Below are positions 1-64,000 of a stretch of DNA of 64,000 bases, piece after piece (position 1 is the stretch's first letter; each line of letters begins with the position of its first letter). Below the pieces are notes generated by a model. That model had not been told where the DNA came from. It saw only the letters and a program-made list of their open reading frames with translations, and did not search any database. Origin of the DNA: Vogesella urethralis (lineage in GTDB: Bacteria > Pseudomonadota > Gammaproteobacteria > Burkholderiales > Chromobacteriaceae); assembly GCF_007644045.2 (NCBI RefSeq), contig NZ_VMDW02000076.1:1-64000 (forward strand), written 5' to 3'. A program made the translations under genes and the position numbers.

Positions 1-272
1 CGCTGCACCCATCCTACATCTCCGCTACAAAGTGGCTCACCGCCAGCTCGTAGGATGGGTGCAGGCGCTTGCGCCGTAACCCATCGCCTCAATCGCATCA
101 TACTGATGGGTTACGCTGCGCTGCACCCATCCTACATCTCCGCTACAAAGTGGCTCACCGCCAGCTCGTAGGATGGGTGCAGGCGCTTGCGCCATAACCC
201 ATCACCTCAATCGCAGCATACTGATGGGTTACGCTGCGCTGCACCCATCCTACATCTCCGCTACGAAGCGGT

Positions 273-283
<11 letters not shown>
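1..283. repeat. 118-bp tandem REP/BIME-like repeat, two full copies plus a partial third
   Basis: Units begin at 1, 119 and 237 (period 118 bp); the first two differ at only a few bases and the third is cut after about 47 bp. Each unit carries two imperfect hairpins built on the same 7-bp arms, GATGGGT and ACCCATC: one at 54-85 with an inner GGCGC/GCGCC stem, one at 105-131. This alternating arrangement is that of bacterial interspersed mosaic elements made of REP palindromes. The array may continue off the left edge. The third copy runs over the last codons and stop of copA. No RAYT transposase is visible in the window. Confidence 0.85.
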
Positions 284-2615
<2,332 letters not shown>

Positions 2616-2643
2616 CGGGTGTTACCGGTTGACTGACGCCCTT

Positions 2644-2672
2644 ATCGTATACCCCACAGGGGTATAAAACAA
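2644..2672 (-). promoter_or_regulatory. copA promoter with CsoR-type copper operator in the spacer
   Basis: A perfect dyad with 8-bp arms, TATACCCC-ACA-GGGGTATA, occupies 2648-2666. On the minus strand it sits between a -35-like TTGTTT (2672-2667) and a -10-like TACGAT (2649-2644) with a 17-bp spacer. TACCCC/GGGGTA arms are characteristic of CsoR operators upstream of copper ATPases. CueR promoters also carry a dyad in the spacer but with other arm sequences and a 19-20-bp spacer. The regulator assignment is therefore inference; the dyad itself is seen directly. Confidence 0.7.
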
Positions 2673-2676
2673 GCCA

Positions 2677-3690
2677 CTATAACCAGCGCCGGCGCCAGAA
2701 CACCAGCAGCAGGCCCAGCGCGATGGCCAGCATCAGCCCCATCACGTAGAAGTAACCGTAGTGCCAGTGCAGCTCGGGCATATTGTCGAAATTCATGCCG
2801 TAGATACCGGCAATCAGCGTCAGTGGCATGAAGATGATGGTGATGACGGTCAGCACCCGCATCTGCACGTTCAGCCGGTTCGATTGCGCCGACATGTACA
2901 GGTCCAGCATGCCGGAAATGACTTCGCGCGCCGCTTCCAGCGACTCGATCAGGTGCAGGGTGTGGTCGAAGGCGTCGCGCAGGTAGACCAGCGTATCGCG
3001 CTGGAAAAAGTCGTAATCGCCACGCACCAGCGTGTTGAGTACCTCGCGCAGCGGCACCAGGGCGCGGCGCAGGCGCATGGCGTCCTGCTTCTGGCGCTGG
3101 ATGCGCGCCAGGATGAAGCGGTCGTGGCCGCCCAGCACCTGGCGGTCCAGGTCTTCTACCCGCGCGTTGAACTGGTCCAGCACGCCAAAGTAATCGTCGA
3201 TGATGGCGTCCAGCAGCGAATAACCCAGGTAATCGGCACCCAGCTGCCGCACCAGGCCACGGCCAGCCTGTAGCCGCTCGCGCAGCGCGGCAAATACGCC
3301 CAGCGGCCGGGTCTGGAAGCTCAGCACGAAGCCCTGCCCCAGCACCAGAAACACCTGGTCGTGTACCAGACGCTGGCCTTCGTCCTGGTAGCGATACACG
3401 CGGGTGGCGATGAACAGGTAGTTACCGTAGTCGTCTACTTTGGGCCGCTGCCGCACGCTGGCGATGTCTTCCAACACCAGCGGGTGCAGACCGAAGCGCT
3501 GGCCGATGGCCTGCAGCGCGGCCGGGTCGGTCAGGCCGTACACGTTCAGCCACAGGTTGGGCAGCACCGGCTGGTAAGCGAGGCCGGCGGCCACGCTGTC
3601 GAAGCGGGTTTCGCGATAGTCGTCGCGGCTGTATTCCACCAGCGAGATACTGCTGGTGACGGTGTCTGCCACGGCTGCGTGCGGGTTCAT
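2677..3690 (-). CDS. corA: CorA-family magnesium/cobalt transporter
   Basis: The protein is a homopentameric Mg2+/Co2+ channel of the inner membrane. It is 337 residues long from the ATG at 3690, which follows a GGGAG ribosome site; an upstream in-frame ATG at 3822 lies inside the preceding hairpin and was not used. The signature GMN motif at residues 298-300 closes the first of two C-terminal transmembrane helices, and the second helix ends in a basic tail. The long N-terminal domain is the cytoplasmic funnel. The stop is about 10 bp from the copA operator. The family also includes zinc exporters (ZntB), so the ion is inferred. Confidence 0.9.
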   Translation of the reverse strand: MNPHAAVADTVTSSISLVEYSRDDYRETRFDSVAAGLAYQPVLPNLWLNVYGLTDPAALQAIGQRFGLHPLVLEDIASVRQRPKVDDYGNYLFIATRVYRYQDEGQRLVHDQVFLVLGQGFVLSFQTRPLGVFAALRERLQAGRGLVRQLGADYLGYSLLDAIIDDYFGVLDQFNARVEDLDRQVLGGHDRFILARIQRQKQDAMRLRRALVPLREVLNTLVRGDYDFFQRDTLVYLRDAFDHTLHLIESLEAAREVISGMLDLYMSAQSNRLNVQMRVLTVITIIFMPLTLIAGIYGMNFDNMPELHWHYGYFYVMGLMLAIALGLLLVFWRRRWL

Positions 3691-3785
3691 ACGGGGTCTC
3701 CCAACCGGGCAAGGCTGCAGTAGAAGGTACCGGCCGGGGCTTTCGCCACCGAAAGCGCGGGCAGCCGCGGCCTTGCTGTTTACAA

Positions 3786-3820
3786 GACAAAGCCTGTTTG
3801 CGTGGCAAACAGGCTTTGTC
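3786..3820 (-). terminator. Perfect 15-bp hairpin downstream of ppx
   Basis: GACAAAGCCTGTTTG at 3786-3800 pairs perfectly with 3806-3820 around a 5-nt loop. It lies 55 bp after the ppx stop and before corA. The T tract after it on the minus strand is short (TTGT), so termination may be incomplete and corA may receive some read-through. Confidence 0.6.
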
Positions 3821-3874
3821 ATTTATTGCGGCCGCCCGGAAGGCAGCCTGGCGATGTCCGGGCCTTGCCGCCGC

Positions 3875-5368
3875 TTAGTCGCCGCGCAGCTCCAGCGCCA
3901 CGCCGATAGCTTTCCACTGCGCGATTTCCTGGCGGAACGCCGCTGTAGTCAGCGGGTTAGCCGCCAGCCAGTCTTTGCCCACGGTCAGCGCGTAACCGTT
4001 CATGGTCTGCGTCAGGCCGTGCACGGCGTTGATGTCCAGCTCGTTGCGGCTGCGGTAGAACAGTGCGGCCAATCGCAGCGACAGTACCGCCGGCCACAGG
4101 GCCGGGTCAGTCACTTCTTTGACCATCTTGCCCATATCGCCACGATGGCCCAGCACGATGGCTGCCAGCACGCTCTGCTCGCGGCGCGAGAAGCCCGGCA
4201 TGTCGGCGTTGGTGAGGATGTACGCCGAATGCTTGTGGTAAGCAGTGTGCGCGATGGTGAGGCCGATTTCATGCAGCCGCGCCGCCCACAGCACGCGCTT
4301 GAGCATGTCTTCGTCCAGCGCGTCGGCCGACACCATGCGGAACAGGCGCTCGGCCAGGGCAGCGACACGCTGCGCCTGCGGCACGTCCACGTGGTAACGG
4401 CGCTTGAACTGGGTGACGGTCGAGTCGCGCATGTCTTTTTCACGCTGGCGGCCCAGCAGGTCGTACAGCACACCGTCGCGCAGCGCGCCGTCGGTGACGA
4501 TCATCTGCTCGATGGCCAGCGACTCGAAAATGGCGATCATGATGGCCAGACCACCCGGCAGCACCGGTGCGCGGTCGTCTTTCAGGCCCAGGATGCGGAT
4601 ATCGCGGGTGTGACCGCAGGCGATCAGCTCGTCGCGCAGGCGCTTCATGCCGCGCAGGGTGATCTCACCGCCGCTCCAGCCGTTCTGCTCCATGATGTCG
4701 CGCAGCGAGCGGGCAGTACCGGAGGTGCCCACCGCCAGTTGCCATTCGCTGGCCGGGTATTCGTGCACGATGCGCTGGATTTCGTTGCGGGCGGCCAGCT
4801 CGGCCTCGCGGAAGGCCCCCTTGCTGATCTTGCCATCCACAAAAAAGCGCTTGCTGAACACCACGCAACCCAGCGGCAGGCTTTCGGTAACGTGAGCCTT
4901 GTAGCCGCTACCGATGATGAACTCGGTAGAGCCGCCGCCAATGTCCACCACCAGGCGGCGTTCTTTGGTAGCCGGCAGGCTGTGCGCGGCGCCCAGGTAG
5001 ATCAGGCGGGCCTCTTCGCGGCCGGCGATGATTTCGATGGGGAAGCCCAGCAGGCGCTCGGCTTCCACGATGAATTGGGGCGCATTCTTGGCCACGCGCA
5101 GCGTATTGGTGCCTACCACGCGCACCTGCTTCGGGTCCAGGCCGCGCAGGCGTTCGCCAAAGCGGGCCATGCAGGCCAGCGCGCGCTGCAGGGTTTCCTG
5201 GTCCAGCGTCTTGTCTTCTTGCAAGCCACCGCCCAAGCGCACGGTGTCTTTCAGCGAATCGAGGGTATACAGCTGGTCGTCCATCACGCGGGAGATCTGC
5301 AGCCGGAAGCTGTTGGACCCCATGTCCACGGTAGCCAGGACGTCAAACGGGGGCTTAACGGAGCTCAA
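3875..5368 (-). CDS. ppx: Exopolyphosphatase (Ppx/GppA family)
   Basis: The enzyme removes terminal phosphates from inorganic polyphosphate; the family also hydrolyses pppGpp. At 497 residues it has the usual two-part architecture: an actin-like ATPase fold with DMGSNSFRLQ near residue 16 (phosphate 1 loop) and the second loop DIGGGSTEF near residue 142, followed by a C-terminal HD-like helical domain containing a conserved LHEIG segment. It lies downstream of phoU in the same direction, a pairing that suits phosphate storage and sensing. A strong terminator separates the two genes, so they are probably not one transcript. The Ppx versus GppA distinction cannot be settled by eye. Confidence 0.93.
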   Translation of the reverse strand: MSSVKPPFDVLATVDMGSNSFRLQISRVMDDQLYTLDSLKDTVRLGGGLQEDKTLDQETLQRALACMARFGERLRGLDPKQVRVVGTNTLRVAKNAPQFIVEAERLLGFPIEIIAGREEARLIYLGAAHSLPATKERRLVVDIGGGSTEFIIGSGYKAHVTESLPLGCVVFSKRFFVDGKISKGAFREAELAARNEIQRIVHEYPASEWQLAVGTSGTARSLRDIMEQNGWSGGEITLRGMKRLRDELIACGHTRDIRILGLKDDRAPVLPGGLAIMIAIFESLAIEQMIVTDGALRDGVLYDLLGRQREKDMRDSTVTQFKRRYHVDVPQAQRVAALAERLFRMVSADALDEDMLKRVLWAARLHEIGLTIAHTAYHKHSAYILTNADMPGFSRREQSVLAAIVLGHRGDMGKMVKEVTDPALWPAVLSLRLAALFYRSRNELDINAVHGLTQTMNGYALTVGKDWLAANPLTTAAFRQEIAQWKAIGVALELRGD

Positions 5369-5400
5369 ATGTCACCCCTTCTTTCATGTTCAGTTGGTCA

Positions 5401-5434
5401 ATAAAAAACGGCGGTAACCGTACAGTTACCGCCG
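5401..5434 (-). terminator. Rho-independent terminator downstream of phoU
   Basis: A 10-bp GC-rich stem (CGGCGGTAAC at 5409-5418 with GTTACCGCCG at 5425-5434) is followed on the minus strand by TTTTTTAT. It is about 150 bp after the phoU stop and 33 bp before the ppx start. The intervening 5435-5587 holds no ORF or motif I can support. Confidence 0.85.
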
Positions 5435-5587
5435 CTGGCTGCCTGCCCCGTCGACAGGGCCTGCTCCGGCAACACCCCGGAGTAAAGTGACAGCAATGGG
5501 CCCCATTACGACACACGGCGCTGCAAGGCGGGCCGGCGTCAGGCGGCAAGGTGGAATGTTACCGCCGCTGGCGCCGGCTTGCCATGC

Positions 5588-6304
5588 TTATTGCGTTGCC
5601 GGGCCACCCATGGACTCGCGTTTCTTGTCTTCCAGCGAGGTATGGCGGATGTCCTTGCCGCGCACCAGGTACACCACGTACTCGGAAATGTTCTTGGCGT
5701 GGTCGCCGATGCGCTCGATGGCCTTGCAGATGAACATGGTATCGATGGACATGCTGATGGTGCGCGGGTCTTCCATCATGAAGGTAATCTGCGCACGCAG
5801 CTCGGACGCGTAGTCCTGGTCCAGCAGCACGTCCTGCTCGGCCAGCTCCACGGCGGCCGTGGCGTCCAGACGGGCAAACGCGTCCAGCGAGCGGTGCAGC
5901 ATGGCCAGCGCCACTTCGGCCATCTTGGCCGCCTCTCGGAAGCGCGGCGCCGGGTAGCGCCCGGTCTGGTACATGGTGCGGCCAACGCGGGCGATCTTCT
6001 GCGCCTCGTCGCCAATGCGCTCCAGGTCGGTAATGGTCTTGATCACGGTAATCACCATGCGCAGGTCGCTGGCGGCCGGCTGGCGACGGGCGATGATGTG
6101 CTGGCAGTCTTCGTCGATCTGCACTTCCAGCGCGTTGACCTTGGTATCGTCGGCCACCACCTGGTCCAGACGGTCGACATCGCCGTTCTGCAGCGCGTCC
6201 ATCGCCGCGCGGATCTGCTGCTCTACCAGGCCGCCCATCTGCAGCACGCGGGTGCGGATGGTTTCAAGCTCCAGGTCAAACTGTTTGGAAATGTGTTCAG
6301 GCAT
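5588..6304 (-). CDS. phoU: PhoU phosphate-signalling regulator
   Basis: PhoU links the Pst phosphate transporter to the PhoR sensor kinase and keeps the Pho regulon off when phosphate is plentiful. The 238-residue all-helical protein has the two tandem PhoU three-helix repeats (roughly residues 17-105 and 120-210), each with the conserved E/D-rich metal-binding segment, for instance DERIG-like ERIGDEAQKI in the first and ERIGDHAKNI in the second. The start at 6304 gives the usual N-terminus MPEHISKQF. It is not in a pst operon here. One CTGTCAT heptamer at 6354-6360 (minus strand) resembles half a Pho box but lacks a convincing partner. Confidence 0.95.
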   Translation of the reverse strand: MPEHISKQFDLELETIRTRVLQMGGLVEQQIRAAMDALQNGDVDRLDQVVADDTKVNALEVQIDEDCQHIIARRQPAASDLRMVITVIKTITDLERIGDEAQKIARVGRTMYQTGRYPAPRFREAAKMAEVALAMLHRSLDAFARLDATAAVELAEQDVLLDQDYASELRAQITFMMEDPRTISMSIDTMFICKAIERIGDHAKNISEYVVYLVRGKDIRHTSLEDKKRESMGGPATQ

Positions 6305-6430
6305 GGCGATCTCGTCCGGTAATTGATCCAGCCGTCCATGATATGGCGATCAGATGACAGATTTGTTGCATCGTGACCGCCACCTGCGCCAGCGTGCCCC
6401 GCCGGTGCGCAGGGTGTGGCATGCGGCATG

Positions 6431-6454
6431 AAAAACCCCGCCACTCGGGCGGGG
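6431..6454 (-). terminator. Rho-independent terminator downstream of rpiA
   Basis: CCCCGCC at 6436-6442 pairs with GGCGGGG at 6448-6454 and is followed on the minus strand by TTTTT. It is 30 bp beyond the rpiA stop, so rpiA ends its own transcript before phoU. Confidence 0.88.
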
Positions 6455-6483
6455 TGTACAGGCCGGCTGCGCGCGATAGCCGC

Positions 6484-7146
6484 TTAGCGCAGCTCTTTCA
6501 CGCCTTCCGGCGTACCCAGCAGCAGCACGTCGGCACGGCGGCGGGCAAACAGGCCGTTGGTCACCACGCCGACGATCTGGTTGATTTTCTCTTCCAGCTG
6601 CACCGGCTCGGCGATCTGCAAGCCGTGTACGTCCAGGATGATGTTGCCGTTGTCGGTGGTCACCCCCATGCGCCATTCCGGGTGGCCGCCCAGCTTCACC
6701 AGCTCGCGCGCCACGTGGCTGCGCGCCATCGGGATCACTTCTACCGGCAGCGGGAAGGTGCCCATCAGCTCGACGTATTTGCTCTGGTCGGCAATGCAGA
6801 TGAACTGCTGCGCCACCGCAGCCACGATTTTCTCGCGCGTCAGCGCTGCGCCACCACCCTTGATCATGTGCAGGTGATGGTTCACCTCGTCGGCGCCGTC
6901 CACGTACACCGGCACTTCGTCCGGGCCGACGGTGTTCAGGTCGAACACCGGAATGCCCAGTTGCTTCAGGCGCTGGGTGGAGGCTTCGGAGCTGGACACG
7001 GCGCCTTTCAGGCGGCCCTTGATCTTGGCCAGCTCGTCGATGAAGAAGTTGACGGTGCTGCCGGTGCCGACGCCTACGATGCAGTCATCCGGCACGAATT
7101 TCACGGCAGCCTGGGCTACCAGTTGTTTCAGTTGGTTCTGGTCCAT
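6484..7146 (-). CDS. rpiA: Ribose-5-phosphate isomerase A
   Basis: RpiA interconverts ribose 5-phosphate and ribulose 5-phosphate in the non-oxidative pentose phosphate pathway. The product is 220 residues from the ATG at 7146, which has a TGGAG ribosome site 9-12 bp upstream; this gives the family-typical MDQNQLKQ start, and a longer ATG at 7194 is less likely because it would read into ispF. Visible family motifs are the GTGST phosphate loop near residue 28, DGADEV near 81 and [11 protein letters not shown] near 94 (catalytic Glu). It follows ispF by 23 bp and may share its transcript. Confidence 0.96.
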
Positions 7147-7169
7147 GAGTGTCACTCCAGGATGGGGAA

Positions 7170-7655
7170 TCAGTTGGCCGGCACCAGCAGGCACACGGCC
7201 TGGGTTTCGATGGCTTCGGCACGGCCAAGGTAGCCGAGCTTTTCGTTGGTCTTGCCCTTCACGTTGACGCAGGCCACGTCGATGTCCAGCAGCGCGGCAA
7301 TGCGGGCGCGGATGGCGTCGATGTGCGGCGCCAGCTTGGGCGCCTGCGCGATGATGGTGCTGTCCACGTTCACCAGTTGCCAGCCGGCGGCACGCACGCG
7401 GCGCATGGCTTCCTGCAGCAGTACGCCGCTGTCGGCCCCCTTGAACGCGGCGTCGGTATCGGGAAAGTGGCGGCCGATATCGCCCAACGCTGCCGCGCCC
7501 AGCACCGCGTCGGTGATGGCGTGCAGCAAGGCGTCGGCGTCGGAATGGCCGAGCAGGCCCTTGTCGTGCGGAATGGTGACGCCGCCCAGTATCAGCGGGC
7601 GGCCTTCTACCAGGCGGTGGACGTCGTAGCCCTGCCCGATGCGGAATGGCGTCAT
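7170..7655 (-). CDS. ispF: 2-C-methyl-D-erythritol 2,4-cyclodiphosphate synthase
   Basis: IspF closes the cyclic diphosphate in the non-mevalonate (MEP) isoprenoid pathway, releasing CMP. The 161-residue protein has the family length and the motifs GYDVHRL (Asp9/His11 zinc ligands) and [12 protein letters not shown] with the third metal-binding His. Its ATG overlaps the stop of ispD by the ATGA arrangement (7652-7655), so the two consecutive-branch enzymes are translationally coupled. IspG of the same pathway is encoded elsewhere in the window (24516-25790). Confidence 0.97.
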
Positions 7656-8338
7656 GCTTGCAATCCTTTGCGGGCCGCGAGGATAGCGCCGGCCAGCGCC
7701 AGGTCTCCCGGCCAGGTTACCTTGAAATTCTGGGCCTCCCCCACCACCAGCCGCGGCGCATGGCCCAGCAATTCAATGGCAGAAGCCTCGTCGGTGATGG
7801 CCGGGTTGGCCGCGTCCTGTAGCGCCTCGGCCAACAGGCCGGCACGGAACATCTGTGGCGTTTGCGCCAGCCACAGACCATCGCGTGGCACGGTAGCGGC
7901 AATGCGGCCAACCTTGCCCTGCTTGACGGTATCGGCCACCGGCTGCGCCAGAATGCCGCCGATGGCGTCGTCGCCCACGTCGTCCAGCAGGCGCTGCAGC
8001 GCGTCCGGGCTGAGGCAGCAGCGCGCGGCGTCGTGCACCAGCACCCAGTCGTCTTCGTCGGCGGCCAGCGCCGCCAGGCCGTTGGCCACGCTTTCGGCAC
8101 GGCTGGCGCCGCCCACGCGCAGCACTTGCACGCGCCCGGGCCAGGCAAAACCATCGAACCATTCGTCGCCGGGCGAGATCACCACGGCCACGTCGTCGAT
8201 GCCGGCACAGCCGCACAGCACGTCCAGCGTGTGCGCCAGCAACGGGCGGCCATTCAGCAGCAGGTATTGCTTGGGGGTGGCCGAACCGAAACGGCTGCCG
8301 TGACCGGCCGCCGGAATCAGCGCGATACGGCGGCTCAT
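7652..8338 (-). CDS. ispD: 2-C-methyl-D-erythritol 4-phosphate cytidylyltransferase
   Basis: IspD transfers CMP from CTP onto MEP in isoprenoid synthesis. The start at 8338 gives [12 protein letters not shown] and a 228-residue protein; longer readings run into dnaQ and look unlike the family. The nucleotide-binding loop [11 protein letters not shown] sits at residues 8-18, with the conserved PKQY next, and LVHDAAR lies near residue 100. The ATG overlaps the dnaQ stop (ATGA at 8335-8338) and the stop overlaps ispF, giving a three-gene coupled unit. Confidence 0.96.
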
Positions 8339-9066
8339 GCCGCGGGCTCCGCCGGCGGCGGGTTTTCGATGGCGCGCCACAGGCAGGTACCTTTCACGCT
8401 TTTGTCCAGCGTATCGAGGTAGGCCTGGTGCTCGGCCAGTTCGTCGGCGCTGGGCTGCAGCACGGCCAGCGGCTTGCGCTCGAAGGCCATACGCACGCTG
8501 CTGCCGGCGCTGGCGCTGTCGTCGCTGCCGGCGTCCATCAGCAGGCTGTCCTGGCCGCGCGTCATCCACAGGTAGACTTCGGCCAGCAGTTCGCAGTCGA
8601 TCAGCGCGCCGTGGTAGGTACGGTTGCTGCGGTCGATCTCGAAACGGTCACACAGCGCGTCCAGGCTGTTGCGCTTGCCCGGAAAGTTGTCGCGCGCCAT
8701 CGCCAGCGTGTCGATAACGCCGCCGCAGGTCTTGGCTACCGGCGCGAGACCGACGCGACGGAATTCGGCGTCCATGAAGCCCACGTCGAACGGGGCATTG
8801 TGGATGATCAGCTCGGCGCCGGCGATGAAATCCACCAGTTGCTGCGCCACCTCGGCAAAGCGCGGCTTGCCTTCCAGGCTGGCCAGCGAAATACCGTGCA
8901 CGCGCTCGGCGTCGGGGTCGATGTCGCGTTCCGGGTGGATGTACAGGTGCAGGCTGCGGCCGGTGAGCTTGCGGTCTTCCATTTCCAGACCGGCAAATTC
9001 GATGATGCGGTGGCCCTGGTTCGGGTCCAGGCCGGTGGTTTCGGTATCGAGGATGATCTGACGCAT
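8335..9066 (-). CDS. dnaQ: DNA polymerase III epsilon subunit (3'-5' proofreading exonuclease)
   Basis: DnaQ edits misincorporated bases in the Pol III core. The 243-residue protein opens with DTETTG (Asp7 and Glu9, the DEDDh exo I motif), has the exo II segment HNAPFDVGFMD around residue 90 and the exo III His-Asp region YHGALIDCELL near 157-167. The last ~60 residues form the linker and polymerase-alpha-binding tail. It is 10 bp after rnhA, a pairing common in proteobacteria, though usually divergent; here both point the same way. Its stop overlaps the ispD start. Confidence 0.96.
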   Translation of the reverse strand: MRQIILDTETTGLDPNQGHRIIEFAGLEMEDRKLTGRSLHLYIHPERDIDPDAERVHGISLASLEGKPRFAEVAQQLVDFIAGAELIIHNAPFDVGFMDAEFRRVGLAPVAKTCGGVIDTLAMARDNFPGKRNSLDALCDRFEIDRSNRTYHGALIDCELLAEVYLWMTRGQDSLLMDAGSDDSASAGSSVRMAFERKPLAVLQPSADELAEHQAYLDTLDKSVKGTCLWRAIENPPPAEPAA

Positions 9067-9076
9067 GGGAAGCTAC

Positions 9077-9526
9077 CTAGCCGCGCAGACTGTCGACGCC
9101 GGCGTTGGCCAGCTGGTCGGCGCGTTCATTGAATTCATGACCGGCGTGGCCTTTTACCCAGCGCCACTCCACATGCGGGTGCTGGTTGCGCAGCGCATCC
9201 AGTTGCTGCCACAGGTCGGCATTTTTCACGGGTTCCTTGCTGGCGGTTTTCCAGCCGCGGGCTTTCCAGCCGTGAATCCACTCCGAAATGCCCTTCTGCA
9301 CGTACTGCGAATCGGTATACACCACGATGTGACAGGGGCGCTTCAGCAGCTGCAGGCCCTGGATAACGGCCATCAGCTCCATACGGTTGTTGGTGGTACC
9401 GTGTTCGCCACCGCACAGTTCCTTTTCCTGGCCCTTGTAGCGCAGCAGCACGCCCCAGCCGCCGGGGCCGGGGTTGCCCTTGCAGGCGCCGTCGGGGTAA
9501 ATCTCGACGATTGCGTCGTCACTCAT
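9077..9526 (-). CDS. rnhA: Ribonuclease HI
   Basis: RNase HI degrades the RNA strand of RNA-DNA hybrids. The start at 9526 gives [18 protein letters not shown], 149 residues, matching the family. The four carboxylate active-site elements are visible: [11 protein letters not shown] (Asp12), NNRMELMA (Glu50), YTDSQYV (Asp72) and the C-terminal NERADQLA. The conserved basic handle KARGWKT is present. The start overlaps the end of the upstream methyltransferase gene by 8 bp. Confidence 0.97.
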
Positions 9527-10274
9527 CGTTTGTCTTGTCACCTTGCGTTCGGTTGAGAAGATGGCGTTCGTTGCCGGCGGCGACCAGCGCCCTCGCCGGC
9601 CGTGCCCGCTGCCAGCGCGGCAGAATAAGGCGCATGCCACGCTGGCGCTTGACAGCCACGATGGCGTATACGGCGGCCAGTTGCGGCCAACAGTAACTGC
9701 CGGCCTGCTCCAGAAAGCCACACCGCGCCAGCCAGTCGCGGCGCGCGAAAGGGGGCGAGTATGCCATGAACTGGCAGCTCGTGGCTTCGAGCTGCAGCAA
9801 TTGCAGCCAGTCTTTCACCCGGGGCAAGGACACGAAATTGCCGTTCCACGGCGCCTCGCTGCGGCGGCGCGCCAGGCGGCACAGCCCCCACAGCGAGAAC
9901 GGGTTGAAACCGGTGATGACCAGCCGCCCTTCCGGCAGCAGCACACGCTCGGCTTCGCGCAACACCTGGTGCGGCTCGCTGGTAAAATCCAGCGCATGCG
10001 GCATCAGCAGCAGGTCCAGGCTTTTACTGTCGAACGGCAGATACGCCGGGTCGCACACCACGTCCGGTTCGCCATCCATACCGGCGTAACCGTGCCAGGG
10101 AATGCGGCTACAGGCGAGGAAGTCATAATCGCTCAGCCCCAGCTGCACGGCGCGAAAGCCGAAGATATCCGCCACGGCGGCGTCGAAAAAAGCCTGCTCG
10201 CGGCACAGCAGATCGTGGCCCAGTTCGGTGCTGGACAGCCAGTCTGCAAACTCTTCCATCGTTTCGGGACACAT
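9519..10274 (-). CDS. Class I SAM-dependent methyltransferase of unknown substrate
   Basis: The protein has a Methyltransf_11-type core: a central acidic strand followed by the segment [19 protein letters not shown], typical of class I methyltransferases, then NPFSLWGL. The N-terminal glycine loop is not canonical, as in the short methyltransferases commonly found between gloB and rnhA in betaproteobacteria. Several starts are possible (10322, 10277, 10274, 10259); 10274 was chosen because longer forms read deep into gloB on the other strand. None has a strong ribosome site. The substrate cannot be told from sequence. The divergent gloB starts 2 bp away. Confidence 0.8.
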
Positions 10275-10275
10275 C

Positions 10276-11040
10276 ATGGCCGACCTGTTTCGCCTCAGCG
10301 CAGTAAGCGCGTTCAGTGACAATTATATCTGGGTTTTGCACGACCAAAGCCGCGCCATCGCCGTCGATCCGGGTGACGCAACACCGTTGCTGGCCTTTCT
10401 TGCACAACAGCAACTTGCCCTGTCGGCGGTGTGGATCACCCACCACCACGCCGACCACATCGGCGGCCTGCCACAGCTTGGCAGCCACTTTCCCGGCCTG
10501 CCCGTGTTCGGCCCGGCTGGCGTCAGCGGCGTGACACAAGCGGTGGGCGAAGGCGATACGCTGACGGCTTTTGGCAGCACGGTGCAGGTATGGGCCATCC
10601 CCGGTCACACCGCCAACCACCTGGCCTACCTGGCCGGGCAACACCTGTTCTGCGGCGATACCCTGTTTGGCGCCGGCTGTGGCCGCGTGTTCGACGGCAG
10701 CATCGCGCAACTGTTCCACTCGCTGCAACGCTTGGCCACCCTGCCGCCGGAAACGCTGTGCTACCCGGCACACGAATATACGCTGTCCAACCTGGCGTTT
10801 GCTGCCGCGGTAGAGCCGGGCAATGCCGCCATTCATGCGCGCCGGGCAGCCGACAGCGCCCGCCGTGCCCAAGGGCTGCCCACCGTGCCCACTCCGCTGG
10901 CGGCAGAGCTGGCCAGCAACCCCTTCTTGCGCACGGCCATGCCAGAGGTTGGCCGCAGCGCCAGCCTGCATGCCGGGCAAAACCTGACCGACAACGAGGA
11001 CATTTTTGCCACACTGCGCAGCTGGAAAAACCAGTTTTAG
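10276..11040 (+). CDS. gloB: Hydroxyacylglutathione hydrolase (glyoxalase II)
   Basis: GloB hydrolyses S-D-lactoylglutathione to lactate and glutathione, completing methylglyoxal detoxification. The 254-residue protein has the metallo-beta-lactamase zinc motif THHHADH at residues 55-61 near the N-terminus, CGDTLFGAGCGR in the middle and the family HEYTLSN substrate-binding segment. The C-terminal region ends with the conserved Asn/Phe-rich helices seen in glyoxalase II. The start at 10276 is head-to-head with the methyltransferase, so any promoter lies inside that coding region. Confidence 0.95.
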   Translation: MADLFRLSAVSAFSDNYIWVLHDQSRAIAVDPGDATPLLAFLAQQQLALSAVWITHHHADHIGGLPQLGSHFPGLPVFGPAGVSGVTQAVGEGDTLTAFGSTVQVWAIPGHTANHLAYLAGQHLFCGDTLFGAGCGRVFDGSIAQLFHSLQRLATLPPETLCYPAHEYTLSNLAFAAAVEPGNAAIHARRAADSARRAQGLPTVPTPLAAELASNPFLRTAMPEVGRSASLHAGQNLTDNEDIFATLRSWKNQF

Positions 11041-11192
11041 GCAAAATCATCAAACAAGCGTCACACTCCCCTAGCCAAGCACCATGAAACGCTCTAAAAA
11101 TCAGCAAAAATCATGGTCTTGGGCGAACTTTAGCCCTTGCCGCCGGTTAAAGCCGTGGTAGCATCGCCCGATACAGAAAACAGACCCCGCCC

Positions 11193-13169
11193 ATGAAAAA
11201 GCTCACTCCGCTCGCATTGTCGGTCACCCTCGCACTTACCCTGCCTTCGCTGGCGCACGCGGACGACATCAGCCCGTTTGCCAGTACGCCTGGCCGCAGT
11301 GTCGACGATGGCCTGTCGGCAGGCCTGGACATGATGCTGCTGAACGCCACCGCACTGCGTAACGGCGACAGCGTCTGGACCCGCGCCCGCGAAGGCTTCC
11401 AGATGGCCGAGGTCAACCCGGAACTGGTGCGCCGCCACGAGCGCAATTTCGCCGGCAAGGCCGCCTACTTCAAGCGCACCATGGACCGGGGCCGCAAATA
11501 CCTGTTCCATATCATGAACGAAGTCGAGCGCCGCGGCATGCCCACCGAAATCGCCTTTCTGCCGGTGGTGGAAAGCGCCTTCGTGCCGGGAGCGCAATCC
11601 CATGTCGGTGCCTCCGGCTTGTGGCAGTTCATGCCGGCCACCGGCCGCCAGTACGGTCTGGAGCAAACCTGGTGGTACGACGGCCGTCGCGACGTGATGG
11701 AATCCACCCGCGCCGCGCTCGACTATCTGCAAAACCTGTACACCATGTTCGGCGACTGGAGCCTGGCGCTGGCGGCGTACAACTGGGGTGAAGGCAACCT
11801 GTCGCGCGCCATCGCCAAGGTTCGCGCCCGTGGCGAAATGGAAACCTACGAAAACATCCAGATGCCGGCCGAGACACGCAACTACGTGCCCAAGCTACTG
11901 GCCGTGCGCAACCTGCTGCTGGAACCGGAAAAGTTCGGCCTCAAGCTGGATGCGTTCCCGAACAAGCCCACCTTTGTGGCCACCAGCAACGGCCGCCACA
12001 TGAATATCGATGTTGCCGCCAAGCTGGCGGAAATCTCGGTCGCCGAATTCAAGGAACTGAACCCGGCCTTCAACCTGCCGGTGTACGCGCACAAACCCGG
12101 CCGCCAGATGCTGCTGCCGGCCAACAAGCTGCACAAATTTGAAACCAATCTGGCCAAATGGGACAAACCGCTGTTGACCTGGCAGGTCTACGTGCCGGTC
12201 AGCGACACCACCACCAGCCAGCTGGCCAGCCAGTTCGACATGAACCCCAACGAACTGATCACCGCCAATAGCATCAAGGGCAGCAATTTGCTGCCGGCAG
12301 GGCGCCCGGTACTGGTTGCGCTGCGCGGCAACACCCCGGCGCCAGCACTGGACAGCACCGACGTACCAGCCCAACCGGCCGAAGCCGCTACCCTGGTGGC
12401 GTTTGCAGCCAACAGTGGCCCGATGGAGGCAGTTACGCCTGCCGCCGCACCGGCCCGCAACGAGCCGGCGCGCGCCGAGGTGGTTCGCAGCGCCGACAGC
12501 GCACCGCAACGCGTGCTGCAACGCGCCGAGCCGGCCCGCAGCGAAGGCCAACCGGCCACGCGCCCTGCACCGCGCAGCGAAACGATCGCCGTCACCCGCA
12601 ATGAAAGCAAGCCAGACATCATCCGCGCGGAACCGGTCAAGGCCGAGCCGGTTCGGATTGAGGTCGCCCGCACCGAAACAGTCCGCAGCGAGCCGCTGCG
12701 CCAAGTTGCACTGCGCAGTGACAACGCCGGCGCCCTGGGCGACAACATCCCGGTCAGCAACCCCGACAAGGTGGTAAACGTGGCGGCCGGCCTGCACACA
12801 GTGGCCAGTGGCGATACGCTGTACAACATCTCGCGCCGTTACGGCATGACGGTAGCCGACCTGCGCAACCTCAACAGCCTGGTGGACGACACCGTCAAAC
12901 TGGGCCAGGTGCTGAAAGTGATCGGCAGCAATGTCGCCGCCGCCCCCGCGGCCAGCGCCACCGACAGCAGCGCCCTGCGCCCGGCCAGCTTCAGCCGCCA
13001 GGCCGGTAACGTCAGCGTGGATTACGTCGTACAACGCGGCGATACCGTGTTCAGCATCGCGCGCAAGTTCGGCGTCAGCCACACCGACATCCTGCGCTGG
13101 AACAACCCGGAACAACTGGCTACCCTGCAACCCGGCCAGAAAGTCCGCGTACAGAGTACCGGCTTGTAA
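11193..13169 (+). CDS. mltD: Membrane-bound lytic murein transglycosylase D with LysM domains
   Basis: The enzyme cleaves peptidoglycan glycan strands between MurNAc and GlcNAc. An N-terminal signal peptide (about residues 1-23, ending LAHA) exports it. The goose-type lysozyme (SLT) domain holds the catalytic Glu127 in PVVESAF and the downstream SGLWQFMPATG. A degenerate LysM-like segment lies near residues 325-375, then a long charged linker, then two clear LysM domains near 535-580 and 610-655 that would bind peptidoglycan. At 658 residues it is longer than E. coli MltD (about 450), mainly through the linker. No lipobox cysteine is seen, so it may be periplasmic rather than lipid-anchored. 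A possible promoter is TTGCCG/TAGCAT upstream at about 11138-11165. Confidence 0.93.
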   Translation: MKKLTPLALSVTLALTLPSLAHADDISPFASTPGRSVDDGLSAGLDMMLLNATALRNGDSVWTRAREGFQMAEVNPELVRRHERNFAGKAAYFKRTMDRGRKYLFHIMNEVERRGMPTEIAFLPVVESAFVPGAQSHVGASGLWQFMPATGRQYGLEQTWWYDGRRDVMESTRAALDYLQNLYTMFGDWSLALAAYNWGEGNLSRAIAKVRARGEMETYENIQMPAETRNYVPKLLAVRNLLLEPEKFGLKLDAFPNKPTFVATSNGRHMNIDVAAKLAEISVAEFKELNPAFNLPVYAHKPGRQMLLPANKLHKFETNLAKWDKPLLTWQVYVPVSDTTTSQLASQFDMNPNELITANSIKGSNLLPAGRPVLVALRGNTPAPALDSTDVPAQPAEAATLVAFAANSGPMEAVTPAAAPARNEPARAEVVRSADSAPQRVLQRAEPARSEGQPATRPAPRSETIAVTRNESKPDIIRAEPVKAEPVRIEVARTETVRSEPLRQVALRSDNAGALGDNIPVSNPDKVVNVAAGLHTVASGDTLYNISRRYGMTVADLRNLNSLVDDTVKLGQVLKVIGSNVAAAPAASATDSSALRPASFSRQAGNVSVDYVVQRGDTVFSIARKFGVSHTDILRWNNPEQLATLQPGQKVRVQSTGL

Positions 13170-13699
13170 TGCTGCTGACGCTCCCCTGCATGCTAGGCGC
13201 TACCCAGCTGCGCCAGTTGCAGGTGGCTGATCTGCTTCGCTTCCACGCCTACCGCAGCAACCCGGTGCTGGCCCGCTACCAGGGCTGGCAGCCGATGTCG
13301 ATCGCCGAAGCCGACGCTTTCCTGGTACAGATGCAGCAGGTATCCCACCTGCAAGCCGGCCACTGGGTACAGCTGGCCATTGCCAGCGCGCCATCCTCGA
13401 TGCTGGTCGGCGATATCGGGCTCTTCGTCAGCCGTGACGCCAGGCATGCCGAGCTGGGCTTTACCCTGCACCACGCGCATCACGGCCAAGGCCACGCCAG
13501 CCGCGCCGTCCAGCTAGCCTTGCAGCTATTGTTCGACATCCCCAGCATCACCCTGGTTGAGGCGGTAAGCGATGCGCGCAATGCCCCGTCGATCAACGTC
13601 CTCACCCGCAACGGCTTCCGCCTGGCCAGGCAACAACCGGCTTACTTCAAAGGCGAGCCTTGTACCGAACTGGTCTACCAGTGCCTGCGCGCGGGCTGA
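13169..13699 (+). CDS. GNAT-family N-acetyltransferase (RimJ/RimL-like)
   Basis: This 176-residue protein looks like the RimJ/RimL/[ribosomal protein]-alanine acetyltransferase branch of the GNAT superfamily: GDIGLFV beta strand, ELGFTLHHAHHGQGHASRA acetyl-CoA loop (R/Q-x-x-G-x-A type) near residue 92-110, and the C-terminal NAPSINVLTRNGF helix-strand that closes the fold. The start overlaps the mltD stop in TAATG (13167-13171), so it is translationally coupled to mltD. The substrate is unknown; an antibiotic or ribosomal-protein target cannot be distinguished. Confidence 0.85.
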   Translation: MLLTLPCMLGATQLRQLQVADLLRFHAYRSNPVLARYQGWQPMSIAEADAFLVQMQQVSHLQAGHWVQLAIASAPSSMLVGDIGLFVSRDARHAELGFTLHHAHHGQGHASRAVQLALQLLFDIPSITLVEAVSDARNAPSINVLTRNGFRLARQQPAYFKGEPCTELVYQCLRAG

Positions 13700-13733
13700 T
13701 AGCCCGCTTGGCCGCCCTCCCCCGCGCCGCATG

Positions 13734-13765
13734 AAAAAAAGCCCGTCGCAAGCGACGGGCTTTTT
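13734..13765. terminator. Bidirectional terminator between acetyltransferase and purA
   Basis: GCCCGTCG (13741-13748) pairs with CGACGGGC (13753-13760) around CAAG, with seven A before and five T after the stem. It serves the plus-strand mltD-acetyltransferase unit and the minus-strand purA end. Confidence 0.93.
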
Positions 13766-13803
13766 GCTGGCACCTAGCCGGCATTGGCCGGCACTTCAGC
13801 CTG

Positions 13804-15117
<1,314 letters not shown>

Positions 15118-15127
15118 TCAGAAACAA

Positions 15128-16291
15128 TTACTTGAACGGGACCAGCTGCCATTCGCCACCGACCAGGACCAGTTCGCGGTCGCAGTCCAGTGCCTCGGCA
15201 GATTCACCCAGATAGTCAATGATTACCCGCTCGCCAGCGGCGCGCAGGGCCTGCACGCGCTCGGCAGCCTGCGGCAGCAGGCGTGCGGCCAATTTGATAC
15301 CCTGCACGCTGTCTTTTTGCGGCAGGATGCGCACCAGATCACGCAGATCCAGGCTAAAACCGGTGGCCGGACGAGCGCGGCCAAAGCGGCGGCCAACGTT
15401 GTCGTAGCGGCCGCCACGCGCCAGCGCCTCGGACCAGCCCGGGGCGTAGGCCGCAAACATCAGGCCGGTATGGTAGGCGTCGCCGCGCAACTCGGCCAGG
15501 TCGAAGCTGACTTGTACACGGTCGCCAACAGCGGCCGCAATGGCGGACAGCTGCATCAGCGCCAGCTCGATTTCCGGCAGCGACGGCAGGCGGGTACGCG
15601 CTTTTTCCAGCACGCTGGCCGGGCCGTACAGCTCCGGCAGCGCCAGGAAGGCGCTACGGTACGGTTCGGCCACGCCGGCGACCATCTCGCCGATGGTAGC
15701 CACGTCTTTGGCTTGCAGCGCGGCAAACAGCTCGCGCCCCAGCTCGGCCGGCAAGCCGGCGGCAGCCGCCAGGCCACGGAAGATACCAATGTGGCCAACG
15801 TCCAGACGCAGGTGTTGCACGCCCACTTGCTGCAGGACGTCCAGCATCAGGCCGATGATCTCCACGTCGGCTTCGATACCGGCGTAACCGTACAGCTCGG
15901 CCCCCACTTGCAGCGGCTCGCGCGAGCTGGTGAGGCCGGACGGACGGGCGTGCACCACGCTACCGGCGTAACACAGGCGGGTAACACCGGTACGGGACGA
16001 CAGCAGGTGGGCATCGATACGGGCAACCTGCGGCGTGATATCGGCGCGCAGACCCAGTTGGCGGCCGGACAGATGGTCGTCCAGCTTGTAGGTTTTCAGG
16101 TCCAGCGAGGCGTCGTCGCTGGAAACCAGGGCATCGGCGTACTCCACCAGCGGCGGAAGTACCAGTTCATAGCCGGACAGGCGGAAAAGGTCCAGCATGG
16201 CCGCTTTCGCGCTCTCTACCTGACGGGCGGTAGCGGGCAGGATATCGGCAATTTGTTCGGGCAACAGCCAGTTACGCATTGTTTTTTGCAC
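15128..16291 (-). CDS. hisZ: ATP phosphoribosyltransferase regulatory subunit HisZ
   Basis: HisZ is a catalytically inactive histidyl-tRNA synthetase paralogue that assembles with the short form of HisG to give an active, histidine-regulated first enzyme of histidine synthesis. The 387-residue product has the class II synthetase-like LPEQIADILPATARQVE start and the RADITPQVARIDAH motif 2 region, but lacks the C-terminal anticodon-binding domain of true HisS, which is encoded at 23187-24458. Its location between hflC and purA is conserved in Neisseriales and Burkholderiales. Confidence 0.95.
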   Translation of the reverse strand: MQKTMRNWLLPEQIADILPATARQVESAKAAMLDLFRLSGYELVLPPLVEYADALVSSDDASLDLKTYKLDDHLSGRQLGLRADITPQVARIDAHLLSSRTGVTRLCYAGSVVHARPSGLTSSREPLQVGAELYGYAGIEADVEIIGLMLDVLQQVGVQHLRLDVGHIGIFRGLAAAAGLPAELGRELFAALQAKDVATIGEMVAGVAEPYRSAFLALPELYGPASVLEKARTRLPSLPEIELALMQLSAIAAAVGDRVQVSFDLAELRGDAYHTGLMFAAYAPGWSEALARGGRYDNVGRRFGRARPATGFSLDLRDLVRILPQKDSVQGIKLAARLLPQAAERVQALRAAGERVIIDYLGESAEALDCDRELVLVGGEWQLVPFK

Positions 16292-16298
16292 ACAAGAA

Positions 16299-16328
16299 AA
16301 GGCGGGATTCTCGATCCCGCCTTGTTTT
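16299..16328 (-). terminator. Hairpin terminator between hflC and hisZ
   Basis: AAGGCGGGAT (16299-16308) pairs with ATCCCGCCTT (16314-16323). On the minus strand it is followed by TTTTC, a modest T tract, so hflC transcripts probably end here in part; it is 8 bp upstream of the hisZ start and could also act on hisZ expression. Confidence 0.65.
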
Positions 16329-16375
16329 TATCGCAACCCGGCAGCCGCCGGGCAGTCGCAAGTCACACCATTTTA

Positions 16376-17251
16376 TCAGCGTGGCTTCGGTTGCGCATTC
16401 TTGAAATACTTGAAGAATTCTGAACTTGGGTCCAGAACCATCACGTCGCTCTTGTTGCGGAAGGTTTGTTTGTACGCTTCCATGCTTCGCCAGAAGGCGT
16501 AGAACTCCGGATTCTTGCCGTATGCCTGCGCGTAGATGGCCGCCGCTTTGGCATCGCCCTCACCCTTGATAGCCTGGGCTTTGCTGTACGCTTGCGCCAC
16601 GATCACCTCGCGCTGGCGGTCGGCGTCGGCACGGATACGTTCCGCTTCGGCAGACCCTTCGCTACGCAGCTGGTTGGCCACGGTACGACGTTCGGAGTTC
16701 ATCCGCTCGTAAACGGAGGTGCTGATTTTATCCGGAAAATCGACACGTTTTAAGCGCACATCGAGCACTTCCATGCCGATTTTCTGCGCCTCGCTATTGG
16801 CACGCTGGCGTACCACTTCCATCACCTGGTCGCGTTTGCCGGAAATCACGTCCGCAACAGTCTGCTGACCAAACTGCGCGCGCAAGCCGTCATTGATGGT
16901 CTGGCGCAAACGTTGCACGGCGACGGTTTCGTTGCCGCCCACGCTCTTGTAGAACTGCTCTACGTCACGCACCCGCCATTTCACGAAACTGTCCACCAGC
17001 ACGTTTTTCTTTTCGCGGGTGTTGAACAGCTCCGGTGCTTCCGGGTCGATGGTCTGGATACGGCGATCGAAATAGCGCACGTTCTGCAGGAATGGCACCT
17101 TGAACTGGATGCCAGGCTCCTTCACCACACGCACCACTTCGCCGAACTGGAACACCATGGCGAACTGGCGCTGATCGACGGTGTACAGCGAGCCGGACGC
17201 TACCAGCAGCGCGCCGGCCACACCCAGTACTACAGGGAAAAATCGTTCCAT
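16376..17251 (-). CDS. hflC: HflC, stomatin/prohibitin-like FtsH protease modulator
   Basis: HflC pairs with HflK to form the large periplasmic cage around the membrane protease FtsH and moderate its activity. The 291-residue protein has a single N-terminal transmembrane helix (about residues 6-22) followed by the SPFH/band 7 domain, with the typical segments VDQRQFAMVFQFGEVVRV and the helical ERIRADADRQREVIVAQA region. It starts 12 bp after hflK and follows it in the same operon. Confidence 0.96.
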   Translation of the reverse strand: MERFFPVVLGVAGALLVASGSLYTVDQRQFAMVFQFGEVVRVVKEPGIQFKVPFLQNVRYFDRRIQTIDPEAPELFNTREKKNVLVDSFVKWRVRDVEQFYKSVGGNETVAVQRLRQTINDGLRAQFGQQTVADVISGKRDQVMEVVRQRANSEAQKIGMEVLDVRLKRVDFPDKISTSVYERMNSERRTVANQLRSEGSAEAERIRADADRQREVIVAQAYSKAQAIKGEGDAKAAAIYAQAYGKNPEFYAFWRSMEAYKQTFRNKSDVMVLDPSSEFFKYFKNAQPKPR

Positions 17252-17263
17252 CTGGCTGTCCTC

Positions 17264-18487
17264 CTAGCGGCCGCGAATCACGTCGCGGTCAACCGGCGGC
17301 CGTGCGTTGTTATTAGGCTGTACCGGGCTGGCGGGCGCGGCCTCTGCTGCCGGCGCGGCCGGCTTGGCATCGGCAGCACGGGCGTCGCCAGCGGTCTGTT
17401 GCATCAGCTTGTCCAGCGGCAGGTACAGCAGGTTGTTACCGTTTTTCTGGTCCACGTACACCTTGCTGCTATTGCTCAGCACCTGCTGCATCATGTCGAG
17501 GTACAGTCGGTCGCGCATCACTTTCGGCGCTTTGTTGTACTCGGCCACCACGCTCTGGAAGCGGGCAGCATCGCCTTCTGCAGTAGAAACAACGCGCTGG
17601 CGGTAGCCCTCTGCTTCTTCAAGCAGACGCGACGCCAGACCTTGCGCCTTGGGCACCACTTCGTTGGCGTAAGCCAGGCCTTCATTGCGCAGTTTTTCCT
17701 TGTCCTGACCGGCTTTCACCGCGTCGTCAAAGGCTGCAATCACCGGCTCCGGCGGCTGCACATCGTTGATGTTGACCTTGGCCACGCGCACGCCCATGCG
17801 GTAGCGGTCGAGAATCTGCTGCATCACGCGCTGGGTATCAGACGCGATCTGGCCACGGCCTTCGTTCAGCACGAAGTCGACCTTGTTGCGGCCAACCACC
17901 TCACGGATAGCGGTTTCTGCGGCCTGTTTCACCACGTCCTGGGCACCGTCTTCCTGCGCCAGGTTATTGAACAGGAATTCACGCGCGTCCTTGATGTCGT
18001 ACTGCACCGACAGTTGCACATCGATGATGTTCTGGTCCTCGGTGAGCATCAGCGACTCTTCCAGCACGCGGTTTTTGGCGTTGTTGCGGTAGCCCACTTC
18101 AATGCTGCGCAGCTCGGTCAGGTTGACGATCTCTACCTTTTCGAACGGGTAAGGCGCGTGCCACTGCAAGCCGGAATCGCTAATGCGGTCGTAACTGCCC
18201 AGGCGCAATACCACGCCTTGCTCGCGCGCATCCACCACGTAAAAGCCGCTTGCCAGCCACAGGCCACCCAGCACCGCCGCGATACCGACCGCGCCGAAGG
18301 CCATGCCTCGCTGACTGGGCATGCCGTTGCCGCCCCCGAAACCGTTACCGTTGCCGCCATTACCCGGTTGTTGCGGCTTGCCGCCCAGCAAGCGGGACAG
18401 CTTCTGGTTCAGTTGGCGAAAAACCTCTTCAAGGTCCGGCGGCCCGTCGTCGGGACGACGACCGCGGTTATCATCATTCTGTGCCAT
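17264..18487 (-). CDS. hflK: HflK, stomatin/prohibitin-like FtsH protease modulator
   Basis: HflK is the partner of HflC. The start at 18487 gives MAQNDDNRGRRPDDGPPDLEE, the usual cytoplasmic N-terminus of HflK, and a 407-residue protein; an upstream ATG reads far into hflX. A Gly/Asn-rich cytoplasmic segment precedes one transmembrane helix near residue 80, then the SPFH domain with REQGVVLRLG. The C-terminus is Ala/Pro-rich with a final Arg-rich patch. The start overlaps the last 14 bp of hflX, indicating translational coupling. Confidence 0.95.
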   Translation of the reverse strand: MAQNDDNRGRRPDDGPPDLEEVFRQLNQKLSRLLGGKPQQPGNGGNGNGFGGGNGMPSQRGMAFGAVGIAAVLGGLWLASGFYVVDAREQGVVLRLGSYDRISDSGLQWHAPYPFEKVEIVNLTELRSIEVGYRNNAKNRVLEESLMLTEDQNIIDVQLSVQYDIKDAREFLFNNLAQEDGAQDVVKQAAETAIREVVGRNKVDFVLNEGRGQIASDTQRVMQQILDRYRMGVRVAKVNINDVQPPEPVIAAFDDAVKAGQDKEKLRNEGLAYANEVVPKAQGLASRLLEEAEGYRQRVVSTAEGDAARFQSVVAEYNKAPKVMRDRLYLDMMQQVLSNSSKVYVDQKNGNNLLYLPLDKLMQQTAGDARAADAKPAAPAAEAAPASPVQPNNNARPPVDRDVIRGR

Positions 18488-19610
18488 CGCGTTGGGTTTC
18501 TTCTGAAATTGTCGGTTGAGTGATTGCCAGTGCCCGTTCGGCAATGGCCTCGCGCAGGAGTTCCAGACCGGCGCCGTTCAGCGCCGAGATGCGCACGCCT
18601 TCGATATCGCCAAACTCATCGTGCAGGATGGCCGGCGGCAAACCGCGCAGGTCGGTCTTGTTCCACACCATCAACTGCGGCACGTGTTCGGCGCCGATTT
18701 CCTTCAATACCTTGTTCACTTCTTCCACCTGGCGCTCGCGCATCGGGTTGGCCGCATCCACCACGTGCAACAGCAGGTCGGCGGAAATGGTTTCTTCCAG
18801 CGTGGCACGGAACGACGCCACCAGCGAGTGCGGCAAATCGCGGATGAAACCCACGGTATCGGACAGCACGATGGACACGTCCTGGTTGATGTACAAACGG
18901 CGGCTGGTGGTGTCGAGCGTGGCAAAGAGCTGGTCTGCCGCGTAGGCACCGGCCTTGGTCAGCGCATTGAACAAGGTGGACTTGCCGGCATTGGTATAGC
19001 CGACAATGGAGACCGATGGCAAGCCGGAACGGTCACGGCTACGGCGCTGGGTCTTGCGCTGTTTCTGCACCACAGCCAGGCGGTCTTTCAACGCCTTGAC
19101 GCGGTTGCCCAGCAAGCGACGGTCGGTTTCCAGCTGCGTCTCGCCCGGGCCGCGCAGGCCGACACCGCCCTTTTGCCGCTCCAGGTGGGTCCAGCCGCGC
19201 ACCAACCGGGTGGACATGTGGCTGAGCTGGGCCAGTTCCACCTGCAGCTTGCCTTCATGGCTGCGTGCGCGCTGCGCAAAGATGTCCAGAATCAGCGTGA
19301 CGCGGTCGATGACACGGCACTGCAATGCACGTTCGAGGTTACGCTCCTGACCGGGGCCAAGAGCGTGGTTGAAGATCACCACGTTGGCGTCGGTGGCACG
19401 CACCAGCATGGCGATTTCTTCTACCTTGCCCTTGCCGGCAAACAGGGCAGCGTCCGGGCGCTGGCGCTTACCACGGATCACGCCGGTGACACTGACGCCG
19501 GCCCCCTTGACCAACTCCAGGCACTCGCTGACGCCATCTTCATAATCGGCCTCGCCAAAATCGAGACACACCAGTACTGCTTGGTCACCTAAGTCGGGAC
19601 GATCAAACAC
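18474..19610 (-). CDS. hflX: GTPase HflX (ribosome-splitting factor)
   Basis: HflX is a GTPase that binds the 50S subunit and splits stalled 70S ribosomes, mainly under stress. The 378-residue protein has the N-terminal HflX domain with GKGKVEEI, the GxGE-rich helical hairpin (GLRGPGETQLETDRR), and a G domain with the P-loop GYTNAGKSTL, DTVGF (G3) and WNKTD (G4). It lies 65 bp after hfq, with an imperfect hairpin between them, and overlaps hflK. Confidence 0.96.
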   Translation of the reverse strand: MFDRPDLGDQAVLVCLDFGEADYEDGVSECLELVKGAGVSVTGVIRGKRQRPDAALFAGKGKVEEIAMLVRATDANVVIFNHALGPGQERNLERALQCRVIDRVTLILDIFAQRARSHEGKLQVELAQLSHMSTRLVRGWTHLERQKGGVGLRGPGETQLETDRRLLGNRVKALKDRLAVVQKQRKTQRRSRDRSGLPSVSIVGYTNAGKSTLFNALTKAGAYAADQLFATLDTTSRRLYINQDVSIVLSDTVGFIRDLPHSLVASFRATLEETISADLLLHVVDAANPMRERQVEEVNKVLKEIGAEHVPQLMVWNKTDLRGLPPAILHDEFGDIEGVRISALNGAGLELLREAIAERALAITQPTISEETQRDGTE

Positions 19611-19629
19611 ACGCGGACTTTCAATAAAG

Positions 19630-19659
19630 AAGGCTGACCGGCATACGCCGGCCAGCCTT
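19630..19659 (-). terminator. Hairpin between hfq and hflX, possible partial terminator
   Basis: Thirteen-base arms at 19630-19642 and 19647-19659 pair around a 4-nt loop; the single mismatch on the plus strand becomes a G-U pair in the minus-strand RNA. The tail CTTTATTGAA is only weakly U-rich. This would allow more hfq than hflX message from one promoter. Confidence 0.55.
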
Positions 19660-19675
19660 GGGCTAACAGCAGGAA

Positions 19676-19933
19676 TTACGCGTCTTGCGAATCCGACTTG
19701 GCACCGTGGTGCTCGTGCGGAATGTTCACTGGGCGGGCAGGAACCACGGTGGAGATGGCGTGTTTGTACACCATCTGGGTAACCGTGTTTTTCAGCAACA
19801 CGACGTACTGGTCAAAGGACTCGATCTGACCCTGCAGCTTGATGCCGTTTACCAGGTAAATGGATACCGGCACGTGCTCCTTGCGCAGGATATTCAGAAA
19901 CGGGTCTTGTAACATTTGCCCTTTGGCGCTCAT
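19676..19933 (-). CDS. hfq: RNA chaperone Hfq
   Basis: Hfq is a hexameric Sm-like protein that pairs small RNAs with messages. The 85-residue product has the complete core: [21 protein letters not shown] at the N-terminal helix and first strands (Gln8, Asp9, Phe11 rim), Sm1 with [13 protein letters not shown] and Sm2 with the YKHAIS motif. A short acidic/His-containing tail follows ([13 protein letters not shown]). Its presence makes the trans-acting small RNA proposed at 36718-36809 plausible. Confidence 0.98.
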
Positions 19934-20021
19934 TTTTGTTCTCCGATTCGATGCAGTTTTTGTAATTCAGTACATGCGGGCTGGTGCTAAAAGTCTTTTT
20001 AGCATAAAAAATTCCAGCAGA

Positions 20022-21386
20022 CTATTTGAACCCCTTGTGGCGTAGCAAACTTACCTTGGTACCTGTCGCTTCGACCTCAAACGGGTTGCTGTTCGACTTG
20101 TATTGTACCCGCAACGGCGTGCCTTGCAGGTGGAAAGCCTTGCGGAACATGCCTTCCAGATAACGGGTGTAGCTATCCGGAATCTTGTCCAGCGCGTTAC
20201 CGTGAATCACGATGATCGGCGGGTTCATGCCGCCCTGGTGCGCGTAGCGCAGCTTGGGCCGTACCTGGCCGGCGCGCGGCGGTTGCTGACGCTCGGTGGC
20301 CACCTGCAGGATGCGGGTCAGCTTCGGCGTCGGCAGCTTGCTCATGGCCGCCTTGTACGCTTCATCAATAGATTTGAACAACTCGCCGACACCACGGCCT
20401 TGCAAAGCCGAAATGTAGTGGAACTTGGCGAAGTCCAGGAAGCCCAGCTTGCGCAGGATGTCACGTTTGATGGTGTCTTTCTGGTGCAGTTCCAGGTCTT
20501 CCCATTTATTCACTGCCACCACCAGCGCACGGCCTGCTTCCAGCGCGAAACCGGCAATGGTCGCATCCTGTTCGGAAATATCGAGCTGCGCGTCCAGCAC
20601 CAGCACCGCCACGTTGGCGTCTTCCACCGCCTGCATGGTCTTGATCACCGAGAACTTCTCGATGGCCTCGTTCACCTTGCCACGACGGCGCACGCCTGCG
20701 GTATCGATAATGGTGTATTTGCGGCCATCGCGCTCGAAATCAATATAGATGCTGTCGCGCGTGGTACCCGCCTGGTCGAAGGCGATAACACGGTCTTCAC
20801 CCAGTACGGCGTTCACCAGCGTGGACTTGCCCACGTTGGGGCGACCGATCACCACGAATTTCGGGTGATGGGCTTTCTCTTCTTCCTCGGCATCCGGGAA
20901 GCCTTCCAGCACCAGCTCGACCAGCTCGCGCACGCCGTCACCGTGCGATGCGGAGATCGCCATCGGCTCGCCCAGTGCCAGCTCGTGGAACTCGGCTGCA
21001 GCAATCGCGCTGTTGACGCCTTCGGCCTTGTTCACGGCCAGGAACACGGGCTGGTTGGACTGGCGCAAGCGGTTGGCGATGATCTTGTCCTGCGGCGTAA
21101 TGCCGACACGACCGTCCACCAGGAAAATGATGGCATCGGCCTCGTCCACAGCCTGCAGCGTCTGCTTGGCCATCTCGAACAGGATGCCCTCGTCCACCAC
21201 CGGCTCGAAACCACCGGTGTCTACCACCAGGTAAGGCTTGCTGGCACCGCGGCCGTGGCCGTAGTGACGATCGCGGGTCAGACCCGGCTGGTCGGCCACC
21301 AGCGCATCGCGCGAGCGGGTCAGGCGGTTGAACAGGGTTGATTTGCCCACATTGGGGCGGCCCACCAGGGCAATAGTCGGTTTCAT
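20022..21386 (-). CDS. der: Ribosome-assembly GTPase Der (EngA)
   Basis: Der has two tandem G domains and is needed for 50S maturation. The 454-residue protein shows [14 protein letters not shown] at residues 8-21 and a second [14 protein letters not shown] near residue 186, with DTGGF and DTAGV as the two G3 motifs, and a C-terminal KH-like domain. It directly follows bamB by 10 bp in the hisS-yfgM-bamB-der order common in proteobacteria. Confidence 0.97.
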
Positions 21387-21396
21387 TGTGTACTAC

Positions 21397-22536
21397 TTAC
21401 TTGGTCAGCGCAGCCAGTCGGCCTTCGGCATCCAGTACGTAAGCCACGTCGCCGGCAAGCAGCGGGCGGCTCAGCGTACCGTTTACTTTCAGGCTGCTGC
21501 GGCCAACGATACGTCCATCAAGCGATGAAAGCAGATGTGCATAGCCTTCACCATCAATTACCAGCAGGTTATCGCCCAGTTTGACCGGGGCGGTGACGTT
21601 GCGGTAGCGCAAGTCATCCTGTTTCCACAGGTTGCGGCCGGAGTCGGCATCGTACGCCCACACCACGCCATCATCGGCGGTGACAAACACCGTCTTGCCA
21701 TCCGAATACAAACCACGGCTGCTACCCAGATCACGCGCCCACAGCTGTTGGCCGCCGCGGGCTTCGTAGCAGGCCACCCGGCCCTGGTAAGCCACCGCGC
21801 AAACGCGGCGACCATCAAACATCGGCTGGCTCACCACATCGGTCACGCGTTCCAGCTCGCTGGCACCGCGCGAAGCCGCCACCGTGGCCTGCCACAACAG
21901 CTCGCCACGTTCTGCAGCATAGGCAGAGATCTTGCCTGCCGCTTCACCAACCAGCAGTACATCGCTGCCTTCGACGCGGATTTGCGGCGTGGTGGCGCGC
22001 ACGGTCAACGCCGGCTGCGTTTGCCACTGCGTCCATACCTGGCGCCCGGACTGGGTGTCAAAGCCGGACACACGGCCGTCGGCCGCACGTACGATCAGCA
22101 CCTTGTCGGCCAGCTGCGGCGCTTCGGCCAGCAGGCTGGTCAGTGTCTGCTTCCACACCAGTTTGCCGTCGGCAGCACTCACCGCCAGCAGCTCGCCGCG
22201 ATCACTACCAACAAACAGCATGCCTGCATCAGCAGCAATGCCGGATACCAGCGGCTGTTTCAGGTCGAGGCTGGACAGCACGCGGCCACTTTGCGCGTCC
22301 AGCTGCTGTACCTTGCCGTTACTGCCGGCCACCCACAGGCGGCCGTCGTCCAGATACGGGGTAAACAGGCCGCGCTCGCCGGCCGGCACGCCGGCCTGCC
22401 ACAGCACGCGCGGGCCAGACGAAGCCTGCAGCGGCTTCAGCGGGGTCGGTTCGTAGGCAACACTGCCTTCAAACCAGGAAGCGCAGCCCCCCAGGGCCGG
22501 CAGCAGTACAGCACACAGCAGCAGTCGGCGCATCAT
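21397..22536 (-). CDS. bamB: Outer-membrane assembly lipoprotein BamB
   Basis: BamB is a beta-propeller accessory lipoprotein of the BAM complex that inserts outer-membrane proteins. The 379-residue protein begins with a lipoprotein signal peptide whose lipobox ends at Cys18 (LGGCAS). The rest consists of PQQ-like beta-propeller repeats, for example DAQSGRVLSSL, SAADGKLVWKQ, DTQSGRQVWTQ, AERGELLWQAT and DADSGRNLWKQ, as expected for an eight-bladed propeller. The start is 2 bp after the yfgM stop. Confidence 0.95.
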   Translation of the reverse strand: MMRRLLLCAVLLPALGGCASWFEGSVAYEPTPLKPLQASSGPRVLWQAGVPAGERGLFTPYLDDGRLWVAGSNGKVQQLDAQSGRVLSSLDLKQPLVSGIAADAGMLFVGSDRGELLAVSAADGKLVWKQTLTSLLAEAPQLADKVLIVRAADGRVSGFDTQSGRQVWTQWQTQPALTVRATTPQIRVEGSDVLLVGEAAGKISAYAAERGELLWQATVAASRGASELERVTDVVSQPMFDGRRVCAVAYQGRVACYEARGGQQLWARDLGSSRGLYSDGKTVFVTADDGVVWAYDADSGRNLWKQDDLRYRNVTAPVKLGDNLLVIDGEGYAHLLSSLDGRIVGRSSLKVNGTLSRPLLAGDVAYVLDAEGRLAALTK

Positions 22537-22538
22537 GA

Positions 22539-23171
22539 TCAGCTCCCCAGCGAGTCGAGTTTGGCCTGGATGAATTCGCGCACCTGGGCCTCGGGTGCCG
22601 ACTTGGCCAGCGCCGCCTTGTAAGCTTCGCGGGCGCCGCCGATATCACCACGCGCTACCAGGACATCGGCCTTCAGGTCGAGGAACATGGCGTCGAAGGT
22701 GGCAGGATGCGCCATCGCCAGCTCGGCCAGCGCCGCATCGTACTGTTTCTCGTCCAGCAGCACGCTGGCCAGGCGCAGACGGGCGACCGCCTGCAGGGTT
22801 TCATCCTTGCCGGCGTGCTCGATCACCCACTTCAGCTGGGTGCGGGCAAAGCCCAGTTCATTCTTGTCGAACGCCAGCTTGGCCACCAGCAAGGAAGCGT
22901 TGGCCGCGTAGGCGGAGCCGGCAAAATCCTTCTGCAGCGCCGCCAGCACGCCCTTGGCCTTCGCCAGGTCACCTGCCTGCAGCGCCGGCTCGAGCTGACC
23001 GTACACCACGGCGGCGTTTTCCGCCTGGGTGCGCTGGTAGTACTGCCAGCCTTTGAAGCCGATGAAGCCCAGCGATACGGCCAGCACGGCACCACCAATC
23101 AGTTTGCCCCACTGCGCCCAAAAACCCTTGAGCGCGTCAATCTGTTCCTGTTCCTGCAGGTCGTAAGCCAT
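22539..23171 (-). CDS. yfgM: YfgM-type tetratricopeptide protein (SecYEG ancillary subunit)
   Basis: YfgM is an inner-membrane protein with a periplasmic TPR domain that associates with the Sec translocon and periplasmic chaperones. The 210-residue product has a short cytoplasmic N-terminus (MAYDLQEQEQIDALKGFW), one transmembrane helix at about residues 24-44 and a helical TPR_21 domain with the LAKAKGVLAAL and GDIGGAREAYKAAL repeats. Location between hisS and bamB is the standard context. Confidence 0.93.
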   Translation of the reverse strand: MAYDLQEQEQIDALKGFWAQWGKLIGGAVLAVSLGFIGFKGWQYYQRTQAENAAVVYGQLEPALQAGDLAKAKGVLAALQKDFAGSAYAANASLLVAKLAFDKNELGFARTQLKWVIEHAGKDETLQAVARLRLASVLLDEKQYDAALAELAMAHPATFDAMFLDLKADVLVARGDIGGAREAYKAALAKSAPEAQVREFIQAKLDSLGS

Positions 23172-23186
23172 GCGGCCCCCTTGTTA

Positions 23187-24458
23187 TCAAGACTTGAAGC
23201 GGGAAACGGCAGCCACCACGTCGGCAGCGGCCACGGTTTCCTGGGTGGCGTCGGCGCGCAGCGGTTTCACCACCACTTGCGCACTGGCCACTTCGTTCTC
23301 GCCGATGATCAGCGCCACGGCGGCGCCGCTGCCATCGGCCTTTTTCATTTGCGACTTGAAGCTGCCATCACCCATGTTCTGCACCACGCTGTGGCCGGCA
23401 GCGCGCAGCGCCTGGGCCAGTTGCATGGCATAGGCAGCCGCACCGGCGCCCTGGTTGACGATGAACACGTCTACGCCGCGACGGGCGGGCAGCAGGTTTT
23501 TCTCGGCCAGCAACAGCAGCACGCGCTCCATGCCCATGCCAAAGCCGATACCCGGCGCCGGCTTGCCGCCCAGCTGCTCGATCAGGCCGTCGTAGCGGCC
23601 GCCGGCACACACCGTGCCTTGCGCGCCCAGCTCGGTGGTGACCCACTCGAATACCGACAGGTTGTAGTAATCGAGGCCGCGCACCAGACGCGGGTTTTCC
23701 ACAAACGGGATGCCCAGCGCGCTGATGGTGGCTTTCCAGCCTTCGTAGTGTGCGCGCGAAACCTCACCCAGGTAATCGGCCAGACGCGGCGCGTTGTTGG
23801 CCATCTCCTGCAGGGCGGGGTTTTTGGTATCCAGCACGCGCAGCGGGTTGCTGTACAGGCGGCGCTTGCCGTCTTCGTCCAGGATGTCGACGTGCTTTTC
23901 CAGGTAAGCGATCAGCGCTTCACGATGTGCTGCACGCTCTTCCTTGTTGCCCAGCGAGTTGATTTCCAGCTGTACGCAGTCGGCCAGGCCCAGGCGGCGC
24001 CACAGGTCGGCAGTCATGGCAATGATTTCGGCGTCGATATCCGGGCCGGCCATGCCCAGTGCTTCCACACCAATCTGGTGGAACTGGCGGTAGCGGCCTT
24101 TTTGCGGGCGCTCGTGACGGTACATCGGGCCCATGTACCACAGCTTCTGCGTGGTGTTGTACAGCAGGTTGTGCTCTACCACGGCACGCAGGGTACCGGC
24201 CGTGCCTTCGGGGCGCAGCGTCAGCGGGTCGCCGTTGAGTTTGTCTTCGAAGGAATACATTTCCTTCTCGACGATATCGGTTACCTCGCCGATGGAGCGC
24301 ACAAACAAGGGCGTCGGCTCCACGATGGGGGTACGGATGTTGGCGTAGCCGTAGTCATGCAGCCAGCCGCGCAGGATGTTCTCGAAGTATTCCCACTGTT
24401 GCGACTCTGCCGGCAGCACATCGTTCATGCCGCGGACAGCCTGGATTTTCTGAGCCAT
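23187..24458 (-). CDS. hisS: Histidyl-tRNA synthetase
   Basis: HisS charges tRNA-His. The 423-residue protein starts at 24458 ([16 protein letters not shown], the family N-terminus; an earlier ATG at 24512 is not conserved). Class II motifs are visible: [12 protein letters not shown], the motif 2 arginine in [18 protein letters not shown], the HisS-specific LVRGLDYYN and AGGRYDGL motifs, and motif 3 [12 protein letters not shown], followed by the anticodon-binding domain. It is 57 bp after ispG; that gap holds an inverted pair of the interspersed GCGGCCAAC motif. Confidence 0.98.
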
Positions 24459-24490
24459 TGTTATCGATTCTTTCGCTAAATCACGCAGGC

Positions 24491-24510
24491 GGCGGCCAAG
24501 GTTGGCCGCC
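24491..24510. repeat. Inverted pair of the GCGGCCAAC motif between ispG and hisS
   Basis: GGCGGCCAA and TTGGCCGCC form perfect 9-bp arms around GG in the 57-bp gap. The right half reads AAGGTTGGCCGCC, matching the full 12-base form of the interspersed motif. It resembles the paired uptake sequences that form hairpins at Neisseria gene ends, but there is no T tract. Confidence 0.75.
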
Positions 24511-24515
24511 ACACC

Positions 24516-25790
24516 TCAAAGCTGGCGGATGGGGATGGTACGCGTCACCCCTTCGCGACGCTTGGCACCACCCTCACCGTAACGGGTCTGCACGTAGTTT
24601 TCCACGATGGCGCGGAAATCCTGTGCAATGTTGTCGCCCTTCAGGGTAACGTCTTTCTGGCCATCGACATAGACCGGCGCCACCGGCACTTCGCCGGTAC
24701 CGGGCAGGCTGATGCCGATATCGGCCAGTTTGGACTCGCCCGGGCCGTTGACCACACAGCCCATCACCGCCACTTTCATATCTTCCACGCCCGGGTACTG
24801 CAGGCGCCACACCGGCATCTGCTCGCGCAGGAAGGTCTGGATGCTGTCGGCCAGCTCCTGGAAGAACGTGCTGGTGGTGCGGCCACAGCCCGGACAGGCA
24901 GTAACCAGCGGCGTGAACGAACGCAGGCCCATGGTTTGCAGCAGCTCTTGCGCCACCACCACTTCCTTGGTACGCGCCTCGCCCGGTTGCGGGGTCAGCG
25001 AGATGCGGATGGTGTCGCCGATGCCTTCCTGCAGCAGCACTGCCAGCGCCGCGCTGGACGCCACGATGCCCTTGCTGCCCATGCCGGCCTCGGTCAGCCC
25101 CAGGTGCAGCGGAAACGCGCAGCGGCTGCCCAGATCGCGGTAAACGGTGATCAGGTCCTGTACGTTGCTGACCTTGCACGACAGCAGGATCTGGTTGGCC
25201 GGCAAACCCAGCTCCATCGCCTTGTCGGCCGATTCCAGCGCCGAGGTAATCAGCGCCTCGCGCATCACCACTTCCAGCGGCTGCGGGTTGGCCGCACGGC
25301 TGTTCATGTCCAGCATGCGCGCCAGCAGCGCCTGGTCCAGGCTGCCCCAGTTGACGCCGATGCGCACCGGTTTGCCGTACTCGGCGGCGGCGCGGATCAT
25401 GTAGGCGAACTTCTCGTCGCCTTTGGCGCCTTTGCCGACATTACCGGGGTTGATACGGTACTTGCCCAGCGCGCGTGCGCAGTCCGGATAGTCCTTCAGC
25501 AAACGCTCGCCGTTGAAGTGGAAATCGCCCACCAGCGGCACGTTGCAGCCCATGTCGTCCAGCCGCTGGCGGATCTCGGCCACGCGGGCTGCCGCTTCCG
25601 GGCTGTTGACGGTAATGCGCACCACCTCGGAGCCGACCTGCGCCAGCTCGAAAACCTGCTGCGCGGTAGCCACTGCGTCGGTGGTATCGGTATTGGTCAT
25701 CGACTGCACCATTACCGGGTGCTCGGACCCTACCATCACGTGCCCGACGGCTACCTGCAGGGTCTTACGGCGTTTGATCGTTGCGTCCAT
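24516..25790 (-). CDS. ispG: 4-hydroxy-3-methylbut-2-enyl diphosphate synthase (IspG)
   Basis: IspG is the iron-sulfur enzyme that reduces the cyclic diphosphate made by IspF. The 424-residue protein has the TIM-barrel N-terminal domain with [11 protein letters not shown] near residue 26 and the C-terminal cluster-binding cysteines in TACPGCGRT and GCVVNGPGE. Length is that of the longer beta/gammaproteobacterial form. It is 6 bp after rodZ, consistent with one operon. Confidence 0.97.
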
Positions 25791-25796
25791 CTGCTA

Positions 25797-26639
25797 TCAG
25801 TTCAGTTCCAGTTTCGCGGTGGTGCCGCGGGTCTTGTCTTTCAGGTCCACGGCAGCACCCTCATAGCTCAGCGCCATGGCTGGGGCGTTGCCGATCTTGA
25901 GCTTGAACGGCGGCACGCCGGCCACATCGCGGGTGGTACCGGCCGCGAGGGTGCCGAACACCAGGCGCTTGCCGGTAGCGTCCACCACCGACACCCAGGA
26001 GTCACCGCTGGCGACCAGGCGCAGCTGCTTGCTGCCGGCGGCTTGCGGCGCCGACACCGGAGCTGACGCCGACTTGGCAGCGGCGACCACTGGGGCAGCA
26101 GTAGCACTGGCAGCCGCAGCAACTGGCGCCGGTACCGCCACTACGGGCTGGCTGGCCGGCACGGCGGCCGGTACGCTGGCCACGGTAGTCTGCGGGGCGC
26201 TGGCCACCGCGGCGCTGGCCGATTGATGCAGCATCGGCGCCAAACCGGCGTCAGCCGGGGCCGCCGGCTGCGACTGCCACCACTGGTAAGCGCCCAGCAG
26301 GGCCAGCGGCAGCAGCAACCAGGCAAAGCGGGCCGGGCTACGCCCGCCAGCCACCGCCTGGGCAGGCGGTTCGGCGCGATCTACCGGCTGCGGCGGGTAC
26401 ACCTGATCCAGCAAGGTCATCAGTGGTGCACCATCCAGCGCCAGAAAACGGGTGTAATTGCGCACAAAGCCGCGCACGAAGGTTGCGCCAGGCAGGCGGC
26501 TGAAATCACCGGCCTCGATGGCTTCCAGCTGGCGCAAGGACAATTTGAGGCGATCTGCCACGTCATGCAGGCTAAGGCCCTGCGCCTCTCGCGCTGCACG
26601 CAGCTGCTGACCGATTTCTTGGGCTACGGAAGAAGTCAT
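25797..26639 (-). CDS. rodZ: RodZ-like cytoskeleton/cell-shape protein (HTH plus DUF4115)
   Basis: RodZ-type proteins anchor MreB filaments to the inner membrane. The 280-residue protein has a Xre-like helix-turn-helix at residues 8-75 (LRAAREAQGLSLHDVADRL), a basic/proline linker, one transmembrane helix at about 112-132, an Ala/Pro/Val-rich periplasmic stretch, and a C-terminal beta-rich DUF4115 domain with SGDSWVSVVDATGKRL. The order pilF-rodZ-ispG is conserved in beta- and gammaproteobacteria. The Ala/Val-rich linker is shorter and lower in complexity than in E. coli. Confidence 0.88.
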   Translation of the reverse strand: MTSSVAQEIGQQLRAAREAQGLSLHDVADRLKLSLRQLEAIEAGDFSRLPGATFVRGFVRNYTRFLALDGAPLMTLLDQVYPPQPVDRAEPPAQAVAGGRSPARFAWLLLPLALLGAYQWWQSQPAAPADAGLAPMLHQSASAAVASAPQTTVASVPAAVPASQPVVAVPAPVAAAASATAAPVVAAAKSASAPVSAPQAAGSKQLRLVASGDSWVSVVDATGKRLVFGTLAAGTTRDVAGVPPFKLKIGNAPAMALSYEGAAVDLKDKTRGTTAKLELN

Positions 26640-26661
26640 AGGGTAATCAGGCTTCCCGGGA

Positions 26662-27402
26662 TCAGGTCCCGCTCAAGAGCTGTTGGGTTTCGCTGCTGTC
26701 CGGGTAGCGCTTCTTCAGCGCCTCGCCCAGCCGGAACGCGGTGGCGGCATCCTGTTTCAGCCGCGCCAGGCGCACGCCCAGCAGCAATTCGCCCGGGCCG
26801 AAACGCTTTTCGTCCTTGCCCAGGCGGTCAAAATAAAACTGGGCCAGCGTGGCATTACCGGCCTGCACTGCCAGACGGGTCAGTTCCCGCAACGCAGTAG
26901 CATCATTGGGCGAACGCCGCAGCACTTCCAGCAATAGCTGGTTGGCTTCGTCGTTGCGGTTCATGCTGGCCAGACACACCGCCTTGTTGGCCATGGCGGT
27001 CTGCGGCGAGGCAAAAAACGGGTCGGCCAGCGCAGTGTCGAAATGCTTCAGCGCTTCGTCGTAGCGCTTGCGCTCGCACAGGAACAGGCCGTAGTTATTG
27101 TTGACTTCGGGGTTGCCGGCATTGATGGACAGCGCCTTGCGAAAGGCGGCATCCGCCTCGCGGTCTACCCGCAAGGCCATATAAATCAGCGCCTTGGCCA
27201 GATAGCCAGGCTGGTAGCTGGGATCGAAAGCAATAGCCTGGTCGGCGTTTTCCATCGCCACACGCATATTGCCGTAGCGCATGTACTCGATGGCCAGCTG
27301 CGCACGTGTCTCGGCCTGCTCGCGCGGCGGGGCCGCAGCCAGCGCCAGTTGGGCGCTCAGCACGCCCGTCAGCAAAGCAGCAAGAACACGTGTTTTCAGC
27401 AT
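26662..27402 (-). CDS. pilF: Type IV pilus biogenesis TPR protein PilF/PilW
   Basis: PilF/PilW is the pilotin needed for assembly of the PilQ secretin in type IV pilus systems. The start at 27402 gives a 246-residue protein with a signal peptide ending near residue 22 and about six tetratricopeptide repeats, for example AAFRKALSINAGNPEVNNN and ALKHFDTALADPFFASPQ. There is no clear lipobox cysteine after the signal, unlike Pseudomonas PilF. The ATG overlaps the rlmN stop (TGATG). A type IV pilus would be the DNA uptake machine that the candidate uptake signal would need. Confidence 0.88.
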   Translation of the reverse strand: MLKTRVLAALLTGVLSAQLALAAAPPREQAETRAQLAIEYMRYGNMRVAMENADQAIAFDPSYQPGYLAKALIYMALRVDREADAAFRKALSINAGNPEVNNNYGLFLCERKRYDEALKHFDTALADPFFASPQTAMANKAVCLASMNRNDEANQLLLEVLRRSPNDATALRELTRLAVQAGNATLAQFYFDRLGKDEKRFGPGELLLGVRLARLKQDAATAFRLGEALKKRYPDSSETQQLLSGT

Positions 27403-28493
27403 CAGCCTTTCTCCTCGGCAATTCGGATCCACTTCTCCTGGCGGCGGGTCTTGTCCTGCACCTGGCCGGCCAGCTGGCCGCAAGCGGCGTCGATATCGTC
27501 ACCGCGGGTCTTGCGCACCGTCACCACGAAACCGGCTTCCTGCAGGATCTCGCGGAAAGCGCGGATGGCGTTGTTGCTGGAACGGTCGTAACCGGAGTTC
27601 GGGAACGGGTTGAACGGAATCAGGTTGAACTTGCACGGCACGTCGCGCACCAGTGCGATCAGTTCGCGAGCATGTTCCGGTCTGTCGTTCACCCCGTCAA
27701 GCATCACATACTCGAAGGTAATGAAGTCGCGCGGCGCTTTCACCAGGTAACGCTGGCACGCCGCCATCAGTTCTTTCAGCGGGTATTTCTTGTTCAGCGG
27801 CACGATTTCATCGCGAATGCGGTCGTTGGACGCATGCAGCGACACGGCCAGCGCTACCGGACAGGCCTCTTTCAGGCGGTCCATCTGCGGCACCATGCCC
27901 GAGGTGGACACCGTCACGCGGCGACGGCTGAGGCCGTAACCGTGATCGTCCAGCATGATCTGCAGCGCCGACACCACGTTGTCGAAGTTGGCCAGCGGCT
28001 CGCCCATGCCCATCATCACCACATTGGAGATGACGCGTTCGTTCTTCGGGGTCACCCCCATGGCCTTGTTGGCCCACCACAGCTGGCCGATGATCTCGGC
28101 GGTGCTGAGGTTGCGGTTAAAACCCTGGCGGCCGGTGGAGCAGAAGGTGCACTCCAGCGCACAGCCTACCTGGGATGATATGCACAAGGTGCCGCGATCA
28201 TCCTCGGGGATGAACACGGTTTCCACACCGTTGCCGGTGCCAACGTCCAGCAGCCACTTGCGGGTACCATCCTCAGACTCCTGCGACACCATCAGGTCCG
28301 GCACGCCCACTTGCGCCGTGTCGTGCAGTTTGGCACGCAGGCTCTTGGCAATGTCGGTCATGGCGTCGAAATCGGCTTCGCCCATCTGGTGCATCCAGCG
28401 CATGATCTGCTTGGCACGGAACGGTTTTTCGCCCATGGCGGCAAAGTGTTCGGTGAGCTGGGGCAGGTTGAAGTCGAGCAGGTTGGTCTTCAT
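27402..28493 (-). CDS. rlmN: Dual-specificity 23S rRNA/tRNA (adenine-C2) methyltransferase RlmN
   Basis: RlmN is a radical-SAM enzyme that methylates A2503 of 23S rRNA and A37 of some tRNAs. The 363-residue protein starts at 28493 ([13 protein letters not shown]). The cluster-binding CxxxCxxC motif appears as CALECTFC near residue 110, with [13 protein letters not shown] after it, and the catalytic cysteines lie in the C-terminal [17 protein letters not shown] segment. It is 88 bp after ndk. Confidence 0.97.
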
Positions 28494-28556
28494 GTCAATC
28501 TCTGGTAAAGGCGGCCGCCCGCAAAGGGCAGCCGCCGGGTACAACGGGTCTAGCGT

Positions 28557-28574
28557 GCGGCCAAGGTTGGCCGC
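28557..28574. repeat. Inverted pair of the GCGGCCAAC motif between ndk and rlmN
   Basis: GCGGCCAA-GG-TTGGCCGC, perfect 8-bp arms, 8 bp beyond the ndk stop. The right half is AAGGTTGGCCGC, the complete 12-base motif. Same arrangement as at 24491-24510. Confidence 0.75.
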
Positions 28575-28581
28575 GTCCGCC

Positions 28582-29007
28582 TTAGCGGGCTACGACTTCG
28601 GTAGCAGCGAAGAAGTAAGCCACTTCGATCGCGGCGTTTTCCAGGCTGTCGGAACCGTGAACGGCGTTAGCGTCGATGGAATCGGCGAAGTCAGCACGAA
28701 TGGTGCCGGCGTCAGCTTTCTTCGGATCGGTCGCGCCCATCAGTTCGCGGTTTTTCAGAACGGCGTTTTCGCCTTCCAGCACCTGGATCATGACCGGGCC
28801 GGAGATCATGAAGTTCACCAGATCGTTGAAGAACGGGCGCTCTTTGTGTACGGCGTAGAAGCCTTCGGCTTCAGCGCGGGACAGCTGTTTCAGTTTGGCA
28901 GCCACGATCTTCAGACCAGCGGTCTCGAAGCGATCGTAGATCTTGCCGATTACGTTCTTGGCAACAGCGTCCGGCTTGATGATGGACAGGGTGCGTTCGA
29001 TAGCCAT
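28582..29007 (-). CDS. ndk: Nucleoside diphosphate kinase
   Basis: Ndk equilibrates nucleoside di- and triphosphates. The 141-residue protein has the N-terminal [18 protein letters not shown] and the active-site His in NAVHGSDS near residue 117, all at normal length. It is the first gene of the long minus-strand block that runs to purA and stands back-to-back with the plus-strand SPOR gene, so the promoters lie in 29008-29142. Confidence 0.98.
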
Positions 29008-29142
29008 ACAAATTCTCCCAGTTTGCAAGTGAATATGGTTACACTTGGCATGCGCTTTTGCGGCCTGCCAGTTACCCAATTTTGAGGAACCCGGCATTTT
29101 ACCAGTGTTCACCAGCCTTTGCTGCACAGAATTCAAACCGCG

Positions 29143-30039
29143 ATGACTCCCTCCCCCAACGACCCGCACCAAGGTGGCGAATCCGCCACGGCCATGAGCC
29201 CCGAACTGAAAAAACGCCTGGCGATGGCCGCCGGCCTGGTAGCCGTTGCCCTGGCCGCCATCCCCATCCTGGACAGCTTTTCCGGCAACAAGCCGGAAAC
29301 CACCCCCGGCAGCGTACCGGTAAGCTCCGGCCGCATCGTCAACAAGGAAGCCGCCTCCGAACCTACGCTGGTGATTGCCCAACTACCGGAAAGCAGCGCG
29401 CCGGCAGCCGCCAGCACTCCGGCCGTGGCCACGCCGTCGCCAGCCACGCCGGACCTGACCCGCACACCGGCGGCCAACCTGGGCAGCACCAGCCCGGCGC
29501 CGGCCACGCCGGCACCCGCTGCGGCCAACCCGGCAACGCTAAAACCGGCTACCACGGTAGCACCGGCCGGCAACACCACGGTCACCGCCAAGCCAGCCGG
29601 CGGCAATACGGCCGCCACGACCACTGCGGCACCGGCAAAAACACCGGCCGCTACCGCTACCACTGTCCCAGCGCCCGCCGCCAAGCCAGCCGCCCGCCCG
29701 GCCACCACGCCGATCGAGCTGCCCCCCGCCACCGCCACCCCAGCGGCACCGGCCGCAGCCGCCCCCAGCACGGCGCCGCGCGTGATGCCCACGCTGCCGG
29801 CCAACCGCGCCGCTCCTGGCGGCAGTTCGCTGGGTTACCAGGTGCAGCTTGGCCTGTTTGCCAGCCCGGATAACGCCGAAAAACTGATCGACGATCTGAA
29901 AAAGCGCGGCATCAGCGCCCGTACCGAAACCCGCGTCCAGCTAGGGCCGTTCTCTACCCGCGCCGAGGCTGAAGAGGCGATGGCCAAGCTGAAAGCACTG
30001 GGCTATCAGCCGCTACTGGTTCCCGCCGGCTCGCATTGA
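29143..30039 (+). CDS. SPOR-domain protein (DedD/FtsN-like)
   Basis: Proteins with this architecture bind denuded peptidoglycan at the septum. From the ATG at 29143 the product is 298 residues: a short cytoplasmic head with KKRL, one transmembrane helix near residues 22-42, a long Ala/Pro/Thr-rich linker (about residues 55-225) and a C-terminal SPOR domain ([17 protein letters not shown] to the end, with the paired QLG(P)F repeats). Other starts (29119, 29194) cannot be excluded; none has a clear ribosome site. The linker is compositionally extreme and will align poorly. A terminator follows the gene. Confidence 0.85.
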
Positions 30040-30051
30040 AACGTTGGCCGC

Positions 30052-30086
30052 AAAAAAGCCGCAGCACTAACGCTGCGGCTTTTTTT
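30052..30086. terminator. Bidirectional terminator between the SPOR gene and zapE
   Basis: GCCGCAGC (30058-30065) pairs with GCTGCGGC (30072-30079), flanked by six A and seven T. A copy of GTTGGCCGC (30043-30051) abuts its left side. Confidence 0.93.
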
Positions 30087-30107
30087 ATTGACCCGCATCC
30101 TGTAGGG

Positions 30108-31265
30108 TCAGGTTTCGCTGATACCGTCGGCAATACTGAAGTTGTCCACCAGGTGTGGCAGCTCCAGGTAGGCACTGGACTGCATCTCGGTCAGACGGCT
30201 GGCGGTACGGAAGAACTCGCTGGCCTGCAGGCCTTCGGTATAGATCTCTTCCGGCGGCACCGCACTGGACGCCACAAACTTGACGCGATGGTCGTAAAAC
30301 ACGTCTACCAGCCAGGTAAAGCGGCGGGCAATGGCCGAGTCCCTGGCCGCCAGTTTCGGGATACCGGACACGAACACAGTGTGGTATTCGCTGGCGATTT
30401 CCAGATAGTCGGTTTGCGCGCGCGGGCCGTCGCAGATGGCCATGAAGTCGAACCACACCACGCCCGGCACATGCCGCTTCAGCGGAATCTCGCGCCCCAG
30501 CACCGCCAGTGTGTGCGGCGCCTCGGCGGCGGCACCGGCCAGGCGCTCGAACATGGCGGTCATTTTTTGCTCGGCGGCAGCGTCGGCCGGCACATGGAAC
30601 AGCGGCTCGCGCGTCAGTTCGCGCAAGCGGTAGTCGTTACCGCCATCCACGTTCAACACGTCCAGATTGGCCTTCAGCAGCTCGATGGTAGGCAGGAAGT
30701 TGCTGCGCATCAGGCCGTTGGGGTACAGGTTGTCCGGCGGGTAGTTGGAGGTCATCACGCAGATGATGCCGTGATTGAACAGCTCGGTGAACAGGCGGCC
30801 CAGCATCATGGCGTCGGCAATGTCGCTGACGTGGAACTCGTCAAAACACAGCAGCCGTACTTCGCGGGCGATGCGCGCCGCCACAATCTTCAGCGGGTCC
30901 GGCTCGTTGGTAACCGTGCGCAGCTGCTTGTGGATTTCGGCCATGAAATGGTGGAAGTGCACGCGGCGCTTGCGCTCGTACGGCACGCAACCATAAAAAG
31001 CATCCATCAGGAAGCTCTTGCCGCGCCCTACCCCACCCCAGAAATACAGGCCACGCGGCACCGGCGGTTTACGCAGGCTGCGACCGAGAAAACGGTTGCG
31101 CTTGTCCTTGAAGTCCACCAGCGCCTGCCACAGCGCGTCGAGGCGCTCGATGGCGGCGGCCTGGGCGGCGTCGTGAATGAAACCGGGCTGCTGGCTGGCG
31201 GCCTGGTACCAGGCCTTGGGGCTGAGGCTGCCGTCGCTGGGCGGCGAAAAGACGTGTTGGGACAT
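30108..31265 (-). CDS. zapE: Cell-division ATPase ZapE (AFG1 family)
   Basis: ZapE is a P-loop ATPase of the AFG1 family that associates with the Z ring under some conditions. The 385-residue protein has the Walker A loop GGVGRGKSFLMD preceded by GLYFW, the family signature GxYxxGxVGxGK, and Walker B LLCFDEFHVSDIADAM with the sensor region VMTSNYPPDNLYPNGL (AFG1-specific). It lies 40 bp after cysM in the same direction; the gap is filled by a perfect palindrome of the interspersed motif. Confidence 0.94.
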   Translation of the reverse strand: MSQHVFSPPSDGSLSPKAWYQAASQQPGFIHDAAQAAAIERLDALWQALVDFKDKRNRFLGRSLRKPPVPRGLYFWGGVGRGKSFLMDAFYGCVPYERKRRVHFHHFMAEIHKQLRTVTNEPDPLKIVAARIAREVRLLCFDEFHVSDIADAMMLGRLFTELFNHGIICVMTSNYPPDNLYPNGLMRSNFLPTIELLKANLDVLNVDGGNDYRLRELTREPLFHVPADAAAEQKMTAMFERLAGAAAEAPHTLAVLGREIPLKRHVPGVVWFDFMAICDGPRAQTDYLEIASEYHTVFVSGIPKLAARDSAIARRFTWLVDVFYDHRVKFVASSAVPPEEIYTEGLQASEFFRTASRLTEMQSSAYLELPHLVDNFSIADGISET

Positions 31266-31278
31266 GGTGTTCGGTTAA

Positions 31279-31300
31279 GGTTGGCCGCCGGCGGCCAACC
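31279..31300. repeat. Perfect 22-bp palindrome made of two GCGGCCAAC motifs
   Basis: Two motif copies in outward orientation (GTTGGCCGC at 31280-31288, GCGGCCAAC at 31291-31299) form 11-bp arms GGTTGGCCGCC with no loop. The pair lies between the cysM stop and the zapE start and carries no T tract. It belongs to the interspersed motif described in the findings. Confidence 0.8.
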
Positions 31301-31305
31301 CGTGC

Positions 31306-32202
31306 TCAGGAGAATAGACCGGTGGAAAGATAACGGTCGCCGCGGTCGCAGACAATAGAAACAATCACCGCATTTTCCAGTTGCTCGTTAAGACGCAGCG
31401 CCACCGCCAGCGCACCACCGGACGATGGACCGGCCAGAATGCCTTCTTCGCGCGCCAGACGGCGGGCGGTATCTTCGGCGGTTTGCTGGTCTACCAGCAG
31501 CAACTGGTCGATGCGATCAAAGTCGCAAATCTTTGGCAGATACTCGTCTTCCCACTTGCGGATACCGGGAATCTGGCTGCCTGCCTGCGGCTGCACACCG
31601 ACAATCTGGATGGCCGGGTTCTGCTGTTTCAGATAGGTGCTGGTGCCCATCACGGTGCCGGTAGTGCCCATGCTGGACACAAAATGCGTAACGGTGCCGG
31701 CGGTATCGCGCCAGATTTCCGGGCCGGTACCTTCGATATGGGCACGCGGGTTATCCGGGTTGCCAAACTGATCCAGGATGCGGCCAACCCCGGCCGCCTG
31801 CAGCCGGCGTGCCTCGTCGATGGCACCAGGCATCGACGCTTCTTTGGGCGTCAGCACCACCTCGGCGCCGTAAGCGCGCATGGTATCGACGCGCTCCTGG
31901 CTGGAGTTTTCGGGCATCACCAGAATCATCTTGTAGCCCATCATGGTGGCGGCCATCGCCAGCGCGATGCCGGTATTGCCACTGGTGGGCTCGATCAGCG
32001 TGTCGCCGGGGCGGATGTCGCCGCGCGCTTCGGCCTGGCGGATCATCGACAGCGCCGGGCGGTCTTTGACCGATCCGGCCGGGTTATTGCCTTCCAGCTT
32101 CACCAGCACAACGTTGCTGCTGTTGCCGGGCATGCGCTTCAGGCGCACCAGCGGGGTATTGCCGACGAAGTCTTCCAGGTATTTGAATTCAGGCTGGGTC
32201 AT
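31306..32202 (-). CDS. cysM: Cysteine synthase B (O-acetylserine sulfhydrylase B)
   Basis: CysM makes cysteine from O-acetylserine and sulfide or thiosulfate with PLP. The start at 32202 (MTQPEFKYLEDFVGNTPLV) gives 298 residues, the usual CysM length. The PLP lysine is in NPAGSVKDRPA, the phosphate-binding loop is TSGNTG and the C-terminal GPSSGGAL is conserved. CysM is favoured over CysK by length and by the CysM-like RMPGNSSNVVLVKLEGNNPA stretch. Confidence 0.94.
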   Translation of the reverse strand: MTQPEFKYLEDFVGNTPLVRLKRMPGNSSNVVLVKLEGNNPAGSVKDRPALSMIRQAEARGDIRPGDTLIEPTSGNTGIALAMAATMMGYKMILVMPENSSQERVDTMRAYGAEVVLTPKEASMPGAIDEARRLQAAGVGRILDQFGNPDNPRAHIEGTGPEIWRDTAGTVTHFVSSMGTTGTVMGTSTYLKQQNPAIQIVGVQPQAGSQIPGIRKWEDEYLPKICDFDRIDQLLLVDQQTAEDTARRLAREEGILAGPSSGGALAVALRLNEQLENAVIVSIVCDRGDRYLSTGLFS

Positions 32203-32379
32203 GATCCTCTCCTCGTTGGCCGCATTATACGGGCGCCGCGCCGGCACTTCGCCACCCCGCCGGCCGCCCCCAACGGCCACAGCGACATTTATGCCTTTAA
32301 ATCAGCCACTTGGCGAGAAAACATGCTTTGTAATATTAAGCTCTGTTCTTATAACCGGATTGCAACACGCTACACATGA

Positions 32380-32411
32380 CAAGGCCCGCTTGCCGAGGCA
32401 AGCGGGCCTTG
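32380..32411 (-). terminator. Perfect 14-bp hairpin downstream of the phytase-like gene
   Basis: CAAGGCCCGCTTGC (32380-32393) pairs with 32398-32411 around CGAG. It lies 19 bp beyond the stop at 32430. No T tract follows on either strand, so it may act as a transcript-end stabiliser rather than a strong terminator. Confidence 0.55.
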
Positions 32412-32429
32412 TTGCGGCGCAGCCGGTGT

Positions 32430-33803
32430 TTACTGCAGCAGCGCTTTCAACGGCTTTTGCAGCGTAATCAGCCACAGCTGCGTGCTTTCACCGTTGGCCG
32501 CCACCCCCAGGCTGGCGCCGGCTTGCAGCTGGCCCTGCTTGTCCACCAGCTTGCCATCGGCTACGCGCAACTCGTCCAGCTTCAGGCTGCTGCCGCGCAG
32601 CTCGCTCGCCACGCCAAAATCGTTATCGTTGATCACCGCCAGCGTGCTGCCGTCCACCAAGGCCAGGCCTTCGGCCTTTTCGGCCGTCCAACCCAGCGCA
32701 CGCAAGTCCAGCGCCAACTGCTTCTTCACCGGCTGCACGCCAGCGGCAGCCAGCGCCGCGGTGTCGCCGTATTCCAGCGCACGGCCGTCGGCCAGCTGCT
32801 TGCCGTCCAGCGCACTGGCCTTGGCCAGATCGATCAGCATGATGTCGTTGTGCATGCGCTTGTCTTTGTCCTTGCCCTGCTCGATCACCGCAAACTGAGT
32901 TTCGGACAGCGCCACGATGTCACCCAGCTTCATGTCGCCGGTTTTCTTGAAGTGGACCGATACCGGGTAGGCAAACTGCTGCACGGCGCCGCTTTTCGGG
33001 TCCAGCACTACCACGCGGGTAAACAGCGCATCGTTGCGGGTCTTGCCATCTACATCCAGCGTGCTCTGCACGATGGCCACCACCTTGCCGGCCGGCGTTA
33101 CCGCTACGCCCTCGAAACCGCGATTGGGCTGGCGTGCGGCCAACTCCAGCGGCAAGCCCTGGCCGGGCGCGTAGCGTTGCAGGATCTCGCCGCTCTTGCC
33201 GTCCACCTTCACGATGAAGGGGCCGTACTCGTCCACAATCCATAGATTGCCGGCAGCGTCGGCGTCGATGCCTTCCGGGTCCAGCCCGTTGGCGTCATAT
33301 GGCAGCGCGGCCAACTGCTCACTCAGGCCCAGCTCACCACTGGCGCCCACCTGCCCCGGCGCTATCGGGCGGCCGCTGATCGGCTTGCCGTCCTGCTTCA
33401 GCGGCAGCGTCTTGATGACCTCGGCCTTTTCGGCCAGCGATACGCGCAGCTGGGTGATGGTGGGCGTGTAGTCCGGCACCGCAAACACCTTGCTGGCGCG
33501 CTTGCCCTTGCCATCCGCCACATCGGGCGAATCGACGTTGGGGCCACGGTCGGTCAGCGACCAGAACTCCAGCGCCGAGGTGGCTTTCTCGTAGCCCTTG
33601 AAGCGCAGGCCAGACCCCACCGCCAGCGGCAAACCCTGCGGGAAGGCGGCCTTGGCCATGCCAGCATAGGGCACCCTGGGCGTGGCCACTTCGTAACGCT
33701 CCAGCGCGGCGATGTTCGGCTCACGGGTTTCCAGCAGGGCAAACGGTTCAGCCAGCGCCGGCAGCGCGGCGGCAAGCAACAGGGGCAGCAGCAAACGGGT
33801 CAT
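32430..33803 (-). CDS. Secreted esterase-like phytase-domain protein
   Basis: The ATG at 33803 has a GGAAGA ribosome site and yields 457 residues beginning with a signal peptide (about residues 1-18, ending PALA). The mature part matches the esterase-like/phytase-like beta-propeller family: ALEFWSLTDRGPN near the N-terminus, DPEGID and LWIVDEYGPF in the middle, and EGVAVTPAGKVVAIVQS. In related proteins the conserved acidic residues bind calcium and phosphate esters. The promoter carries a probable Pho box (33840-33880), which fits a phosphate-scavenging role. Whether the substrate is phytate or another ester is unknown. Confidence 0.85.
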   Translation of the reverse strand: MTRLLLPLLLAAALPALAEPFALLETREPNIAALERYEVATPRVPYAGMAKAAFPQGLPLAVGSGLRFKGYEKATSALEFWSLTDRGPNVDSPDVADGKGKRASKVFAVPDYTPTITQLRVSLAEKAEVIKTLPLKQDGKPISGRPIAPGQVGASGELGLSEQLAALPYDANGLDPEGIDADAAGNLWIVDEYGPFIVKVDGKSGEILQRYAPGQGLPLELAARQPNRGFEGVAVTPAGKVVAIVQSTLDVDGKTRNDALFTRVVVLDPKSGAVQQFAYPVSVHFKKTGDMKLGDIVALSETQFAVIEQGKDKDKRMHNDIMLIDLAKASALDGKQLADGRALEYGDTAALAAAGVQPVKKQLALDLRALGWTAEKAEGLALVDGSTLAVINDNDFGVASELRGSSLKLDELRVADGKLVDKQGQLQAGASLGVAANGESTQLWLITLQKPLKALLQ

Positions 33804-33839
33804 GGTGTCTTCCATCGAAATGTGAACGCGATGCGGCCA

Positions 33840-33880
33840 ACGTATAACAGCCGGGTGACAGCACCATGACAGCGCGACAG
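33840..33880 (-). promoter_or_regulatory. Probable PhoB-binding Pho box
   Basis: Read on the minus strand, 33872-33840 contains three consecutive 11-bp direct units, CTGTCATGGTG, CTGTCACCCGG and CTGTTATACGT, with a fourth CTGTC just upstream at 33880. PhoB sites are 11-bp direct repeats whose first seven bases are CTGTCAT. The box ends 37 bp upstream of the ATG at 33803. Confidence 0.75.
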
Positions 33881-33885
33881 CACAT

Positions 33886-33925
33886 AAAAAAACACCGCCC
33901 TTCTTGCGAAGGCGCGGTGTTTTTT
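33886..33925 (-). terminator. Rho-independent terminator downstream of glyA
   Basis: ACACCGCCCTTC and GAAGGCGCGGTGT pair with one bulged base around TTGC, with runs of A before and T after. On the minus strand the tail is TTTTTTAT. It insulates the Pho-box gene from glyA. Confidence 0.88.
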
Positions 33926-33954
33926 GCATCACGACCGCCAGCTGGCGGCGGCGA

Positions 33955-35199
33955 TTACTTGGCGTAAACCGGGAAGCGGCGTGCCAGTGCGGTGGCCTGT
34001 TCAGCCACGCGCGCCAGTACGGCGTCGTCGTTCGGGTTGTCCAGCACGTCAGCCACCAGGTTGGCCACGATGCGGGCTTCGTCTTCCTTGAAGCCGCGGG
34101 TGGTGATGGCCGGGGAGCCGATGCGGATACCGGAGGTCACGAACGGGCTTTCCGGGTCGTTCGGGATGGCGTTCTTGTTCACGGTGATGTGCGCTTTGCT
34201 CAGGGCGGCATCGGCAGCCTTGCCGGTCAGGCCTTTCGGGCGCAGGTCTACCAGGAACACGTGGCTCTCGGTACGGCCGGAGATGATGCGCACGCCGCGA
34301 GCAGCCAGGGTTTCGGCCATGGCGGCAGCGTTCTTCAGCACTTGCTCCTGGTAGGCTTTGAATTCCGGCTGCAGCGCTTCTTTGAAGGCCACGGCTTTAC
34401 CGGCGATGACGTGCATCAGCGGGCCGCCTTGCAGGGTCGGGAACACGTTGCTGTTCAGCGACTTCTCGAACTCGGCCTTGGCCAGGATGATGCCGCCGCG
34501 CGGGCCGCGCAGGGTCTTGTGGGTGGTGGAGGTCACGAAGTGGGCGTGCGGTACCGGGTTCGGGTACACACCGGCAGCCACCAAGCCAGCGTAGTGGGCC
34601 ATGTCGACCATGAAGTAGGCACCCACCTTGTCGGCGATTTCGCGCATGCGGGCCCAGTCAAAGCGCAGGGCGTAAGCGGAAGCGCCGCCGATGATCAGCT
34701 TCGGCTTGGTTTCCAGCGCTACGCGCTCCATGTCGTCGTAGTCGATCTCTTCGTTTTCGTTCAGACCGTAGGCCACGATGTTGAACATCTTGCCGGACAG
34801 GTTGGCCGGGGAACCGTGGGTCAGGTGACCGCCGTGGCCCAGGTTCATGCCCATGATGGTGTCGCCCGGCTTCAGGATGGAGAAGTACACCGCCTGGTTG
34901 GCTTGCGAACCGGAGTGCGGCTGCACGTTGGCGTACTCGGCGCCGAACAGCTGCTTCACGCGGTCGATGGCCAGCTGCTCTACCACGTCAACGTGCTCGC
35001 AACCACCGTAGAAACGCTTGCCCGGGTAGCCTTCGGCGTACTTGTTGGTCAGCTGGGAGCCCTGGGCTTCCATGACGGCCGGGCTGGTGTAGTTTTCCGA
35101 GGCGATCAGCTCGATGTGATCTTCCTGGCGAACGACTTCTTCGCTGATGGCGGCAGCGAGTTCCGGGTCGTACTGGGCAATTTTGATATCTGCAAACAT
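33955..35199 (-). CDS. glyA: Serine hydroxymethyltransferase
   Basis: GlyA interconverts serine and glycine with tetrahydrofolate, feeding one-carbon metabolism. The 414-residue PLP enzyme has the catalytic lysine in [15 protein letters not shown] near residue 229, the [12 protein letters not shown] loop near 120 and an N-terminal [15 protein letters not shown]. Length is exact for the family. It is monocistronic here, with a terminator downstream. Confidence 0.98.
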
Positions 35200-35271
35200 C
35201 GTCGACTATTCCATCAAAGGGTTATGGATAAGGAAATCTTAACGCATTCCGGCGCCGGGCCGAAATGAACA

Positions 35272-35315
35272 AATGGCGAAGAAACAATGAATTGCATTCA
35301 TGTTCCTTCGCCATT
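35272..35315 (-). terminator. Long imperfect hairpin between glyA and an unknown gene
   Basis: AATGGCGAAG at 35272-35281 and CTTCGCCATT at 35306-35315 form the base of a stem that continues imperfectly inwards. It lies 9 bp beyond the stop of the gene at 35324. No strong T tract follows. Confidence 0.45.
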
Positions 35316-35323
35316 TTCGTGTC

Positions 35324-36430
35324 TTACTGCAGGGTCTGGCTGACCGGCCAGTCGTCTGCGGTGTAGAACAGCGGGATGCCGTCGCGGCTTTCCGGCTGCA
35401 CCTGCGGCACCACCCGCACGTCGCGCACATGGCACTCGGCCATCAGCATGCGGAAATTGGTTTCGATCTGCGCCACCACGTCCTGCGCGGCCAACGGCCA
35501 CACGAAACCACCCCAGTCCTTGGCATTGCCTTCGGCCGAGATGGTGAAGTGCAGCTCGCCGTTATCGTGCGATGACACAATCGCCACCGGCTCCTGGCCC
35601 TGATCGCGCAGCTGGCGGATCTGGGTACTGGCAAACACCTGCAGCGCCACTTCCAGACGGGCAAAGTTGCCCGCCACGATGGCCTGCATCAGCGCCATCG
35701 GCGGGCGCGGAATCGGGAACAGCGTCACGCCGTCGGTTTTCAGCTGCTCGCCGAGGAACTTCATCAGCGGCACGCCCCAGGCGCCCACGCTGCCACCCAG
35801 TTTTACCGATGCCGGCGCGCCTTCCTGCTGGATGGCCACCCCCAGCAGGTAGCGCAGGAACACGCCTTCGTCCTTGGCGGTTACCGCCGCCGGCGGCAAG
35901 TCCAGCGGCACGCCACTGGCGGCGTCCTGCAGCTCGCGGGTCAGGCGGAAAATCTGGGTAGACGGAATGCCCACCACCGAGTCGGGGTGCAGCAGCTTGC
36001 CGGACAACCACGCTTCCGCGCCTTCGGTAAACAGGCCATGCTGGCGGAACAGCGCATTCAGGCCATCCACGTCGGCCAGCGTGGCCGGCAGCGTGACCTG
36101 GGTACGGCTACCGACGACCAGCACCACCGGCACGGCGAACACCACCGCATAACGGCCGCTGTCCGGGCGCTCGGCCACGTCGCGCAGCGCATCCCACAGC
36201 ACCTGGTACAGCGCCTGCGAGGTCACCATTGCCAGCGCTACCGACACCGGCAGCAGCTCGTTACGCTCCAGCATTTCCGCCAGCGTGGCGCGCAGCGATT
36301 CCTGCCACATGGCGCGGTCGTTCTGGCTGGGCGCATTGGCAATCGACTGCGCGTAATGGATCAGCATATTGGTGGGGGACGACTCGGGGTACTGGCGCGG
36401 ATCGGGCAGGACTGGGCTCAAATCACTCAT
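35324..36430 (-). CDS. Conserved protein of unknown function
   Basis: I do not recognise a family. From the ATG at 36430 the 368-residue product has no signal peptide and no transmembrane helix strong enough to call; a hydrophobic strand (YAVVFAVPVVLVVG) near residue 115 looks like a buried beta strand. It is mixed alpha/beta, rich in Leu/Ala/Gln, with a C-terminal segment HVRDVRVVPQVQPESRDG. It stands alone between glyA and the small-RNA region. Codon use is like its neighbours and the reading frame is clean, so it is very likely expressed. Confidence 0.8.
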   Translation of the reverse strand: MSDLSPVLPDPRQYPESSPTNMLIHYAQSIANAPSQNDRAMWQESLRATLAEMLERNELLPVSVALAMVTSQALYQVLWDALRDVAERPDSGRYAVVFAVPVVLVVGSRTQVTLPATLADVDGLNALFRQHGLFTEGAEAWLSGKLLHPDSVVGIPSTQIFRLTRELQDAASGVPLDLPPAAVTAKDEGVFLRYLLGVAIQQEGAPASVKLGGSVGAWGVPLMKFLGEQLKTDGVTLFPIPRPPMALMQAIVAGNFARLEVALQVFASTQIRQLRDQGQEPVAIVSSHDNGELHFTISAEGNAKDWGGFVWPLAAQDVVAQIETNFRMLMAECHVRDVRVVPQVQPESRDGIPLFYTADDWPVSQTLQ

Positions 36431-36682
36431 TGCTGACAACCGTCTGGATGGGCAAAGGCGGTATTTTCGCACAGGCCACGCCGCAGGGCGAGTGCGTGAT
36501 GTGCGGAATCGCACCTAGTGGCACCTTGGCCGCTGCCAAGTTATGGCTTATTAAAGGTTTGCCACTATTCAATAGGCTTATGGCCAGCAACGAGCAAGCG
36601 CTCAATTTTCACGTCCGAACATTTTCGAGTGTTCGATGCGCGACAATTTGTTATGTTTTTTCGCTTTTGTAAATTGTATACA

Positions 36683-36711
36683 TTGACACCCCAGGCCACG
36701 ATCTGGATAAT
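36683..36711 (+). promoter_or_regulatory. Consensus sigma-70 promoter for the candidate small RNA
   Basis: TTGACA at 36683-36688 and GATAAT at 36706-36711 are separated by exactly 17 bp, the best promoter match seen in the window. An AT-rich stretch lies upstream, and the dyad TGTATACA (36675-36682) abuts the -35 box. Expected start of transcription is about 36718. Confidence 0.8.
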
Positions 36712-36717
36712 CCGACC

Positions 36718-36809
36718 TCGTTGAGATGCAGCAATTGCTTCTTGATAGTTTCTCCTCTATTTCTCCTTTGTAGACTTGGCGCGGGCTTCAAACCCCGCGC
36801 ATTTTTTTT
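36718..36809 (+). ncRNA. Candidate ~90-nt trans-acting small RNA
   Basis: A transcript from the consensus promoter would run to an intrinsic terminator whose stem GCGCGGG (36779-36785) pairs with CCCGCGC (36794-36800) and is followed by eight T. No ribosome site or open frame lies in it. The unpaired middle reads TTTCTCCTCTATTTCTCC (about 36750-36767), with two CTCC cores complementary to Shine-Dalgarno sequences, a common feature of Hfq-dependent small RNAs including the Neisseria sibling RNAs. The poly-U end is also what Hfq binds, and hfq is in this window. I know of no family to name it after. Confidence 0.7.
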
Positions 36810-37032
36810 GCCCGCTCGCCGGCAATCAGCGAAATCAGTCACTTAGCTTGACCTTTTTGCCGACCTCGCCTCACTCGCTCCAACGCACCGCTCGTTACCC
36901 TGCCCCACGCCCTGCCATCAACGCACGGCAACATCTGCCATCCAATCGCAGCATCATGCCACCGCACATCCTGCCTGGATGTTCGAATGAGTGAAATATT
37001 GCGTTCGATATTGTTAGAAAGCGAAAAAGAAA

Positions 37033-37058
37033 GCCAGCGCCGCAAACGCGGGGCTGGC
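37033..37058 (-). terminator. Orphan minus-strand hairpin with T-rich tail
   Basis: GCCAGCGCCGC (37033-37043) and GCGGGGCTGGC (37048-37058) pair with one mismatch; on the minus strand the tail is TTTCTTTTTC. No minus-strand gene ends nearby, so either an antisense transcript from the sbcB side stops here or the match is chance. Confidence 0.4.
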
Positions 37059-37157
37059 CACAAGGGATATCCAAACAATCAGGGGAGGCGTGGCACGCAG
37101 GTACCACCCGCTGTCAGGCCACCGCGACGCACAAAAGTTCCAGCCAGGCGCTGCTGG

Positions 37158-37166
37158 TGCGACAAT
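37158..37166 (+). promoter_or_regulatory. Putative extended -10 promoter of sbcB
   Basis: TGCGACAAT 27 bp before the start codon. The same GTGCGACAAT, followed further on by CGTTTTGC and CCC, recurs upstream of miaA (39564-39573), suggesting a common local promoter form. Confidence 0.4.
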
Positions 37167-37192
37167 CGCGTTTTGCGCCCCTGCCATCGACC

Positions 37193-38623
37193 ATGAGCCA
37201 AACCACTTTCTTCTGGCACGACTACGAAACCTTCGGTGCGGTGCCACGCAGCGATCGCCCGGCCCAGTTTGCCGGCATCCGCACCGACAGCGAGCTGAAC
37301 GAGATCGGCGAACCGGTCATGCTGTACTGCCAGCCAACGCCGGACTACCTGCCGTCGCCGGAAGCCTGCCTGATTACCGGCATCACCCCGCAGCACTGTG
37401 CGGCACACGGCGTGCCCGAGCACCAGTTTGCTGCCGCCATCGAACGCGAACTGGGCCAGCCCGGCACCATTGGCGTCGGCTACAACTCGATCCGCTTCGA
37501 CGACGAAGTTACCCGCTACCTGCTGTGGCGCAACCTGAAAGACCCGTACGCGCGCGAGTGGCAGCAGGGCTGCAGCCGCTGGGACCTGCTGGACGTGGTA
37601 CGCACCACCTACGCCCTGCGCCCGGAGGGCATTACCTGGCCGCGCCACGATAACGGCCTGCCCAGTTTCAAGCTGGAGCACCTGAGCGCGGCCAACGGCC
37701 TGGCGCACGAGGCGGCCCACGACGCGCTGTCCGACGTGCGCGCCACCATCGCGCTGGCGCGGCTGATCCGCACGCGCCAGCCGCGGCTGTTCCAGTTCTG
37801 CCTCGACCTGCGCAAGAAAGACGCGGTACGCCACCAGTTAAGCCTGCACGCGCCGCAGCCACTGGTGCACGTGTCCGGCATGTTCGGCAGCGAACGTGGC
37901 AACGTCGCCATCGTCTGGCCGCTGGCCGAGCACCCTACCAATAAAAATGAAGTACTGGTCTGGGACCTGGCGCACGACCCGCGCGAACTGAGCGGCCAGA
38001 CTGCCGAGCAGGTACGCGAACGGCTGTTTACCCGCAACGAAGACCTGCCTGAAGGCGTGCAACGGCTGCCGCTGAAGAGCATCCACATCAACAAGTCGCC
38101 TTTCGTGTGCAACAAGCTGGCGGTACTGGACGACGCCCGCGCCGAGGAACTGGGCATCGACAAGGCGCTGGCGCTACAGCACGCGGTGCACGCGGCGGCC
38201 CTGCCCGACCTGAGCCTGCTATGGAAAGCCGTGTTTCGCCGCGAGCCCGGCGACACGCCGGATGTAGACGAGAACCTGTACGGCGGCTTTGTCAGCTACA
38301 ACGACCGCCGCATCCTGAACCGCCTGCAACAGCTGGCGGCGCCGGCATTGGCCGCCGAGCGGCCCGAGTTTGAAGACAGCCAGCTGGCGCGGCTGTTATG
38401 GCGCTACCGCGCGCGCAATTTCCCGCACAGCCTGAATGCCGAAGAGGCCCGCCACTGGCGGCAATGGTGTCTGGAAAAGCTGCACAGCGGCCAACCCGGT
38501 GGCCGCAGCTACGCCCAGTTTTGCCAGGAGATCGACGCACGGCTGGCCAGCGCCACACCGCAACAGAGCACGGTGCTGCAAGCGCTGCGGCAATGGGGCG
38601 AACAGCTCTGCCAAGCGGGTTAG
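37193..38623 (+). CDS. sbcB: Exodeoxyribonuclease I
   Basis: ExoI degrades single-stranded DNA 3' to 5' in recombination and mismatch repair. The start at 37193 gives 476 residues, the length of E. coli SbcB. DYETFG near residue 10 supplies the first two DEDDh acids, NSIRFDDEVTRY the third element and HDALSDVRATIALA the HxxxxD pair. The C-terminal SH3-like and helical domains follow (DPRELS, NKSPF). The gene stands alone, 60 bp or more from its neighbours. Confidence 0.95.
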   Translation: MSQTTFFWHDYETFGAVPRSDRPAQFAGIRTDSELNEIGEPVMLYCQPTPDYLPSPEACLITGITPQHCAAHGVPEHQFAAAIERELGQPGTIGVGYNSIRFDDEVTRYLLWRNLKDPYAREWQQGCSRWDLLDVVRTTYALRPEGITWPRHDNGLPSFKLEHLSAANGLAHEAAHDALSDVRATIALARLIRTRQPRLFQFCLDLRKKDAVRHQLSLHAPQPLVHVSGMFGSERGNVAIVWPLAEHPTNKNEVLVWDLAHDPRELSGQTAEQVRERLFTRNEDLPEGVQRLPLKSIHINKSPFVCNKLAVLDDARAEELGIDKALALQHAVHAAALPDLSLLWKAVFRREPGDTPDVDENLYGGFVSYNDRRILNRLQQLAAPALAAERPEFEDSQLARLLWRYRARNFPHSLNAEEARHWRQWCLEKLHSGQPGGRSYAQFCQEIDARLASATPQQSTVLQALRQWGEQLCQAG

Positions 38624-38635
38624 GCGCGCATTCGC

Positions 38636-38654
38636 TTATTCATTTTCTGAATAA
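38636..38654. promoter_or_regulatory. Inverted repeat upstream of the TauE/SafE gene
   Basis: TTATTCA-TTTTC-TGAATAA, perfect 7-bp arms, 84 bp upstream of the permease start and 13 bp after the sbcB stop. The form (ATTC...GAAT) is compatible with a LysR-type site such as that of a CysB relative, but no regulator gene is adjacent. Confidence 0.4.
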
Positions 38655-38737
38655 CTAACCATGAAATACGTCTAAAGGCGCATAAGCCCTTCGGTTAGCA
38701 TGGCCACCTGTCTTGCTTAACGTGAAGGGTGCGCCCC

Positions 38738-39508
38738 ATGGATCTGGGCTACGTCGTTGCCGGTCTGGTAGTCGGTTTTATCGTTGGCCTCACCGGCGTG
38801 GGTGGCGGCTCGCTGATGACGCCCATCCTGCTGTGGTTCGGCATCAACCCGGCCACCGCCGTCGGCACCGACCTGCTGTACGCCTGTATCACCAAGATGG
38901 GCGGCGTCTGGGTGCACCACAAGCAAAAGCATATCGACTGGCGCATTACCCGCCTGCTGGCCATGGGCAGCGTACCGGCCGCGCTGCTTACCGTGGCGGT
39001 GCTGCATTTCCTGCACCTGGAAACCGCGCACGTCAACAAGATCATCAAGGTGACGCTGGGCTTCGCGCTGATGCTGACCGCCGTTGCCATCCTGTTCAAG
39101 CCGTTCATCCTGCGCCAGCTGGCCCGCATCCGCCCCACGCCGGCGCCGGACCATCTGCCGGTGAACGCCACCATCGCCACCGGCGTGGTGCTGGGCGTCA
39201 TCGTCACCCTCAGCTCGATCGGCGCCGGCGCACTCGGCACGCTGGCCATCTTTGCCTTGTACCCGCTGCTGCCTACCGCCCGCTTGGTGGGCACCGAAAT
39301 CGCCCACGCCGTGCCGCTGACGCTGGTGGCCGGCCTGGGCCACGCCAGCATGGGCAATATGGACTACGGCCTGCTGGGCCAGCTGCTGGTAGGCTCGCTG
39401 CCGGGCATCTGGCTGGGCAGCCACATGACCCGCCGCGTGGCCGAACAATGGCTGCGCCCGGCCCTGGCCATCATGATGGTGGTGATCGGTGCCAAACTGG
39501 TGGCATAA
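38738..39508 (+). CDS. TauE/SafE-family sulfite/anion exporter
   Basis: The ATG at 38738 has a GAAGGG ribosome site and gives 256 residues with about eight transmembrane helices in two homologous halves. The family repeat is clear: GLTGVGGGSLMTPIL near residue 19 and again VTLSSIGAGALGTLA near residue 152. Members export sulfite, sulfoacetate or related anions. A cytoplasmic loop with a basic LRQLARIRPTP segment joins the halves. The substrate is not determinable; the cysM gene in the window is 6 kb away and not linked. Confidence 0.9.
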   Translation: MDLGYVVAGLVVGFIVGLTGVGGGSLMTPILLWFGINPATAVGTDLLYACITKMGGVWVHHKQKHIDWRITRLLAMGSVPAALLTVAVLHFLHLETAHVNKIIKVTLGFALMLTAVAILFKPFILRQLARIRPTPAPDHLPVNATIATGVVLGVIVTLSSIGAGALGTLAIFALYPLLPTARLVGTEIAHAVPLTLVAGLGHASMGNMDYGLLGQLLVGSLPGIWLGSHMTRRVAEQWLRPALAIMMVVIGAKLVA

Positions 39509-39526
39509 CCCGTACCTCATGCTGCG

Positions 39527-39552
39527 AAAAGCCGCCAATGGCGGCTTTTTCT
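39527..39552 (+). terminator. Rho-independent terminator after the TauE/SafE gene
   Basis: GCCGCC (39531-39536) pairs with GGCGGC (39540-39545), preceded by AAAA and followed by TTTTTC. Confidence 0.85.
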
Positions 39553-39563
39553 TCGCCCGCCTT

Positions 39564-39573
39564 GTGCGACAAT
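39564..39573 (+). promoter_or_regulatory. Putative extended -10 promoter of miaA
   Basis: GTGCGACAAT 32 bp before the miaA ATG, identical to the hexamer context upstream of sbcB. No -35 is evident because the preceding bases are the terminator tail. Confidence 0.4.
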
Positions 39574-39605
39574 AGCCGCCTCGTTTTGCACCCAGTACCC
39601 GTACG

Positions 39606-40556
39606 ATGAAGCCACAACACCGCGCCATCCTGCTGATGGGCCCCACCGCTTCCGGCAAGACCGGGCTGGCGCTGGCGCTGGCGCAACGCTTTCCGGTGGA
39701 AATCGTCAGCGTCGACTCTGCGCTGGTTTACCGCGATATGGATATCGGCACCGCCAAGCCCACCGCGGAAGAAATGGCGACCTGCCCGCACCACCTGATC
39801 GACATCATTCCGCCGACCGAGTCGTACTCGGCGGCGCAGTTCCACGCCGACGCCAACCGACTGATCGCCGACATCTGCCAGCGTGGCCGCATTCCGCTGC
39901 TGGTAGGCGGCACCATGCTGTACTTCAAAGCGCTGCTGGAAGGCTTGTCCGACCTGCCGCAAGCCGACGCCGAGGTGCGCGCCCGGCTGGAAGCCGACGG
40001 CGAACAGCTGGGCTGGCCCGCCATGCACCAAAGGTTGGCCGCGGTCGACCCGGAAACCGCTGCCCGCCTGGCACCCAACGATTCGCAACGCGTGCAGCGC
40101 GCGCTGGAAGTGTACGAGCTCACCGGCCAGCCGATGTCGGCACTGATGCGCCAGGGCCGCGACGATGCGGCCAGCTTTGCCGCGCTGCGCCTGGCGCTGC
40201 AGCCGTCCGACCGCGCCTGGCTGCACCAGCGCATCGCTTTGCGCTTCGACCAGATGCTGGCGCAGGGCTTTCTGGACGAAGTCAGCCGCGTGCGCCAACG
40301 CTACCCCGAGCTGTCGCTGACGCTGCCGTCAATGCGCTGCGTCGGCTACCGCCAGGCCTGGGAATACCAGGACGGCCTGTTCGATTACGCCGAGCTGCGC
40401 GAGCGCGGCATTGCCGCCACCCGCCAGCTGGCCAAGCGCCAGATCACCTGGCTTCGTGGCATGCCGCAGAACACCGAGCTGGATTGCCTGCAACCCGACC
40501 TGCTGACGCCGGTAGCCCGCCAGGTCGAAGCCTGGCTGGCAACTTGCCCCAATTAG
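39606..40556 (+). CDS. miaA: tRNA dimethylallyltransferase
   Basis: MiaA adds an isopentenyl group to A37 of tRNAs reading UNN codons, using dimethylallyl diphosphate from the MEP pathway that ispD, ispF and ispG of this window serve. The 316-residue protein has the P-loop GPTASGKT at residues 12-19, [16 protein letters not shown], the [14 protein letters not shown] segment and the [13 protein letters not shown] tRNA-binding motif near the end. Its stop codon lies inside the operator-like sequence of the following marR gene. Confidence 0.97.
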
Positions 40557-40575
40557 TAACGCACGTTACCATTTA
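40551..40575. promoter_or_regulatory. Operator-like sequence 1 of the MarR-efflux unit
   Basis: AATTAGTAACGCA followed by CGTTACCATTTA, immediately upstream of marR; it includes the dyad GTAAC-GCAC-GTTAC (40556-40569). The first 13 bases and most of the rest recur at 41181-41205 before the efflux genes, about 20 of 23 positions identical, so the two are probably sites of the same regulator. Confidence 0.65.
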
Positions 40576-40578
40576 ACC

Positions 40579-41091
40579 ATGAACGAATGCCCCAACACCT
40601 GCCATAGCTTTGTTCCCTGTGAACAAGCGGTAGAAAGCATCTCCAGCAAAATGCCCGGCGCACCGCGGCAGGAAGTACTGCTGACCCGGCTGTACTTTCA
40701 CCTGCAGCCGTACCTGCTGGGCTACTTCAATGAAACGTTGAAGTGCCACGAGATCAACGAAACCACCTGGATGGCGCTGATGGTGCTGTACTCGCGCCCC
40801 GAGCAGCGTGTCAGCCCGTCCGAGCTGTCGGACGCGCTGGCGTTCTCGCGCACCAACGCCACCCGCGTGGTGGACGACCTGTGCCAGCGCGGCCTGATCG
40901 AACGCCTGCCGTCGCAAGAAGACCGGCGCAAGACCGAGTTGATCCTCACCGAAAAAGGCTTGGCCTTCATCGCCCAGGTAATGCCGGAGCAGCGCCAGCG
41001 CATGCGCGAGCTATGGCAGGACTTCAGCGACGAAGAGCGCACCACGCTGGATGCACTATTGCGCAAGCTGTTGCGACGCGTTGGCGGCTGA
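40579..41091 (+). CDS. MarR-family regulator of the adjacent efflux operon (EmrR/MprA-like)
   Basis: The 170-residue protein is a winged-helix MarR regulator: helix-turn-helix RVSPSELSDALAFSRTNATRVVDDL near residues 77-101 is followed by the wing DRRKTELILTEKG. The N-terminal extension contains Cys5, Cys9, Cys15 and Cys58, which might allow redox control but is not itself proof. It precedes a NodT-EmrA-EmrB efflux set, from which it is separated by a terminator, and shares an operator-like sequence with it, the EmrR arrangement. Confidence 0.9.
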   Translation: MNECPNTCHSFVPCEQAVESISSKMPGAPRQEVLLTRLYFHLQPYLLGYFNETLKCHEINETTWMALMVLYSRPEQRVSPSELSDALAFSRTNATRVVDDLCQRGLIERLPSQEDRRKTELILTEKGLAFIAQVMPEQRQRMRELWQDFSDEERTTLDALLRKLLRRVGG

Positions 41092-41146
41092 TACAAACCG
41101 TTGCACACGACAACCGGCTTTTTCAATAAGCTGAGGCGTCACGAGG

Positions 41147-41173
41147 AAACCGGCAGCACACTGCCGGTTTTTT
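41147..41173 (+). terminator. Rho-independent terminator after marR
   Basis: AAACCGGCAG (41147-41156) pairs with CTGCCGGTTT (41161-41170) around CACA, with six T in all. It separates marR from the efflux genes, which therefore need their own promoter. Confidence 0.9.
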
Positions 41174-41180
41174 GATAACA

Positions 41181-41205
41181 AATTAGTAACGCAGGTGATC
41201 ATTAC
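41181..41205. promoter_or_regulatory. Operator-like sequence 2 of the MarR-efflux unit
   Basis: AATTAGTAACGCA followed by GGTGATCATTAC directly before the start of the outer-membrane gene. It includes the AGGTGA ribosome site, so a bound repressor would also cover the translation start region of the DNA. Confidence 0.65.
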
Positions 41206-42609
41206 ATGCGTAACAGCCAGCCTCACGCACTGATTCTCTCCACCCTCGCCGCCAGCCTGCTGCTGGCAGGCTGCGCCACGCCCGATGTACTGCCGCCCAG
41301 TACCGCGCCGTTGCAAGCCGCCAGTCTGGGCGTACAAGACGGCAGCCAACTGGCCCGGGAAAACTGGTGGCAAGCGCTGAACGATCCGCAGCTGGACCAG
41401 CTGGTATCGCAAGCACTGGCGCGCAGCCCGCGCCTGACACTGGCCGACGCCAAGCTGCGCGCCGCGCGCGCCAACAGCGACAGCGTGGCCAGCAGCGACG
41501 GTTTGCGCGTCAACGGCAGTGCCAGCTTCGTCCGCGAGCGCAGCTCCGAATACGGCAACAACCCGCCGGCCTACCGTGGCATTTACACCAACCTGGAAAC
41601 CGTCGGTCTGGATCTATCCTACCGCTTCGATTTCTGGGGCAAGACCCGCGCCCAGTTGGCTGCCGCCCGCGGCCAGGCTTACGCCGCGCAACTGGAAGCC
41701 GACGACGCCCGCCAGTGGCTGGCCTGGGCCGTCAGCAGCCAGTACCTGGAATGGCGTACCGCGCAGCACGCCCTGCAACTGCAAGCCGAAGACCAGCAGC
41801 AAGCAACGCAATTGCTGCAACTGGGCGAGGTTCGCAGCAAGCAAGGCCTGGCGGCGCCGGACGAATTGGCGCAACTGCAAGCGGCGGCCAACGATGCCCG
41901 CCAGCTGGTGCTGCGCGCCGGCTTGCGCGAAACGCAGGCACGTCACGCGCTGGCCGCCCTAGCTGCCCTGCCGCAAACCCAGATCGACGCCATCGCCAAG
42001 GCAGCGCTGCCGGAATGGCAGCTGGACCCGGCACGCTACAGCACGGCCATGCTGGGCAAGCGCGCCGACATCCTGGCGGCACGCGAACGGGTGGAAGCCG
42101 CCAACGCCGGCATCCGCGCCGCCCGCGCCGACTTCTACCCCGACGTCCGCATTGGCGGCCTGGCCGCGCTGTCGTCGTCCGAGCTGTCCAACCTGCTGGA
42201 CCCGGGCGCCCGCCTGCTGCGCTTCGCCCCGGCCCTGACACTGCCCATCTTCAGCAACGGCGAGCTCAACGCCCGCCTGTCCGGCCGTACTGCCGACTAC
42301 GAGCAAGCCGTGGCGGCCTACAACCAGACCTTGCTGGCCGCCATCCAGGAAACCGCCGACCGCAGCAGCCAGCTGGCCAGCCTGACGCAGGCAGAAGCGC
42401 AAGCCGACGCCACCTTGCGCGCCCGCCGCGAAGCCAGCCGCGTACTGCAGACCCGGCTGGAGACCGGCCTCGCCTCGCGCAGCCAGTGGCTGAACGAGCG
42501 CCGGCGCGATACCCAGGCCCGACTGTCGGCACTGGAGATCCGCGGCCAACGGCTGCAAGTGCAAGCCGCCTTGCTGCGGGCGCTGGGTAGCCCGCAAGCC
42601 GGCAACTGA
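41206..42609 (+). CDS. NodT-family outer-membrane efflux lipoprotein
   Basis: This TolC-like channel carries drugs across the outer membrane for the EmrAB pump encoded next. The 467-residue protein has a lipoprotein signal ending at Cys23 (LLAGCATP) and two homologous OEP (outer-membrane efflux) halves with typical motifs WWQALNDPQLDQLVSQAL and the second-half AAYNQTLLAAIQETAD. Ribosome site AGGTGA. It is followed by emrA after 98 bp. Confidence 0.93.
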   Translation: MRNSQPHALILSTLAASLLLAGCATPDVLPPSTAPLQAASLGVQDGSQLARENWWQALNDPQLDQLVSQALARSPRLTLADAKLRAARANSDSVASSDGLRVNGSASFVRERSSEYGNNPPAYRGIYTNLETVGLDLSYRFDFWGKTRAQLAAARGQAYAAQLEADDARQWLAWAVSSQYLEWRTAQHALQLQAEDQQQATQLLQLGEVRSKQGLAAPDELAQLQAAANDARQLVLRAGLRETQARHALAALAALPQTQIDAIAKAALPEWQLDPARYSTAMLGKRADILAARERVEAANAGIRAARADFYPDVRIGGLAALSSSELSNLLDPGARLLRFAPALTLPIFSNGELNARLSGRTADYEQAVAAYNQTLLAAIQETADRSSQLASLTQAEAQADATLRARREASRVLQTRLETGLASRSQWLNERRRDTQARLSALEIRGQRLQVQAALLRALGSPQAGN

Positions 42610-42707
42610 ATGCGCCCAACCTGACAACCGCAGGCCTGCCGATACGCCTGCACCAGTTTGTGGCCCGCGCCGGCACAGCCGGCCGCGCCCCACACCCGAG
42701 GAAAGAC

Positions 42708-43901
42708 ATGGAAAACACAATCGATAACGCCGCGCCCAGCGCCCGCCGCACTGCCCTCACCCGCCTCACCCTGGCCCTGGTCATCGCCGGTATCGCCGGC
42801 GGGGCTTACTGGTTCCTGGCGCTGCGCCACCATGAAAGCACCGACGACGCCTACACCGCCGGCAACCTGGTACCGGTATCGGCGCAGATCGCCGGCAACA
42901 TCCGCAGCATCCACGCCGACGACACCCACAGCGTCAAAGCCGGCGACCTGCTGCTGACGCTGGACGACAACGACGCCCGCCTGGCGTTGGCGCGTGCCGA
43001 AGCCGACCTGGCGCAGGCCGTACGCCAGACCCGCCAGCTGATCTCGGTTAGCGGCAAGGCAGACGCCGTGGTGACGCAACGCGAGGCCGATGTCAGCCGT
43101 GCCCAGGCCGAAGTAGCCCGCAGCAGTGGCGATCTGGCGCGTCGCGAAGCCGCCGCCAAAGAGCAAGCCATCGCCCAGGAAGACGTGCAGCACGCCCGCG
43201 ATGCCGTTACCGCCGCCCGCGCCCAGCTGGAAGCCGCCACCGCCGCGCTGAATGCCGCCCGCGAAGAGCAGAAAGCCAGCCGCGCGCTGGTGCTGAGCGA
43301 CAGCGCCGAGAAACAGCCGGCCGTGGCCCGTGCCGCTGCCGCCGTACGTGAAGCGTGGCTGACGCTGTCGCGTACCGAAGTGCGCGCCCCGATAGCCGGC
43401 CAGGTGGCACGCCGCAGCGCCCAGCCCGGCGCCCGCGTGCAGCCTGGCACCCCGCTGCTGGCGGTCGCCGCGCTGGACAGCCTGTGGGTGGACGCCAACT
43501 TCAAGGAAGGCCAGCTGAAAGACCTGCGCATCGGCCAACCGGTCGAGCTGCACGCCGACCTGTACGGCGACGACATCACCTACCACGGCAAGGTTGCCGG
43601 CCTGGCCGCCGGTACCGGCAGCGTGTTCTCGCTGCTGCCGGCACAGAACGCCACCGGCAACTGGATCAAGGTGGTGCAGCGCGTACCGGTACGCATTGCG
43701 CTGGACCCGAAAGAGCTGCAAGCGCACCCGCTGCGCCTGGGCCTGTCGATGAACGTGAGCGTGGATACCAGCCAACAGGACGGCCCGCTGCTGAGCGCCG
43801 CCCCGACCGCCCCGCTGCTGGCCACCCGCGTGTTTGACGGCAAGCTGGCCGAGGCCGACCGCCGCGTGGCGCAGATTGTTGCGGCCAACGTAGGCAAGTA
43901 A
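42708..43901 (+). CDS. emrA: EmrA-type membrane-fusion protein of a multidrug efflux pump
   Basis: EmrA links the EmrB pump in the inner membrane to the outer channel. The start at 42708 follows GAGGAAAG and yields 397 residues: one transmembrane helix at about 24-44, a lipoyl/biotinyl-like hairpin (TAGNLVPVSAQIAGNI), a long alpha-helical coiled-coil hairpin (about 100-215) and the HlyD_D23 barrel beginning VRAPIAGQVARR. The gene starts 9 bp before emrB with matching direction, giving an operon NodT-emrA-emrB. Confidence 0.93.
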   Translation: MENTIDNAAPSARRTALTRLTLALVIAGIAGGAYWFLALRHHESTDDAYTAGNLVPVSAQIAGNIRSIHADDTHSVKAGDLLLTLDDNDARLALARAEADLAQAVRQTRQLISVSGKADAVVTQREADVSRAQAEVARSSGDLARREAAAKEQAIAQEDVQHARDAVTAARAQLEAATAALNAAREEQKASRALVLSDSAEKQPAVARAAAAVREAWLTLSRTEVRAPIAGQVARRSAQPGARVQPGTPLLAVAALDSLWVDANFKEGQLKDLRIGQPVELHADLYGDDITYHGKVAGLAAGTGSVFSLLPAQNATGNWIKVVQRVPVRIALDPKELQAHPLRLGLSMNVSVDTSQQDGPLLSAAPTAPLLATRVFDGKLAEADRRVAQIVAANVGK

Positions 43902-43910
43902 GGAGGCCGC

Positions 43911-45455
43911 ATGGCACACCCTCCCCTACAGGGCCGCTCGCGCACGCTGGTGACGCTGGCGCTGTCGCTGGCCACCTTCATGCAGGTGCTGGATACCACC
44001 ATCGCCAACGTGGCCATCCCCACCATTGCCGGTGACCTGGGCGCATCTACCAGCCAGGGCACGTGGGTGATTACCTCGTTCGGCGTGGCCAACGCCATCG
44101 CGGTGCCCATCACCGGCTGGCTGGCCAAGCGCTTGGGCGAAGTGCGGCTGTTCCTGATCGCCACCATCGGCTTCGTGCTGTCGTCGCTGCTGTGCGGCAT
44201 CGCCCCCAGCCTGGAACTACTGATCCTGTTCCGCGTACTGCAGGGCGCGCTGGCCGGGCCGATGATTCCGCTGTCGCAAAGCCTGCTGTTGCAGAGCTAT
44301 CCGCCGGAAAAACGCGCCATCGCGATGGCGCTGTGGACGATGACCATCATCGTGGCGCCGATCTTCGGCCCCATCCTCGGCGGCTGGCTATCGGACAACT
44401 GGCACTGGAGCTGGATCTTCTTCATCAACGTGCCGGTGGGCGTGGTGGCGGCGTGGCTGAGCTGGCGCGAGCTGCGTCACCGCGAAACCGCCATCCTGCA
44501 GCTGCCCATCGACAAGGTGGGCCTCACACTGCTGGTGCTGGGCGTGGGCTGCCTGCAGATGATGCTGGACCGCGGCAAGGAGCTGGACTGGTTCCATTCC
44601 ACCGAGATCGTGCTCTACGCCGTGATTGCCCTGCTGAGCCTGTCTTACCTGGTGGTGTGGGAGCTGACCGACAAGCACCCGGTAATCGACCTGTCGCTGT
44701 TCCGTGACCGCAACTTCAGCGTGGGCGTGATTTCGGTCAGTGTCGGCTTCATGCTGTACTTCGGCGCCATCGTGCTGATGCCGCTGCTAATGCAAACGCA
44801 ACTGGGCTACACCGCCACCGAAGCCGGCCTGGCCACCGCACCGATCGGCATCCTGCCGGTGCTGTTGTCGCCGGTGATCGGCAAGAACGCGCAGCGACTG
44901 GACATGCGCTGGGTGGTGACGGTGAGCTTCCTGATGTTTGCCTTCTGCTTCTGGTGGCGCTACAGCACGTTCAACCCGGACATGACCTTTGCCGACGTGG
45001 CCTGGCCACAGTTTGTGCAGGGCATTGCCATTGCCGGCTTCTTCATGCCGCTGACCACCATCACGCTGTCCAACATGAAGCCGCAGCAACTGGCCAGTGC
45101 CTCCAGCCTGTCCAACTTCCTGCGCACGCTGGCCGGCTCCATCGGCGCGTCGCTGACCACCTGGCAGTGGGAGCGGCGCGAAGCCATCCACCACGTGCAG
45201 CTGACCGACCACATCAGCCTGTACGACGAAAGTACGCGCCAGACGCTAGCCGGCATGCAGCAACTGGGCCTGAGCCAGGAGCAGGCCGCCGCGGTAATCA
45301 CCCGCGACATCAGCCGCCAGGGCTTGTTTATCGGCGCCAACGAGATCTTCTGGCTGGCCGCCTGCCTGTTCCTGCTGCTGACCGGCCTGGTGTGGCTGTC
45401 GCGTCCGCCCAAGGCAGCGGCCGGTGCGGCACCGGTGGTGGACGCCGGGCACTAG
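43911..45455 (+). CDS. emrB: EmrB-type DHA2 multidrug transporter
   Basis: EmrB is a 14-helix major facilitator that expels hydrophobic compounds by proton antiport. The 514-residue protein has the DHA2 motif C-like QVLDTTIANVAIPTIAG near residue 24, GWLAKRLGEVR (motif A) and PIFGPILGGWL (motif C) in the N-terminal half. The ribosome site AAGGAGG lies 6 bp before the ATG. The pair of interspersed-motif copies and a strong terminator follow the stop. Confidence 0.95.
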   Translation: MAHPPLQGRSRTLVTLALSLATFMQVLDTTIANVAIPTIAGDLGASTSQGTWVITSFGVANAIAVPITGWLAKRLGEVRLFLIATIGFVLSSLLCGIAPSLELLILFRVLQGALAGPMIPLSQSLLLQSYPPEKRAIAMALWTMTIIVAPIFGPILGGWLSDNWHWSWIFFINVPVGVVAAWLSWRELRHRETAILQLPIDKVGLTLLVLGVGCLQMMLDRGKELDWFHSTEIVLYAVIALLSLSYLVVWELTDKHPVIDLSLFRDRNFSVGVISVSVGFMLYFGAIVLMPLLMQTQLGYTATEAGLATAPIGILPVLLSPVIGKNAQRLDMRWVVTVSFLMFAFCFWWRYSTFNPDMTFADVAWPQFVQGIAIAGFFMPLTTITLSNMKPQQLASASSLSNFLRTLAGSIGASLTTWQWERREAIHHVQLTDHISLYDESTRQTLAGMQQLGLSQEQAAAVITRDISRQGLFIGANEIFWLAACLFLLLTGLVWLSRPPKAAAGAAPVVDAGH

Positions 45456-45468
45456 CACGGCACGCCGA

Positions 45469-45488
45469 TGCGGCCAACGTTGGCCGCA
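45469..45488. repeat. Perfect 20-bp palindrome of two GCGGCCAAC motifs after emrB
   Basis: TGCGGCCAACGTTGGCCGCA: two motif copies (45470-45478 and 45479-45487) head to head, 14 bp after the emrB stop and 7 bp before the terminator. It is the cleanest inverted pair of the interspersed motif. Confidence 0.85.
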
Positions 45489-45494
45489 GCACGC

Positions 45495-45530
45495 AAAAAA
45501 AGGCAAGGTCGAACGACCTTGCCTTTTTTA
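45495..45530. terminator. Bidirectional terminator between emrB and ridA
   Basis: GGCAAGGTCG (45502-45511) pairs with CGACCTTGCC (45514-45523) around AA, with seven A before and six T after. Confidence 0.95.
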
Positions 45531-45543
45531 TATCCGCCAGCGT

Positions 45544-45888
45544 TTAGCGGGCGGCGACGATACGGATCTCTACCTTCCAGTCCGGGTGCGCCAGCTTGGC
45601 ACCCACCGTGCAGCGCACCGGGGCGTGGCCTTCGGCCACCCAGGCGTCCCAGGCTTCGTTCATCTGGTCGAACTCGGCCAGGTCCGGCATGAAGATGGTG
45701 GCTTCGATGATGCGGGTCTTGTCGCTGCCCAGCTCGGCCAGCACCTTGTCCACCAGCGCCAGCGTCTCGGCGGTCTGCTCGCGCGCATTGCCCTGGCCGC
45801 TTTCCGGCACCTGGACGGTGTAGATCAGGCCATTGACGATGACGGCTTCGGACATGCGTTTGCCCGGCAGATGACGGTGGATGCTCAT
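45544..45888 (-). CDS. RidA/YjgF-family protein
   Basis: RidA proteins deaminate reactive enamine/imine intermediates formed by PLP enzymes. The start at 45888 has an AGGAG site and gives 114 residues. The fold signature is present: IVNGLIYTVQVP, AETLALVDKVLAELGSD, and the C-terminal PVRCTVGAKLAHPDWKVEI with the conserved Arg that in RidA holds the substrate carboxylate. A more distant member is encoded at 53694-54164. It stands alone, between terminators. Confidence 0.9.
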   Translation of the reverse strand: MSIHRHLPGKRMSEAVIVNGLIYTVQVPESGQGNAREQTAETLALVDKVLAELGSDKTRIIEATIFMPDLAEFDQMNEAWDAWVAEGHAPVRCTVGAKLAHPDWKVEIRIVAAR

Positions 45889-45967
45889 GGCGGCTCCTGT
45901 TGCAGATGACGTGGGAAAGCGGCGATTGTAACGCAGCCAGCCGCGCTGCAAGCATTCTGGGGGCATG

Positions 45968-45993
45968 AAAAAAGCGCCGCAGCAGCGGCGCTT
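45968..45993 (-). terminator. Rho-independent terminator downstream of the desaturase gene
   Basis: AAGCGCCGC (45972-45980) pairs with GCGGCGCTT (45985-45993); the minus-strand tail is TTTTTT. It lies 25 bp past the desaturase stop. Confidence 0.9.
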
Positions 45994-46017
45994 GGTGATA
46001 ACGGCTAACCGGGCAGC

Positions 46018-47199
46018 TTAGGCCACGGCGGCCGTGCGCAAGCTCTGCGCAAAGCGCTGCAGCGACTCGATACCGCTGGCCTCCGCGCGGTTGCACCAGT
46101 CTTGCAGCTCTTTCAGCAGCTCGTCACGGGTCAGCGACGAACGCTCCCACAGACGGGTCAGCTCCTGACGCATGCTGTAAATGGTGTTCAGCACCTGGCT
46201 CTTGGCCAGTACCGCGGCCAACTGCGCGCGTTCGGCCATCGGGGTGTCCTTGGCGTCCTGCTTCAGCCACACCTTCATTTTGCGCGCCAGGTCGGTGTTA
46301 CCCAGTTCCGGCAGCTGGATGCGAGCGGCTTCGGCACGGTACACGTCCTTCAGCTCGCGGGCGTAGCGGGCGGCAATGGCGTAGCGGTTGGCAATGATGG
46401 CCTGCAGGTGGTCGAGGTCCAGCTGCGCGCTGGATGCCGACTGCGCCAGACGCGGCGCCACCTTGCGTACCTTGGCCAGGCCCAGGATTTCCATGATGCG
46501 GATGTACATCCAGCCGATATCGAACTCGAACCACTTGTACGACAGCTTGGCCGAGGTACCGAAGGTATGGTGGTTGTTGTGCAGCTCTTCACCACCGATC
46601 AAGATGCCCCACGGGAACACGTTGGTAGACGCGTCTTCGTTTTCGAAGTTGCGGTAGCCCCAGAAGTGGCCGATGCCGTTGATGACGCCGGCTGCGAAGA
46701 ACGGAATCCACGCCATCTGGATCGCCCAGATTGCCAGGCCGGCGGCGCCGAACAGCACCAGGTCGATGGCCAGCATCAGCAGAATGCCCTTGCCGGTGTG
46801 CAGGGTGTAGACGTTGCGTTCCAGCCAGTCATCTGGGGTGCCGTGGCCGAATTTTTCCATGATGCTGCGGTCTTTGCAGGCGGCACGGTACAGCTCGGCG
46901 CCTTCCCACAGCACTTTCTTGATGCCCAGCACTTGCGGGCTGTGCGGGTCTTCTGCGGTTTCGCAGCGGGCGTGGTGCTTGCGGTGGATGGCCGCCCACT
47001 CCTTGGTTACCTGGCCGGTAGTGAGCCACAGCCAGAAACGGAAGAAGTGACTGGGAATCGGGTGCAGATCCAGCGCACGGTGTGCCTGGTGACGATGCAG
47101 GAAAATGGTGACGGAAGCGATGGTGATGTGGGTGAGCACCAGCGTTACCACGATATAGCCCCACCAGGGCAGATCGATCAGACCGTTAAGCCATGCCAT
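46018..47199 (-). CDS. Membrane fatty-acid (acyl-CoA/acyl-lipid) desaturase
   Basis: The enzyme inserts a cis double bond in a fatty acyl chain, adjusting membrane fluidity. The 393-residue protein has the three histidine boxes that bind the di-iron centre: HRHQAH near residue 36, HRKHH near 73 and HNNHH near 207, plus the early transmembrane helices of the delta-9 type. The C-terminal 120 residues form a helical, charged extension with KVRKVAPRL that is longer than in many desaturases. It is divergently arranged from the YdgA-like gene. Confidence 0.92.
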   Translation of the reverse strand: MAWLNGLIDLPWWGYIVVTLVLTHITIASVTIFLHRHQAHRALDLHPIPSHFFRFWLWLTTGQVTKEWAAIHRKHHARCETAEDPHSPQVLGIKKVLWEGAELYRAACKDRSIMEKFGHGTPDDWLERNVYTLHTGKGILLMLAIDLVLFGAAGLAIWAIQMAWIPFFAAGVINGIGHFWGYRNFENEDASTNVFPWGILIGGEELHNNHHTFGTSAKLSYKWFEFDIGWMYIRIMEILGLAKVRKVAPRLAQSASSAQLDLDHLQAIIANRYAIAARYARELKDVYRAEAARIQLPELGNTDLARKMKVWLKQDAKDTPMAERAQLAAVLAKSQVLNTIYSMRQELTRLWERSSLTRDELLKELQDWCNRAEASGIESLQRFAQSLRTAAVA

Positions 47200-47398
47200 T
47201 GCGCTTCAAACCTCGTGGTTCGTAAAAATCAATTCTCCATTTTACACTTTTTGACCTATAGAAACCGACAACATTGCAGCAAGACCTGCTTACTGCAGCG
47301 AAAAACCCCGCCGGGATAGCGCCGGCGCCCGCTTGCCGATTCATAAGCAGGCGCAGGTAGGGTAAGATGCCCCTTCGTTTCCCTATTCAGGCCGGATC

Positions 47399-48979
47399 GT
47401 GAACCTCAACAAGCAACACCTCAAACTGACCGCCGCGGCTGTCGCCGGGGCTTTTGTCCTGTACGGCGGCTTTGCCTTCTGGGCCGGCAGCAAAGCCGAA
47501 GAAACCCTGCTGGAGCAACACCAGATGATCGCCAACATGGCGGTGTTCACGGTGAAATCGCACCAGTACGACCGAGGCTGGTTCTCGTCCGAGGAAACCA
47601 CCGAGCTGGAACTGAACAAGCAACTGCTGGGCCCCTACATCGGCCTGCTGCCGGAAAACCTGCGCCCGCTGATGAACGGCACACTGCGTTACCGCCACCA
47701 CATCCGCCACGGCCTGCTGCCCGGCCTGTTTGATCTGGACTTCCGTCCGGCGCGTGCCATTGTGCGCACCGAGTTCGACATGAGCGACGGCACCCGCAAG
47801 ACGCTGCAACGCTTCTTTGGCGACGCCGAGCCCATCACCGTGGTGAACCGTCTGGGCCTGACCGGCGGTGGCGAACTGAGCGTCACCATTCCCAAGTTCG
47901 ACTACGAAGAAACGCTGGCCGGCGTGAAAATGAACTGGCGCGGTTTCGATCTGAAAGTGAACTACCAGTCCGGCTACAAGGAATACACCGTCAACGCCAA
48001 CACCCCGGGCTTTGCCATGGAAGCCGGCCCGAAAGGCCGCTTCGTGTTTGACGGCGTCAAGTACGTGTCCGAAGTACGCCCCGGCGCCAGCGGCGTCAAA
48101 CTGGGCAATAGCGAGCTGAATGTCGGCGACATCAAGCTGAACTGGAACGAAGCCATCCCGTACAGCATCAAGCTGAACGAACTGATCTACCTGGTTGGCC
48201 GCGTGCGCGTGGGCGAGTTCATCAACCCGTCCGGCGAGTTCCGCCCGTCTAACGTCAGCCTGTCCGGCCTGAAGTACCAGATCGTCACCAGCGAGCAGGA
48301 CGACTTCGTCAATACCCGCGGCAAGCTGGATTTCGAACGCTTTGCCTACAACGACAGCGTCTACGGCCCGTTCAAGCTGGACGTCTCCGCCAACCATCTG
48401 CACGGCCCGACGCTGGTGAAACTGGACGAAGCGCTGGCCAAGGTACCGTTCCAGGGCACCGACCCCAGCCTGCTGCGCAAGAAGTACCTGGACACCGTGA
48501 TCAAGGAAGGCCTGCCGCTGCTGCAGAACGACCCGAAACTAGTGGTCAACACCTTCTACCTGAAGCTGCCGGCCGGCGTGGCCCAGCTGAACGGCAGCCT
48601 GTCGCTCAAAGGCTTCCAGCAGAGCGACCTGAAAAACACCTTGCTGTTCCTGCAGCGTTTCACTGCCCAGTTCAACCTGGAGCTGCCGCAACAGACGCTG
48701 GAAAACCTGGTGGTAACACAGGCACGCAACCTGTTTACCGTGGACGCCAGCGCCGAAGAGCAGCCTAACGTGGAAGAGATCGACGCCCTGGCGCGCAGCC
48801 TGCTGTCTGCCCAGCTGGACGAATGGGCGGCGCAGAAGCTGATCCGCCGCGAAGGCTCGCAAATTGCCACCAGCGTGCTGTTCAGCGGCGGCAACCTGAA
48901 GATCAACAACACCGCGGTGCCGCTACCGTGGCAGGAGCAGGAAGAGCCGGCCCCGGCCGACGCCTCCGCCGCCCAGTAA
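47399..48979 (+). CDS. YdgA/DUF945-family protein
   Basis: The GTG at 47399 gives a 526-residue protein beginning with a membrane anchor (about residues 10-29) and continuing as an all-beta-rich periplasmic domain. The DUF945 family features FTVKSHQYDRGWFSSEETTEL (known as the conserved DRGWF...S region) is clear. E. coli YdgA is periplasmic or membrane-bound and of unclear role. GTG start, no strong ribosome site; a possible -10 is TAAGAT at 47363-47368. A copy of GTTGGCCGC directly follows the stop codon (48981). Confidence 0.88.
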   Translation: MNLNKQHLKLTAAAVAGAFVLYGGFAFWAGSKAEETLLEQHQMIANMAVFTVKSHQYDRGWFSSEETTELELNKQLLGPYIGLLPENLRPLMNGTLRYRHHIRHGLLPGLFDLDFRPARAIVRTEFDMSDGTRKTLQRFFGDAEPITVVNRLGLTGGGELSVTIPKFDYEETLAGVKMNWRGFDLKVNYQSGYKEYTVNANTPGFAMEAGPKGRFVFDGVKYVSEVRPGASGVKLGNSELNVGDIKLNWNEAIPYSIKLNELIYLVGRVRVGEFINPSGEFRPSNVSLSGLKYQIVTSEQDDFVNTRGKLDFERFAYNDSVYGPFKLDVSANHLHGPTLVKLDEALAKVPFQGTDPSLLRKKYLDTVIKEGLPLLQNDPKLVVNTFYLKLPAGVAQLNGSLSLKGFQQSDLKNTLLFLQRFTAQFNLELPQQTLENLVVTQARNLFTVDASAEEQPNVEEIDALARSLLSAQLDEWAAQKLIRREGSQIATSVLFSGGNLKINNTAVPLPWQEQEEPAPADASAAQ

Positions 48980-48996
48980 GGTTGGCCGCACACAAC

Positions 48997-49026
48997 AAAC
49001 CCCGCCACTCGGCGGGGTTTGTTTTT
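48997..49026 (+). terminator. Rho-independent terminator 1 after the YdgA-like gene
   Basis: AACCCCGCC (48998-49006) pairs with GGCGGGGTT (49011-49019) around ACTC; tail TTGTTTTT. Confidence 0.88.
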
Positions 49027-49039
49027 AGCTGAAGCCAGC

Positions 49040-49070
49040 AAAAAGCCCGTCATCAGACGGGCTTTTTTTT
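49040..49070. terminator. Bidirectional terminator 2, shared with bfr
   Basis: AAAGCCCGTC pairs with GACGGGCTTT around ATCA (stem arms about 49042-49051 and 49056-49065), with eight T following and five A before. It is 23 bp from the bfr stop, so it ends bfr on the minus strand. Confidence 0.92.
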
Positions 49071-49092
49071 GCGGCAAAACGGCTGAAGAGGC

Positions 49093-49563
49093 TCAGTCTT
49101 CGATCATGCTTTGCTGGTAGTTGGCCAGGCCCAGCTTTTCGATCAGGCCCAGCTGGGTTTCCAGCCAGTCGATGTGCTCTTCTTCGCTTTCAAGCATCTC
49201 AGTCAGCAGGTCGCGGGTAACGTAGTCTTTGACCGATTCGCAGTAGGCGATGGCGTCTTTCAGCAGCGGCAGGCCTTCGGTATCCAGCTTCAGGTCGCAT
49301 TCCAGGATTTCCTGGGTGTTCTCGCCGATGTACAGTTTGCCCAGGTCTTGCAGATTGGGCAGGCCTTCCAGAAACAGGATGCGTTCGATCAGCTTGTCGG
49401 CATTTTTCATTTCCACGATGGATTCGTGGTATTCGTGCTCGTTCAGCTCTTTCAGGCCCCAGTTCTTGAAGATGCGGGCGTGCAGGAAGTACTGGTTGAT
49501 GGCGGTAAGCTGGGTTTTGAGAATCTGGTTCAGAAACTTGATGACTTTCTTGTCGCCTTGCAT
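49093..49563 (-). CDS. bfr: Bacterioferritin, haem-type subunit with degenerate ferroxidase site
   Basis: Bacterioferritins are 24-mer iron-storage cages. The 156-residue protein aligns over its whole length with E. coli Bfr and keeps Met52, the haem ligand. Against the E. coli ferroxidase ligands Glu18, Glu51, His54, Glu94, Glu127, His130, this protein has Gln18, Glu51, Asn54, Asp94, Glu127 and His130, and Val50 in place of Asp50; the di-iron site is therefore incomplete. Subunits of this kind occur in two-subunit bacterioferritins, so a ferroxidase-competent partner is expected elsewhere. A canonical AGGAGG lies before the ATG. The ferredoxin gene bfd is 116 bp upstream on the same strand. 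Confidence 0.95.
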
Positions 49564-49678
49564 GGCCGTGACCTCCTGCTATATCGAATTGCACGGATTA
49601 TGGCACAGATTTATGCAATGACAAGCTTGGCGCCACGCGCCAAAATGCAATGGGAATGCGATTGATTCTGCAGAAGAA

Positions 49679-49873
49679 TCAGGCAGCGACCAGTTCCGGC
49701 TCGCTGATCTGGAGCAGGGTTTGCTTGCGTACCTGGTTGGCGCTGCAGGCGCAGCGGCCGCACTCGGTGGCAACGCCCAGCTCACGCGCCAGATCGCGCA
49801 TGGTGACGGCGCCGTCAAAGACAGCCTGGCGAATGTCGCGGTCGGTTACACCGTGGCAAAGGCAAACGTACAT
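49679..49873 (-). CDS. bfd: Bacterioferritin-associated ferredoxin
   Basis: Bfd is a [2Fe-2S] ferredoxin that reduces the bacterioferritin iron core for release. The 64-residue protein has the cluster cysteines in the Bfd pattern Cys4-Leu-Cys6 near the N-terminus and CGRC near residues 38-41, with an extra Cys43. It precedes bfr on the same strand and its promoter overlaps a Fur box, so it is expected to be made in low iron. Confidence 0.94.
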   Translation of the reverse strand: MYVCLCHGVTDRDIRQAVFDGAVTMRDLARELGVATECGRCACSANQVRKQTLLQISEPELVAA

Positions 49874-49915
49874 GTCGACACCTGTTGATGATTAAGAATA
49901 AGTCGCAGTACGTGT

Positions 49916-49947
49916 ATATTAGAAACAAATGATAACGATTGTCAATT
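49916..49947 (-). promoter_or_regulatory. bfd promoter with Fur box over the -35
   Basis: Minus-strand TTGACA (49945-49940) and TAATAT (49921-49916) are separated by 18 bp. TGATAAC-G-ATTGTCA (49930-49944) matches the Fur 7-1-7 consensus TGATAAT-N-ATTATCA at 12 of 14 positions and covers the -35. The site also lies 7 bp upstream of the divergent Nudix gene at 49951. Confidence 0.8.
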
Positions 49948-49950
49948 AAT

Positions 49951-50424
49951 ATGAGCAGCCCTACCCCCGATACGCAGTGGAAACCCAACACCACCGTCGC
50001 CGCCCTCATCGAACGCGAAGGCCGCCTGCTGATGGTGCGCGAACAGACCGAGCACGGCCTGCGCCTGAACCAGCCCGCCGGCCACCTGGAATACGGCGAA
50101 ACGCTGTTGCAGGCAGTAAGGCGCGAAGCATTGGAAGAAACCGGCTACGCGGCCCAGCCGGTGGCGCTGTGCGGCATCTACCTGGCCGACAAGGATGACG
50201 ACAGCGACATCACTTACCTGCGCTTTGCCTTCGTGTGCGACGCCGGCGCGGCGCCGATCCGCAGCCAGCTGGACGACGGCATTGTCGAGGCAGTGTGGCT
50301 GACGCCCGCCGAAATCCGCGCCCAGCAAGCCATCTGGCGCAGCCCGCTGGTGGGCCGCTGTATCGATGACTATCTGGCCGGGCAGCGTTTGCCGCTGTCC
50401 TGCATCTACCATATGGGCCACTGA
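49951..50424 (+). CDS. Nudix hydrolase (NudJ-like)
   Basis: Nudix enzymes hydrolyse nucleoside diphosphates linked to other groups. The 157-residue product from the ATG at 49951 has a complete Nudix box: GHLEYGETLLQAVRREALEETGY (pattern GX5EX7REUXEEXGU) near residues 44-66. The N-terminal VAALIEREGRLLMVREQTEHG is the typical first strand of NudJ-like proteins, the HMP-PP and thiamine-related phosphatases. The gene is head-to-head with bfd, shares the Fur-box region and is followed by a small secreted protein gene and mnmA. Confidence 0.9.
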   Translation: MSSPTPDTQWKPNTTVAALIEREGRLLMVREQTEHGLRLNQPAGHLEYGETLLQAVRREALEETGYAAQPVALCGIYLADKDDDSDITYLRFAFVCDAGAAPIRSQLDDGIVEAVWLTPAEIRAQQAIWRSPLVGRCIDDYLAGQRLPLSCIYHMGH

Positions 50425-50426
50425 GC

Positions 50427-50972
50427 ATGCGCCGGGCCGGCCTGATCTGCGCGCTTTGGCTGGCCCTGTGGCTGGCGCAGGCCGGTGCAGAGCCGCTAAC
50501 CCTCTGTTACCATTACGGATGCGATCGCAGCAGCACTATTGATTTGCCGGATGATGCCCTGATCTGGATGACTGGCCGTTTGAGGCAGGCTGACAACGCA
50601 GGCGCGGAACGCGCCGCGTTGCAAGACGTGGCACTGGCGTTTTACCAGATCGCAGCCCAGACACTGCCGTTGGCGGAAGACCGCGGCGGCAATCAGGAAG
50701 ACGCCCGGCTGCTTGGGCGCATGGACTGCATCGACCACACCCACAACTTGCACCAGTTGCTGGCCTTGCTGCAGTCGCTGCACTTATTGCGGTATCACCA
50801 GCCGGCAGCAGACGCGTTTCGCGCGCCGTGGCTGTTTAACGAACACCATGCCGCTACCGTGCAGGACATCGACACTGGCGACGTCTGGGTAGTGGATGGC
50901 TGGTTCAGGGATTTCGGGGCACCACCTGTCGTGGTGCCTCTTGCACTTTGGAAGGAAGGATTTTCCCCGTGA
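50427..50972 (+). CDS. Small secreted protein of unknown function
   Basis: The 181-residue product starts 2 bp after the Nudix stop. It has an N-terminal signal peptide (about residues 1-21, ending AGAEP) and a mature part with the conserved-looking [15 protein letters not shown] and the Cys-containing [15 protein letters not shown] segment. I do not recognise a family; the HNLHQLL with CID resembles a helical metal-binding or small-ligand pocket but that is speculation. The stop TGA overlaps the mnmA GTG start (GTGA), so mnmA is translationally coupled to it. Confidence 0.75.
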
Positions 50973-52045
50973 CGGGTAAAAAACGGATTGTTGTCGGCAT
51001 GTCCGGCGGTGTGGATTCGTCGGTAACGGCCTGGCTGCTGAAGCAGCAGGGGCATGAAGTGATCGGCGTGTTCATGCAAAACTGGGAAGACGACAACGAC
51101 GACGAATACTGCTCCATCAAGCAGGACGCGCTGGACGCGATGAGCGTGGCCGACATTGTCGGCATCGACATGGAAATCGTGAACTTCGCCAAGGAATACA
51201 AGGACCGCGTGTTCGCCTACTTCCTGCAGGAGTACTCGGCCGGCCGCACGCCGAACCCGGACGTGCTGTGCAACGCCGAGATCAAGTTCAAGGCCTTCCT
51301 GGACTACGCGATGACGCTGGGGGCCGACTGCATCGCCACCGGCCACTACGCCCGCAAGCTGGAACGCGACGGCGTGCATTACCTGATGAAAGGCGTGGAC
51401 CACACCAAGGACCAGAGCTACTTCCTGTACCGCCTGCAGCAACACCAGCTATCGCGTGCCATGTTCCCGCTGGGTGATATCCACAAGACCGAGGTGCGCC
51501 GCCTGGCCGAAGAAGCCGGCCTGCCCACTGCGGCCAAGAAAGACTCCACCGGCATCTGCTTTATCGGCGAACGCCCGTTCCGCGAGTTCCTGCAGCGTTA
51601 CCTGCCCACCAAGCCGGGTGAGATGGTCACGCCGGACGGCAAGGTGGTGGGCGAGCACGTCGGCCTGATGTTCTACACGCTGGGCCAGCGCAAGGGCCTG
51701 AACATCGGCGGTGCCAAAGATGGCAACGGCGAGCCGTGGTTTGTGGCCGGCAAGGACATGGCGGCCAACCGCCTGGTGGTGGTGCAAGGCCACGACCACC
51801 CGCTGCTGCTGAAGCCCACGCTGCAGATGGCCGACCTGTCGTGGACGCTGCCGCAGGCCCCGGCCGCCGGCGACTACGCCGCCAAGAACCGCTACCGCAT
51901 GGCCGACGCCGCCTGTGCGCTGTCGCCGGTGGTGGATGGCAAAGCCACCCTCACCTTCCGCGACAAGCAATGGGCGGTCACGCCAGGCCAGTCTGCCGTG
52001 CTGTACGACGGCGACATCTGCCTGGGTGGCGGCATCATCCAGTAA
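50969..52045 (+). CDS. mnmA: tRNA-specific 2-thiouridylase MnmA
   Basis: MnmA thiolates U34 of tRNA-Lys, -Glu and -Gln using persulfide from IscS/Tus proteins. The GTG at 50969 follows AAGGAAGGA by 8 bp, a clear ribosome site, and gives 358 residues; a TTG at 50948 is less likely. P-loop GMSGGVDSS near residues 11-19, nucleophile Cys in NPDVLCN near 99 and catalytic Cys in TGICFIGER near 199 are in place. Confidence 0.97.
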
Positions 52046-52147
52046 GCGACTCCCTGCAGCGCTGGCCGACAGGCCCTGTTTTCTGTGATTTATGCATATC
52101 AGGACTTAACACCTATCATGCAATATCAAGGAAACAGGGCCTTTCTC

Positions 52148-52993
52148 ATGTCTTCACTACGCCACATCGCCTGCCTTTGGCTGCTGCTGATCGCCAGCAC
52201 CCAGGCTGCCACGCTCATTCGTTATCCTTTGCTGGCCACCGCCAACGACCCGCAACAGCAATACATGCTGGCCATGCTGCGGCTGGCATGCAGCAAAACC
52301 AGCACCGAGTGCAAATTGCAACCGGCGCGTGCCATGGTGCAAAGCCGTGCCATCCAGCTGCTGCAACGGCCGGACAGCAGCATCGACCTGCTTTGGACCA
52401 TGACCAGCAAGGAGCGCGAGCGGCAACTGCTGCCGGTGCGCATTCCGCTATACAAAGGGCTGATCGGCTGGCGCATTGCCTTGCTTGGCAAAGATCGCAG
52501 TCAGCTGCTGGCCAAAGTGCGCACCGTGGAAGAGCTGCGGGCCTTTCGCGCCGGGCAAGGCCACGACTGGCCGGATGTCGACATCCTGCGCGCCGCCGGG
52601 CAGACGGTGGTGACTTCCTCCGACTACGAACCGCTGTTCAGCATGCTGAACCAGCAACGCTTTGACTACTTTCCACGCGGGGTTATCGAGATTGAAAGCG
52701 AGTACCTAGCGCATCGAGATGACGGTATCAGCATTGACCCGTACGTGCTGATCCACTACCCCACCGCGTTCTACTTTTTTGTGGCACCGGACAACAAGCC
52801 GCTAGCCCGGCTGCTGGAAACCGGGCTGGAACGCGCCATCGCTGACGGCAGTTTCGACCGCCTGTTCCGCCAGTTTCATGCCGGGGCTCTGCGCCGGCTG
52901 CAGCTAGACAAACGGGTGATCATCCACCTGGGCAACCCGCTGTTGCCGGCGGAAACGCCGCTGCAACGCAAGGAGCTGTGGTACAGCCCCTGA
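52148..52993 (+). CDS. Periplasmic substrate-binding-like protein
   Basis: From the ATG at 52148 the 281-residue protein has a signal peptide (about residues 1-19) followed by a two-lobed solute-binding fold of the family 3 type, shown by the SIDLLWTMTSKERERQLLPV and DYFPRGVIEIESEYL segments. It has no ABC permease or ATPase partner adjacent, so it may act as a receptor-accessory or sensor protein. It is a distant relative of the two binding-like proteins at 60875-62419 in overall layout. Upstream starts (52085, 52118) would lack a normal signal peptide. Confidence 0.75.
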   Translation: MSSLRHIACLWLLLIASTQAATLIRYPLLATANDPQQQYMLAMLRLACSKTSTECKLQPARAMVQSRAIQLLQRPDSSIDLLWTMTSKERERQLLPVRIPLYKGLIGWRIALLGKDRSQLLAKVRTVEELRAFRAGQGHDWPDVDILRAAGQTVVTSSDYEPLFSMLNQQRFDYFPRGVIEIESEYLAHRDDGISIDPYVLIHYPTAFYFFVAPDNKPLARLLETGLERAIADGSFDRLFRQFHAGALRRLQLDKRVIIHLGNPLLPAETPLQRKELWYSP

Positions 52994-53016
52994 GCGGCGC
53001 CACAACCGCCGCCTGA

Positions 53017-53060
53017 CAAAGCAGCAAGGCCGCGCCCAGGGGCGCGGCCTTGCTGCTTTG
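53017..53060. terminator. Perfect 20-bp hairpin between two convergent genes
   Basis: CAAAGCAGCAAGGCCGCGCC (53017-53036) pairs with 53041-53060 around CAGG. It lies 23 bp after the binding-protein stop and 22 bp before the end of the flavin reductase gene. Tails are not T-rich. Confidence 0.75.
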
Positions 53061-53082
53061 GCCTTAGGCGATCAAACCGAGG

Positions 53083-53628
53083 CTAAGCTTGCAAGCGGGC
53101 ATGCCAAGCCTGCAGTGCGGCCAACTGTTTACGGATGTTGTCCTGGATCGTGCCATCAGTCAGGTTGCCGTTGGCGTCGAAGCCACCGGCAAAGGCATTG
53201 GCAAACACCTCCGGCTGGTTCAGCACGTGCAGGTTCAGGTACACGCACACCTGGCGCAGGTGGTACTGCGCGCGCGAAGTGCCCATGCCGCCACCGGCAC
53301 CCATGATGGCCGCCGGCTTGCCGGCCAGCAGCACATTGCCCGGTTCGCGCGAGGCCCAGTCCAGTGCATTCTTCAACGCCGGGGCGATCGAGTAGTTGTA
53401 TTCCGGGCAGGCAAACAGCAGTGCGTCGGCACTGGCCAGCTGGCCCAGCAAGCGCTGTACCGCGGCCGGCTTTTCGGTGATGTCGGCGTTGTAAAACGGC
53501 ATGTCGGACAAGTCGGCAATGGTCAGCTGCATGCCTTCCGGCAGGTTGGCCGCGACGTAGCGCAGCATGCCCATATTGGCGGATTGACGGCGCAGGCTGC
53601 CACAGATGGCAACAACATTCAGGCTCAT
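53083..53628 (-). CDS. NADPH-dependent FMN reductase/quinone reductase family protein
   Basis: The 181-residue protein has the flavodoxin-like fold of the NADPH-dependent FMN reductase family: GSLRRQSAN phosphate-binding loop at residues 10-18, YNADI, and CPEYNYSIAPALKNALDW near 80-97. Members reduce FMN, quinones, azo dyes or chromate. It is the last gene of a likely three-gene unit MFS-RidA-reductase on the minus strand, with a LysR gene divergent from the first. Which substrate it serves is unknown. Confidence 0.9.
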   Translation of the reverse strand: MSLNVVAICGSLRRQSANMGMLRYVAANLPEGMQLTIADLSDMPFYNADITEKPAAVQRLLGQLASADALLFACPEYNYSIAPALKNALDWASREPGNVLLAGKPAAIMGAGGGMGTSRAQYHLRQVCVYLNLHVLNQPEVFANAFAGGFDANGNLTDGTIQDNIRKQLAALQAWHARLQA

Positions 53629-53693
53629 GGTTTACTCCCGGCGGGTAGACAGCTTCCGGTATATGCCATTGGCTGCCGGCGCGCCACCCGCTT

Positions 53694-54164
53694 TCAGACG
53701 GCAATCGCCACCATGTCCAGCTCTACCGCCGCGTTCTTCGGCAACTGGTACACGCCTACCGAGGTGCGAACGTGCACACCAGCCTCGCCCAGCAGCTGAT
53801 ACAGCAGCGCGGACGCGCCATTGGCCACCTCGCTCTGGCGGGTGAAGTCGGCCGCACTCTGCACATACACGTTCAGGCGCAGAATGCGCGCCACCCGGTC
53901 AAGCGAGCCCAGATGCTGGTACAGCAGCACCAACGCCCGCAGGCAGGCAATACGGGCGGCGCGCTGGGCAGCAGCCTCGCTGCAAGCTTCGCCAACGCGC
54001 CCACACACCACCACCTCGCTGCCCACACGCGGAATCTGGCCGCTGATGTGCAGCTCCTGCCCGTGCTGCAGCAGCGGCACGTACTGGCCACCAATCTGCA
54101 GCGCCTCGTTCGGGTCCAGCCCTTCGGCGGCGCAGGCCGCCGCCAGCTGTTGATCGCGTGTCAT
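53694..54164 (-). CDS. RidA-like (YjgF superfamily) protein
   Basis: The ATG at 54164 gives 156 residues; the N-terminus MTRDQQLAAACAAEGLDPNEA and the C-terminal GVYQLPKNAAVELDMVAIAV resemble the RidA-like subgroup (COG0251, AtzF/YjgH-like) rather than canonical RidA. The Arg105-equivalent is replaced by the segment VRTSVGV, as in that subgroup. It lies 13 bp before the end of the MFS gene and 65 bp upstream of the flavin reductase, suggesting a pathway producing a reactive imine. Confidence 0.85.
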   Translation of the reverse strand: MTRDQQLAAACAAEGLDPNEALQIGGQYVPLLQHGQELHISGQIPRVGSEVVVCGRVGEACSEAAAQRAARIACLRALVLLYQHLGSLDRVARILRLNVYVQSAADFTRQSEVANGASALLYQLLGEAGVHVRTSVGVYQLPKNAAVELDMVAIAV

Positions 54165-54177
54165 CGCGTGTCCTTTC

Positions 54178-55425
54178 TCATTGGGATACCGGCAGCGGCT
54201 CGACCGCACGCAGCTGCCAAGTCAGCCACAGGCACAGGCACAGCAAGGCACCGATCAGCCCGGCCACGCCCAGCCAGCCGTCCAGCCGCCACATCAGCCC
54301 GGAACCGCTACCGATGAAGGCCGAACCCAGATAATACGACGTCAGGTAAAAAGCCGAGGCCAGCGCGCGGGCGTGCTGCACGCGGCGGCCAACCCAGCTG
54401 GCCGCCACCGAATGCGCGGCAAAGAAGCCAAAGGTAAACAGGGCCACGCCCGCCACTACCAGCCACAAGCTCTGGCTCAGCGTCAGCAGCAGCGCCGGCA
54501 GCATCAGCGCTACCATTTTCCACAACACCACGCGGCGGCTGTAGCGGTCGGCCCAGCGCCCGCCCAGGTTGGACGACACCATGCCCACCACGTACAGCAA
54601 AAAGATCAGGCCGATGGCACTTTGCGACAGCCCGAACGGCGCGGCCTGCAAGCGAAAGCCCAGGTAGTTGTACAGGCTGACAAAGCCGCCCATCAGCATG
54701 AAACCCAGAACAAACAAGCGGGACAGGCCGGGGTCGCGCCAGTGGCTGCAGCTATCGGCCAGCACGCTGGCCAGCGACACCGGCCGTGGCGTAAAGCGGC
54801 GCGACGGCGGCAGTAACTTCCAGAACAACAACGCCGCCACCGTGCCCAGCGCCGCCAGCGCCAGCAAGCCGCTTTGCAGCCCCCAGGCGTCGGCCACCAC
54901 CGCGCCCAGGTAACGTCCGCTCATGCCGCCCAGCGCGTTGGCCGCAATGTACAAGCCCACGGCGCGGCCCAGCGACTCCGGCGCCAGCTCTTCCGACAGG
55001 TAAGACAGCGCCAGCGCCGGCAGCCCGGCCATCAGCACGCCAAACAACGCCCGCCACAGCAGCAGCCAGCCAAAGCTGCTGCTCCACGCCGCCAGCCACG
55101 ACAGCAATACGCCACCCGCCAGCGACGCCACCATCAGCGGCGTGCGGCCAACCTTGTCGGCCAGCAGGCTGGCCGGAATCAGCAACAGCGCCATCGGCAG
55201 CGTTGCAAACGACAGCACGGCACTGGCACCGGCTGGCGACAAACCGTATTGGGCGGCAAACAACGGCATTAAAGGCTGTACGCCGTACAGCAAGGCAAAG
55301 GTGGCAAAGCCGCCGATGGCAGCCGCCCAGGTCGCCCGCCACCAGGCCTTGGAGCCAGCGTGCAGCGGGGCAGTAGCGGTTGGAGATTTGGCTGGCGCGG
55401 CCAGCGTAGCAGAGGCACAAGACAT
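54178..55425 (-). CDS. Major facilitator superfamily transporter (YnfM-like)
   Basis: The 415-residue protein has twelve predicted transmembrane helices and an MFS motif A remnant (SLLADKVGRTPLM) after helix 2. It is close to the YnfM/arabinose-efflux subgroup by its AVVADAWGLQSG and LYVVGMVSSNLGGRWADRYSRR second-half motif. The start at 55425 is divergent from a LysR gene over a 99-bp intergenic region with a 19-bp dyad. Substrate unknown; an export function in stress is inferred from the partners. Confidence 0.88.
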   Translation of the reverse strand: MSCASATLAAPAKSPTATAPLHAGSKAWWRATWAAAIGGFATFALLYGVQPLMPLFAAQYGLSPAGASAVLSFATLPMALLLIPASLLADKVGRTPLMVASLAGGVLLSWLAAWSSSFGWLLLWRALFGVLMAGLPALALSYLSEELAPESLGRAVGLYIAANALGGMSGRYLGAVVADAWGLQSGLLALAALGTVAALLFWKLLPPSRRFTPRPVSLASVLADSCSHWRDPGLSRLFVLGFMLMGGFVSLYNYLGFRLQAAPFGLSQSAIGLIFLLYVVGMVSSNLGGRWADRYSRRVVLWKMVALMLPALLLTLSQSLWLVVAGVALFTFGFFAAHSVAASWVGRRVQHARALASAFYLTSYYLGSAFIGSGSGLMWRLDGWLGVAGLIGALLCLCLWLTWQLRAVEPLPVSQ

Positions 55426-55479
55426 AAGACGGCACCCGTTTCAGGCAATGGTGACAGCGTAGGCTTGGCCAATGGCAAC

Positions 55480-55498
55480 GTCCAATATATATTTGGAC
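55480..55498. promoter_or_regulatory. Dyad operator between LysR and MFS genes
   Basis: GTCCAA-TATATAT-TTGGAC, perfect 6-bp arms with an AT-only centre, 26 bp before the LysR start and 54 bp before the MFS start. A symmetric AT-rich dyad in a divergent LysR intergenic region is the usual regulator-binding site. Confidence 0.7.
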
Positions 55499-55524
55499 AG
55501 GTTTTAATACTCTGAAAGTATCAA

Positions 55525-56424
55525 ATGGAGCTACGACACCTGCGCTATTTCGTGGCGGTGGCCGAGGAGCTGCACTTCACCCGCGCCGCCGAGCGCCTGC
55601 ACATGGCGCAACCGCCGCTTAGCCAGCAGATTCGCGCGCTGGAAGACGAGCTGGGCGTCAGCCTGTTCCAGCGCCACCAACGTGCCGTACGGCTGACGCC
55701 GGCCGGCGAGCGCTTTCTGCTGCGCGCGCGTGCCTTGCTGGAAGGCGCCAGCCAGGCTGCCGACGAAGCACGCCGTGCCGCCCGTGGCGAAATTGGCGAG
55801 CTGAACATAGGCTTCACCTCGTCGCTGCCGCTGATGTCGCTGCTGCCGGCCGCACTGCAGCGCTTTCGCCAGCAACACGGCAACGTCACCCTGCACTTTC
55901 ACGAAGAATTCACCCGCGAGCAGTTCCAGCTGCTGGGCAGCAACAAGCTGGACGTAGGCGTAGTGCGCTTCAATGGCGAAGAGGACACGCCGGGAATTGC
56001 GCTGCGCGAAGTGCGGCGCGACCGTCTGTGCGCGGTGCTGCCGCGCAACCACCCCCTGGCGGCCAGCAGCGGCATTGCCCTGACACAGCTGGCAGGCGAA
56101 CGCATCATCGGCTACCCGTCCAGCAGTGGCAACTGGCTCACCCGCCGCCTGGAAAAACTGGCACGCGAGGCAGGTTTCGAGTGGCGCGTCCACCAGCTGG
56201 CCGGTGAAGCCACCACCCAGATCGGCCTGGTGGACGCCGGGCTGGGCGTAGCGGTACTACCGGCACCGCTGCAGTGCGTGCAGCTGCCCGGCATCTGCTA
56301 TGTGCCGCTGCTGGATAGCCACGCCTACATGACGCTGACCGTGGCCTGGCGCGAACGCGACACCTCGCCGCTGGTTGCCGCTTTTGTGGACGCCATGCTG
56401 GCCGCCGGTGCGGCCGCGCCCTAG
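55525..56424 (+). CDS. LysR-family transcriptional regulator
   Basis: The 299-residue protein has the N-terminal winged helix RYFVAVAEELHFTRAAERL with the second helix AQPPLSQQIRALEDELG, followed by a periplasmic-binding-like inducer domain (about residues 90-295). Sequence is closest in appearance to BenM/CatM-type regulators of aromatic-compound genes. Its divergent position and the dyad in the gap indicate it regulates the MFS-RidA-reductase unit and itself. The inducer is unknown. Confidence 0.93.
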   Translation: MELRHLRYFVAVAEELHFTRAAERLHMAQPPLSQQIRALEDELGVSLFQRHQRAVRLTPAGERFLLRARALLEGASQAADEARRAARGEIGELNIGFTSSLPLMSLLPAALQRFRQQHGNVTLHFHEEFTREQFQLLGSNKLDVGVVRFNGEEDTPGIALREVRRDRLCAVLPRNHPLAASSGIALTQLAGERIIGYPSSSGNWLTRRLEKLAREAGFEWRVHQLAGEATTQIGLVDAGLGVAVLPAPLQCVQLPGICYVPLLDSHAYMTLTVAWRERDTSPLVAAFVDAMLAAGAAAP

Positions 56425-56440
56425 CCTTGGCCGGCACGCA

Positions 56441-56468
56441 AAAAAGCCGGTGCACAGGCACCGGCTTT
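56441..56468. terminator. Terminator between the LysR and alcohol dehydrogenase genes
   Basis: AAAGCCGGTGC (56443-56453) pairs with GCACCGGCTTT (56458-56468). On the minus strand it is followed by six T, so it mainly ends the alcohol dehydrogenase transcript; it also follows the LysR stop on the plus strand with a weaker tail. Confidence 0.88.
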
Positions 56469-56493
56469 GGCACTACCCGATAAGGCTACCCGC

Positions 56494-57624
56494 TTACAAG
56501 GCAGCGCGATAAATCGCTTCTACTTCGGCCTGCGTCGGCTGGATCGGGTTGGTCAGGCCGCAGGCGTCTTTCAGCGCGTTGGCCGCCAGCGTAGCGATGT
56601 CTTCGTCTTTCACCCCCAGCTGGGTCAGGCCAGCCGGAATGCCGACATCGGCCGCCAGTTGACGAATAGCCGCCAGTGCCGCGTCAGCCGTCGGCTCGGC
56701 GCCCAGCGCCACCGCCACGTCGGCCAGGCGAGCCGACGCCACGCGGGCATTGAACGCCTGCACGTGCGGCAGCAGTACCGCGTTGCACACGCCGTGCGGC
56801 AGGTCGTAGAAGCCGCCCAGCTGGTGCGCCATCGCGTGCACATAGCCTAGCGACGCATTATTGAACGCCATGCCGGCCAGGAACTGGGCGTAGGCCATCT
56901 GCTCGCGCGCAGCCATGTCCTTACCGTTGCTGACAGCGGCACGCAGGTTGGCCGCAATCAGGCTGACCGCTTTCAGCGCGCAGGCGTCGGTAATCGGGTT
57001 GGCCGCAGTCGAGACATAGGCTTCCACCGCGTGCGTCAGCGCGTCCATGCCGGTGGCGGCGGTCAGGCTGGCCGGCATGCCGACCATGGTTTCCGGGTCG
57101 TTTACCGACAGGATGGGCGTAGTGTGCTTGTCGACGATGGCCATTTTGATGTGGCGCGACTCGTCGGTAATGATGCAGAAGCGGGTCATTTCACTGGCGG
57201 TGCCGGCGGTGGTGTTGATCGCCACCAGCGGCAGCTGCGGCTTGGCCGATTTGTCCACGCCTTCGTAATCCTGGATCTTGCCACCGTTCACCGCCACCAG
57301 CGCGATGGCTTTGGCGCAGTCATGCGGCGAGCCGCCGCCCAGCGAGATCACGCTGTCACAGGCTTTTTCTTGCAACAAGGCCAAACCGGCGCCCACGTTG
57401 GCGGTGGTGGGGTTCGGTTGTACGCCGTCGAACACGAAAGACTGAATGTCGGCAGCGGCCAACTGCTGTTGCAGCTGGGCCACCAGGCCGGCTTTCACCA
57501 GGCCGCCGTCGGTCACGATCAGGGTGCGGCGCAGGCCGCGGGATTGCATGGCGTCGACCGCCTTCTGTACGCTACCGGCGCCCATCAGGTTGAGTGCGGG
57601 GATGTGGAATTCGCTAACAGCCAT
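56494..57624 (-). CDS. Iron-containing alcohol dehydrogenase (YiaY/AdhB-like)
   Basis: The 376-residue protein belongs to the Fe-dependent alcohol dehydrogenase family: [16 protein letters not shown] is the NAD-binding GGGS motif, [13 protein letters not shown] follows, and the iron ligands lie in [13 protein letters not shown] and [18 protein letters not shown]. Members oxidise ethanol, 1,2-propanediol or L-threonine. It sits alone with an 18-bp palindrome just before the start codon. Confidence 0.93.
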
Positions 57625-57637
57625 TTTCTTGCCCTTT

Positions 57638-57655
57638 CATGAAAACGATTTCATG
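57638..57655. promoter_or_regulatory. LacI/GalR-like operator in the alcohol dehydrogenase leader
   Basis: CATGAAA-ACGA-TTTCATG has perfect 7-bp arms and reads TGAAAACGATTTCA, the central-CG form of LacI/GalR family sites. It lies 14-31 bp upstream of the ATG, so a bound repressor would block elongation or the promoter. On the minus strand TTGGCGCA...ACGC further upstream has the GG-N10-GC spacing of a sigma-54 promoter but is a weak match. Confidence 0.55.
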
Positions 57656-57871
57656 CCTTCAGGCTACGCTGTCTGGCCAAGCGTTTTTTGCGCCAAATCA
57701 ACTGCCGTGCACGCAATAATTTATTGTCATCGGCAATGAACTTGGCGAAGTTTGATCTGTCACGCTGCGAAACACCCCTGCAGTCGAACCGTACTGTTGC
57801 CCACAGCGTGCATGCTATTACCGCATTGCAACAAAATACTGGCATCGATACCAACATTAAGGCAGGCATGG

Positions 57872-57891
57872 AAAAGCCGCCCGCAGGCGGC
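57872..57891 (-). terminator. Rho-independent terminator downstream of nrdJ
   Basis: GCCGCC (57876-57881) pairs with GGCGGC (57886-57891) around CGCA; the minus-strand tail is TTTTCC. It is 24 bp past the nrdJ stop. The rest of 57656-57871 shows nothing I can support. Confidence 0.75.
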
Positions 57892-57914
57892 ATTCTCCCT
57901 CCCGCCCCACGCCG

Positions 57915-60767
57915 CTAACCGCACGCCCCCACGTGGCCGCAGGCGGTGCAGAACTCGCAGCCATCTTTCTTGATCAAGGCGCGGTTGCCGCACTCCGGGC
58001 AGGCTTTGCCGGCCATGGTGGCGGGGGCCGGCGTTACCACGCTGCTGCCGAACAGCTCGCCCTGCTCCGGCACCATCACCCCCATCTCCTCCACCGGCAC
58101 ACCGTCCTCGCTGAGAATGCCCAGCATCGCGTAACGGTGGATCAGCAGCCGCGCCAGGTAAGCCTCGGTAGACGGCCAGCTTTGCGACTTGTCGCTGCCG
58201 GGCACGCGGGCAAAAAAGTCGGCTTGCGGCTCGGCGTAGCTCAAGAGCTTGCGCAACTTCATGCCTATCCACGCCGGGTCGATCACGCGCATGTCCAGGC
58301 TCAGCATCTTGCACAGGCCGTCCAGCTCGCGCGGGTAGTGGCCGGCCAGCCACATCGAGTACGGCCGGCGCTGGCCGTTGGGCAATACCAGCTCTTTGAC
58401 GAACAGCACGAAGTCGTCGCCGGTTTGCGGGTTCACCACGTCCACCGACCAGCTGATGGTACCGTCGGTGCCGGATTTCGGCTCCTTGCGCGCAAACAGC
58501 GCGTCCATCACCGGGCTGGCCTCGCCGGCCGCTTGCGCCAGCGCGCCCAGCTGCGCCACGCGGTACTTCACCACCCGCGCCAGCGCGGCGGCAGCGGCGC
58601 TGCTTTGCAAGGCTCCATCGGCCAGTTCCAGCCGGTAATGGCGGTCGCCGCGGGTCGCGGCCAACGCGTCCAGCTTGGCCGCCAGCCAGGCGCGGTCGCG
58701 GCAACGCATGTCCATCGACAGCGTCTTGGCGATGGCGCCCAGGCCACGCGGCACGTCGCCGTTGACCCAGCATTCAAACGGCAGCGCCGCCTCGCCAGGC
58801 TGGCTGCCATCGAGGTGGCCCACCATCACCGCAAAATCGCCCTCAGCGCCTTCTACCATATAGGTCCACGACGGGTTGCCGTGCTTCAGCTTGGGCCGGT
58901 GCGGCCACTTCAGGCTGGCCAGCGCCGGGCTGGGGGCGCTGTTCAGCGTGATGCGGCGGTCGGGGTCGCTCTGATTCAGGTCTTGCGGCAGCGTCTGGCT
59001 GCCGGGGTTGGCCGCAGACGGCTCCAGCGACAGTACCGAGCCCAGCACGCTGTTGGGGCGGTAGGTGGTAATGCCCTTCAGACCGGCGCGCCAGGCTTCC
59101 AGGTACAGGCTTTCAAAATCGTCAAACGGGTAGTCGGCCGGCACGTTCACCGTCTTGGAGATGGCGGTATCGATGAACGGCGCCACCGCCGCCACCATGC
59201 GCATGTGGTCCAGCGCGCTCATCTGCAGGGCGCTGACGAAGTAATCGGGCAGCGCGTCGGTATCGCCGCCCTGCATGCGGTACACGCGGTAGGCGTGGTC
59301 TTCTACCAGGTATTCCTGCTGGCTGCCGTCGGCCATGCGCTTTTTGCGGGTGTAGAACCAGCTGAACGGCGGCTCGATGCCGTTGGACGCGTTATCGGCA
59401 AAAGCCAGCGAGATGGTGCCGGTAGGGGCAATCGACAGCAGGTGCGAGTTGCGGATGCCGTGCTGGCGGATGCGCGCCTGCAACGCCGCCGGCAGCCGGC
59501 TGGCGCAGTGCGGTGCCGCCAGGTAGCGCTCGGCGTCAAACAGCGGGAACGGCCCTTTTTCGATGGCCAGGTCCACCGACGCGTCGTAGGCCGCATCGCG
59601 CAGGCTTTCGGCAATGCTGGCGGCCAACCTTCTGCCTTCCTCACTGTCGTAGCGCACGCGCAGCATGATCAGCGCGTCGCCCAGACCGGTAAAGCCCAGC
59701 CCGACACGGCGCTTGTTGTGCGCTTCCTGCGCCTGCTCCGACAGCGGCCATACGGTGAGGTCCAGCACGTTGTCCAGCATGCGGATGGCGGTGCGCACCA
59801 CCTGGCGGAAGGCGGCGTCGTCAAAGCTGGCGTGCGCGCTGAACGGCTGGCGTACGAAGCGGCACAGGTTGATCGAGCCCAGGTCGCAGCAGCCGTAATC
59901 GGGCAGCGGCTGCTCGCCGCACGGGTTGGTGGACTCGATCACCTCGCAGTACGACAGGTTGTTGTCGGCGTTGATCTTGCTCATGAACAGCACGCCGGGC
60001 TCGGCGTGGTCGTAGGTGCTGTGCATGATCTGCTGCCACAGCGCGCGTGCGCGCACGGTGCGGTACACCCACAGGCCGTCGTCGCGCTGATAGCTGTCGG
60101 GGAAGGCGCTGCTGTCGGGCGCCACCGCGTGGGTAAGCGGCCAGTCGGCGTCGGCTTCCACCGCCTGCATGAAGGCATCGGACACGCCCACCGACATGTT
60201 GAAATTGCGCAGGTCGCCTTGGTCCTTGGCGTGGATGAAGTCTTCGATGTCGGGGTGGCTGATGTCCAGCACCCCCATTTGCGCGCCACGGCGGGCGCCG
60301 GCTGACTCCACCGTTTCGCAGCTGCGGTCGAACACCCGCATATACGATACCGGGCCGGAGGCACGGCTGTTGGTGCCTTTCACCCGCGCCCCGCGCGGGC
60401 GGATGCGGCTGAAGTTGTAGCCGACGCCGCCGCCACGGCGCATGGTTTCGGCCGACTGCAGCAGCGCCTCGTAAATGCCCACCTTGCCGTTGTCGCGCTG
60501 CGATACCGCGTCGCCTACCGGCTGCACGAAGCAGTTGATCAGCGTGGCTTTCAGGTCGGTGCCCGCCGCCGAGTTGATGCGCCCACCGGGGATGAAGCCC
60601 TGGTCCAGCGCGTCAAAAAAAGCCTGTTCGAACTGCGCCGGCACCGCCTCTTGCGCGGCCAGCGCCCGTGCCACGCGCCAGCGTACCTCGCTGACGCTCT
60701 GCTCGCCGCCCTTGGCGTATTTTTCCAGCAGCACTTCGCGCGAAATGTCTTGTTCCACCCATGCCAT
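57915..60767 (-). CDS. nrdJ: Adenosylcobalamin-dependent (class II) ribonucleotide reductase
   Basis: NrdJ makes deoxynucleotides with a B12 radical and works with or without oxygen. The start at 60767 is preferred because GGAGAG lies 8 bp upstream; the earlier ATG at 60785 has only a poor site and is very close to the NrdR boxes. The 950-residue protein has the RNR signatures [20 protein letters not shown] (active-site Cys), MSVGVSD and the [19 protein letters not shown] segment. The C-terminal zinc-ribbon tail has CPECG and CTACG. Length fits the long NrdJ form with a C-terminal accessory domain. Regulation is by tandem NrdR boxes upstream. Confidence 0.95.
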
Positions 60768-60792
60768 TGCCTGCTCTCCGCTCATCGCCTCA

Positions 60793-60839
60793 ACACCATA
60801 TGTAGCACCCGAAAGTGGCGATTACACATTTTTTTGTGT
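60793..60839 (-). promoter_or_regulatory. Tandem NrdR boxes upstream of nrdJ
   Basis: Two 16-bp NrdR-like sites occur at 60793-60808 (ACACCATATGTAGCAC) and 60824-60839 (ACACATTTTTTTGTGT). Their starts are 31 bp apart, about three helical turns, the typical NrdR arrangement. Minus-strand GGACAAT around 60853-60847 could be the -10, which would place the upstream box right after the start of transcription. Confidence 0.85.
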
Positions 60840-60874
60840 TTTGCGTGATTGTCCGGGGTCAAGCGCTTACCGGC

Positions 60875-61633
60875 TTACGGCCAGTAGCGCTGACGCAGAC
60901 GCTGGTATTCGGCATCGGCCTGCAATTGCTGCCACGCCTGGCGCCAGGCGGCCACATCGGCCGCCGGCGTCGCCAGCGACGCCACCAGAAAACTTTCCAG
61001 CGGTACCGCTGGCAGCTGGCTGGCTTGCAAAGCCTCGGCCGATAAACCGGCCTCCTTCAGCTTGGCCGGCAGATCACCGCTGACCAGCGCGGCCAGTTTT
61101 ACCCGGCCTGCCAGCAGCATGCGCAGACACAAGGCATAACCATTGGTGCGCTCCAGCTGCGTGAAACCGAAGCGGCGCGCATACTCCTCGGGGGCGCTCC
61201 CCTGCACCACGCACACCGGTACGTCACGCACTTGTTGCCAGCTACTGGCGGCCACCGGCCGCTGTCTGGCTTCGTAAAACACCAGTTTGTCGCGATACAA
61301 GGGCACCAGCCACTGGTAACGCGCCTCTCGCTCGGGGGTGCGAAACAGGCCGACCAGCATGGCCGGCTGCCGCCTGTCCAGCACCATCAGCGCCCTTGCC
61401 AGCGGCACCACGCTAATCGGCTGTAGCTGCCCCAAACGGGCCTGCAAAGACATGGCCAGCGCCAGCGAAAAAGCACGCGGCCCGCCACCGGGACGCGGCC
61501 GCGGTGACGGACCATCGGGATAAACCGCCCCCTCCAGGCTATGCGCGTACAGCGGCAATGCGGCGGGGGCAGCCGCTGCCGATACGGCGGCAGCCAAACC
61601 GCAGAGCACACCAAGCCAGCCCCACCTCGTCAT
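60875..61633 (-). CDS. Periplasmic substrate-binding-like protein, paralogue A
   Basis: The 252-residue product has a signal peptide (about residues 1-22, ending AAAA) and a small family 3-like solute-binding domain without ABC partners. It is paralogous to the next gene; shared marks are AHSLEGA near residue 30, AFSLALAMSL, GLFRTPEREARYQW near 95, a single Cys pair in VCVVQGSAPEEY and YALCLRML, and the C-terminal QRYWP. The gene lies 36 bp after paralogue B and 107 bp from nrdJ. Confidence 0.8.
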   Translation of the reverse strand: MTRWGWLGVLCGLAAAVSAAAAPAALPLYAHSLEGAVYPDGPSPRPRPGGGPRAFSLALAMSLQARLGQLQPISVVPLARALMVLDRRQPAMLVGLFRTPEREARYQWLVPLYRDKLVFYEARQRPVAASSWQQVRDVPVCVVQGSAPEEYARRFGFTQLERTNGYALCLRMLLAGRVKLAALVSGDLPAKLKEAGLSAEALQASQLPAVPLESFLVASLATPAADVAAWRQAWQQLQADAEYQRLRQRYWP

Positions 61634-61669
61634 GATGATCGCTCATCCTTTAGCGCATCGGTTACCACG

Positions 61670-62419
61670 CTATGGCCAGTACAGCTGTCGCAGCTGTTCG
61701 TACTCCGGAGAAGCACGCAGGGCGGCCAGGCTGCGGTTCAGTGCCTCTGCCTCAAGCGCAGGCAAGGACAGCGACGCCACGATGTAATTATCGGCGGACA
61801 GCAACACCAGCCCGCTGGGTTCGATGCTGCCCGTCCGCAAGCCGGCCTCACGCAAACGGCCAGGGAAGTCGCCGCGCACGACGGCGGCCAACCTTACGCG
61901 CCCAGCAGCCAGCATGCGCAAGCAGGTGGCGTAAGACGGCGCCAGCTCGATGTCGGTAAAGCCCAGCGCACGCAGCCGCAGCGCGTGGGTGCCGCCGCGC
62001 ACGGCGCACACCGGCAGGCCGCTGGCTTCTGCCAGCGAGCGCACCGCCAACGGCCGGCTGGCGGCGCGGTACAGCAGGGTTTGATCGGTGAACAGCGGGC
62101 CGATCCAGCGGTACAAGGGTTCGCGCTCCGGCGTGCGGAACTGGCCGATCAGCAGCACCGGCTGCGGCAGCCCCAGTAGCTGGATGCCGCGTGTCATCGG
62201 CACTTCACGTACGGTGTAGGGGCGCGGCTGGCCGGCCAGCAGGCGCAGGGTCAGCGCCAGGCTGAACGCGCGCATGCCGCCGCCGGGCAGCGGTTTGAGC
62301 TGGCCGTCGTGCAGCTCGGCAGCACCATCCAGGCTATGGGCAAACACTTCCAGCGGTTCGCCTGCCTGGGCCAGGCCTGCCAGAACGTATAGCAGGCCGG
62401 CCAGCAATCTTGCGATCAT
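61670..62419 (-). CDS. Periplasmic substrate-binding-like protein, paralogue B
   Basis: This 249-residue protein has a signal peptide (about residues 1-19) and the same architecture as its neighbour: [29 protein letters not shown], Cys in CAVRGG and YATCLRML, ending QLYWP. Its ATG overlaps the stop of the chemoreceptor gene (ATGA at 62416-62419), so it is translated with the receptor. A role as a ligand-binding accessory of the receptor is inferred from this coupling. Confidence 0.8.
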
Positions 62420-64000
62420 GTACGGAAGCGGTTCACCGCCGCACGCAGCGCTTCCGCCTGCTGGTGAATGGCGTCCACTTCATGGACGGCATGACGTGCC
62501 GACGACAGCGCGTCTTCCACCACGCCGGCCACTTGCTCCACACTGCCGGCGATGCTGGTGCCGGCCTTGCTTTGCTCGGCCATGGCCTGCGCTACCGAGC
62601 GGATGCGCGACAGCGAATCCTGGGCACGATGGTTGATGGTCTGCAGCGCCGACGACGCTTCCTGCACCCGTGCCACGCCCTGCTCTACCACCGGGGCAAT
62701 GCTCTGCACCTGGCCAGACACGGTGCCGGTATCGGCCACCACCGCCTGCACAATGGTGCCGATCTCGTCGGTAGCCAGCGCGGTACGCTCGGCCAGCTTG
62801 CGCACTTCGTCGGCCACTACGGCAAAACCGCGGCCGGTTTCGCCGGCACGGGCGGCTTCGATGGCGGCGTTCAGTGCCAGCAGGTTGGTCTGGTTGGCAA
62901 TCTCGCGGATGGTTTCGGCAATGCCGCTGATGTTGCGAGTACGCTCCGACAGCGACTGTACCTGGGTATTCACTTCGCCTACCTGGCTGGCGATCAGTTC
63001 GATATGGCGGCTGGCTTCGGCGGTCAGCGTGCTGCCGCTGGCCGCTTCTTCCACCGTGTGTACGGCGTCGTTTTCGTTGTCGCGGGCGCTGGCGGTCACG
63101 TGGTCGATACTGACCGACAGCTGCTCGATGGCCGCCGCTGCCGACGAGGTGGACTCGCTGGCATTGTGCGACACGCTTTGCAGGTGGCCCATGTGCTGCT
63201 TGAGCTGGTTGCCGGCGTCGGCAATGTCGTGGCTGCCCTGACGGATCTCGCCGATGATCTGCACCAGCTTGTGCTGCATGGTACGCATGCTGCCCAGCAG
63301 GCTGTGCTCGGGGCCATTGACGTCAATCTGCTCGGTCAGATCGCCATCGGCGATGCGGCGCACCACCCCGGCAGCGTAGGCCGGGTCGCCGCCCAACGAA
63401 CGCAGGATGCTGCGCGACAGCAGCCAGGCCAGTACGGCGACTGCGGCGACGCCGATGATGACGAAAGCCAGCATCAGGCGCGCGGCGTGCCAGAACGCCT
63501 CGTCGATATCGTCAACAAAAAAGCCGGTACCGATCACCCAGCCCCAGGGCTGGGCACGCACCACACCGTTCAGTTTGGGGATATCGACATCGCTGCCGGG
63601 CCGCGCCGCCACCACGTACACCAGGCCATACTGCGCCTTGCTCAGCGCCTCGGCGTACACCTCCACCGAGGTGCGGCCGTCCGGGCCCTTGCCACCGTCG
63701 TCATACTTGCCGATACGCGAGGTTTTGGGGTGGTACAGCATCACGTTGCCGCTATCACGGACGAAGTAGTACATCTCCTTGGTGGCCACATGGCCCAGCG
63801 CCGTCAGCGCCTGCTTTTTGGCCTCCGCTTCGGACAGTTTGCCTTCCTGCACCAGTTGCGCATTGCGCGCCACAATGTTTTCAGCAATCTGCAGCAGCTG
63901 CGTAATCTGCAGTTCTTTCTCGTGCAGCAGGTCCTGTTTCTTGAAATACAGCGACATGCCACCCAGCAGCAGCAAACCGAACAGGCTGACGGCGGTGAGG
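62416..64000 (-). CDS. Methyl-accepting chemotaxis protein with Cache domain, 5' end beyond the window
   Basis: The frame is open through the right edge, so the N-terminus is missing. It begins inside the first transmembrane helix and continues with a periplasmic single-Cache-like domain ([48 protein letters not shown]), a second transmembrane helix, HAMP and a cytoplasmic MCP domain with the highly conserved hairpin [26 protein letters not shown]. Visible part is about 528 residues. It binds CheA/CheW and signals to flagellar motors or type IV pili. It is co-translated with two periplasmic binding-like proteins, suggesting indirect ligand sensing through them. Confidence 0.92.

Follow-up and report, generated by a model that had tools for sequence, protein, structure and literature searches.

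Identity and extent of the RNA gene

The closest described relatives of the RNA reported here are the sibling sRNAs NmsRA and NmsRB (alias NgncR_162/163), which have been studied in Neisseria and correspond to Rfam family RF02877 (PMC5362039, PMC9973317). Their published description is of three stem-loops with a CU-rich single-stranded segment (SSR1) and a CU-rich loop in the second hairpin (SL2), and in Neisseria SSR1 and SL2 pair with the Shine-Dalgarno sequences (SDs) of prpB, prpC, gltA, glyA and others (PMC5362039, PMC9973317), prpC being a validated NmsR target (PMC5362039). The RNAs of N. meningitidis (NmsRA/NmsRB) and N. gonorrhoeae (NgncR_162/163) are free-standing genes with a third hairpin (SL3) as terminator, and the locus described below is likewise built.

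An Rfam scan was run over the whole 64,000-nucleotide stretch of Vogesella urethralis DNA that was analysed (the window). RF02877 (NmsRb; other names RcoF1/NgncR_163) was the sole above-threshold match, located at 36718-36806 on the plus strand. It scored 91.3 bits (gathering score 52; E = 3e-13) and covered model positions 1-91 of 91; the alignment runs without a break from SSR1 across SL2 into the beginning of SL3, and SL1 differed but retained most of its pairs. On sequence, then, the RNA is a member of the known NmsRb family and not a new RNA. The initial annotation had proposed a 'candidate new' trans-acting anti-SD sRNA akin to the Neisseria siblings; the kinship is borne out by the full-length match, while the novelty falls away, as the family is already a named and curated one on which experiments have been done in Neisseria.

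Two other families came into question, namely the betaproteobacterial toxic small RNA (RF02278) and the alphaproteobacterial mmgR/suhB (RF00519), since CUCC loops and a terminator are common to both and the RNA scored 39.6 and 27.3 bits with them, respectively. Those scores, however, are below the gathering scores (50 and 41) and the hairpins are mismatched, whereas the NmsRb match is full-length; membership in either was rejected and is very improbable. The RF02278 RNAs (Burkholderia double-hairpin RNAs) have CU-rich anti-SD segments and a terminator in common with the present RNA, yet are shorter and without SL1. The reading we favour, at a probability of about 0.93, is that of a single-copy Neisseriales sRNA of the NmsRb family with its own promoter and terminator, which would act as an SD-pairing repressor of metabolic mRNAs, probably helped by Hfq.

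A consensus scan placed a sigma-70 promoter, TTGACA-17-GATAAT, at 36683-36711 (+), with the -35 element TTGACA at 36683-36688 and the -10 element GATAAT at 36706-36711, 17 nt apart. It agrees with 11 of 12 consensus positions; across the 3-kb region scanned, two sites reached at least 9/12 (versus 0.7 expected from shuffles), the second of them scoring 9/12. Both TTGACA and GATAAT are retained by nearly all homologues from the Vogesella family. The sRNA spans 36718-36806 (+; ~89 nt), with the transcript predicted to extend to about 36808, and closes with SL3, an intrinsic terminator plus poly-U at 36779-36808 (+) that exhibits the strongest covariation. Its stem (36779-36800) consists of seven GC pairs and is followed by an A and eight T. 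The promoter, the ~90-nt segment and the GC-rich terminator with eight T were all found where the initial annotation had put them. The overlapping ORFs are mechanical and unlike genes, since every base of the core is constant and the hairpins on either side of it vary by compensation and indels, and a coding reading was rejected.

In the family, the -10 element is embedded in a near-palindrome, GGATAATCC/CGGATAATCCG. Two possible operator sites were noted around the promoter: CGGATAATCCG (here TGGATAATCCG), which lies across the -10 in most same-family homologues, and TTGTATACA, including the palindrome TGTATACA, directly 5' of the -35 in the genus (within 36670-36717).

Fold, conserved core and distribution

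The predicted fold of the RNA has three hairpins (-24.7 kcal/mol; z = -2.43 versus shuffles), and fold and covariation agree with the three stem-loops, CU-rich SSR1 and CU-rich SL2 loop of RF02877. Hairpin SL1 (36720-36746, +), which carries compensatory changes among homologues, is followed by the single-stranded SSR1 (36747-36755, +), which harbours the first anti-SD (CUCC) segment and is invariant in homologues, and by hairpin SL2 (36756-36774, +), whose loop bears the second anti-SD (CUCC) segment and which never varies. The 'unpaired middle' of the initial annotation was therefore nearly right, in that the first CUCC is single-stranded but the second lies in the loop of a 5-bp hairpin.

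The core TTTCTCCTCTATTTCTCC, which begins at about 36749, was exact in 55 of 55 occurrences (35 distinct sequences) in a search across all homologous loci that tolerated up to three mismatches, and in an alignment of 18 representatives the columns through TTTGTAGA were also invariant. In the same alignment, double compensatory changes (one or more per pair) were seen at 12 of 25 pairs, with SL3 accounting for most of these pairs and SL1 for some; SL2, being without any variation, yields no covariation evidence. Fixed loops with drifting stems are the pattern of an RNA that works through its CU-rich segments. The anti-SD core in SSR1 and SL2 is identical to that of NmsRA/NmsRB and NgncR_162/163, whereas the SL1 and SL3 sequences have diverged from theirs.

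The segment was present in all 19 genomes searched of its own family (this genome and 18 others), while 12 genomes from elsewhere in the order gave no hit in a plain sequence search. Of 399 genomes of the order, 30 had a covariance-model match above cut-off. A single RF02877 match (E = 4e-15) was found in this whole genome, so the tandem sibling copies that are a feature of Neisseria are absent here; such copies are not required by the RF02877 Rfam model. In family group f44, most genomes of the main genus (g50, presumably Neisseria) had two copies, commonly 200-400 nt apart, and two Neisseria-like g50 genomes (G216 and G360) had single matches. Copy number varies within the order: two genomes of family group f51 (G248 and G278) gave three RF02877-like matches each, some of them sub-cut-off. 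Among the open-access results listed in searches on Chromobacterium and Vogesella, no paper dealt with an NmsRb-family RNA outside Neisseria.

A second, dispersed anti-SD sRNA candidate was noticed in the genome, at about 73595-73700(-) of G000:C69 (L165:296-401(-)). It features a 5' hairpin, a TCTCCTCCATCCTCC segment and a terminator that ends in seven T, has a fold z of -2.92, scores 39.4 bits with RF02278 and 27.4 bits with RF02877 (both sub-cut-off) and is conserved in the genus genomes read.

Genomic neighbourhood and possible origin of the locus

In this genome the sRNA is divergent from a gene pair of glyA and a DUF2863-like gene, an arrangement that recurs in two other family groups of the order. 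The adjoining member (35324-36430, minus strand), encoding a weakly DUF2863-like protein, is conserved beside the sRNA and is context rather than part of the RNA. This divergent neighbour adjoins the sRNA at every tested locus of family groups f1, f32 and f51, with glyA beyond it at many of these loci; within a flank of ~1.5 kb it was found at none of the Neisseria-like loci. The single copy in V. urethralis occupies another genomic place than the meningococcal and gonococcal RNAs, which form an adjacent sibling pair with demonstrated targets. We infer that the place beside the glyA-DUF2863-like genes may be older than the Neisseria place. A tentative scenario, with the odds leaning somewhat against it, is that in these Neisseriales the ancestral NmsR gene is a single locus on the glyA-DUF2863-like side, working with the dispersed C69 sRNA (73595-73663) as its non-tandem sibling, and that the nearby pair of Neisseria arose by a later move and duplication and acquired a partly different regulon.

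On the other side, sbcB lies ~390 nt downstream on the same strand, and the RNA could accordingly be taken for an sbcB leader or a read-through transcript instead of a free sRNA. This is the least probable of the alternatives and was rejected: the strong terminator is conserved, and in many relatives sbcB was not detected at that position, while the sRNA with its promoter and terminator, and the divergent gene, remain. That sbcB goes undetected downstream in many relatives indicates that the sRNA is independent of it.

Predicted targets and probable mode of action

Complementarity to SDs is common by nature and, alone, is weak evidence. The SD of prpC is complementary to SL2 (AAGGAGAAG here, ACAAAGGAGAA in relatives), with predicted pairing energies of -18 to -23 kcal/mol across the genus that were equalled by 0-21 of 200 shuffled seeds, and prpC is the best-supported single predicted target here. 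Among the predicted methylcitrate/TCA targets that characterize the function of RF02877, prpC was good, and prpB, gltA and glyA were weak: the prpB pairing in this genome was no better than that of shuffled seeds, and the SDs of glyA and gltA ranked 22 and 10, respectively, against the 52 window genes. The glyA of the window was rejected as a target on this ground.

The exact 10-nt anti-SD complement (ARAGGAGAAA) occurs at six places besides the sRNA gene, five of them immediately 5' of start codons, and a reversed control pattern gave no matches; as an SD-like sequence is expected before genes, these exact sites are candidates only. Within the window, the best anti-SD complementarity belongs to a tetratricopeptide-like gene (PilF-like, by eye) at 26662-27483(-), with GAGGAGAAAGG and -23.3 kcal/mol.

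The RNA might be a family member by descent that has other main targets here than in Neisseria, such as genes of amino-acid or aldehyde metabolism or of efflux with perfect AAAGGAGAAA sites. Such sites lie 5' of genes identified by eye as RraA-like, PTS transporter, outer-membrane efflux, alanine-racemase-like and aldehyde dehydrogenase, and neither glyA nor gltA looks like a good target here; prpC, however, is strongly predicted throughout the genus, and we regard this divergence of main targets as rather unlikely.

By analogy with the Neisseria siblings, the most likely action is NmsR-like, with CUCC segments pairing with SDs and repressing metabolic mRNAs such as prpC. In such a mechanism, the sigma-70 promoter would drive an ~89-nt RNA ending at its own terminator, and the anti-SD segments of SSR1 and the SL2 loop would pair with the purine-rich SDs of metabolic mRNAs, those of the 2-methylcitrate cycle and probably of amino-acid/TCA genes; ribosome loading would thereby be blocked, probably with the help of Hfq. 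Repression of many messages is plausible. The hfq gene is located in the same window, at 19724-19912(-), 17 kb from the sRNA; one of two Hfq signatures is seemingly absent from NmsRs (PMC5362039).

The NmsRb family, a metabolic sRNA studied in pathogens, is hereby extended to environmental relatives outside Neisseria. Given the conserved neighbourhood and the conserved prpC site, harmless strains can serve to test how the sibling pair of Neisseria arose and which genes form the family's core regulon.
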